Below, in pieces: positions 1 through 30,724 of a stretch of 30,724 bases of DNA. Under the pieces are notes generated by a model. It was given only the letters and a program-made list of their open reading frames with translations. It made no database searches and was not told the DNA's origin. Location: positions 1 through 30,724 of the IMG/VR virus record IMGVR_UViG_3300009136_000025. One strand, written 5' to 3'. Numbering within the stretch: the first letter of the stretch is position 1; every line of letters starts with the position of its first letter. Origin of the DNA: a virus. The position numbers and the translations under genes were made by a program.

Positions 1-3
1 ACC

Positions 4-75
4 TATAATATAGTACCTACAGGATAGGTATTACAAGTTTTATGACACACGTACTGAACTAGGACTGAATTACAA
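4..75 (+). promoter_or_regulatory. Left promoter/operator block (copy A)
   Basis: Contains a perfect -10 hexamer TATAAT (4-9), the inverted repeat TACCTA-N5-TAGGTA (14-30), TTACAAGTTT (31-40) and then CTGAACTAGGACTGAATTA. The same order of elements recurs at 827-890 (copy B), about 818 bases away. The -35 would fall outside the window. I infer a rightward promoter with an operator over the start site, but no gene follows before the leftward radC-like gene, so its target is unclear. Confidence 0.4.
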
Positions 76-91
76 GGGGGGGCAACTAATA

Positions 92-142
92 CCTTTTTCT
101 CTTTCTCTTTCTCTTTCTCTTTCTCTTTCTCTTTCTCTTTCT
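92..142. repeat. Polypyrimidine CTCTTT microsatellite
   Basis: An uninterrupted 51-base pyrimidine run on the + strand made of about eight CTCTTT units. It is flanked by a run of seven G (76-82) and a run of eight C (151-158). Such homopurine/homopyrimidine tracts can form triplex DNA and are prone to slippage, so copy number may vary between clones or be mis-assembled. No gene is read through it with any credibility. Confidence 0.85.
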
Positions 143-156
143 GTTGTACACCCCCC

Positions 157-188
157 CCACATGTACCGGACTTGTACCGTACATGTGG
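157..188. repeat. Perfect 10-bp inverted repeat
   Basis: CCACATGTAC (157-166) and GTACATGTGG (179-188) are exact reverse complements with a 12-base spacer that itself holds TTGTACC. It sits between the C run and the 11-bp repeat array. It could be a hairpin or a protein site; nothing in the sequence decides between these. Confidence 0.7.
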
Positions 189-263
189 AGAGAGTCAGGA
201 GAGAGTCAGGAGGGAGTCAGGAGAGAGTCAGGAGAGAGTCAGGAGAGAGTCAAAAGAGAGTCA
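187..263. repeat. Seven tandem 11-bp repeats (GGAGAGAGTCA)
   Basis: Seven head-to-tail 11-mers start at 187, 198, 209, 220, 231, 242 and 253. Five are exact GGAGAGAGTCA, one is GGAGGGAGTCA and the last is AAAGAGAGTCA. Eleven bases is about one helical turn, so all copies present the same face of the DNA. The array is non-coding: reading frames through it give only low-complexity Glu/Arg/Ser peptides. A protein-binding array (packaging, replication or partition) or a neutral minisatellite are both possible. Confidence 0.85.
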
Positions 264-269
264 GGAGAA

Positions 270-285
270 AGGCTTTTTCAAGCCT
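270..285 (-). terminator. Possible terminator of the radC-like gene
   Basis: AGGCTT (270-275) and AAGCCT (280-285) form a 6-bp stem with a 4-base loop, about 24 bases past the stop of the leftward gene. Read on the - strand the stem is followed by TTTCTCC, a weak U tract. Weak but well placed. Confidence 0.4.
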
Positions 286-309
286 GTTGAAGTGTACCCG
301 TTTGGGCAA

Positions 310-786
310 TTACGCGGTTGCTTTATCTGGAAATGTGCCCGTATTTCTCATTGATAACCAGTTAAATTCTCCCAGCTTTTCGCCTACAATTATGTGGTCA
401 ATTACTTTAATCCCGATTATTTCCCCAGCTTCAAAAAGGTTTCTTGTAGAAGTGAGATCTTGTCTTGAGGGCGTACAGTCTCCACTAGGGTGATTGTGGC
501 AGAGAATTACTTTTGAGGCGCCCTGAATTATCGCAGCTCTGAAAACCTCTCTAGGGTGTACGTGGCTTCGGTCAACTAGTCCCCTTGTTACTTTGTCAAA
601 ACCTTTGATATTGTTTCGAGTATCCAGAAAAAGTACTACAAAATTCTCTTGCTCGTCGTTGTGAAGTCCTATTAGCTTTAAATAGTTTGCAACGCTTTCG
701 GGTTTGCTTATTTGGTAGCTTGCTGACTCGTCTCCAACTCTGCCTGTAAAAGTTCTTTTAAGTTCGTATTTATACATGTTTTTCAT
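310..786 (-). CDS. RadC-like JAB/MPN domain protein
   Basis: A 158-residue protein that corresponds to the C-terminal JAB domain of RadC without its N-terminal helix-hairpin-helix part. The JAMM metal site is complete: HNHPSGDCTPSRQD places His97, His99 and Asp110 in the HxHx10D spacing, with Glu47 (DEQENF) upstream as the likely acid. The HPREVFRAAI stretch before it is also typical of the family. Stand-alone RadC-like JAB proteins are common on phages, plasmids and islands; their role is unproven, and the old DNA-repair label is doubtful. The start at 786 has an AGGA-type ribosome site about 10 bases upstream. The gene runs against the late operon and is the only leftward gene in the left 20 kb, flanked by two copies of a promoter/operator block, so it looks like an independently expressed cargo gene. 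Confidence 0.85.
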   Translation of the reverse strand: MKNMYKYELKRTFTGRVGDESASYQISKPESVANYLKLIGLHNDEQENFVVLFLDTRNNIKGFDKVTRGLVDRSHVHPREVFRAAIIQGASKVILCHNHPSGDCTPSRQDLTSTRNLFEAGEIIGIKVIDHIIVGEKLGEFNWLSMRNTGTFPDKATA

Positions 787-802
787 TGTTTATTTTTCCT
801 TA

Positions 803-848
803 TTGTTTGTTTCCTTCATACCTTAATATAATACCTATTCTGTAGGCA
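803..848 (+). promoter_or_regulatory. Rightward promoter with operator (copy B)
   Basis: -35 TTGTTT (803-808), an 18-base spacer and a perfect -10 TATAAT (827-832), followed directly by TACCTA-N5-TAGGCA (832-848) over the expected start site. It matches copy A at 4-30 and continues in register into TTACAAGTTT. The inverted repeat fits an operator that would block initiation. It lies upstream of the portal gene and the whole late operon. Confidence 0.5.
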
Positions 849-868
849 TTACAAGTTTTCTGACTAAA

Positions 869-901
869 TTAGTTCTGAATTACTTCTGAATTAGTTCTGT
901 A
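869..901. repeat. Three tandem 11-bp boxes upstream of late operon
   Basis: TTAGTTCTGAA (869-879), TTACTTCTGAA (880-890) and TTAGTTCTGTA (891-901) are contiguous with an exact 11-base period. They end 11 bases before the -35 of the portal promoter. Related boxes lie at 6341-6360 upstream of the capsid promoter and, in inverse orientation, at 24310-24350 in front of the early operon. I infer binding sites of a phage regulator; the position here suits an activator. Confidence 0.7.
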
Positions 902-912
902 TTTTTCGAGTT

Positions 913-941
913 TTGATGGTAAAATTCTATATACATCTAAT
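913..941 (+). promoter_or_regulatory. Candidate portal/late promoter
   Basis: -35 TTGATG (913-918), 17-base spacer, -10 TCTAAT (936-941). A start near 948 would leave about 20 bases before ATG 969. A four-codon reading frame at 958-972 (ATG to TGA) overlaps the portal ATG as ATGA and could couple initiation. The match to sigma70 is good but unproven. Confidence 0.45.
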
Positions 942-968
942 TGGAAAAAATTGTATAATGGGTTGTCT

Positions 969-2807
969 ATGAGTCTTTTTGATGTTTTTAAGCGCAAGAA
1001 AAACCCAATGCTTCAAAGTGACGGTTTTTCAGATAGTTCTATTAATGGCTTTAACTCTTGGAACAACGGTTTTTTACAAACCTTATACCAGAGATTTATA
1101 AACCCCACAAAAGCCAATGTTACTATTACAGCAGAAAGCGCTTTTCAACTGGCCGCGTATTGGTGTGCTGTTCGTGCCATATCAGAAGACATTGCAAAAC
1201 TTCCAATTAACTTTTTCAAAATAGATAGTGAAGGCAAGAAAAAGCCTGTAATAGACACCCCCCTTTTGCAGACTTTACGTTTTGGATTCAATGACGAAAC
1301 GGATTCAATGACAGGCGTTCAAACGCTCGTCCAATGGATGTTAACTTTTGGAAATGCTTACGCCGAAATTTCTCGAAATAGTGTTGGCGATATTCAATTA
1401 ATTTTGATTCACCCTACACGCGTACAGGTACACAGAGCGGGTGCGGGCGAGCTTGTTTATACCATTACGACAAACACGGAAATAGACCAGCGAGGCAGGC
1501 GAAATAATGTTTCTACAGCCCTTCATGAAGACGAGATTTTACACCTAAAAGGCATGGGAAATGGCGTAATGGGCTATTCTGTTGGACAGGTGGCAGCGGA
1601 AAGCATGGGCATAAGTGTAGCGGCTCAAGATTTTACGGGCGCTTTCTTTGGAAATAACCTTAGCATAGGCGCCGCTTTAGAGACTGACAAAGCCCTGAAC
1701 AAAGAGCAAAAAGAAGCCATTCGTGACGACTGGGAAAAGAAGTTTGGCGGCTCTTCAAATGCTGGGGCTATGGCCATACTTGACAGAGGTTTTAAATTCA
1801 ACCGTTTACAAATGACCAGTACAGACGCGGAACTACTGAACACAAGAAAATTTCAGGTCGAAGAAGTCGCGCGCTGGTTTAGAATTCCCCCCCACAAATT
1901 AATGGATATGACCAAGAGCACGTTTAACAATGTGGAACAGCAAAATATTAACTATTCAACGGACACTTTGACGCCTTGGATTAGACGTTTAGAAGTTCAG
2001 TTAAAATTCAAATTTCATAGAACAGATAACACAGTTATAGACTTCGATGAAAAGGCTTTAACTCGTGGTGATATGGCAGCGCGGGCCAAGTTTTCAAAAG
2101 AAATGTTCGCAATGGGCGTTATGTCAGGAAATCAAATTGCACTGGCAGAAGGTCTACCAGAGTATACAGGCGGCGAAGTTCGTTATATTCCTTTAAATTT
2201 AACGCCAGCTATTGAAGGCGCAAAATCAGCCCATTTAGACAACGAAATCAAAGAAAAGACACTTGCGGAGCCTGAAGAGTCCGAAGAGCAAGACCAGAAT
2301 GACCCAGAAAGCACAGAAGACCCCCCAGAAGGCGAAGAGTCAGAGCGGGAGAGTACTGGCAAGGACGACGCCGAAACGGTCGAACAGACGGCGGCTGTAA
2401 GCGTTTACATACCAAGTATGTCCAACAGTATTGACCGTCTCACGAAGAAAGAATTTTACACTTTCCAAGACGCCAAAACGAAGACACCAGAAAGACAGCT
2501 CGAAATATTGACGGCCTTTTACTGTAAGTTTGAAAATGAATTATCCGAATGTTTGAAAATTCACTCCAGTTATTTATGCAGCATATTGAAAAAAGAACTG
2601 TTTCAAGATGACGACATTTTGACATTATCAAAACAGATTTGCAGCGAAGAAAAAGCACCAACTTACCAAGAGCAAACCAGCAAGATAATTGAAATACTTC
2701 TTTCAGATATTGCAGGGATTGAAGACGCGCCAACTCTTGGCGAAATTCGCAACGGTGACGACGGCCAATATCAATTTACAATTACGGGGTGGAATAGAAT
2801 TTCATGA
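969..2807 (+). CDS. Phage portal protein (HK97 family), C-terminally extended
   Basis: The portal is the dodecameric ring at the head vertex through which DNA passes and to which the tail attaches. The core (roughly residues 40-410) has the usual traits of HK97-type portals: AYWCAVRAISEDIAKLPINF near the N-terminus, a QWMLTFGNAYAEI segment, FRIPPHKLMDMTKSTFNNVEQQ and TLTPWIRRLEVQLKFK. Typical members have about 400-450 residues; this one has 612. The extra part is an acidic Glu/Asp/Pro/Ser linker (about 430-475) and a helical tail with several Cys. A TTG start at 951 would add MYNGLS, but ATG 969 is preferred because the predicted transcript start is at about 948. It ends in an ATGA overlap with the collagen-like gene. 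Confidence 0.88.
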   Translation: MSLFDVFKRKKNPMLQSDGFSDSSINGFNSWNNGFLQTLYQRFINPTKANVTITAESAFQLAAYWCAVRAISEDIAKLPINFFKIDSEGKKKPVIDTPLLQTLRFGFNDETDSMTGVQTLVQWMLTFGNAYAEISRNSVGDIQLILIHPTRVQVHRAGAGELVYTITTNTEIDQRGRRNNVSTALHEDEILHLKGMGNGVMGYSVGQVAAESMGISVAAQDFTGAFFGNNLSIGAALETDKALNKEQKEAIRDDWEKKFGGSSNAGAMAILDRGFKFNRLQMTSTDAELLNTRKFQVEEVARWFRIPPHKLMDMTKSTFNNVEQQNINYSTDTLTPWIRRLEVQLKFKFHRTDNTVIDFDEKALTRGDMAARAKFSKEMFAMGVMSGNQIALAEGLPEYTGGEVRYIPLNLTPAIEGAKSAHLDNEIKEKTLAEPEESEEQDQNDPESTEDPPEGEESERESTGKDDAETVEQTAAVSVYIPSMSNSIDRLTKKEFYTFQDAKTKTPERQLEILTAFYCKFENELSECLKIHSSYLCSILKKELFQDDDILTLSKQICSEEKAPTYQEQTSKIIEILLSDIAGIEDAPTLGEIRNGDDGQYQFTITGWNRIS

Positions 2808-4567
2808 AGTATTCAAAAAATAAACTACTCTCTGAAAGTGAACAGCGGCAAATCAACCAAGCCGAAAAGTATGAAGCGAAAAAAGAAACTTTTCTAGATA
2901 TGCTCTTGGGCAAAGATGGTGAAGCGGGCGAAACGGGTGAACGCGGTGAACGGGGTGAAATTGGCCTTGAAGGAAAACGGGGCCTCGCAGGGATGCAGGG
3001 CGAAACTGGTCTTATGGGTAAACAAGGGCCAAAGGGCGACAAGGGCGACAAGGGCGACAAGGGCGAAAAAGGCGACGACGGCGACGACGGGGAAGACGGG
3101 CGCGGTATTGCTCATACTTTTGTCAGTAGAAACGGTGATTTAATAATAGATTACACGGACGGCACACAGGAAAATTCTGGCCATGTTCAAGGCCCAGCGG
3201 GGCAGCGCGGTATGGCTGGTTTATCGGGCTCAGTTATTAGCGGCGGCGGCGGCGGCGGCGGTGGCACGGCTCAACCTTATCCTTTTGTCGTTGGCCCTGT
3301 TGGGACTAATGCCCTTTTTACTACAATTCAGTCGGCTGTAGATGCCGCAGAATTGGCAGGATTAAGAGCAAATATTATGGTTCTAGCTGGGGTGTATAAT
3401 GAAAATGTTTTAATAGTTAACGACTGTATTTCTCTTATCGGTTTTACTGGAAACTCTAGCTGTACACAGTTATTCGGAAACTTGACCTATTCGCCCACTG
3501 TTGAAAGCGTTTTTGCTTTACAGGGCATGGAAATTAACGGCCAAGTTTCTGTTACTGGAAATCAATCAACAATTTTATGGGCAAATGCAACAACTATAAA
3601 TAGCTTAGGTGGTGTAACGCCTCTTTTGTTAACTAATACTCATGCTGACAGCACATTTGCTTCACGCGTACACGTAAGAATTACAATGCTGGATAATTCG
3701 GGGCCTGCGGTCATTACAGATTCAATGAGCCTTGATATTTATAATGGTGAATTTAGGCGAAATGGTAATGGAGGTGCAAACGCCACTGTACTTCAAATGA
3801 CTGGCACGGCTAGTGGATTTTTTAAGAATACTTTTCTTAAAGGTCAAGCTAGGTTTAGCGGTTCAAGTCTTATCACATATCACGGTGGCGCAATCGAAAT
3901 GAGTGGTGGCGCCGCGTGTATTAATTTTGACGCTTTTGCCTCTGCGGTTGTTATTACAAGCACACAGCTATCAACGGGAGGCCCTTTAATTTTCCCAACT
4001 AATTCGCCCTCGCAATTTTTCTATCAAAATATAGCGCCTTCTTTTAACTCTACTTTTTTAACAAACTGGGGTACTCAACAGGGCATAAATGCGGTTGTTC
4101 TGGATAACAGTAGTCAAGGCGACAAATTTTTAGCCAATGACGGTTCATATAAATTCCCTGTTGAGTTTAATGGCCTTGACGAGACGACAAGATCCACAAC
4201 AAATGCAAACCCCAGTTTTGTTGAATATTCGGGAGACGGGACGAGCCCCACTTTTACAACGCCGACTTTGCTTGCTGGTACTTACAGACTTGAAGTTTTA
4301 TGGACTGCAAATATTACAGGTTCGCCAAAAAGCGCCCTTTTTATTCCAAAGGTTGACGGCTCCAGCATTTTGACAGGAGCGATTTCAAATATTGCCGTTG
4401 AGTTTCCAGCGGGCACCTCAAATAACCCATTTTCTTATAAGGTTAATAACCTAGTACTGACAGCCGCAGCACACACCATAAGTTTGGCATATGTGGCAGA
4501 GGCAGCCACGGGCGGGACGGTCACAATTTTTGAGTATAAATACACCTTAGTAAGAATCAGCGATTAA
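2804..4567 (+). CDS. Collagen-like fibre protein with beta-helix and jelly-roll-like end
   Basis: A 587-residue likely trimeric virion fibre. After a charged N-terminus comes an uninterrupted collagen-like run of about 22 Gly-X-Y triplets (residues 36-101), ending in acidic GDD/GED triplets. Next is an IAHTFVSRNGDLIIDYTDG segment seen in many phage collagen-like fibres, a short second collagen patch (GPAGQRGMAG), an eight-Gly linker and about 330 residues beginning TTIQSAVDAAELAG, which resemble pectate-lyase-type right-handed beta-helix repeats. The last 120 residues are beta-rich and could be a TNF/C1q-like trimeric head. It overlaps the portal stop by ATGA, so it is translated with the head genes. 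Its position before the protease and capsid suggests a head fibre or decoration rather than a tail fibre, but that is inference. Confidence 0.75.
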   Translation: MKYSKNKLLSESEQRQINQAEKYEAKKETFLDMLLGKDGEAGETGERGERGEIGLEGKRGLAGMQGETGLMGKQGPKGDKGDKGDKGEKGDDGDDGEDGRGIAHTFVSRNGDLIIDYTDGTQENSGHVQGPAGQRGMAGLSGSVISGGGGGGGGTAQPYPFVVGPVGTNALFTTIQSAVDAAELAGLRANIMVLAGVYNENVLIVNDCISLIGFTGNSSCTQLFGNLTYSPTVESVFALQGMEINGQVSVTGNQSTILWANATTINSLGGVTPLLLTNTHADSTFASRVHVRITMLDNSGPAVITDSMSLDIYNGEFRRNGNGGANATVLQMTGTASGFFKNTFLKGQARFSGSSLITYHGGAIEMSGGAACINFDAFASAVVITSTQLSTGGPLIFPTNSPSQFFYQNIAPSFNSTFLTNWGTQQGINAVVLDNSSQGDKFLANDGSYKFPVEFNGLDETTRSTTNANPSFVEYSGDGTSPTFTTPTLLAGTYRLEVLWTANITGSPKSALFIPKVDGSSILTGAISNIAVEFPAGTSNNPFSYKVNNLVLTAAAHTISLAYVAEAATGGTVTIFEYKYTLVRISD

Positions 4568-4579
4568 AGGAGCGTAAAA

Positions 4580-5458
4580 ATGGCGTCAAAAAAATGGATA
4601 GGAACAAGCGTAATAATTGGCGATTATAGCGAGCCGACAAACTGGGAGCCTTCAGGCGTTCCAGTAGCAGCCGATGACGTTATTTTTGCCGATAGCAATC
4701 AAGATGTTTTGGCAGGTTTTGACCAGTCAGCAGTAGCCCTGAATAGCATAACTTTTGATCAAAGTTACACGGGCGTTATAGGGACGAGCCAAAGCGATTT
4801 TTTACAGGTAGCGGCGAGCGTTTCGCAAATTGGCCAAACTCGAACAAATGTCGGAACTCTGACAGGTTCAGCGCGTTTGAATTTAGACTTTGGAAGTTCA
4901 ACGCCTTGTGCAATTACTATTTTTAATAGTGGCACTCTTGCCCGTGACCAAAACAGGCAGGCTTTACGCTTACGCATGTCAAACGCTTCCACGACTGTAG
5001 ACATGTACGCGGGCTCTGCTTCAATCTCAGACGATACCGAAAACGCCTCTACTTTGCAAGCGGCTTTCATTAGTGATTTTGGCTCGCTTAATATTGGTAA
5101 TAATGTGACCATTACGGACATAGTGACCAACGGCGGCACAATGACGCTAAGTTCTAGCGTTTTGGGGGATGCACAAATCAAAGGCGGCATCTTTAACCAA
5201 TATGACGGAATTGTAGTAAGTACTATAAATTCGGCAACTGTCAGCGGTGGAACTTATAACAGTTATGCCAGCGGGTTAATATCGGCCTTGGAAATGGTTG
5301 GCGGTACAACCGATTTGACCAAGACCCAATTACCAAAAACAATCACTACTGCAACGCTCGGATTAGGTGCAGTTTTGATAATTGATACGGCAGTTCAAAC
5401 CATAACCAGCGAGCTGAAATTACCTTCAGCTGGACAATTTACAGTCAGCGTAAGATAA
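4580..5458 (+). CDS. Beta-strand-rich surface protein, probable fibre/decoration
   Basis: A 292-residue protein with no Cys. It is rich in Ser, Thr, Gly, Asn and Val and has short repeating beta-strand units (for example TLSSSVLGDAQIKGGIFNQY and SATVSGGTYNSY), which suggests a beta-helix or solenoid. The N-terminal NWEPSGVPVAADDVIFADS resembles the NW-x-GxP-xx-DDVxF opening found in repetitive secreted adhesin-like proteins. It follows the collagen-like gene by 12 bases with a good AGGAG site and precedes the head protease by 9, so it is part of the same operon. I infer a virion surface protein that pairs with the collagen-like fibre. No catalytic motif is visible. Confidence 0.55.
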   Translation: MASKKWIGTSVIIGDYSEPTNWEPSGVPVAADDVIFADSNQDVLAGFDQSAVALNSITFDQSYTGVIGTSQSDFLQVAASVSQIGQTRTNVGTLTGSARLNLDFGSSTPCAITIFNSGTLARDQNRQALRLRMSNASTTVDMYAGSASISDDTENASTLQAAFISDFGSLNIGNNVTITDIVTNGGTMTLSSSVLGDAQIKGGIFNQYDGIVVSTINSATVSGGTYNSYASGLISALEMVGGTTDLTKTQLPKTITTATLGLGAVLIIDTAVQTITSELKLPSAGQFTVSVR

Positions 5459-5467
5459 GGAGTAAAA

Positions 5468-6331
5468 ATGTTTAAAAGCCCATACTTAATGATCGACGAA
5501 TTACACCTAAATATGATGGTGCAAAAGTCCAGCAATTTAAAAGAAGTTCAGATAACAGCTGGTAAGGCCCTTTTGAAAATGGCTAATGAGGAAAGAGTAG
5601 TAGATTTAAACTTTTCCCCAGTTCTGCAAAAAGCTGGAAGCCGCGCGATGATTTCGATTGACGGGCCTATGGTTTTTAATCCTGATTTAATGGACAGAAT
5701 TATTTTCGGCGCTGTCAGTACTCATGAACTTATGCAGGCTGTTATAGATGTGTCTGAAGACAAGAAAATTGAAACAGTTGTTTTCAATGTAAACAGTTGC
5801 GGCGGCGAAGCCAGTAAAATACATGTTTTGGCTGATATGGTTCAGGCCCTTTCTAAGATAAAAGCGACGGCTTCAGTAAATACGGGCATTATGGCCAGCG
5901 CTGCTTTTTTTGTTGCTTCCCAAACAAGCAAAGTTTTCGTTGACGACAAGTTAAACGAAACTGGCAGTATTGGCACAGTCACAGTTTTAACAGACTTTAC
6001 CGAAGCCATGAAAATGGCAGGTTTAAAAGTTACCAAAATTTCGACAGGGCCTCTCAAGGGGGCTGGTATGCAGGGAACGCCCATAAGCCCAGCAATTGTG
6101 AAAATGGTTCAAGAAAAAGTTGACCAGATTCAAAAGGGATTCTCTGAAGCTGTTGAACGTGCAAGACCTGAAGCCGACATGAAAGACGGGAGCAAAGCGC
6201 GAAGCGGTGCAAGCTTCTTTTTTGAAGATGCAAAAGAGCTAGGTTTAGCAGATCAAATAAAAAGCGTTGACGAAGCTTTTGCTTTTCTCGAACAGGGTAA
6301 CAGGGCTAGCAAAATCAAACAAACTTTGTAG
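5468..6331 (+). CDS. Head maturation protease, SppA/S49 family
   Basis: A 287-residue serine protease of the ClpP/crotonase fold that would process the capsid and its scaffolding region during head assembly. Visible S49 landmarks are NVNSCGGEA (109-115, oxyanion loop), MASAAFF with the presumed nucleophile Ser144, DDKLNETGSIGTVTV (159-173), and STGPLKGAG with the presumed general-base Lys197. The length is usual for phage S49 proteases that lack the second SppA domain. A strong AGGAG site precedes ATG 5468. The place between portal and capsid genes fits, apart from the two inserted fibre-like genes. After it comes a 190-base gap with its own promoter signals for the capsid. Confidence 0.85.
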   Translation: MFKSPYLMIDELHLNMMVQKSSNLKEVQITAGKALLKMANEERVVDLNFSPVLQKAGSRAMISIDGPMVFNPDLMDRIIFGAVSTHELMQAVIDVSEDKKIETVVFNVNSCGGEASKIHVLADMVQALSKIKATASVNTGIMASAAFFVASQTSKVFVDDKLNETGSIGTVTVLTDFTEAMKMAGLKVTKISTGPLKGAGMQGTPISPAIVKMVQEKVDQIQKGFSEAVERARPEADMKDGSKARSGASFFFEDAKELGLADQIKSVDEAFAFLEQGNRASKIKQTL

Positions 6332-6340
6332 GAATTAAAA

Positions 6341-6360
6341 TTAGTTCTGAACTAGTTCAG
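6341..6360. promoter_or_regulatory. Operator-like 14-bp palindrome upstream of capsid promoter
   Basis: TTAGTTCTGAA (6341-6351) merges with TAGTTCAG to give the perfect palindrome CTGAACTAGTTCAG (6347-6360). It is the same box family as 869-901 and 24310-24350, here as an inverted pair. It abuts the -35 of the candidate capsid promoter, the position expected of an activator site. Confidence 0.6.
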
Positions 6361-6389
6361 TTGCATTTCTAAAAAAGGGCGTTTATACT
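6361..6389 (+). promoter_or_regulatory. Candidate capsid promoter
   Basis: TTGCAT (6361-6366), 17-base spacer and TATACT (6384-6389, 5 of 6 to consensus). Transcription would start near 6396, giving a leader of about 125 bases before the capsid gene. A separate promoter would allow the large amount of capsid that is needed. Confidence 0.45.
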
Positions 6390-6463
6390 GTAGAAAGACA
6401 ACCTGTTAAATTGCGGTTTGTCAGTTCTATAAACATTCCTCTTTACATATCACTTAAAAATTT

Positions 6464-6508
6464 AAGGCTATTTTGTCACGCTAACCCGTGCCTAGATAGC
6501 CTTTTTTT
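6464..6508 (+). terminator. Leader hairpin with U tract before the capsid gene
   Basis: AAGGCTA (6464-6470) pairs perfectly with TAGCCTT (6497-6503) around a 26-base loop and runs into seven T (6502-6508). It ends only 15 bases before the capsid ATG, with the ribosome site GGAG at 6511-6514. It looks like a weak intrinsic terminator or a processing/stabilising hairpin. Because the capsid needs high expression, attenuation or mRNA protection are alternatives to simple termination. Confidence 0.5.
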
Positions 6509-6523
6509 ATGGAGTTAAAAAAA

Positions 6524-7816
6524 ATGACAATCCAAGCACAGCAAGCACACATTAAAACTTTAATGGGTGAACTTGAAGCAATTGACCAAGGTTCAGAAGA
6601 TTACAGCGCGAAGCTCGACATGATCGAGTCAGAGCAAGAAAAGCTGACAAAGCTTGAGGCTGATTCTGAAAGACATAAAACCCTTCAAGCTTCTTTGAGT
6701 TCTTTCAAGGCGCCGAAAACCTCTCAATCTGGTTCTGTTTCTGGTCGAGTTGTCGTTAAAGACGGCTTCACAGATGACCCGAAAGTCGGCTTTAAATCAG
6801 CTGGTGAATTGATGAGCTGTATAGCCATGAATACTAACGGGCGCGCTCTAAACCTTCAGGCAGATAAACGGCTTGAGCATATTGCCAATATTATGCAAAC
6901 TGGTGGAACGCACACAACCGTAAATGACGGCTTGATGATACCAGCAGAACTACTCCCAGAAATTCATACTTTGGGCCTAAATGCTTCTGAAGACTGGTTT
7001 AGTCAGATAACAGTAAATAACACTTCTTTGAACGCTAAAGAGATCCGCAGAACAGCGGCTACAACTCGCGGCGGTGGTGGTGTTGGTCTTGTGTCCTATT
7101 GGGGTGCAGAAGGTGCACAGCTTAACAAGTCTCGTGAAGTCTATGAAAAGACAACTGTCAAAGTCGATAAACTATACGTTTACACTGAAGTGACAGACGA
7201 AGATTTGAGTGACTTTGCAGGTCTTGAAAGTGATCTAAGGACTAAAGCTCCTGAACTCATGCGCATTAAAAAACAAGAAGCTGTTTTGTTTGGTGACGGT
7301 GTTGCAAAACCTCTAGGTTTCAGCAACGGCGGCGACACTGCAACAATTACCCGTGGCACAGCCGACACTGTAGACGCTGATGACGTCGCGCAAATGAACG
7401 CGGCTTTCCTTAATCCTTCTGGTGGTTTTTGGATGATGAACCAAGCTGTTAGAAGCAAGGTTCAACAGTTCGTTGTAGGTACTCAACCTGTATGGCAAAA
7501 CGACTTCACCAAAAACGCAAACGGTACGCTATTTGGCAAGCCAATTTACAATACTGAAGATTGTGAAGCCCTTGGTGAAATCGGTGACGTTTATCTTGTT
7601 AACCCTTCAGCCTATTACGCGCTGCAAAAGGTTGGCGGCGATAAGTTTGCGCAATCCATGCACCTTCGTTTTGACTTCGATGAGCATGCATTTCGTTGGA
7701 CTACTCGTTTCGGCGGTACAAGCATTTATAACAGCCCGTATATCCCACGCAATAACAACGGTGGAGCGGCTAAACAAAACCTCTCTAACTTTGTCATTCT
7801 TGGCGCGTCAGCTTAA
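6524..7816 (+). CDS. Major capsid protein (HK97 fold)
   Basis: A 430-residue HK97-type capsid precursor. The first 90 or so residues are charged and helical (AHIKTLMGELEAIDQGSEDY onward), as in the delta/scaffolding domain removed by the head protease. The remainder shows typical signatures: GGTHTTVNDGLMIPAELLPEI at the domain start, YVYTEVTDEDLSDFAGLESD, KKQEAVLFGDGVAKPLGF, NGTLFGKPIYNTEDCEALGEIGDVYLVNPSAY and FRWTTRFGG. An in-frame ATG at 6509 would add MELKK, but the GGAG at 6511-6514 sits 9 bases before ATG 6524, so 6524 is chosen. Transcription probably comes from its own promoter at 6361-6389 as well as from upstream. Confidence 0.9.
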   Translation: MTIQAQQAHIKTLMGELEAIDQGSEDYSAKLDMIESEQEKLTKLEADSERHKTLQASLSSFKAPKTSQSGSVSGRVVVKDGFTDDPKVGFKSAGELMSCIAMNTNGRALNLQADKRLEHIANIMQTGGTHTTVNDGLMIPAELLPEIHTLGLNASEDWFSQITVNNTSLNAKEIRRTAATTRGGGGVGLVSYWGAEGAQLNKSREVYEKTTVKVDKLYVYTEVTDEDLSDFAGLESDLRTKAPELMRIKKQEAVLFGDGVAKPLGFSNGGDTATITRGTADTVDADDVAQMNAAFLNPSGGFWMMNQAVRSKVQQFVVGTQPVWQNDFTKNANGTLFGKPIYNTEDCEALGEIGDVYLVNPSAYYALQKVGGDKFAQSMHLRFDFDEHAFRWTTRFGGTSIYNSPYIPRNNNGGAAKQNLSNFVILGASA

Positions 7817-7837
7817 CCCCAATTAAGGAGTAATAAA

Positions 7838-8263
7838 ATGAGTTCATATATCACAGTAAGAGCAAGCGAACAGGCTGCATATTTAGAGGGCTTTGAAGCT
7901 ATTGCGGGGGCATCTACACAGACAACTACTGTTTATGTTCCTGTTAATCAGGCTTGTAACTATCTGGCACACGTTGGAGCTGGAACAGTTGAAACGTCTG
8001 TAGACTTCCAAGTTTTACAGGCAACAGACAGCGCTGGAACTGGCGCAAAAACTCTGAAAGCTGTCACCCAGCTAACAGCCGCAGGAAGCGCCCTTATCAA
8101 CTTTAATCAAGGTGATATGGATGTAATAAACGGCTTTGGTTTTGTTGGTTTAGAGTTGATTACAGTTGGCGTTACAACCGTCGCTGGCGCTGAACTAATG
8201 GCCTTCAATGCAATCTATGAGCCGCTCGCACAAAGCGCCCTGATTGACGAAGTAGTTCTGTAA
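7838..8263 (+). CDS. Unrecognised virion protein, possible head decoration
   Basis: A 141-residue protein directly after the capsid gene with a clear AAGGAG site. It is small, soluble-looking, rich in Ala, Val, Thr and Gly with alternating hydrophobic strands, and has a single Cys (CNYLAHVG). No motif identifies it. In HK97-like genomes this slot, capsid followed by connector, often holds a cement or decoration protein, which is my best guess; a scaffold or minor head role is possible. Composition matches the neighbouring head genes. Confidence 0.5.
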   Translation: MSSYITVRASEQAAYLEGFEAIAGASTQTTTVYVPVNQACNYLAHVGAGTVETSVDFQVLQATDSAGTGAKTLKAVTQLTAAGSALINFNQGDMDVINGFGFVGLELITVGVTTVAGAELMAFNAIYEPLAQSALIDEVVL

Positions 8264-8280
8264 TTTAGGATCGGGCAGTT

Positions 8281-8847
8281 ATGGGGCTAAAAGTAATAAC
8301 TCAACCACTTGTGGAGCCAGTCGATTTGGCTGATGCTTCATTGTGGGTTCGTTATGACCAGACTTTTCAAAATCCCGTTATAACTGCCCTGATTACAGCG
8401 GCCAGAATTGATGTAGAAACTTGGACAAACAGGACGTTAATAACTACTGAATTTGAGTACTATTTACCTAACCTTTGTTCCTCTATGGAAATTCCAGTCA
8501 GTACAGTTCAAAGCATTACCAGCATAACATACATTGACGGCAACGGAACAGAGCAAACTTTAGACCCCGCTTTATACGCGCTCGATAATGTGAGCATTCG
8601 TAATAAAGTTTACCGTTTACCTAATGCATCTTTTCCTGAAGTTCAGGTACAACCAAACGCCGTGAAAATTACTTTTCCTTCAGGCTTTGGCGATGCAAAA
8701 ACAGACGTTCCCCAGAATTTGCGGCAAGGCTTGCTCATGCGTTTAGCGGAGCTTTACGAATACCGTGAAGCCAACACCAGCGCGCCGCGTCAACCAAATA
8801 AAATGACTTGGGCCATGCTTTCGCCTTCTTCAGATTATGGGAGTTGA
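8281..8847 (+). CDS. Head-tail connector (HK97 gp6 / phiE125 gp8-like)
   Basis: A 188-residue adaptor that forms the ring under the portal. The N-terminal helical part VEPVDLADASLWVRYDQTF...ITALITAARIDVETWTNRTL is the hallmark of the phage connector family: a short lead-in, a helix with a bipartite acidic pattern, then the WTNR segment. The C-terminal RQGLLMRLAELYEYRE helix is also typical. It lies right after the capsid region and before the head-closure gene, the canonical order. Confidence 0.8.
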   Translation: MGLKVITQPLVEPVDLADASLWVRYDQTFQNPVITALITAARIDVETWTNRTLITTEFEYYLPNLCSSMEIPVSTVQSITSITYIDGNGTEQTLDPALYALDNVSIRNKVYRLPNASFPEVQVQPNAVKITFPSGFGDAKTDVPQNLRQGLLMRLAELYEYREANTSAPRQPNKMTWAMLSPSSDYGS

Positions 8848-8853
8848 TGACCT

Positions 8854-9192
8854 ATGGGAATGCAAGCGGGCAAACTTTGGCATGAAGTAGTTATACAGCA
8901 GCGAAACGAAACCATAAATGACATTGGTGAAAGCGTTGCTGTATGGGTTACTTACGGCAATAAATACGCCAAAATTACTTTTCTTTCAGGCAGTGAAACA
9001 CTGATTTCAAACCAAGTCAACAGTCTACTTTCAAACGAAATTACTATACGCTGGGACGGTGGAGTCAGGGCAGATATGCGAGTTGTTTTCAAGGGTCGTT
9101 TTTACAATATCGACAGCATTGACAACATTGACGAACGTGACAAAAAAATGATTCTTTCTTGTACGCGTCAGGAGTCAAAAACAAATGGCTAG
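8854..9192 (+). CDS. Head closure / head-tail joining protein (SPP1 gp16-like)
   Basis: A 112-residue beta-rich protein. The pattern HEVVIQQRNETINDIGESVAVWVTYGNKYAKITFLSGSE, then RWDGGVRADMRVVFKGRFYNIDSIDNIDERDKKMILSC, is that of phage head-tail joining proteins, which close the connector ring and dock the tail. The ATG at 8860 is an alternative start. Its end overlaps the next gene by 8 bases. Confidence 0.8.
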   Translation: MGMQAGKLWHEVVIQQRNETINDIGESVAVWVTYGNKYAKITFLSGSETLISNQVNSLLSNEITIRWDGGVRADMRVVFKGRFYNIDSIDNIDERDKKMILSCTRQESKTNG

Positions 9193-9616
9193 CACAGACA
9201 ATTTTTTCAAAGTTCTAGGGGCCAAAAGCATAGCCCGTGATCTAGACAAATTATCAAGCGGTACACAGCGAACAATTGTTAGGCCCGCGCTGACTCAGGG
9301 CGCCCGCTTAATAGGTATGTACATGCGGAGCATTGCAACCGTAAGAAAAGGCTTCTTAAAAAAGTCAATCAAGTGGAAGGTTTACACATGGAAGGGCAAA
9401 GGCGGGAAGCAGTTAGTCGCCAAGATTGGGACGCTTGGCGAAAGCGGCAACATCAAAGACGAGCAAGGCACCCCGATTTATAAATATGCGTGGCGAGCTT
9501 TGGAAAAAAATGACCACTTAACAAAGGCCATTGAAGCGAAAACTGATGCAGCTGTACAGATCATTCTAAAAAGGACTGAAACAGAACTAAATAAGTTTCA
9601 TTCTAAGGGACGGTAA
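9185..9616 (+). CDS. Neck/tail completion protein (HK97 gp10-like)
   Basis: A 143-residue basic protein of the HK97 gp10 type. Family traits are the opening pairing of ARDLDKLSSGTQRTIVRPALTQGARLIGMYMRSIA, a central basic strand region (KGFLKKSIKWKVYTWKGKGGK) and a helical C-terminal end. These proteins sit at the head-tail junction. The start overlaps the preceding stop, implying translational coupling. The family name is inferred from the pattern and gene order, not a search. Confidence 0.78.
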   Translation: MASTDNFFKVLGAKSIARDLDKLSSGTQRTIVRPALTQGARLIGMYMRSIATVRKGFLKKSIKWKVYTWKGKGGKQLVAKIGTLGESGNIKDEQGTPIYKYAWRALEKNDHLTKAIEAKTDAAVQIILKRTETELNKFHSKGR

Positions 9617-9618
9617 TT

Positions 9619-10029
9619 ATGAGAGAGCAACTTTATTACCACCTTTCAAATGACGCTGGCATAACTGGAATTGTTGACGCGCGAATTTATCCGCAACGCG
9701 TCCCAACTGGACAGCCTTTACCCTATTTAGAATTTACATTTATTGACCGTGAAACCTCATATGACCAAGACGGCTTTGACGGCTATATCAGGGCGCGCGT
9801 CGATGTCGAATGCAGCGCCGCAACACTTGCGGAAGCCGTCGCACTTGGCAAGGCTGTTTTCAATTCTCTCAACATTCAAAATGTGCTCTTTGGAGAGCTT
9901 GGAAATCAAGAGGAATTGTGTTCGACAACTCTTGAAAATGAAGTGGATAATTCAGCACTTTTTGACGGCTCTGAAGACGGAGTACGAATCATTTCTCAAA
10001 CATACCTAATCAGCTATTTGGAGGCATAA
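9619..10029 (+). CDS. Tail terminator protein (DUF3168)
   Basis: A 136-residue protein with DUF3168 features: REQLYYHLSNDAGITGIVDARIYPQRVPTGQPLPYLEFTFIDRE near the start, YIRARVDVEC strand and the helix AEAVALGKAVFNSL. DUF3168 proteins (lambda gpU/HK97 gp10-11 region) cap the tail tube at the head-proximal end. It follows the gp10-like gene by 2 bases and precedes the tail tube gene. Confidence 0.82.
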   Translation: MREQLYYHLSNDAGITGIVDARIYPQRVPTGQPLPYLEFTFIDRETSYDQDGFDGYIRARVDVECSAATLAEAVALGKAVFNSLNIQNVLFGELGNQEELCSTTLENEVDNSALFDGSEDGVRIISQTYLISYLEA

Positions 10030-10031
10030 AA

Positions 10032-10463
10032 ATGTCAGGAACAGGAGTTAAAGAGGGGCAAGGAGTAACCATTTCTTTTGGCACCCAAACAATAATATTA
10101 AACCTCGTTGATATTAATCAAGATGGTATCACAGTTGCAGACATAAACTGTTCAGATCAAAGCACTTTGAGTTTTGAAGAGTACGTGCCAGCAACGCTCG
10201 CTGAGGGGGGTACATATACCTGTCTAGTTAACTGGAACTTAAAAGACCAAGTGGCGCTATATGCGGGGCTCGGAGTTCTCGACGTAATAACCTTTGTTTA
10301 TCCCAAAAATGAGACCGCAGCTGTAACCCCAGCAAGCGACTCTTTTGACGGCTACATAAACAGCATTACAAAGGTAGCGCAAAAAGAACAATTGATACAG
10401 GGCACAGTCGTTTTTAAAGTTGCTAAAGACATAACATTTGTTGACGAGTCAGCAGCACCATAA
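10032..10463 (+). CDS. Major tail (tube) protein
   Basis: A 143-residue beta-rich protein with one Cys each in the NCSDQST and YTCLVNW stretches. Position between the tail terminator and the chaperone pair, length, and a typical strand pattern (EGQGVTISFGTQTIILNLVDIN, FDGYINSITKVAQKEQLIQGTVVFKVAKDITF) identify it as the tail tube protein. The last segment is reminiscent of tube proteins in which a final strand pairs with the next ring. A good ribosome site (GGAGGC) overlaps the preceding gene end. Confidence 0.75.
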   Translation: MSGTGVKEGQGVTISFGTQTIILNLVDINQDGITVADINCSDQSTLSFEEYVPATLAEGGTYTCLVNWNLKDQVALYAGLGVLDVITFVYPKNETAAVTPASDSFDGYINSITKVAQKEQLIQGTVVFKVAKDITFVDESAAP

Positions 10464-10477
10464 ACTAACAAATAAAG

Positions 10478-10493
10478 TGCATGGCACATTATA
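10478..10493 (-). repeat. Inverted single copy of the 28.4-kb repeat motif
   Basis: TGCATGGCACATTATA is the exact reverse complement of TATAATGTGCCATGCA at 28521-28536, the third unit of the array at 28441-28560. It fills most of the 46-base gap between the tail tube and tail chaperone genes. The 16-base identity over 18 kb is unlikely by chance in so short a gap, so a shared binding site or promoter element is suspected. Confidence 0.7.
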
Positions 10494-10509
10494 GAAAAGG
10501 GCAAAAAAA

Positions 10510-10839
10510 ATGGATAGGGATTTTTTAAAAAAAGTCATAAAAGAAGGTGTCGTCAAGGTCTTAGACGGTAACGGAAAAGACGCATATATGCGGGTTTCTG
10601 GCCAGCTGGACACTAATTACATAAGCGTAATTAATGACAAAGAAATAGACCAATATGAAAGGCTTACAACATTGCTTTGTATGGTTCTTTGTGACGTTGA
10701 CGGCAACCACCTTTATGACTACAAAAATGAAGAAGATTTAGCACTCGTTCGCATGATGCCAGACGAATATTCTATGCCCCTTGTTGAAAAATTTGGGGAG
10801 CTTTTTTCCGTTACCGATGAGGAAGAAAAAAAAACATAA
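10510..10839 (+). CDS. Tail assembly chaperone (gpG-like)
   Basis: A 109-residue acidic-ended protein immediately before the tape measure region, in the place of lambda gpG. It ends EEEKKT in a nine-A run. A second product is expected when ribosomes slip by -1 on that run and continue into the frame that ends at 11150. The gpG-type protein coats or folds the tape measure during tail assembly. Sequence similarity to known gpG is not visible by eye, as usual for this class; the call rests on position, size and the frameshift. Confidence 0.75.
   Translation: MDRDFLKKVIKEGVVKVLDGNGKDAYMRVSGQLDTNYISVINDKEIDQYERLTTLLCMVLCDVDGNHLYDYKNEEDLALVRMMPDEYSMPLVEKFGELFSVTDEEEKKT
10826..10834 (+). other. Programmed -1 frameshift site (A9)
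   Basis: Nine A (10826-10834) provide an A AAA AAA heptamer (10827-10833) in the correct register: the zero frame reads GAA AAA AAA ACA TAA. After a -1 slip the next codon is AAC at 10833 and the frame stays open to 11150. The zero-frame stop is 4 bases after the slip window. The location at the end of the chaperone gene is the classic one in siphophages. Confidence 0.85.
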
Positions 10840-11150
10840 AAGGTTCTGGGATAAACTGCGAATTTTACTTTATTCTGGCGATGCAGTTAGGGAAAACTAT
10901 AAAAGAGTTGTGCGAAACAATGACGACAAAAGAGTTTTACATGTGGGCAAAATATTATCAAGAAACTTACTTTTTAAAGTTTGCTGATGACTTGCGCCAT
11001 GCGGTTACAAATCGAAACCTTTTGATGCCTTGGACGAAAAAGGGAACAACTCCCAATTACGCCGATTATATGTGTTTTCCTGATGAACCAGTTTACCCCA
11101 CAACTACAGAATTAATTTACAAATGTCACGGCTTAATAGGAGCTTTATAA
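10833..11150 (+). CDS. Frameshift extension of tail chaperone (gpT-like)
   Basis: This frame is translated as the tail of the gpG-gpT fusion: about 108 residues of gpG followed by 105 residues of T, 213 in all. Before the first ATG (10881) it already reads KGSGINCEFYFILA in frame. The following LGKTIKELCETMTTKEFYMWAKYYQET matches the LxxxLGxTxxELxxxMxxxExxxWxxYY pattern of minor tail protein T (DUF4035-like). The stop is directly followed by the tape measure ATG at 11152. If 10881 were used as a separate start, an 89-residue protein would result, but no good ribosome site is seen there. Confidence 0.82.
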   Translation, partial: NIKGSGINCEFYFILAMQLGKTIKELCETMTTKEFYMWAKYYQETYFLKFADDLRHAVTNRNLLMPWTKKGTTPNYADYMCFPDEPVYPTTTELIYKCHGLIGAL

Positions 11151-11151
11151 A

Positions 11152-12252
11152 ATGGCTAAAAGAGCAATTAGCGTAGTCTTTCAGGCATTCACTAGCAAGT
11201 TTGAAAAGAAGACAAAAGGCGCGGGTAAAACCTTACAGACTTTTGCAAAAAAAGCTCTTGTGATTGGCAGCGCTTTTTTAATCGCAAAAAAAGGCGTTGA
11301 TGCTTTCGGGGCTTCATTGGCTAGAATTGATAAATTAGCTAAAACAGCGAGCGCGTTAGAAGTAGACCCCGCTTTTTTAACAGCCTTCAGGGAAGCTTCA
11401 GAAGACGCGGGCGCGGGCGTGGGCACAGCAGACGCAGCCTTGCAGCAATTCGCCAAAACTTTAGGCGATGCAGAGCAAGGTTTTGGAAAAGGCCGAAAAG
11501 GTTTAGAAGCTTTGGGCCTAACTCTTGAAGACTTGAGCGGAAAAAATCTAGAGGGCAAGTTTAGACAGGTTGTTGACGCAATTTCTAAAATGGATAATCC
11601 AGCACAAAAGGCCAGCGCCGCAGTTGCACTTTTTGGAGCAAAAGGAAAGGAGCTTATAAACGTTTTTAATGGTGGAACGGGCGCCATAGACGAAGCCGCC
11701 GCCGCAGCGGAAAGGCTGGGGCTCGCTTTAACTGATGATGAACTTAGGGCAGTTGAAGAAGTAAATGACCAACTTTCAACAATGGGCAGAACTGTAGATA
11801 AGGTAGTTGACAAAATTGTGGCGTCTTTAGCTCCAGCATTTAGAGAAATTACACTTTGGATAAATGACAAGTTAATTCCCGCTTTAGAAGCAGTCGGCAA
11901 AATTTGGCTAGGTATACAGGGCGAAATTGAAAAGTTTTTCACTCAAGAATTATTCGGCGGGGTTGGCGCTGACATAGAGCTTGGAGGTGAAAGGGTAAAA
12001 ATTGACCCGTTTGACCAAACTACACCAGTAAAAGATGAAAAAGACGAGAAAATCAAACCCCCAAAAGAGGTGACTATAAAATCATTTACAGAAGCGGCGG
12101 CGGCTGGTTCTTCAAAAGCTTTTGACCTCTTGAATCCTGCTAAAACAATTGAAATTCAAAGCGAGCAATTAACAGAATTGAAAGGCATAAATGAAGGTGT
12201 TCAAAAAGTTGTCATGGGTACAAGCGGCAATCATGTACAGGTGTCAATATGA
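11152..12252 (+). CDS. Short tape measure protein
   Basis: A 366-residue Ala/Lys-rich helical protein directly after the chaperone pair. It has the usual opening with coiled-coil heptads and a hydrophobic stretch (ALVIGSAFLIAKKGVDAFGA), then a DPAFLTAFREASEDAGAGVGTADAALQQFAKTLGDAEQGF segment and PAQKASAAVALFGAKGKELINVF typical of phage tape measures. At the usual 0.15 nm per residue it would set a tail of only about 55 nm. Most siphovirus tape measures are two to three times longer. There is no lytic or peptidase domain. It overlaps the next gene by ATGA. Confidence 0.75.
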   Translation: MAKRAISVVFQAFTSKFEKKTKGAGKTLQTFAKKALVIGSAFLIAKKGVDAFGASLARIDKLAKTASALEVDPAFLTAFREASEDAGAGVGTADAALQQFAKTLGDAEQGFGKGRKGLEALGLTLEDLSGKNLEGKFRQVVDAISKMDNPAQKASAAVALFGAKGKELINVFNGGTGAIDEAAAAAERLGLALTDDELRAVEEVNDQLSTMGRTVDKVVDKIVASLAPAFREITLWINDKLIPALEAVGKIWLGIQGEIEKFFTQELFGGVGADIELGGERVKIDPFDQTTPVKDEKDEKIKPPKEVTIKSFTEAAAAGSSKAFDLLNPAKTIEIQSEQLTELKGINEGVQKVVMGTSGNHVQVSI

Positions 12253-13190
12253 GCATAATTTATGCAGAGATTCGCGATAATAAAACTGGTGGCGATAACA
12301 AGGACGCGCGGAGCCTTCAAGACGAAATAATAATAGAAACGGACTTAGATACAGACGACGTTTCAACAATTTTAAATAGCAGTTTCGGAGCAATTCCCAG
12401 CATTGGGGAAGCACACCCAAAAGACCAGCTAGTTACATGTAAAGATAGGCAAGTTGCGCGGCTCAATTCACAAAATCCAAACCGCAAAAAATGGATGATG
12501 GTGGCAAGCTATGACAATGTTGTAGACGCCTCAAGTCCAAGCGGCGGCGGTGGTGGTGGTACAGAGGTCATAAGCGTGACTCTAAACAACTGGACAGAGA
12601 CATTTATACTTGAGGCCGATTATAACGGCAAACCGATTTTATCTAGTGCTATGGGGCCAATAAAATATACAGGTACAAGATATTTTCCGCAGCTAACAAT
12701 CAAGACCATTACAGACAACCCCACTTTTAAAAATGTTAATGTAGTGGGCCATGTAAACGGGGGCTTTTTTGGCTTTCCTCAATTTGGTTTTGAAGGTGAT
12801 GCAGATCAAGTTTTATTTGCTTCTTATGTGGTCAACTCTATTGGCAACGCAAAATGGGAAGAGGAATTTGTTTATAAAATCAAAAAAGTTCCAGATTTCG
12901 AGTCTTCTGGAAGCACTGATTTAATCAAAGGTTGGCAGGCTCAACTTTTGGACGTTGACAGGTGGCAATTAATAGAAGGCGAATTATGTCCAATTTATGT
13001 AGTTACCAATGGTAAAATCTCCAAAACTCCACGCTCTGCCCCGTGGCCACTGGATGGACAGGGCGAAGCTTTAGCGTTTGAAGATGTAAAAGATAATAGA
13101 CATTTTATCAATTTTGAAACGTACCCGACAGCAGTTCTCCCAGCGGGCTTTGATTTCACACCACTATTTGCACCAAACCCCAATAACTAA
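12249..13190 (+). CDS. Unrecognised tail-tip protein 1
   Basis: A 313-residue protein translationally coupled to the tape measure (ATGA). An N-terminal part of about 95 residues starts with TGGDNKDARSLQDEIIIETD and is followed by a six-Gly linker. The C-terminal part is beta-rich with many aromatic residues (YFPQLTIKTI, GGFFGFPQFGFEGD, WQAQLLDVDRWQLIEGELCPIYVV). I do not recognise the family. Position right after the tape measure is that of distal tail or tail-hub proteins, so that is the inferred role; it does not show the usual Dit or Tal signatures. A similar Gly linker occurs in the collagen-like protein at 2804-4567. Confidence 0.5.
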   Translation: MSIIYAEIRDNKTGGDNKDARSLQDEIIIETDLDTDDVSTILNSSFGAIPSIGEAHPKDQLVTCKDRQVARLNSQNPNRKKWMMVASYDNVVDASSPSGGGGGGTEVISVTLNNWTETFILEADYNGKPILSSAMGPIKYTGTRYFPQLTIKTITDNPTFKNVNVVGHVNGGFFGFPQFGFEGDADQVLFASYVVNSIGNAKWEEEFVYKIKKVPDFESSGSTDLIKGWQAQLLDVDRWQLIEGELCPIYVVTNGKISKTPRSAPWPLDGQGEALAFEDVKDNRHFINFETYPTAVLPAGFDFTPLFAPNPNN

Positions 13191-13204
13191 AGAGATTTTT
13201 AATA

Positions 13205-15763
13205 ATGGCTGACATACCATTTTTTGGAGAAGACGACGCCGAAAGAGTCGCGGCAAATACTCGCTGGGGTGAAGAGGCTAAAAATCACGCGGTTAGCTTT
13301 TCTGAAAGCGAATTTCAAGAACAAAGAGCGCCTATTTATGCGCGCCTTATGGCCAAAGACCCAATTGCTGGTTATTGGTCAGCGGTTGAGGTGGTATGGA
13401 AAAAAGATGAGTGGGATTTTGCCAAACCAGACAGGTTTTTCGACGGTGACAAAAACGACTATGTAAGACACAAAGATTTTGAAGATTTACAGGCGGGTAT
13501 GATCGTCATGTTAAAGATTCTTGTCGATACTGAAACGGGCAGGGAAGATTTTATAATTGTTCGTGACGTTACAAACCCCGAAGCTTTTGTCTTATACGGG
13601 CCTGAAGGCCAAAACGCGGGCTCTAGTGCCAAAGATTGGCATATGTTGCGCGGTGGTAGCGTTTTGTCAAATGTCGGCGAGCTAACCCTACCAGCGACGA
13701 CTTTAGCAGTTGGCCAGTATTTGGGAATTGAAGTCATTTTTGTTGAAACTTCAGAATTTTCTGGGAGCCTTGGACAGGGTACAGCCTCGACTATGAAAAG
13801 CTTTCAAATGGTTTCAGCACAGTACACAAATGCAAAAACACCATATTGGATTGCAGCCAGCGACTATTCTACAGTTACAGTAAATCACCCTATAGCAATT
13901 CTTGAAGAAAAAGCGGCGGGCTTTGCACGGCTTACACAGCACCACGCAGGAGACGTACATCTTGAAATTTTTGGTAGCGGCGAGTCAACAGAAATCACCA
14001 TAAAATGCATAAAGTGGATTGGATGCTCTAAGACTGGCAACGAGTACACCATAAAGCACAAAGGGCCTTTCGCTTCATGTCCTCATTCTTATGAAGGGCA
14101 TATGGGTTTTGACCCGAATGAATTTAGCTGTGATGAGTTAAGCGGTGGAACCTCATTACCAGACGTTATTGAGTGGATAAATGCAAACCTTATACGCATT
14201 GCCCAGAATCTAAAATGGGACGAAAAAGGTCACATTTACGGCAAAGATACTTGTGACGGTTCAACCATTTATGAAGACGACGACGACGACGACGACGACG
14301 ACGAAGAAGATTATGGGGATTCACAACCCTTTATGACTTCAAACGAATTCACAGCGCCGCCGTTGCTGGCAGTTGTTCCCCTTGTTCATGTACCAGCGTC
14401 TTTTTTAAAGCCAAATATTATAGCCCCTCTCAGCGGTATAGACTCAAAATATTGGATACTAAACGGCGACGGTACGCCACAATTAAAGCCAATTGAAACG
14501 GCTAAATTAATTCAATTTACTATAGTCAATAGTATCGGCGAATCAATGCTAGCCTTTAGAACTGGCAGCGTCATGAAAACATTCTGGCAAGATCCAGCAT
14601 TTTTGGTTACTGTTGAAAAAACAGCTGGCTATGAATTCCCAGCAGGAAATGACCAATTTTATGGATTCTCAACAAGGTTTTTTAGGTTCAACGATACCAT
14701 AGAAATCACTGGTTCAATAGTGGCAAAGGGCTTTCCTGTAACCCTCGAACATAATACGCTTTCAGTATCCGATACTGTAACACTTTCACAGAGCGTTTTA
14801 AGAGATTTGACAGACCCCCAAATGGAGCCTTTCAAGTACGAAAATAGTTATGATTTGGACGGCATGGGCTTTGCTTATTATAATGAACTTGCATTTATGT
14901 ACCAAGGGAATTTTAGACTGAAATTCTCTATTGACGGCGGCGCTACTTTTCAATCTAGTATTTCTCTAGATATTGACGAAAACGGCGTTGTTATAAACCC
15001 TTATGAAATTGTATTTGATTTTATAGGGCAAGACGTTGGAGAAGGTGACACAATTGTTCTGACTTCGGAACTTTTAACACTCGATACAAGTGCGGCTTTT
15101 CCAAACGTTGACACTGGTTCAGTAGACGGCTATGACGCCAACGTAACAAGCGAGCACCAGTTAGCATATAAAGAGGAAACAGATTGCGCCACAGACGGCG
15201 AGGAAAATGTAAGCGACGACGACGACGACTGTATTGAAGCGGGCGACATAATACCCCCTAGTGTATGCCCCCCAAATTTTTGTGGTGGTGAACCCTCAAT
15301 GGCTGTTAGTGTTGTTGGTGTTTCTGGAACCATTAATTGGGTTGGCGAAACTTGGAATTTACCAGCTGAATCTGGAGTCGAAAAATGCGTCTGTCCTACG
15401 ACATATATTAAAGGCGTGGATACTGGTGCATTTTCTGTATTCGACAACTACTGGTCTAAATTAGGCGCTGGCGCTGGTGAACAACTAAAACTAAGACGGT
15501 ATCAATACATCATAGATGGCCCAACGTTTACAAGTTTTAATAATTCGCTTGTTGTCCACGGTGACAAAGATCGTGAACAATGGACACGAATATTTGCTTC
15601 ACCCCCTACCGCCGACAATGTAGTGAGTAGTGATCTTAATTTAATCCTTGGTGAGCCTATGCCTACCAGTGGCGCCTATGACTTTACCCCAGCCTTTTTT
15701 GGAAGTCACACAATATCTGGAATAACGTACACATGGGCAAAGGGCGCGGATTGGCCTGTTTAA
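13205..15763 (+). CDS. Large unrecognised tail protein with poly-Asp tracts
   Basis: An 852-residue protein, the largest in the window. It is acidic, with an EDDDDDDDDDEED run near residue 365 encoded by a GAC/GAT triplet tract (14275-14305) and a second DDDDD near residue 674. Several Cys-rich patches flank these runs (CIKWIGC, ASCPHSYEG, SVCPPNFCGG, KCVCPTTY), so disulfides or metal/calcium binding are possible. The rest is beta-rich, with YWSAVEVVWKKDEWDF and SFQMVSAQYTNAKTPYWIA near the N-terminal third. It ends at a sulfotransferase gene 24 bases on. I infer a tail tip or receptor-binding component from position and size; no enzyme motif is seen. Confidence 0.5.
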   Translation: MADIPFFGEDDAERVAANTRWGEEAKNHAVSFSESEFQEQRAPIYARLMAKDPIAGYWSAVEVVWKKDEWDFAKPDRFFDGDKNDYVRHKDFEDLQAGMIVMLKILVDTETGREDFIIVRDVTNPEAFVLYGPEGQNAGSSAKDWHMLRGGSVLSNVGELTLPATTLAVGQYLGIEVIFVETSEFSGSLGQGTASTMKSFQMVSAQYTNAKTPYWIAASDYSTVTVNHPIAILEEKAAGFARLTQHHAGDVHLEIFGSGESTEITIKCIKWIGCSKTGNEYTIKHKGPFASCPHSYEGHMGFDPNEFSCDELSGGTSLPDVIEWINANLIRIAQNLKWDEKGHIYGKDTCDGSTIYEDDDDDDDDDEEDYGDSQPFMTSNEFTAPPLLAVVPLVHVPASFLKPNIIAPLSGIDSKYWILNGDGTPQLKPIETAKLIQFTIVNSIGESMLAFRTGSVMKTFWQDPAFLVTVEKTAGYEFPAGNDQFYGFSTRFFRFNDTIEITGSIVAKGFPVTLEHNTLSVSDTVTLSQSVLRDLTDPQMEPFKYENSYDLDGMGFAYYNELAFMYQGNFRLKFSIDGGATFQSSISLDIDENGVVINPYEIVFDFIGQDVGEGDTIVLTSELLTLDTSAAFPNVDTGSVDGYDANVTSEHQLAYKEETDCATDGEENVSDDDDDCIEAGDIIPPSVCPPNFCGGEPSMAVSVVGVSGTINWVGETWNLPAESGVEKCVCPTTYIKGVDTGAFSVFDNYWSKLGAGAGEQLKLRRYQYIIDGPTFTSFNNSLVVHGDKDREQWTRIFASPPTADNVVSSDLNLILGEPMPTSGAYDFTPAFFGSHTISGITYTWAKGADWPV

Positions 15764-15787
15764 TTTAAAGGAATGAAAAGGGAAATC

Positions 15788-16924
15788 ATGAGAAAAGGGT
15801 TAATAATTATTAGCGGCTGTCCACGTAGCGGGACAAGTGCAATGTCAGATATTATGCACAAATTGATTGGCGAAAAACGCATGGTTTATGCAAAGAAGCC
15901 AGAGCCCAAAAAAGAGCCAGAGTTTGAAGAAACTAAGGCGGGCGCCTGTATGAAATATCTATACAATACAGAAGACAATAAAAAGAAAAGGGCAAACCGA
16001 AAAACAGAAATCGAAAAGCGAAAAGAAAAAGCTAAAATCATGAATCCGAAAGGCTTCTATGAAGATGGGCGTTTTGCCGTTCTAGGTATCCAATGGAACC
16101 GCAAATGGCGTGAAGAGCTTGACGGTTTTTTAAACGATAAAATTTCAAAATGTATGAAAATCGTTTCACAAGGTTTACTGCCTTCAGACCCACGTTTTTT
16201 TTCAAAGATAATATACATGGTTCGACACCCTAGAGAAGTCGCAAAAAGTCAAGAAAATTTAGAAGGGCTTTTAGGCAATCCAGACATAGAAGGCGTCGAG
16301 CAAAAAAATCACTCGCCAAAAATGTATATAAGTGTAACCGCTCAAGCAGCTTTGTTTTTTGTGGAAAATCCAGAAATCCCAGTGCTGTTTTGCCAACATT
16401 CGGACATGCTAAAAGATCCGCAGAAGCATATAAAAGCCGTTGCCAAATTTCTTGGAATTCCTCAAAAAGATGCATGGGAAAAAGCCAAAGACGTCATTGA
16501 ACAAAAGCTGCATAGAAGCGCGCCACAAGATATTGAAAATGACCTATGGAAAACAGCAGAAAAAGTTTTTCAGTTATTCAATAAAAAAGACTTTCAGGGC
16601 GTCGTTGATTACATGAAATCTACAGGCAACAAAGCAATGCAGCAAGAAGCTAAACAATGGATGTGCCCACGCTTTAATTCAAAAGTTAATAAAGAGATGT
16701 GCGCGCTTTGCACTACTGACAGTAACACCATGAATAATTTCAAGGAAAGAGCGACGGCAAGACTCGTAAGCTGGCACCTTGAACCGTGTTTATTTGAGTG
16801 TGGCTTTGACTCTTCAAGGGACGAAAAAGACTTACTGACAATTGAGGAAAGCATAAAGCAAAATTTTTGGATTGAAGCCGAAAGAAGTGCAAAGCAAAAG
16901 CCGCAATGGGTCAAAAAGAAATGA
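15788..16924 (+). CDS. PAPS-dependent sulfotransferase family protein
   Basis: A 378-residue protein. The 5'-phosphosulfate loop is clear: IIISGCPRSGTSAM (residues 6-19), as in PRSGTT/S sulfotransferases. The 3'-phosphate site is also clear: IIYMVRHPREVAKS (141-154) with Arg146 and Ser154. NPKGFYEDG (86-94) is a motif of bacterial sulfotransferases. A charged, Lys-rich insertion (about 35-85) separates the two. The C-terminal 90 residues carry Cys293, 305, 308, 334 and 338 (CALC, PCLFEC), which may bind metal. The family transfers sulfate from PAPS to carbohydrates, proteins or small molecules; the substrate is not readable. ATG 15773 is possible but lacks space for a ribosome site, whereas AAGGGA lies 5-6 bases before 15788. 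It sits among tail genes on the same strand. Confidence 0.82.
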   Translation: MRKGLIIISGCPRSGTSAMSDIMHKLIGEKRMVYAKKPEPKKEPEFEETKAGACMKYLYNTEDNKKKRANRKTEIEKRKEKAKIMNPKGFYEDGRFAVLGIQWNRKWREELDGFLNDKISKCMKIVSQGLLPSDPRFFSKIIYMVRHPREVAKSQENLEGLLGNPDIEGVEQKNHSPKMYISVTAQAALFFVENPEIPVLFCQHSDMLKDPQKHIKAVAKFLGIPQKDAWEKAKDVIEQKLHRSAPQDIENDLWKTAEKVFQLFNKKDFQGVVDYMKSTGNKAMQQEAKQWMCPRFNSKVNKEMCALCTTDSNTMNNFKERATARLVSWHLEPCLFECGFDSSRDEKDLLTIEESIKQNFWIEAERSAKQKPQWVKKK

Positions 16925-16966
16925 AAAAAAGATTGCTCTTAGTTAAGGGCCAAAGGAGAGAATAAA

Positions 16967-18220
16967 ATGGCTAGACAATATTTTTTTAAAGATGCTGGAA
17001 TACCAACAATTACCGCAACTTATGAGGGTTCTATTTATGTAGATACCACAGCGGGTAACGTCTATATTGCGGGCGGGATTTCAAGCGCGGCTGATTGGGT
17101 AATGACCCCAACAAATATAAATGAGTTAGGCGTTACAGAGGATATAGATTTTCAAGGCGTTTGGAAAGCTATAAACCTAAACGGCATTGACTATACCGCT
17201 ATGGCAACGCAAGCCATAAACGCGGGAGTGATTACACCTACTCAGGCATTGACCAGAATAGACACTCAAGCTTCTGCGCCAGCGGATGACCTTGACACTA
17301 TAGTTTATAACGGTTCAAACCTCGTTTATTTAACGCGGGTTGATGTAGGGCGCGCCGTAACGATTACAAGCGGCGTAGGAAATATTGATTTGCCTTATAA
17401 TGCAGACGTCAAAATGTTATATAATACCGTATACCCAATGATCTACGATTTAGCGAATACAAAATGGCAAATTGTCGCAGAAGCCAATACCGATTTTGTA
17501 CCCCAACCAAATAACACAGACGCGGTTATTAATCCAGCAATTGGGGACTTTGTTTGTGCTGATCCAAGTTTGAACAATCAAACAATAAATTTGCCAGCCC
17601 TAGCCAACGGCGGGACGCTTTTTATAAAGCGTTGTTTTGCTGGTGACAACTCAGTGATTATTGCAAACGCAAATATAAATGGATTTACAGGGGAGTTGCC
17701 ATTTCCCTTGAAAAATAGCAGGCTGGAACTTTTAGCGAATACAAATAATAATACATGGGAAGTAGTCAGCTCGTCATTAACAGCAGCGGCAACAATGATG
17801 AATGAAACCCCAACGACTTACGCAGTTTCTACAAGTTGGACAAAATTTACAGGCTTTGCCGTTGGTGGTGTAAATGGCTTTACGTCCCCAGCAAAATTAG
17901 TGCCAGACGTTTTGAACAATCAAATCACTTTGTCAAATATTCGAGCTAACCCCATTGAAGGCTTTAGAATTTCAGCCACAATTGTAGGCGGTTTTAGTAA
18001 TAATCAGTCTTTATCTATGCGCATAAGTCACAGCGTTGCGGGCGTTATAGTTGCCCCGATTTCGGTGGATGGTCTAGGAGTTAGCCAGCCTATTTCTTTT
18101 GTTATTTATGTCCCTTTGCCGTTAACAGCAAACGGCGAAATATTTATTGAATTTGAAGGCCAGTCAGCCAACAACTTTGAAGTTTTATATTCGCAAATGT
18201 CAGTTGAGACTTTTACATAA
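16967..18220 (+). CDS. Probable tail fibre-like protein
   Basis: A 417-residue protein with a good GGAGAG site. The N-terminal segment (YEGSIYVDTTAGNVYIAGG) looks like phage fibre or virion-attachment modules. The central part is beta-rich with many Asn/Ala/Thr (LPYNADVKMLYNTVYPMIYDL, GGTLFIKRCFAGDNSVIIANANI). The last 140 residues are again beta-rich and hydrophobic and may be a jelly-roll head, as in the collagen-like protein. It contains only two Cys. The function is inferred from composition and from being the last large gene of the tail module. Confidence 0.5.
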   Translation: MARQYFFKDAGIPTITATYEGSIYVDTTAGNVYIAGGISSAADWVMTPTNINELGVTEDIDFQGVWKAINLNGIDYTAMATQAINAGVITPTQALTRIDTQASAPADDLDTIVYNGSNLVYLTRVDVGRAVTITSGVGNIDLPYNADVKMLYNTVYPMIYDLANTKWQIVAEANTDFVPQPNNTDAVINPAIGDFVCADPSLNNQTINLPALANGGTLFIKRCFAGDNSVIIANANINGFTGELPFPLKNSRLELLANTNNNTWEVVSSSLTAAATMMNETPTTYAVSTSWTKFTGFAVGGVNGFTSPAKLVPDVLNNQITLSNIRANPIEGFRISATIVGGFSNNQSLSMRISHSVAGVIVAPISVDGLGVSQPISFVIYVPLPLTANGEIFIEFEGQSANNFEVLYSQMSVETFT

Positions 18221-18699
18221 TGATTGTTGAACTTTTAACGCCCCCCAAATTTTTTGTCGTTGAGCAATATTGGCTCGACGGCAAATGGGACGGCGTTAAT
18301 TGGATTACACTTTCAGAAATTGAATTTTCTGTAGACGGTCAAAGGTTCAAAATACGTTCTGGCTTTGTTACAGACTTCGCCAGCATTCCAGCGCTGGCGC
18401 GTGTAACCATAAATCGCATTGGGCGGGCCTGTATAGGCTATGTAGTCCACGACTGGCTCAGAAACGATGCCCAGCAGGAAATGTCCACAAAGGACGCTGA
18501 CAGGGCTTTATATGAGTTTATGCGTTTACTTGGTGAAAGCTGGTATACATCAAACAAAGTTTATTATGCGTTGCGGGGTTTTGGTTGGATTACAAAAGTA
18601 GGCAAAAACGAATTTGCCACAGTTGACCCGAAAGTATTAGAGCACATAAACAAATCTAACTTTTATGTAAGGGGGAAAACTGATGTTAAGCGAGAGTAG
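18220..18699 (+). CDS. DUF1353 protein, possible lysis-related protein
   Basis: A 159-residue DUF1353-like protein. Family landmarks are FKIRSGFVTDFASIPALARV (FVTDFASIP core), GYVVHDWLRND with the conserved His-Asp, and the helix DADRALYEFMRLLG. DUF1353 proteins are common late in phage genomes; some are proposed to act in cell-wall degradation, but the activity is not established. The start overlaps the preceding stop as TAATG. It also overlaps the membrane-anchored gene that follows. No other endolysin is visible, so a role in lysis is plausible. Confidence 0.75.
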   Translation: MIVELLTPPKFFVVEQYWLDGKWDGVNWITLSEIEFSVDGQRFKIRSGFVTDFASIPALARVTINRIGRACIGYVVHDWLRNDAQQEMSTKDADRALYEFMRLLGESWYTSNKVYYALRGFGWITKVGKNEFATVDPKVLEHINKSNFYVRGKTDVKRE

Positions 18700-18988
18700 T
18701 TTAGTTAGTCTCTTGACGGTGTTAATAATGGCGGCGTTTAGTTATCACATGAGGTTAAAAGCTAAAGCGGATAAATCAGACATGATTGAAGAAATTGAAA
18801 CCAGAATTCAGCCAACAAAAGACACAGTGCGAGAAATTGAACTCTCGAACATGTCAACAGAAAAGGGCCTTGAAGGAATAGACAAAAGCCTTGAAGAAAT
18901 CAAAGAATTGATAAAAGAGAAAGACAAAAAGAATGAAAAGAATTTCACCAAAATCTATGACAAGTTAGACAGCAAGCAAGACAAATAA
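18683..18988 (+). CDS. Membrane-anchored coiled-coil protein (holin/spanin-like)
   Basis: A 101-residue protein with an N-terminal hydrophobic segment (about residues 5-20, SLVSLLTVLIMAAFSYH), a positive stretch RLKAKADKSD right after it, and then a long charged heptad region to the C-terminus (KKNEKNFTKIYDKLDSKQDK). One N-terminal membrane helix plus a coiled coil resembles phage inner-membrane spanins or small holin-like proteins. It overlaps the DUF1353 gene and is the last gene of the late operon. Confidence 0.6.
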   Translation: MLSESSLVSLLTVLIMAAFSYHMRLKAKADKSDMIEEIETRIQPTKDTVREIELSNMSTEKGLEGIDKSLEEIKELIKEKDKKNEKNFTKIYDKLDSKQDK

Positions 18989-18994
18989 AGATAC

Positions 18995-19107
18995 GGCTGG
19001 CCGTTCTCCTGCCCTTGTCTTATTTTCTTTGCTGGCCTTTACTGTGTTAAGCCCTTTCACAGTGTCAGCAAGTAAAAGAGAATAAGCGAGCGCGGCCAGC
19101 CCTTTTT
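18995..19107 (+). terminator. Probable late-operon terminator region
   Basis: GGCTGGCC (18995-19002) and a second GCTGGCC (19031-19037) can each pair with GGCCAGCC (19094-19101), which is followed by a CTTTTT tract (19102-19107). Inside lie ACTGTG/CACAGT (19041-19046 with 19058-19063) and TTTACT/AGTAAA. The competing upstream arms could give alternative folds. The U tract marks a rho-independent end behind the last late gene. Confidence 0.5.
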
Positions 19108-19338
19108 GTAATAGTTCTGCATTATGTTGTAAAAATACCATATCCTTTATAAACAATGTAAATTAAGCTTAAATTAACTTAGAATTATCACACTAGACAA
19201 TATTGCATTTTGTAGTGACGAAAAAAACCTTTTATTTTTATGTAAAACCGATTTTAAAAACAAAAAACATTCAGTATATGTCTATACTAGGAAATACCAC
19301 TTTACTTCAAATTATACTAAAATAGGGGGTTAAAACAT
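19108..19338 (+). other. AT-rich leader before the XRE regulator
   Basis: A 230-base AT-rich stretch with no reading frame. It has two TATACT hexamers (19283-19288 and 19313-19318), but neither has a good -35 at the usual distance. TAGTTCTGCATTATG at 19113 resembles one box of the 11-bp family weakly. A promoter for the 19339 gene is expected here, but I cannot fix it. Confidence 0.4.
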
Positions 19339-19662
19339 ATGATGTTTGAAGGCATAAGCTTTGCGCGGCTCCTTTCAGATTTGCAGGAGCTAAAAGGCAT
19401 TAGACAAGAAATAATTGCAGACCGTTTTGATTGTACTCAGCAGTATATTTCTGCGATAATCGCAGGCCATAGAAAGCCGTCAAAAAGAATAAGGGAAATT
19501 ATTTTTGAATGGGCTACCGAAAACAACTTGTTACTCAAAGACTATACAGTTGACCTTTCAGATATACGGCCAGATATTAGCGAGCTTTGTATAAGATTAG
19601 CAGGGTTAAAAAATCATAAAGAAATCATTGGAACGTTGAACCATATGATAGAACAATTTTAA
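19339..19662 (+). CDS. XRE/Cro-type HTH regulator
   Basis: A 107-residue protein with an N-terminal helix-turn-helix: FARLLSDLQELKGIRQEIIADRFDCTQQYISAIIAGHRKPSKRI (about residues 7-52), the pattern of lambda-repressor-like/Cro HTH domains, including the GxxxP turn at the end. The C-terminal part is short (LSDIRPDISELCIRLAGLKNHKEIIGTL) with no cleavage or sensor motif. It is transcribed toward the following small genes. It may act on the divergent boxes or on the 20.3-20.5 kb operators. ATG 19342 is an alternative start. Confidence 0.72.
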   Translation: MMFEGISFARLLSDLQELKGIRQEIIADRFDCTQQYISAIIAGHRKPSKRIREIIFEWATENNLLLKDYTVDLSDIRPDISELCIRLAGLKNHKEIIGTLNHMIEQF

Positions 19663-19707
19663 GAAAAAAAGAACAATAAATTTTTACATCTAATAAGGGG
19701 TTAGAAA

Positions 19708-19980
19708 ATGGTTTCAAGGGAAGACGAAAATCATTCGCAAATAAGGACGGGCGCTCTAATGATGAGTCGCGCCAGTCTCATAGATTTAGTTGGCGAATTA
19801 ATGCTCTTTGATAAAGCTATGGGCAGCAAAAGGGAAGGCGGCGAGAGTAAGACTTTATTTAGCCTCGATACAGATTTTTCAGAAAGCGAAGCAAGACAGA
19901 CAGAGCAAGCGATAAATTTTTTAAATAAGACTGGTGAACTTGTCGAATGCCTTAGAGTTCTGAACGGTAAATTAAAATGA
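19708..19980 (+). CDS. Small unrecognised protein
   Basis: A 90-residue soluble protein preceded by GGGG at 19696-19699, within the ribosome-site window. Its middle has the helix RASLIDLVGELMLFDKAMG followed by Lys/Glu-rich text and SESEARQTEQAINFLNKTG. No known motif. It shares the XRE operon and its end overlaps the next small gene by ATGA. It is probably a cofactor or small early gene; nothing more can be said. Confidence 0.5.
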   Translation: MVSREDENHSQIRTGALMMSRASLIDLVGELMLFDKAMGSKREGGESKTLFSLDTDFSESEARQTEQAINFLNKTGELVECLRVLNGKLK

Positions 19981-20144
19981 GCAAATCCTTATTTGAATTG
20001 GGCCTTCAATGGTCTCACGAAAACGCAATACGTGCACCCTTTAAAGAAGAGTGTTTAGCACTCCAAAAATCTCCTGAAATGATTGACGTCAAAAGAAAAA
20101 AGAAACATATAAAAAGGCAGGGGCAAAAAATGACCCCTACCTAG
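19977..20144 (+). CDS. Small ORF of 55 residues
   Basis: Starts inside the previous stop (ATGA at 19977-19980) and ends at TAG 20142-20144. The product MSKSLFELGLQWSHENAIRA... has a Lys/Arg-rich basic end (RKKKHIKRQ). The overlap implies translational coupling to the gene at 19708. It looks nucleic-acid binding only by charge; the function is unknown. Confidence 0.5.
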   Translation: MSKSLFELGLQWSHENAIRAPFKEECLALQKSPEMIDVKRKKKHIKRQGQKMTPT

Positions 20145-20178
20145 CTTTACTGTAAGAATAAAAACGAGGGCGTATATT

Positions 20179-20337
20179 ATGATAGCAGTAAAAAAAGAGC
20201 AAACACAAGGGAAGAAACAAACACAAAAAACTGAGTATGACAAAATGCTAGAAAACATAAAACTAATCGTTACCAGACACAGACACGAAACGATTAAAAA
20301 AGAGCATTTCCTGAATAGGGGTTTTGTCATTAAATAG
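20179..20337 (+). CDS. Small basic ORF of 52 residues
   Basis: ATG 20179 to TAG 20337, preceded by a GAGGG site about 8 bases upstream. The product is highly charged (KKEQTQGKKQTQKTEY, then TRHRHETIKKEH), with Gln/Lys-rich start. The end of the frame contains the first GGTTTTGTCA repeat. It may be a real small regulator or a chance frame. Confidence 0.35.
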   Translation: MIAVKKEQTQGKKQTQKTEYDKMLENIKLIVTRHRHETIKKEHFLNRGFVIK

Positions 20338-20403
20338 GGAGGTTTTGTCAGTACAATTCTGTCACCTATATAAATATTTCTTGACACAAGAGAAATCGAA
20401 AAG

Positions 20404-20434
20404 AGCCATAAGTCATTGCGACTTATGGCTTTTT
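20404..20434 (+). terminator. Strong intrinsic terminator, likely bidirectional
   Basis: AGCCATAAGTC (20404-20414) pairs perfectly with GACTTATGGCT (20420-20430): an 11-bp stem, five-base loop and a TTTT tail. On the - strand it is followed by CTTTTC, so it may also stop the convergent leftward operon. It closes the XRE operon. Confidence 0.85.
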
Positions 20435-20469
20435 GCATTGTAGGAGACTAGTAAAAGCATTGTTGAGAA

Positions 20470-20488
20470 TGCAGACTGGCAGTCTGCA
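20470..20488. promoter_or_regulatory. 19-bp perfect inverted repeat (operator-like)
   Basis: TGCAGACTG-G-CAGTCTGCA is symmetric over nine bases each side of a single central G. A second, looser inverted repeat ACAGT-N6-ACTGT (20497-20512) follows. Both are in a gene-free gap between convergent operons, so they could be regulatory, recombination or origin sites rather than promoters. Confidence 0.55.
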
Positions 20489-20539
20489 ATCTAAGCACAG
20501 TAGTGTCACTGTTTTGGGGGGTTTTGTCAGTGTTTTTAG

Positions 20540-20571
20540 ACCATTTTGCTGATGTCGGGAAAATGGTTTTT
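20540..20571 (+). terminator. Second weaker + strand terminator
   Basis: ACCATTTT (20540-20547) pairs with AAAATGGT (20560-20567), followed by TTTT (20568-20571). Stem is AT-rich with a 12-base loop. It would act as a backup stop before the leftward operon begins to end here. Confidence 0.45.
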
Positions 20572-20776
20572 AGCCTATATATCTTGACGGGCAAGTACAG
20601 ACCGAATCTACATCAACTAAAACTTTATCCGATGCCCCAAGAGCGTAAATATTTGACGCTGTTTTTGTGAAATAAAGGTCATTTACTTGAATCGTTATTA
20701 TACGGTCATTTTTATAAAATGCTCGTTGAAAATTGGATTCGTGAAAGGTCTTAATATCCATTTTTACTTGTCGCAT
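20570..20776 (-). CDS. Small unrecognised protein, last of leftward operon
   Basis: A 68-residue protein whose start at 20776 overlaps the end of the upstream gene (stop at 20764-20766). The sequence alternates strands and charged turns (NDRIITIQVNDLYFTKTASNIYALG) and ends CTCPSRYIG. No motif is recognised. The two-Cys end could bind metal or form a disulfide. Confidence 0.45.
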   Translation of the reverse strand: MRQVKMDIKTFHESNFQRAFYKNDRIITIQVNDLYFTKTASNIYALGASDKVLVDVDSVCTCPSRYIG

Positions 20777-21195
20777 TGTGTGCCCCCCCAGCTCTTTATC
20801 TTGTCGTTATATACCTTTAATTCTGCATTGATTTCTAGCATGTCTTTTTGTAGTTTTTGCTCTAGTTTTCTTTGGGCCTTTTTACGCTTATTTCTCCTGT
20901 ACGCAGTCATTAAAACATCAATCCAAAAAACGCAAGAAACAAAGCCATAAATTAAGTTAAAGTTTTCGGGGGTGGTTGCAAAATAGGAGACGACTGAAAC
21001 GGCTATATAAAGACAAAAAGTTCTAGTTCCATACCGCGTTTCATTGATGCATTTTCTAAGGTGTGTTAGGCCATTTGATTTAAATAAAGCGGCTTCACTT
21101 AACCAGATTCTCATGTTAAGCAATAAGAGCGGCGGGAGCAATTCATTTTGTTCCTTGACGGCCTTTTGTACTTCTTCTTCAGACTGGTTAATCAT
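20764..21195 (-). CDS. Two-TM membrane protein with coiled-coil tail
   Basis: A 143-residue protein. Two adjacent hydrophobic segments (about 60-75, TFCLYIAVSVVSYFA; about 81-98, LIYGFVSCVFWIDVLMTAY) are separated by a short polar loop, with a 55-residue cytosolic N-terminal part. Then comes a very basic RRNKRKKAQRK patch and a charged helical C-terminus. This looks like an integral inner-membrane protein. Start overlaps the previous gene end. In a prophage-expressed leftward operon, a superinfection-exclusion or abortive-infection role is a reasonable guess, but no family is recognised. Confidence 0.5.
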   Translation of the reverse strand: MINQSEEEVQKAVKEQNELLPPLLLLNMRIWLSEAALFKSNGLTHLRKCINETRYGTRTFCLYIAVSVVSYFATTPENFNLIYGFVSCVFWIDVLMTAYRRNKRKKAQRKLEQKLQKDMLEINAELKVYNDKIKSWGGTQCDK

Positions 21196-21691
21196 TGTCT
21201 TTCTCTGCCCTTCTTCTGGCCCTTTGAGTCTTGTTTATTTGCTCTTTATTTTCGGCATAATATTGGCGGCTGTATGCGCGCTTTTTTTCTAGGTTTGCCA
21301 GATACTTTGCTTGCTGTTCTTTATTGATTCTTTCTTTGTTTTTATGATAATATTTTGTTCTTGCTTTGCGGGCCTTGGAGCGTGTTGTAATTTCTTTGGG
21401 GGTAAGTGTCGGCTTTCCCTCTTCAATTGCCTTAGAGGGCTTTTCTAGGGCCTCTATTAACTCGTCATATATGCTGGCTGGAAAGTTGCCTGTACAACCT
21501 TTCATATCTCTTGCCAGCTTCCACAAATATTCATTGTAGGCTTCTACACTTCCATACATTTGTAAGTCTTCAAAAAGTGTTATCAATCCAAATCTCATTA
21601 TGATTTTTGAAAAGTGTGACGGGGTTAGTTCATGGACTTTGGCAAGGACTTCTATTAATTCGCGGTCGCTTGATATATCGGATTTTTTCAT
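21188..21691 (-). CDS. Unrecognised protein with basic repeated C-terminus
   Basis: A 167-residue protein. Residues 1-95 form a compact, helical domain (ELIEVLAKVHELTPSHFSKI, EYLWKLARDMKG). The C-terminal 60 residues repeat a YY-x-x-NKE-x-IN-K-x-Q unit (KYYHKNKERINKEQQ and QYYAENKEQINKTQR) and are strongly basic, a pattern often seen beside HNH or DNA-binding modules. I infer nucleic-acid binding through the tail. It overlaps the next gene by 8 bases. Confidence 0.5.
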   Translation of the reverse strand: MKKSDISSDRELIEVLAKVHELTPSHFSKIIMRFGLITLFEDLQMYGSVEAYNEYLWKLARDMKGCTGNFPASIYDELIEALEKPSKAIEEGKPTLTPKEITTRSKARKARTKYYHKNKERINKEQQAKYLANLEKKRAYSRQYYAENKEQINKTQRARRRAEKDND

Positions 21692-21714
21692 TGTTTATTG
21701 TTCCTTTTAGATAC

Positions 21715-21744
21715 AAAAAAAAGCCCTTGTATTTCAAGGGCTTT
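21715..21744 (-). terminator. Terminator of the 21812-22249 gene
   Basis: On the - strand AAAGCCCTTG pairs with CAAGGGCTTT (21720-21744 on the + strand) around a five-base loop, followed by T8 (A run at 21715-21722). It is a textbook rho-independent terminator and separates the 145-residue gene from the three-gene operon downstream, which therefore likely has its own promoter or relies on read-through. Confidence 0.85.
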
Positions 21745-21811
21745 CTGAATTATAACTGTAATTATTATATCTATGTTTTTTTAGATGTCCAGCGCTTAAA
21801 CACTCCAGAGG

Positions 21812-22249
21812 TTAGGCGTCAAATAAAGCGGGCGCAAAATGGGGGGCTATATAGTCATAAAGTTCACAGCTTAGTTCTTTTGTATTTTCGGGGGTTATGT
21901 CAATTTTTTTATTGTTGTCATTAATTTGGCATCTATACAACCAGTCTTTTCTTTTGCCTGTATTTTCATAATTCCATTCAATTTTAATTCTCGGTGATAC
22001 TCTTACATCTACAAATTTTATGCCAAAGGTATAATGCCCTGTATGTTTATTTTTGTAGATGACGCCCCAGTCTTGATAATCATCTTCAGGAAAAATATCT
22101 TCACCTCTGTATAATAAAACGGTATCTTCTGAACAGCAATATTCTTTATGAAAATCAGCAAGAGCCTGTCTAGCTATGCGTTCAGAAATTTGTCTGTATT
22201 CTGTTTCTTGTGCAATATACACTGTTCTTTTTGCCTTTAGATTTTCCAT
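21812..22249 (-). CDS. Unrecognised soluble protein
   Basis: A 145-residue, mildly acidic protein with many Tyr and Trp (DDYQDWGVIYKNKHTGHYTFGIKF, IKIEWNYENTGKRKDWLYRC). No membrane segment, no known motif. It has its own terminators on both sides, so it is a single-gene unit between the integrase and the membrane-protein operon. Such isolated lysogenic genes often carry defence or host-modifying functions; that is only context. Confidence 0.5.
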   Translation of the reverse strand: MENLKAKRTVYIAQETEYRQISERIARQALADFHKEYCCSEDTVLLYRGEDIFPEDDYQDWGVIYKNKHTGHYTFGIKFVDVRVSPRIKIEWNYENTGKRKDWLYRCQINDNNKKIDITPENTKELSCELYDYIAPHFAPALFDA

Positions 22250-22272
22250 TTTTTTCCTTTTGTTTCGTGTAT

Positions 22273-22306
22273 AAAAAATCGGCCCAAACTTTTCAGGTTT
22301 GAGCCG
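22273..22306 (-). terminator. Terminator behind the integrase gene
   Basis: On the - strand CGGCTCAAAC and GTTTGGGCCG (22280-22306) form a 10-bp stem with one G-U pair, followed by ATTTTTT (22273-22279). It lies 26 bases after the integrase stop. Confidence 0.8.
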
Positions 22307-22331
22307 TTGGTTTAATAAGTTTTATTTTAGT

Positions 22332-23597
22332 TTAAATGTCGAGGGCTTTGACCTCTTGCGACTTTATGCGCCCGTAATGCTTGTCAACCATTCGCAGGCT
22401 GTTTCCCATTGCCGCCGCAACTCGCGTACCCGATACGCCTTGTCTGATTAACAGACTCCCGAAAGTTCTGCGAGTACTCAAACAGTTCATGCCTTCGCTA
22501 AATCGTTTTTGGGTGTACCTAGTGAAAGCGCCCGTTAGCCAATGGTCACGCGATGCAACAAGGCAGGGAAACAAGGCAGAGCCCCCTTTATGGCCTTTTA
22601 AATAGGTATCTAAAGCTTTCTTGAGACGTGCACCAACATTTATATTACGGCGGCGCCTTGCGGCTTTTATTGATCGAAAATCGTTTGGGCTAACTCTTAA
22701 AACCCATTGACCGTTGATTTCAAAATAATCTGTCAGTTTTAACCCGCGTAATTCTGAGGCTGATGTACCAGCAAAAAAGAGTGTAGAAAACAAGGCTTTA
22801 TCATAATCATTTTCTAGTGTTTTAAGAAACTTGTTTACTTCTTTTATAGTATGGTACTGGATGTCTGTTTTATGTTCTGGCTTTTTATCCATTACGTCAG
22901 GCATAGGGCTTTCAAAATCATATAGTGAAGACATGCGGTTATAGAATTGTATGAAATATTTTCTTTTAGCATGCCACCTTTGAGAGCTTGAAGCGCAATT
23001 TTCAGTCAGGAAATGTTGAATTTCAATTGGCTTGATTTCGTCTAGTTTTTTATCTAGGTGGTCTTTAAAGAATTTCTTTATTGGTCTTACATATGAATTC
23101 GGTCTAACAACATGTTGAATTGTTGCGGCGTATTCTTTTAGGGCTTCGCCAATGGTTGGCAATGAATCAGCAGCCATTATTACTCTGCCCTCGCGCGTTT
23201 TGGCAAATGCTTTGTACATTGCCTCAAATGGTAGCGCAATTTTTAACTGTGCTTTTAGTGCGGAAACCTCGCGCATTAATGTTTGAATGACAAAGCTTTT
23301 ATTTGAATCATCTTTTATATGTTCTACTGTTTGCAGGTCTTCTTCAGTTGATGGTATTTCGGGCAAATCTCCAAAGAATAATTCGTAAGCTTTCGCCGTT
23401 ACTGAACATTTTGGATTTACTAAAAGCCATTCAATTTGTTTAGCCAGTCCTATTGCAATTTGCTCGTCTTTTGTCTTGCAGCTTTTGCGTACTCTAGTAC
23501 CGTCGTTTTTTGTAAAACGGATTGTCCACATTTTGCCTTGCTGTTTAATCACAACTTTGTTTGGTCGTCCACCTTTATTTATTTTATCGTTTCCCAT
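22332..23597 (-). CDS. Tyrosine recombinase/integrase with atypical active site
   Basis: A 421-residue protein with the domain plan of phage integrases: an N-terminal arm/AP2-like basic part (KGGRPNKVVIKQQGKMWTIRF), a SAM-like core-binding helix bundle (about 145-240, TIGEALKEYAATIQHV) and a C-terminal catalytic domain (about 245-421). Key positions are unusual: the box I TGxR motif reads AGTS (Ser279 in place of the Arg), box II HxLR reads LSTR (Leu373 for His, Arg376 kept), the box III GH reads GN (Asn399), while the nucleophile Tyr408 (DKHYGRI) is present. It follows the HTH gene by 5 bases on the same strand with a GAGGGA site. Whether it is active, altered or degenerate is open. An attP could lie in the short gap after it, but no core is evident. 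Confidence 0.8.
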   Translation of the reverse strand: MGNDKINKGGRPNKVVIKQQGKMWTIRFTKNDGTRVRKSCKTKDEQIAIGLAKQIEWLLVNPKCSVTAKAYELFFGDLPEIPSTEEDLQTVEHIKDDSNKSFVIQTLMREVSALKAQLKIALPFEAMYKAFAKTREGRVIMAADSLPTIGEALKEYAATIQHVVRPNSYVRPIKKFFKDHLDKKLDEIKPIEIQHFLTENCASSSQRWHAKRKYFIQFYNRMSSLYDFESPMPDVMDKKPEHKTDIQYHTIKEVNKFLKTLENDYDKALFSTLFFAGTSASELRGLKLTDYFEINGQWVLRVSPNDFRSIKAARRRRNINVGARLKKALDTYLKGHKGGSALFPCLVASRDHWLTGAFTRYTQKRFSEGMNCLSTRRTFGSLLIRQGVSGTRVAAAMGNSLRMVDKHYGRIKSQEVKALDI

Positions 23598-23602
23598 ATC
23601 TT

Positions 23603-24022
23603 TTATCCCTCTATTGCGTTAGAAATATTTTTAAATGCTAATATTATGAAGTCCCTCTTTTTTCCGCTTAAAGATTCTATATGCGGCGGTACTATTTCAC
23701 GTAGTTTGGCGATTGTTTTGGCTAGCTCAAAGACAACAAATTCTTTGCTTTCTTCGCCTTCAAATTTATCGAGAATAGCTAGCACGGCGTCATTTTCTCT
23801 TACTGTATGATCTATATGCGGTTCAATCATATCTTTGATTCTGCCCCATGTACTTCCAGCAATTGACGCGTTGCCTTTGTTATACCATGAGGAAATGGTT
23901 GCGGCTGAAACTTCTAATTTTTTGGCTAAACCGTAATTGCTCGGTATATCTTCAGCGGCTTTAAACTTATTTAGAGCGGCCAGTATTTTATGGTCTATTT
24001 TTATTTGTTTTGTTAACGACAT
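23603..24022 (-). CDS. HTH regulator upstream of integrase (repressor candidate)
   Basis: A 139-residue protein with a helix-turn-helix in residues 28-50: SNYGLAKKLEVSAATISSWYNKG. The remainder is helical with no cleavage motif; DHTVRENDAVLAILDKFEGEESKEF links to a C-terminal helix pair, perhaps a dimer domain. It is the first gene of the leftward lysogeny unit and shares a 350-base control region with the rightward early operon, the usual place for a phage repressor. Binding to the TTCAGAACTAG boxes or the TACACTAA boxes is possible but not shown. Confidence 0.65.
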   Translation of the reverse strand: MSLTKQIKIDHKILAALNKFKAAEDIPSNYGLAKKLEVSAATISSWYNKGNASIAGSTWGRIKDMIEPHIDHTVRENDAVLAILDKFEGEESKEFVVFELAKTIAKLREIVPPHIESLSGKKRDFIILAFKNISNAIEG

Positions 24023-24271
24023 TTTCCACCTTTCTTAGTTGTATGCTTAACACAGTTCTTAATCTCAACTATCACACATTTGTATTATAGTGCGGTTCTT
24101 GCTCCTTAACACTACAATACTCTAAAATACACTAAGAAACAAAGATTTATACTCATAATCACAACTTTATTACACTAAAAACTTGATTGTGTGCTGAAAT
24201 GGTGCACTCCTATTTCAGTATTAATTCAGGCATAAACCCAAAAAAACCCCAATAAATCTCAAAAAAAGGTA

Positions 24272-24300
24272 TTGAATATCATTTTATATAGATCTATTCT
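24272..24300 (+). promoter_or_regulatory. Candidate early rightward promoter
   Basis: TTGAAT (24272-24277), a 17-base spacer, and TATTCT (24295-24300). It would start near 24307, next to the box array at 24310-24350, so a protein bound there would block it. The match is moderate, but spacing and context support it. Confidence 0.45.
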
Positions 24301-24309
24301 TATTCCATG

Positions 24310-24350
24310 TTCAGAACTAGTTCAGAACGTTCAAAACTAGTTCAGTAAAC
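24310..24350. promoter_or_regulatory. Four TTCAGAACTAG-type boxes (operator array)
   Basis: TTCAGAACTAG (24310-24320), TTCAGAACG (24321-24329), TTCAAAACTAG (24330-24340) and TTCAGTAAAC (24341-24350) are contiguous. The 11-bp units are the reverse complement of the TTAGTTCTGAA family at 869-901 and 6341-6360. Here they lie just after a promoter, a repression-type position, upstream of the excisionase-like gene. Confidence 0.6.
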
Positions 24351-24371
24351 TAAGCAAAAAAGGGAGTAAGA

Positions 24372-24554
24372 ATGTCAAAATTTGAAATGATATTGGTTGA
24401 AGATATTTCTAACCTAATCGGGGTTAAGGAAGCAACTATAAAATTATGGGCACGGCATAAAAAAATACCCGCCTATAAATTTGGCAGTCTATGGAAATTT
24501 GATAGGTCGGAGGTTCTCGCATGGATAGAAACGCGAAAGATCCAGAACTTATGA
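24372..24554 (+). CDS. Excisionase-like winged-HTH protein
   Basis: A 60-residue DNA-binding protein of the excisionase/HTH_17 type: VEDISNLIGVKEATIKLWARHKKIPAYKFGSLWKFDRSEVLAWIETRK. This pattern, helix-turn-helix followed by a KxGxxWKF wing and a final helix with W, is that of Xis-like and MerR-like small proteins. A GGGAG site precedes the ATG. First gene of the early operon; it probably acts in excision with the integrase or as an early regulator. Confidence 0.75.
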   Translation: MSKFEMILVEDISNLIGVKEATIKLWARHKKIPAYKFGSLWKFDRSEVLAWIETRKIQNL

Positions 24555-24670
24555 CTTTTGGAGAGTTGCGGGAATTCTTTAGGGCTGGTGGTATTGCCCC
24601 AAGAATTACACCCAAAAAAAACGCCTCTCCCGAAGAAGAGGCGCGAACAATAAAACCAACCAAGACGTAG
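24521..24670 (+). CDS. Small ORF of 49 residues overlapping xis-like gene
   Basis: ATG 24521 has an ideal ribosome site (GGAGG at 24509-24513, 7-base spacer) and overlaps the last 34 bases of the 24372 gene in another frame. It ends at TAG 24668-24670. The product begins MDRNAKDPELMTFGELREFF and ends in Lys/Pro. The last third encodes the hairpin that would serve as a terminator on the opposite strand. No motif; the ribosome site makes it likely to be real. Confidence 0.55.
   Translation: MDRNAKDPELMTFGELREFFRAGGIAPRITPKKNASPEEEARTIKPTKT
24614..24643 (-). terminator. Antisense-oriented terminator inside early operon
   Basis: On the - strand CGCCTCT pairs with AGAGGCG (24622-24643) around an 8-base loop and is followed by eight T (A run 24614-24621). 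This is a good intrinsic terminator, yet no leftward gene lies to the right before it. It would stop antisense transcription entering the control region from the early operon. Confidence 0.6.
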
Positions 24671-24691
24671 AAGGCCAAGGTCAATAATAAA

Positions 24692-24709
24692 CAATACGTC
24701 AATGTATTG
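24692..24709. promoter_or_regulatory. 18-bp inverted repeat before ERF gene
   Basis: CAATAC-GTCAAT-GTATTG is symmetric with six-base arms. It lies in the 108-base gap between the 49-residue ORF and the ERF gene. It could be an operator or a weak hairpin; no promoter elements are clear beside it. Confidence 0.4.
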
Positions 24710-24778
24710 CATTCCCGCGCCCACGTCAAGGCTACGAAATTATTAAACCAGAATTAAAAAAATCACAAAGGGTGAACT

Positions 24779-25357
24779 ATGACTGAATTAGTCGAAATTC
24801 AACATGCTTTAAAAGCTCCAAAAGACCAGAAAAATAACTTTGGTAATTATGAGTATAGGAGCACAGAGGACATTTTAGAGGCAGTAAAACCGCTCCTTAA
24901 AAAGCACGATTGTTTCCTTAATTTATCAGACGAAATTATTGAAATTGGAGGCCGTTTTTATGTTAAAGCTACAGCTCATTTTCAACGCTTAGAAAGTTCT
25001 AAAGGTGGCGACTTGAGATATTGCATTACTTATGGATACGCCAGAGAGCCAGACGTAAATAAGGGCATGAATGGCCCGCAAATTACCGCTATGTGTTCCA
25101 GCTATGCCCGAAAGCTTGCGCTTAATGGAATGTTTTTAATAGATGACAGTAGGGAAACGGACGGCGGCGAACAAGGCCCAGAAGAGCCAAAAGAAGACGC
25201 CCCGATAATTACCAAGGAAAAAATTATTAAGGTCTTGGGAACTTGCGCGACTTTGGCAATTTTAACTTCTAAGTACCAGAGGGCTTTAGAGCTTGGCTTT
25301 AAGGCAATCCCAGAGATTGAAAAAGCATACAAGGAAAATCGGGAGCGCTTACAGTGA
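24779..25357 (+). CDS. erf: ERF-family single-strand annealing protein
   Basis: A 192-residue protein of the ERF superfamily (phage P22 Erf type), which anneals single strands in phage recombination. The opening LKAPKDQKNNFGNYEYRSTEDILEAVKPLLKKH is a clear ERF signature, and the FYVKATAHFQ...CITYGYAREPDVNKGMNGPQITAMCSSYARKLALNGMF strand-helix pattern follows it. The C-terminal third is a separate helical region after an acidic linker (TDGGEQGPEEPKEDA). Its end overlaps the next gene (GTGA), so it is coupled to a nuclease, as in many recombinase pairs. Confidence 0.88.
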   Translation: MTELVEIQHALKAPKDQKNNFGNYEYRSTEDILEAVKPLLKKHDCFLNLSDEIIEIGGRFYVKATAHFQRLESSKGGDLRYCITYGYAREPDVNKGMNGPQITAMCSSYARKLALNGMFLIDDSRETDGGEQGPEEPKEDAPIITKEKIIKVLGTCATLAILTSKYQRALELGFKAIPEIEKAYKENRERLQ

Positions 25358-26166
25358 TAAAAGCCGATGATTTCAAAATGCGGTGTTCTGCAATTGGTTT
25401 GTATATGGCTGGTACAATGGGTTTGACAGCCCCGCAGGAAAAAAAGCTTTATGAGTTACGGAAAAGGGAACACAATTTTCAAGAAACTGGTTTAAAGCCA
25501 ATGACTGAAAATATGGCGGCTGAACTCCAAAAACTCCAAATGGCTAAGGACTGGCCAGAATTACCAGCGGGAGCAAAAACGGCTTGCCAAAACTGGCTTA
25601 AAGAAAAGCTCTATGATAGGCGCAAGGCGATTGAATCAAAGTATCTAGATAAGGGCAATATGTGTGAAGATGCTTCAATTGAATTTTTGAATACTCAAAT
25701 GTTGACGGATTACGGCAAAAATGAACAGTATTTTGAAAATGAATTCTTGACGGGAACTCCCGATATAGTCAGCGATGATTTAATAATTGATATGAAAAAT
25801 TCATGGGACGCTTTCACGTTTCCCCTTTTCGATTATGGCGTAAAAGAGCGGGGCTACTTTTATCAACTTCAGGGCTATATGCATTTAACCAACTGTTTCA
25901 ATTCAAAGCTTGTTTATTGCCTAATGTCGGCGCCTTGGGAGCTGGTGAAAAAAGAAGCTTCAAGGCTGGCTTATAAACGAAACTTACCAATTGAAAAAAC
26001 GATTGTTGAGATTCAAGAACAAATGTTTTACGGCACGGTGAAACCTGAACTGAGAATTAAGCAATTTGACGTTAAATATGATCCAGAGGTAATAGACGAA
26101 ATTATGGAACGCGTTGACCATTGCAGGACATATATAAAAACATTAATTGAGGGGCTGGAAAAATGA
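25354..26166 (+). CDS. PD-(D/E)XK nuclease, recombination exonuclease candidate
   Basis: A 270-residue protein. The active-site pattern is LTGTPDIVSDDLIIDMKNSWD: Asp137 in GTPD, then IIDMK with Asp146 and Lys148. An upstream Glu105 (KGNMCEDASIEF) completes the metal site, as in lambda exonuclease/YqaJ-type enzymes. It begins with GTG in a 4-base overlap with erf and has a GGGAG site. The pairing with ERF suggests a 5'-3' exonuclease that makes the single strands for annealing. A helical N-terminal 90 residues precede the catalytic part. Confidence 0.82.
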   Translation: MIKADDFKMRCSAIGLYMAGTMGLTAPQEKKLYELRKREHNFQETGLKPMTENMAAELQKLQMAKDWPELPAGAKTACQNWLKEKLYDRRKAIESKYLDKGNMCEDASIEFLNTQMLTDYGKNEQYFENEFLTGTPDIVSDDLIIDMKNSWDAFTFPLFDYGVKERGYFYQLQGYMHLTNCFNSKLVYCLMSAPWELVKKEASRLAYKRNLPIEKTIVEIQEQMFYGTVKPELRIKQFDVKYDPEVIDEIMERVDHCRTYIKTLIEGLEK

Positions 26167-26480
26167 GTGAAGTAAAATTTGTAGACGGGCTTTATATCAA
26201 GGACGCTGTACCAGAATTTATTCTCTGTAAGCTAAACATACAGGCTGACAGATTTGTTCAATTCTGTAAAGAGAATCAGAATGAAAACGGCTATGTAAGT
26301 ATTGATATTAAAAGGGCTCAAAGTGGCAGTTTATACGCGGCCTTGGATACTTGGAAACCACCAGCACAGGGTACGGATATGACGCCGCCGCAATATATGA
26401 AAGAGCCGCAACGTGCCCAGCAGACTTTTCAACCGCCTGAAATGCCCCCAGCTGACGGGCTCGCAGATTTGGACTTTTAG
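26163..26480 (+). CDS. Small protein with SSB-like acidic tail
   Basis: A 105-residue protein coupled to the nuclease by ATGA. Residues 1-65 form a compact domain (VDGLYIKDAVPEFILCKLNIQADRFVQFC...VSIDIKRAQSGSLYAALDTWKP). Residues 66-97 are a Pro/Gln-rich linker, and the last residues are DGLADLDF, which resembles the acidic Asp-Leu-Asp-Phe tip of bacterial SSB that recruits replication proteins. It is not an OB-fold by clear motif. It could be a phage SSB or an SSB-tail mimic. Confidence 0.55.
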   Translation: MSEVKFVDGLYIKDAVPEFILCKLNIQADRFVQFCKENQNENGYVSIDIKRAQSGSLYAALDTWKPPAQGTDMTPPQYMKEPQRAQQTFQPPEMPPADGLADLDF

Positions 26481-26482
26481 GA

Positions 26483-27301
26483 ATGTCTTCTGGATGGTCA
26501 AAAATTCATAGAAAGCTACAGGAGAATCCTCTTTGGCTTTCGGAGACCTTCACGCGTGGGCAGGCGTGGGTTGACTTAATTTTGCTTGCAAATCATAAGG
26601 TTAATTCTTTTAGATTAAGGGGGGTTCTTTTGACTATTTCTAGGGGTCAGGTTGGCTATTCACAAGTAGCCCTTTCTGGCCGTTGGCGATGGTCTAGGGG
26701 AAAAGTGCGGCGTTTCTTAAATGAACTTGAAACGGCACAGCAGATAGTACAGCACAAAAACAATGTAACCTCTTTAATATCAATAGTTAACTATGAAGTA
26801 TATCAGGATGACGATACAGCGAGTAGTACAGCGGATAGTACACCAAACGGACAGCAAACGGACACTAACAAGAATGAAGAGAATGAAAAGAATCAAACCT
26901 ATAACGATAATGCGCCAGCGGATATGTGTGCAGACCCGAACGATAATATAAAGCCAAAAGCTGGCGAATGCATAAAGCAATTTATGGAGCTTTATCAAAA
27001 CGTAAAATCGTTCAATCCAAGGGTTGAGTATCGAGGTATTCAGCATGCGCTTTATGAGGCGGTTGCATTATCTAGCGAAGCAAAAGTCATGCAGTCGCTA
27101 AAGGATTTTATTTATTACGTCAATCGCTGCAATGATCGGAACTACACAAAAACGCCTGTTCGATGGTTGGAGGACTGCCAATACAAAACCGATTGGCTTT
27201 TACGGGTTGACGCTTTCAACAAGGGCAAAAATTCAAGAGCTGACAGGCTGGCTTTTAGTGAGCGGGACGAAAAACACCCCTCGATGATTTGGGAGAATTA
27301 A
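26483..27301 (+). CDS. DnaD-like replication protein / replisome organizer
   Basis: A 272-residue protein. The N-terminal WSKIHRKLQENPLWLSETFTRGQAWVDLILLANHKV, the strand LLTISRGQVGYSQVALSGRWRWSRGKVRRFLNELE and its linker match the winged-helix N-terminal domain of phage replication proteins related to DnaD/Rep O. A Gln/Asn/Asp-rich linker (about 110-155) joins a C-terminal helical part with a W and RWLEDCQYKTDW segment. It would bind origin DNA and recruit the host helicase. Right next to recombination genes, it forms the replication core; no phage helicase gene is visible. Confidence 0.78.
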   Translation: MSSGWSKIHRKLQENPLWLSETFTRGQAWVDLILLANHKVNSFRLRGVLLTISRGQVGYSQVALSGRWRWSRGKVRRFLNELETAQQIVQHKNNVTSLISIVNYEVYQDDDTASSTADSTPNGQQTDTNKNEENEKNQTYNDNAPADMCADPNDNIKPKAGECIKQFMELYQNVKSFNPRVEYRGIQHALYEAVALSSEAKVMQSLKDFIYYVNRCNDRNYTKTPVRWLEDCQYKTDWLLRVDAFNKGKNSRADRLAFSERDEKHPSMIWEN

Positions 27302-27303
27302 CA

Positions 27304-27870
27304 ATGAAAAATTCATTTGTCGAAAGAATTGAAGCGTTGGGGATACCAGCGGGCCGAAATGATATAAAAGTTCTCGAAAATGCTTTAAAAACTGATTTTG
27401 GACTAGATGAGCAAGCGCTCGACCTCTCAATACGCGTTCTAGAGGCCAGAAACGGCCCTTTCGTGAAGTTTTCGAGTAGTTCGCTTATAAGATCATACAA
27501 AGACAAACTAATTGCCTCTAGCACGGACTACTGTAGTTTGTGCAATTCTTCTGGCTGGCTTTTGGCTGTTACTTTGGACGATAACCAAAACAGGTGGCTG
27601 GTGGATTATTCCAACCCAGCAAAGGCTTTTAAATATTGCGCGAAAATATTGAAAGCTCAATCTGATGTTATTTCCGTTGCCTGTATTTGTTCAAACGGTG
27701 ATAGGCATAATCACAAGCATGAAAAAGAATGGGTGACAAGGACAGTAAGAAAAAAGGCGGCTGACTACATGCCAAAGGGTCTTGACGTGATCGAAACTAA
27801 CTCACTTTTACGGCAATTATCCGATGCCCTAAACAGCAGAAACGAAAATTATGAGATAGTCAATGCATAA
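27304..27870 (+). CDS. Unrecognised protein with zinc-type Cys/His pattern
   Basis: A 188-residue protein. Cys77-x2-Cys80 and Cys127-x-Cys129 with nearby His135 and His137 (HNHKH) could hold a zinc ion. The N-terminal half is helical (FVERIEALGIPAGRNDIKVLENALKTDFGL). The position after the DnaD-like gene suggests a helicase loader or primase partner, but no ATPase motif is seen. ATG 27304 is used since GGGAG lies 8 bases upstream; TTG 27289 would add five residues. Confidence 0.5.
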   Translation: MKNSFVERIEALGIPAGRNDIKVLENALKTDFGLDEQALDLSIRVLEARNGPFVKFSSSSLIRSYKDKLIASSTDYCSLCNSSGWLLAVTLDDNQNRWLVDYSNPAKAFKYCAKILKAQSDVISVACICSNGDRHNHKHEKEWVTRTVRKKAADYMPKGLDVIETNSLLRQLSDALNSRNENYEIVNA

Positions 27871-28036
27871 AGAAATTTTAGAACATTTCATTAACCAAAT
27901 ATTAGCAGAACAAAAGCTTGAAGATACACCAGAAAATAGACGAAATATTGAACGTGTTATCTATGAAGATTTAGAACTAATGGAAGCTGTACGACTAAGC
28001 CAAAACAAGGGCGCTGACAATGATAATACTTATTGA
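27863..28036 (+). CDS. Small acidic ORF of 57 residues
   Basis: ATG 27863 overlaps the end of the previous gene by 8 bases, and TGA 28034-28036 overlaps the start of the ERCC4 gene by 17. The product is helical and acidic (LEHFINQILAEQKLEDTPENR, EDLELMEAV). Tight overlaps on both sides support translation. No motif is recognised. Confidence 0.5.
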   Translation: MHKEILEHFINQILAEQKLEDTPENRRNIERVIYEDLELMEAVRLSQNKGADNDNTY

Positions 28037-28445
28037 TACAAGAGAGCAAACGCCATTTGAATTTCATACAGGAGTGACAGAGAGCGCAACACTTCCAACA
28101 GGTGATTATACAATCAAAGGACTTGAACGCTTTATCACTATTGAACGTAAAAGCTTACCTGATTTAATGGCTTCAATAAGCAGAGATCGCGAAAGGTTTG
28201 AAAAAGAATTGCACAGAATGCAGGGCTATAAAAAGCGGGCTGTCATTGTTGAGGGCGAATACAGCAGAATTGTAAAAGGTCAATACAAATCAAAGATGTC
28301 AAACGCCGCAGCTATTGCAACTCTTGGAGCTTTCCAGCAGCGGTACAATGTGCCCTTTCACTTTTGCGGTGAACACGGGGCAATTTTCTGTTACAGCCTA
28401 TTGAAGGGGTTTTACAAAGATATTCAAAAGCTCAAGGAACTATAA
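28020..28445 (+). CDS. ERCC4-type nuclease
   Basis: A 141-residue single-domain nuclease. The ERCC4/XPF active-site signature is complete: GDX12ERKX3D with Gly28-Asp29, Glu42-Arg43-Lys44 and Asp48 (TGDYT...TIERKSLPDL); the N-terminal DTREQTP is also typical, with Asp6. XPF-type nucleases cut branched or flap DNA. The helix-hairpin-helix part of XPF is absent. In phages such minimal ERCC4 enzymes occur near replication genes and may process recombination intermediates or replication forks. Confidence 0.82.
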   Translation: MIILIDTREQTPFEFHTGVTESATLPTGDYTIKGLERFITIERKSLPDLMASISRDRERFEKELHRMQGYKKRAVIVEGEYSRIVKGQYKSKMSNAAAIATLGAFQQRYNVPFHFCGEHGAIFCYSLLKGFYKDIQKLKEL

Positions 28446-28560
28446 AGTGCCATGCAGTTTTCAGATAATTACAGAATGTCTATAAAGTGCCATGCAGTTT
28501 TTAGTAAATTACCAAATTTCTATAATGTGCCATGCAAAAAATAATAAATAAAGGGTAAAC
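28441..28560. repeat. Three 40-bp tandem repeats (iteron-like)
   Basis: Units start at 28441, 28481 and 28521. The first 19-20 bases are near identical (TATAAAGTGCCATGCAG, third TATAATGTGCCATGCAA) and the remainders diverge, so the conserved core recurs at an exact 40-base period, close to four helical turns. It fills the gap between the ERCC4 nuclease and the next small gene. The core has an inverted copy at 10478-10493. It could be a replication origin, a phage promoter array (TATAAT-like starts) or a regulator site. Confidence 0.8.
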
Positions 28561-28561
28561 G

Positions 28562-28768
28562 ATGATTGAAGAAGAAAACGAAATGCCAGATTTAGAGGTT
28601 GAAGATTTTGTAATGATTCTGGCAAAGGAAATAAATATTTTAAGCGAAGCAGTTACAGAGCTAGCAACAAGAGCATTGACAGCACACCAGCTGGATAAGT
28701 TTTGTAATAAGCTCGAAAAGATTAGAAGCAAAATTGATCCTGAAGAAAACGAGGATGAAAACGAATGA
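28562..28768 (+). CDS. Small acidic protein
   Basis: A 68-residue protein of very acidic helical character (MIEEENEMPDLEVEDFVMIL, DPEENEDENE end) with two central helices (AKEINILSEAVTELATRALTA, DKFCNKLEKIRSK). AAAGGG precedes the start. Its end overlaps the next gene. The function is unknown; it lies downstream of the 40-bp repeats and may be controlled by them. Confidence 0.5.
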   Translation: MIEEENEMPDLEVEDFVMILAKEINILSEAVTELATRALTAHQLDKFCNKLEKIRSKIDPEENEDENE

Positions 28769-28983
28769 AATTCATAGAATATAATGACGAAAACGGCGAA
28801 CAAAATATGCTAAATCTAAAGCATGTTTTGAATATTCGTACAGCTGGCGAATGTACAGATTTTTATATGTCTGATGGTCTTAAAATCAGGGCGTATAATT
28901 TAAACTACATAGCTTTTTATACTCAGCTTACAAATATTATAGGAGACGTTGAACACTTCCACGAAGGTTTAAAGAAATACTGA
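28765..28983 (+). CDS. Small unrecognised protein
   Basis: A 72-residue protein beginning MKFIEYNDENGEQNMLNLKH with alternating strands and a helical end. The start overlaps the previous stop by four bases. No motif. Composition is similar to neighbours, so it is a native phage gene. Confidence 0.5.
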   Translation: MKFIEYNDENGEQNMLNLKHVLNIRTAGECTDFYMSDGLKIRAYNLNYIAFYTQLTNIIGDVEHFHEGLKKY

Positions 28984-29168
28984 TGAATATTCCTGATTCT
29001 TGGAAGGCTGGCGAATTAACGTGCTTTCTAGTCAAAACAATTGTGCTAGACGGCGAAGATTTCGTGATTTCAAAATTCTGGTTTGAAGAGGCAGAGCGTT
29101 TTGTTTACGACATAAATACAGAGCAATATATAAAAGCAGTTTTAAACATAGGAATATACAATGCCTAA
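28983..29168 (+). CDS. Small unrecognised protein
   Basis: A 61-residue protein whose start shares one base with the previous stop (TGATG) and whose end overlaps the HNH gene by 8. The stretch VLDGEDFVISKFWFEEAERFVYD is hydrophobic-acidic. No motif is recognised. Confidence 0.45.
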   Translation: MNIPDSWKAGELTCFLVKTIVLDGEDFVISKFWFEEAERFVYDINTEQYIKAVLNIGIYNA

Positions 29169-29544
29169 ATTGCCGCCAAAAGCTAAACGAGTAAAAGCGC
29201 CAAAAGCAAAGCAGAAAGTGAAAAAGTCAAGAATTAAGGAGTTTCACTCAAGCCAAAAATGGACAAATATCTCTTTAGGTTATCGCGCTAAATTTGGGAT
29301 TTGCCAAAGATGCATTTTCTTAAAATGTGTTGACGTCTACAGCGTAAGAGGTTTACAGGTGCACCATATAGAATCTGTAAGACTTAATTTTGAGCTAAAC
29401 GACGACGAATGCAATTTATTGAGTTTATGCCCTAGATGCCATAACTATTTTACGGCATTGGAAAAAACGGGGCAAACGGCCAAATCTGAAAAGCAGGGTA
29501 AGGAAATTAAAGATTCTCAACCAGACCCATTTGAAGAAGATTGA
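29161..29544 (+). CDS. HNH endonuclease, possible packaging partner
   Basis: A 127-residue protein with a Lys-rich N-terminal tail and a zinc-bound HNH domain: Cys48-x2-Cys51, the HHIE motif (His68-His69), Asn85 in the CNLLSLC run, and Cys90-x2-Cys93-His94. The 127-residue length is typical of phage HNH proteins that lie next to terminase genes in HK97-like phages and aid packaging. Terminase genes do not appear in this window, but may follow beyond the right end. Confidence 0.85.
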   Translation: MPKLPPKAKRVKAPKAKQKVKKSRIKEFHSSQKWTNISLGYRAKFGICQRCIFLKCVDVYSVRGLQVHHIESVRLNFELNDDECNLLSLCPRCHNYFTALEKTGQTAKSEKQGKEIKDSQPDPFEED

Positions 29545-29585
29545 AAATTGTAACAATAAAAACCAAACAATAAGAGCAATAAACA

Positions 29586-29858
29586 ATGAATTTACCAAAT
29601 CTCATTAGGCAGTTAAAAAAAACTATAATTACGCTTGAGGAATTCGACACCCAATATAAAGAAAAACTTACAGAGCAAGAAGAAAACGTAAAAGGCAATT
29701 TACTGACTTATTCAGAAGTCGCTGAACGTCTTTCTTGTTCAGATCGGCATGTACGATATTTATGCAGCAATGGCGAGTTAAAAACAATTAAAATTGGTGA
29801 TAGGGCAATAAGGATTTCAGAAGAGGAATATTTAAATTTTGTGCAAAAGGGGTATTGA
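29586..29858 (+). CDS. Second excisionase-like HTH protein
   Basis: A 90-residue protein with a coiled-coil N-terminal part (LIRQLKKTIITLEEFDTQYK) and an HTH_17-type C-terminal domain: LLTYSEVAERLSCSDRHVRYLCSNGELKTIKIGDRAIRISEEEY. It resembles the 24372 protein in fold, not in detail. It might regulate late genes, serve in excision, or bind packaging DNA like a small terminase subunit, since it lies after the HNH gene. No support beyond the fold and the place. Confidence 0.7.
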   Translation: MNLPNLIRQLKKTIITLEEFDTQYKEKLTEQEENVKGNLLTYSEVAERLSCSDRHVRYLCSNGELKTIKIGDRAIRISEEEYLNFVQKGY

Positions 29859-29859
29859 A

Positions 29860-30039
29860 TTGGAAAATAGTGAAGAAACAATAAAACGCCTTAAGCATTA
29901 TAATGTAATTTTATACAATATGCTAACAACATTAATAGACGCTTATATTGATGAGGATAAAGAAACTATAGATGCCGTCATATTCGACTATACGACGGAA
30001 ATAACAGCTACTTATAGTAAAGGAGATAACAAGAGCTAA
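29860..30039 (+). CDS. Small acidic protein, TTG start
   Basis: A 59-residue protein. TTG 29860 is chosen because AAGGGG lies 7 bases upstream and the previous gene stops at 29858; an upstream TTG (29839) would overlap it. The product is acidic and helical (LKHYNVILYNMLTTLIDAYIDEDKE). It overlaps the following kinase by TAATG. No known motif. Confidence 0.5.
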   Translation: MENSEETIKRLKHYNVILYNMLTTLIDAYIDEDKETIDAVIFDYTTEITATYSKGDNKS

Positions 30040-30527
30040 TGCGCATACTCATAACGGGCAATATAGCAAGCGGTAAATCAACCCTAATAGAGGCCCTTAT
30101 AAGGCGCCTATCTGAGGAGGCCCATATCAACATGGCCCATATAGGCATAGACACCATGAGGGAGCTATACAGCAACGGTACAGCAGAGGGAGAGACGCTG
30201 GCACGTAAGCGATTCAAGCGCGCTGTATATGGCCTGCCTGATAGCTTCATAGAGTGTTGCCCCTATAGCCTTGCATATAACACCATCATAGATAAGGTAG
30301 ACTACATAGTCCTAGTCACATGTGATACAGCTACATGTATAGAGCGCTACCATAGCAGGCCCTACTCTGTACCACTCGCAATGGAAACTCCCGTTGAGTG
30401 CTCTGTTGTAGCAGTCAATGCTAAGATAAAGCGATTGGCTTACAACATGTGCTATCATGGTGACAACATAGGTGCAATCTATAACAGCCTACTATCTGAG
30501 ATAAGGGCTACTAGTAGTACAGAGTAG
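30039..30527 (+). CDS. P-loop kinase-like protein with divergent codon use
   Basis: A 162-residue P-loop protein. The Walker A motif is GNIASGKST (residues 7-15, Lys13, Ser14), followed by IGIDTMREL, an acidic Asp at a position used by nucleoside/nucleotide kinases. This type phosphorylates small molecules or nucleotides; the substrate cannot be read. Base use is unlike neighbours: AAG far exceeds AAA, GAG exceeds GAA, TTC only, with many ATA, CTA and AGG codons, whereas nearby genes prefer AAA, GAA and TTT. The start overlaps the previous stop (TAATG) after a GGAG-type site, so it is wired into the operon yet looks acquired recently. Confidence 0.7.
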   Translation: MRILITGNIASGKSTLIEALIRRLSEEAHINMAHIGIDTMRELYSNGTAEGETLARKRFKRAVYGLPDSFIECCPYSLAYNTIIDKVDYIVLVTCDTATCIERYHSRPYSVPLAMETPVECSVVAVNAKIKRLAYNMCYHGDNIGAIYNSLLSEIRATSSTE

Positions 30528-30724
30528 TAGAATCAAGCACAAACAGAGGTCATGCATGCTACCCAGCACACGCATTAGCACCTCTAACAAGCCTTGATAA
30601 ATAGTCATAGCATGCTATCACTCAAGGGGTTATCACTCTTAGGCACGTTTACCACAGTGTGACATAAATGTCACCAATGAGACATGTATGTCTCAGTTGT
30701 ACAGGGTGGTGGGGGGTCTCAAGC
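30528..30724. other. Right-end non-coding region rich in palindromes
   Basis: No reading frame of note. It contains the palindrome ATAGCATGCTAT (30607-30618) inside a CCTTGA/TCAAGG (30592-30597, 30622-30627) hairpin, AGAGGT/ACCTCT arms (30545-30580) and two perfect 16-bp palindromes at 30659-30694, listed separately. A short G run (30709-30716 area) ends it. Its composition continues the shift that begins with the kinase gene, so a different origin, a packaging region or a host boundary are all possible. Confidence 0.45.
30659..30694. promoter_or_regulatory. Tandem operator-like palindromes
   Basis: GTGACAT-AA-ATGTCAC (30659-30674) and GAGACAT-GT-ATGTCTC (30679-30694, extended by one base pair each side) are perfect, with centres 20 bases apart. 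This is the spacing of two operators on one DNA face. No gene follows inside the window, so they presumably control a gene to the right. Confidence 0.65.

Follow-up and report, generated by a model that had tools for sequence, protein, structure and literature searches.

Does an integrase that lacks half of its catalytic residues still integrate? The residue set R-K-H-R-H-Y (RKHRH-Y) is the textbook definition of the tyrosine recombinases, and it is the basis on which integrase genes are annotated as dead. The gene considered here, int, lies in what we call the window, the whole 30,724-nt stretch of DNA that was analysed (positions 1-30,724 of the IMG/VR record IMGVR_UViG_3300009136_000025). 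Comparing sequences, we think it probable that int serves a temperate HK97-type phage as a functional integrase, of lambda-type lineage and with a rewired active site. With somewhat less assurance, we favor site-specific recombination by a minimal set of Lys, Arg-II and Tyr plus an arginine moved into the beta2-beta3 loop, most of the pentad having been replaced. The gene and the positions of its catalytic set, with the corresponding residues of the relatives described below, are as follows.

22332-23597, minus strand: int, a 421-aa lambda-type tyrosine recombinase without Arg-I, His-II and His-III, recognized by its open reading frame and by profile and fold matches
22761-22763, minus strand: Ser279, aligned with Arg-I; L002 has Thr here, L029 and L032 have Gly
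22665-22667, minus strand: Lys311, the catalytic lysine, kept by alignment
22479-22481, minus strand: Leu373, at the His-II position; Arg in L029 and L032
22470-22472, minus strand: Arg376, the Arg-II residue, kept by alignment
22401-22403, minus strand: Asn399, aligned with His-III; the four family members all have Asn here
22374-22376, minus strand: Tyr408, the nucleophile, kept by alignment

The window protein matches the PHROG integrase profile at 5.9e-21. With the Pfam Phage_integrase profile (PF00589 superfamily) it scores 21.7 bits, under the curated cut-off of 27.1 bits, and the scores fall under that cut-off in all five phage records carrying the family. These profile matches identify int as a divergent member of the tyrosine recombinases. 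Box I reads A276-G277-T278-S279-A-S-E-L, the lysine segment K311-A-A-R-R-R-R-N-I-N-V, box II L373-S-T-R376-R-T-F, box III G398-N399-S, and the nucleophile segment H-Y408-G, and the spacing of these motifs leaves little doubt over the box assignment. The catalytic set R-K-H-R-H/W-Y is therefore represented by S279, K311, L373, R376, N399 and Y408, three of the six being kept. An earlier sequence-only reading had placed Ser279, Leu373 and Asn399 at the three lost positions, and the alignment agrees with it on every one; it had counted only Arg376 and Tyr408 as kept, which they are, and had not included in that set the catalytic lysine, Lys311, which is kept as well.

Relatives were sought among 2.9 million viral contigs. 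A search for near ones returned a single protein, L002 on contig G001, which is 62-64% identical; its box I reads S-G-V-T, and the other boxes LSTR, GN and Y. The distant relatives, whose identity to the window protein is 22-26% along its entire length, are L029 and L030, from two phages recovered in two samples (G212 and G213, 99.9-100% identical), and L032, on G214; their active sites read AGIGLKEL, RDLR, RN and Y. The triple loss, with Lys, Arg-II and Tyr kept, is common to these three lineages, and an asparagine stands nine residues ahead of the tyrosine in four of four family sequences. Neither the 50,697 phage records nor the 72,556 plasmid records searched contained a member of the family, and an Acidobacteriota sample of 199 genomes had no relative of int; a search of the window protein against phages, plasmids and GTDB contigs found only a canonical integrase, 25% identical.

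The window protein and L002 are 56% identical in the arm domain, 53% in the core-binding domain, 72% in the catalytic domain and 86% over the last 57 residues. Their four-fold degenerate third bases, in contrast, agree at 16 of 51 positions in the catalytic domain and at 3 of 21 in the last 57 codons, which is near chance. A protein conserved while its silent sites are saturated rules out, in practice, a decaying remnant. By this comparison int is under purifying selection, which peaks in the catalytic domain, near the tyrosine and the degenerate boxes. The open reading frame is intact and full length in the window, L029, L030 and L032. In L002 a frameshift in the variable linker splits int (4995-5303 and 5306-6250, with a TAATG overlap), parting the arm-binding domain from the remainder; the split may be a sequencing error, a pseudogene or a natural two-part enzyme.

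For comparison, a panel of 40 other phage integrases, 39 from IMG/VR and one from a GTDB contig, was aligned to the window protein. The panel was collected mostly via patterns around box II and the tyrosine, so that those columns are biased and the Arg-I column alone, with R in 39 of 40 and H in one, is free of bias. The lysine column has K in 39 and R in one; H occupies the His-II column in 38 and the His-III column in 37 (D in two, Q in one), and Arg-II and Tyr are present in all 40. One residue is missing in six panel sequences, while two or more of Arg-I, His-II and His-III are missing in none of the 40. Set against this panel, the triple loss in the window protein is beyond chance variation. 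Two panel integrases, L092 and L097, have Asp at the His-III position together with Arg three residues before the lysine (K-3), and are perhaps a second lineage drifting off the canonical pentad.

Three domains can be assigned to the protein.

23418-23558, minus strand: arm-binding (AB) domain, residues about 14-60, predicted by AF2 as three beta-strands and one helix
22878-23162, minus strand: core-binding (SAM-like) domain, residues about 146-240, from AF2 helices and a Pfam Phage_int_SAM_3 match (E 0.003, below the cut-off)
22335-22877, minus strand: catalytic domain, residues 241-421, the most constrained part of int

The AF2 model, built on a 41-sequence alignment, has a mean pLDDT of 76, rising to about 90 in the bulk of the catalytic domain, apart from the 303-316 loop and the C-terminus. 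The predicted arm-binding domain has strands at 16-20, 23-29 and 35-41 and a helix at 45-60, and the lambda Int tetramer structure 1z1g_B aligns over residues 14-417, with a high overall rmsd of 21.4. Among solved structures the model matches XerA (Z 20.0, rmsd 14.2, 249 residues aligned), the Tn1549 integrase (Z 17.6, rmsd 3.0, 264 aligned) and lambda Int (Z 15.2, rmsd 3.8, 258 aligned); the large rmsd to XerA is probably due to a different domain placement. SroF and MrpR are also among the fold matches, at Z 13.2-14.8. As modeled, the protein has the tyrosine-recombinase catalytic fold and a canonical lambda-type N-terminal arm-binding domain. The beta2-beta3 loop, residues 303-316, holds R308, K311 and R314-R316, and is predicted with low confidence at 307-313.

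This loop holds the two residues that we consider candidates for the missing arginine.

22674-22676, minus strand: Arg308 (K-3), candidate Arg-I substitute, invariant in the family, in the flexible beta2-beta3 loop
22653-22655, minus strand: Arg315 (K+4), second candidate substitute, invariant in the family

The arginines invariant over the four family catalytic domains are R308, R315, R376 and R385. In the panel, Arg is found at the R308 position in 6 of 40 sequences and at the R315 position in 3 of 40. Arg284 and Arg301 were also considered as general substitutes and rejected, as L029 and L032 have Ser at the first and Lys at the second. A divergent enzyme relying on Arg284, Lys311 and nearby Arg was one of the options in the sequence-only reading, and it is the one that is best supported: Lys311 is indeed kept, but Arg284, named first, varies, and the nearby arginines that are invariant are Arg308 and Arg315. 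Resting on two to three lineages and chosen after several positions had been inspected, the case for Arg308 or Arg315 as the replacement is suggestive.

Replacement of Arg-I has a precedent. IntDOT, the CTnDOT integrase, has Ser259 at the Arg-I position, and its replacement is Arg285, two residues before the catalytic lysine, whereas the candidate in the window family stands at K-3 or K+4. IntCTnDOT is, like the window protein, a complex tyrosine recombinase without Arg-I at the usual place; the function of Arg-I in the CTnDOT integrase is taken over by a downstream Arg (PMC8138268, citing Kim et al. 2010), and across its subgroup the catalytic Arg sits in one of two places, with the first Arg alone less conserved and the rest of the pentad strictly preserved (PMC8138268). 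The window family differs from IntCTnDOT in being without both histidines too (Leu373, Asn399), in being distant in sequence, and in residing in phages rather than ICEs. The IntDes recombinases, which we liken to the window family by their description, have an arm domain, a shifted Arg-I and Tyr in place of His-II, although they are known only from Desulfovibrio and loss of His-III is not reported for them (PMC8138268). In Cre, the H289A mutant, missing His-II, still recombines (PMC4381057), and by this analogy His-II is the less critical residue; Cre and Flp are severely impaired by the loss of Arg-I (PMC4499138; PMC4381057).

The genes and signals next to int are those below.

23603-24022, minus strand: HTH (CI-like) repressor-like gene, the next gene upstream of int, across a 5-bp gap
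24372-24554, plus strand: divergent HTH_17/excisionase-like gene (Pfam HTH_17, 6.9e-11; PHROG excisionase and regulator, 5e-9)
22274-22305, minus strand: terminator-like hairpin and T run, 3' of int, read from the sequence

Capsid, portal, Erf, exonuclease and DnaD-like genes in the window mark it as a temperate HK97-type phage. The repressor-like gene matches Pfam Phage_CI_repr at E 0.0013, below the cut-off, and a small HTH repressor-like gene also lies directly upstream of int, in the same direction, in L002, L029/L038 and L032/L036. In all five phage records, four of them possibly incomplete, the family int is the only tyrosine recombinase, and no serine recombinase was found in any of them.

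Between the repressor-like and excisionase-like genes, at 24023-24371, lies an intergenic switch region; its recurring palindromes, CTGAACTAGTTC, are in part kept in L002 as CTGAATTAGTTCAG and are likely repressor operators. A similar stretch occurs at window 6339-6362. A promoter-like repeat, GTCATAAAACTTGYAATACCTACATTGTAGGTA.TATATTA, whose -35 and -10 enclose an operator palindrome, precedes several small genes, with copies at window 6-46 and 824-864 (minus strand) and in G001 at about 7321-7386, 30203, 30947, 31771 and 32255. One G001 copy is directly upstream of int, while the window int is without one. We considered the five G001 repeats as recombination sites and rejected them, since they have a -35/-10-like promoter around the operator palindrome and precede other small genes; they are taken as regulatory.

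G214, a complete genome with a 127-bp direct terminal repeat, has an attP-like site near int. About 0.9 kb past the int stop, G214 carries GTCTCCGAAGCCGTAGGTCGCGCGTTCGAATCGCGCCGGGTGCA, a 43-bp 3' half of tRNA-Arg(CCG). It agrees at 39 of 40 positions with an annotated tRNA-Arg gene whose anticodon is CCG, and its identity to another tRNA-Arg gene, from Pseudorhodobacter, is 92%; ARAGORN found no complete tRNA at this site. The G214 genome has four TTTGTGCCC repeats, all of them flanking the tRNA core, on both sides. In mycobacteriophages with tyrosine integrases, attP usually has a 30-45 bp common core with a tRNA 3' half, flanked by putative arm-type sites (PMC10865867). G213 has eight copies of TGTACGC in the 240 bp directly past int, a density reached in none of 60 shuffles.

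The corresponding features of the window are these.

20238-20529, minus strand: attP-like region, with three TGACAAAACC copies and TGACAC/GTGTCA around a diverged centre, about 1.8 kb past int
20470-20488, minus strand: palindrome TGCAGACTGCCAGTCTGCA, which we take as a candidate for the core of this region; the equivalent spot in L002 carries CCGATTTGTAATCGG

The 10-mer TGACAAAACC occurs at 20520-20529, 20341-20350 and 20320-20329 and nowhere else in the window. Its sister phage G001 has three copies at the corresponding place and none elsewhere in the record, and the spacing of the copies is 179/21 in the window and 178/21 in G001. As a cluster of this kind arises in about 3 of 200 shuffles of the 3 kb past the window int, the argument rests on this conservation between the two phages. 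The segment between the arms has diverged and the two phages have unlike palindromes there, which would fit the use of different targets. No tRNA match was found in the attP-like regions of the window, L002 and L038, so G214 alone has an identifiable core; the window has no tRNA genes or Rfam families, and no host attB or lysogen was found. G001 carries a tRNA-Met(CAT) of its own (L044 18944-19016, equal to G001 38944-39016). A 9-mer cluster at window 187-282 was considered as a set of arm sites and rejected, since it belongs to a tandem repeat with an 11-bp unit, GGAGAGAGTCA, that spans 176-282 close to the left end of the contig, beside a gene at 310-786.

As read from these sequences, an attP with arm-type repeats near int is clear in G214 and G213, and in the window and G001 the repeats are present and the core is uncertain. 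The attachment sites point to real integration. Normal integration by relatives with the same residues, which the sequence-only reading had set against a loss of function, is thereby suggested in part, by the anatomy of these sites.

From these observations we infer catalytic activity, the substituting arginine and the host site. Across the family S/T/G, L/R and N occupy the places of Arg-I, His-II and His-III, and the lysine, Arg-II and the tyrosine are unchanged. Tyr408 would attack the scissile phosphate, Arg376 would stabilize it, and Lys311 would serve as the general acid. The charge of Arg-I would most likely come from the flexible beta2-beta3 loop, from Arg308 or Arg315, much as in the CTnDOT integrase; both histidines may be dispensable, or Asn399 may assume part of the role of His-III. 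The enzyme would recombine the attP about 1.8 kb downstream of int, with TGACAAAACC as arm sites, and a tRNA gene would probably be the host site, by analogy with G214. Such an enzyme would be close to the lambda-type phage integrases, which have the same three-domain architecture and the same Lys, Arg-II and Tyr, an attP with arm repeats near int and a repressor beside it, and a tRNA 3' half as core, as in G214; it differs from them in that Arg-I, His-II and His-III are all replaced and the Pfam score is below the cut-off. Three lineages keep the unusual site beside insertion-like sites, and thus the gene probably encodes an active enzyme rather than being dead.

The most serious rival, also among the options in the sequence-only reading, is a DNA-binding regulator with the tyrosine-recombinase fold, in which catalysis has been lost and which represses or activates phage promoters; SPbeta MrpR/YopR and phi3T SroF are of this kind. 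MrpR is without Arg-I, His-II, Arg-II and His-III and keeps Lys and Tyr, yet it is a repressor without recombinase activity (PMC10516654), so that conserved catalytic residues are no proof of activity. MrpR and SroF have the fold in common with the window protein (Z 13-15), and int and the HTH repressor-like gene beside it are arranged like an operon. MrpR, however, consists of CB and CAT domains only, and SPbeta has a separate serine integrase, SprA (PMC10516654), whereas the window family keeps Arg-II (Arg376) and a predicted arm-binding domain, and these phages have no other recombinase. MrpR also has dispersed operator repeats; here TGACAAAACC is confined to the attP-like region of the window and G001 rather than spread over promoters, although other dispersed repeats exist, and the tRNA-Arg 3' half beside the G214 int is well explained by integration only. 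With the arm-binding domain, Arg-II, the attP-like site and int as sole recombinase, a regulator fits less well, and we consider it rather unlikely.

Some phages use host Xer enzymes, and int could likewise be an accessory integration protein that assembles the synapse by binding attP at its arms and core, with a host recombinase such as XerC/XerD doing the cleavage. This would account for the attP sites and the degenerate active site together, but Lys, Arg-II and Tyr are all kept, the C-terminal segment around the tyrosine is the most conserved part of the protein, and the G214 core is a tRNA and not dif; we give this idea little credence. That int is an inactive, decaying remnant, another of the options in the sequence-only reading, has the three missing residues and the split L002 copy in its favor, but it is contradicted by strong purifying selection concentrated in the catalytic domain, by the intact frames, by the same substitutions recurring across lineages at about 25% identity, and by the maintained attP-like sites, and we regard it as highly improbable.

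If int is indeed a working integrase, a tyrosine recombinase left with half of the textbook set can reconstruct its active site by relocating an arginine and dispensing with the histidines; the family would then be a natural test of which charges are required, and a warning against dismissing such genes as pseudogenes. Were it instead an MrpR-like regulator with an attP-like site, it would represent a stage on the way from an enzyme to a repressor.

Three other features of the window may be mentioned. A 587-aa protein encoded at 2804-4567, adjoining the portal gene, has collagen-like repeats, with a weak match to an Scl adhesin profile. The protein encoded at 30039-30527 is P-loop kinase-like, with weak AAA_18 and Zeta-toxin matches. 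At 28440-28519, in a stretch without a long open reading frame, there is a 40-bp imperfect tandem duplication.
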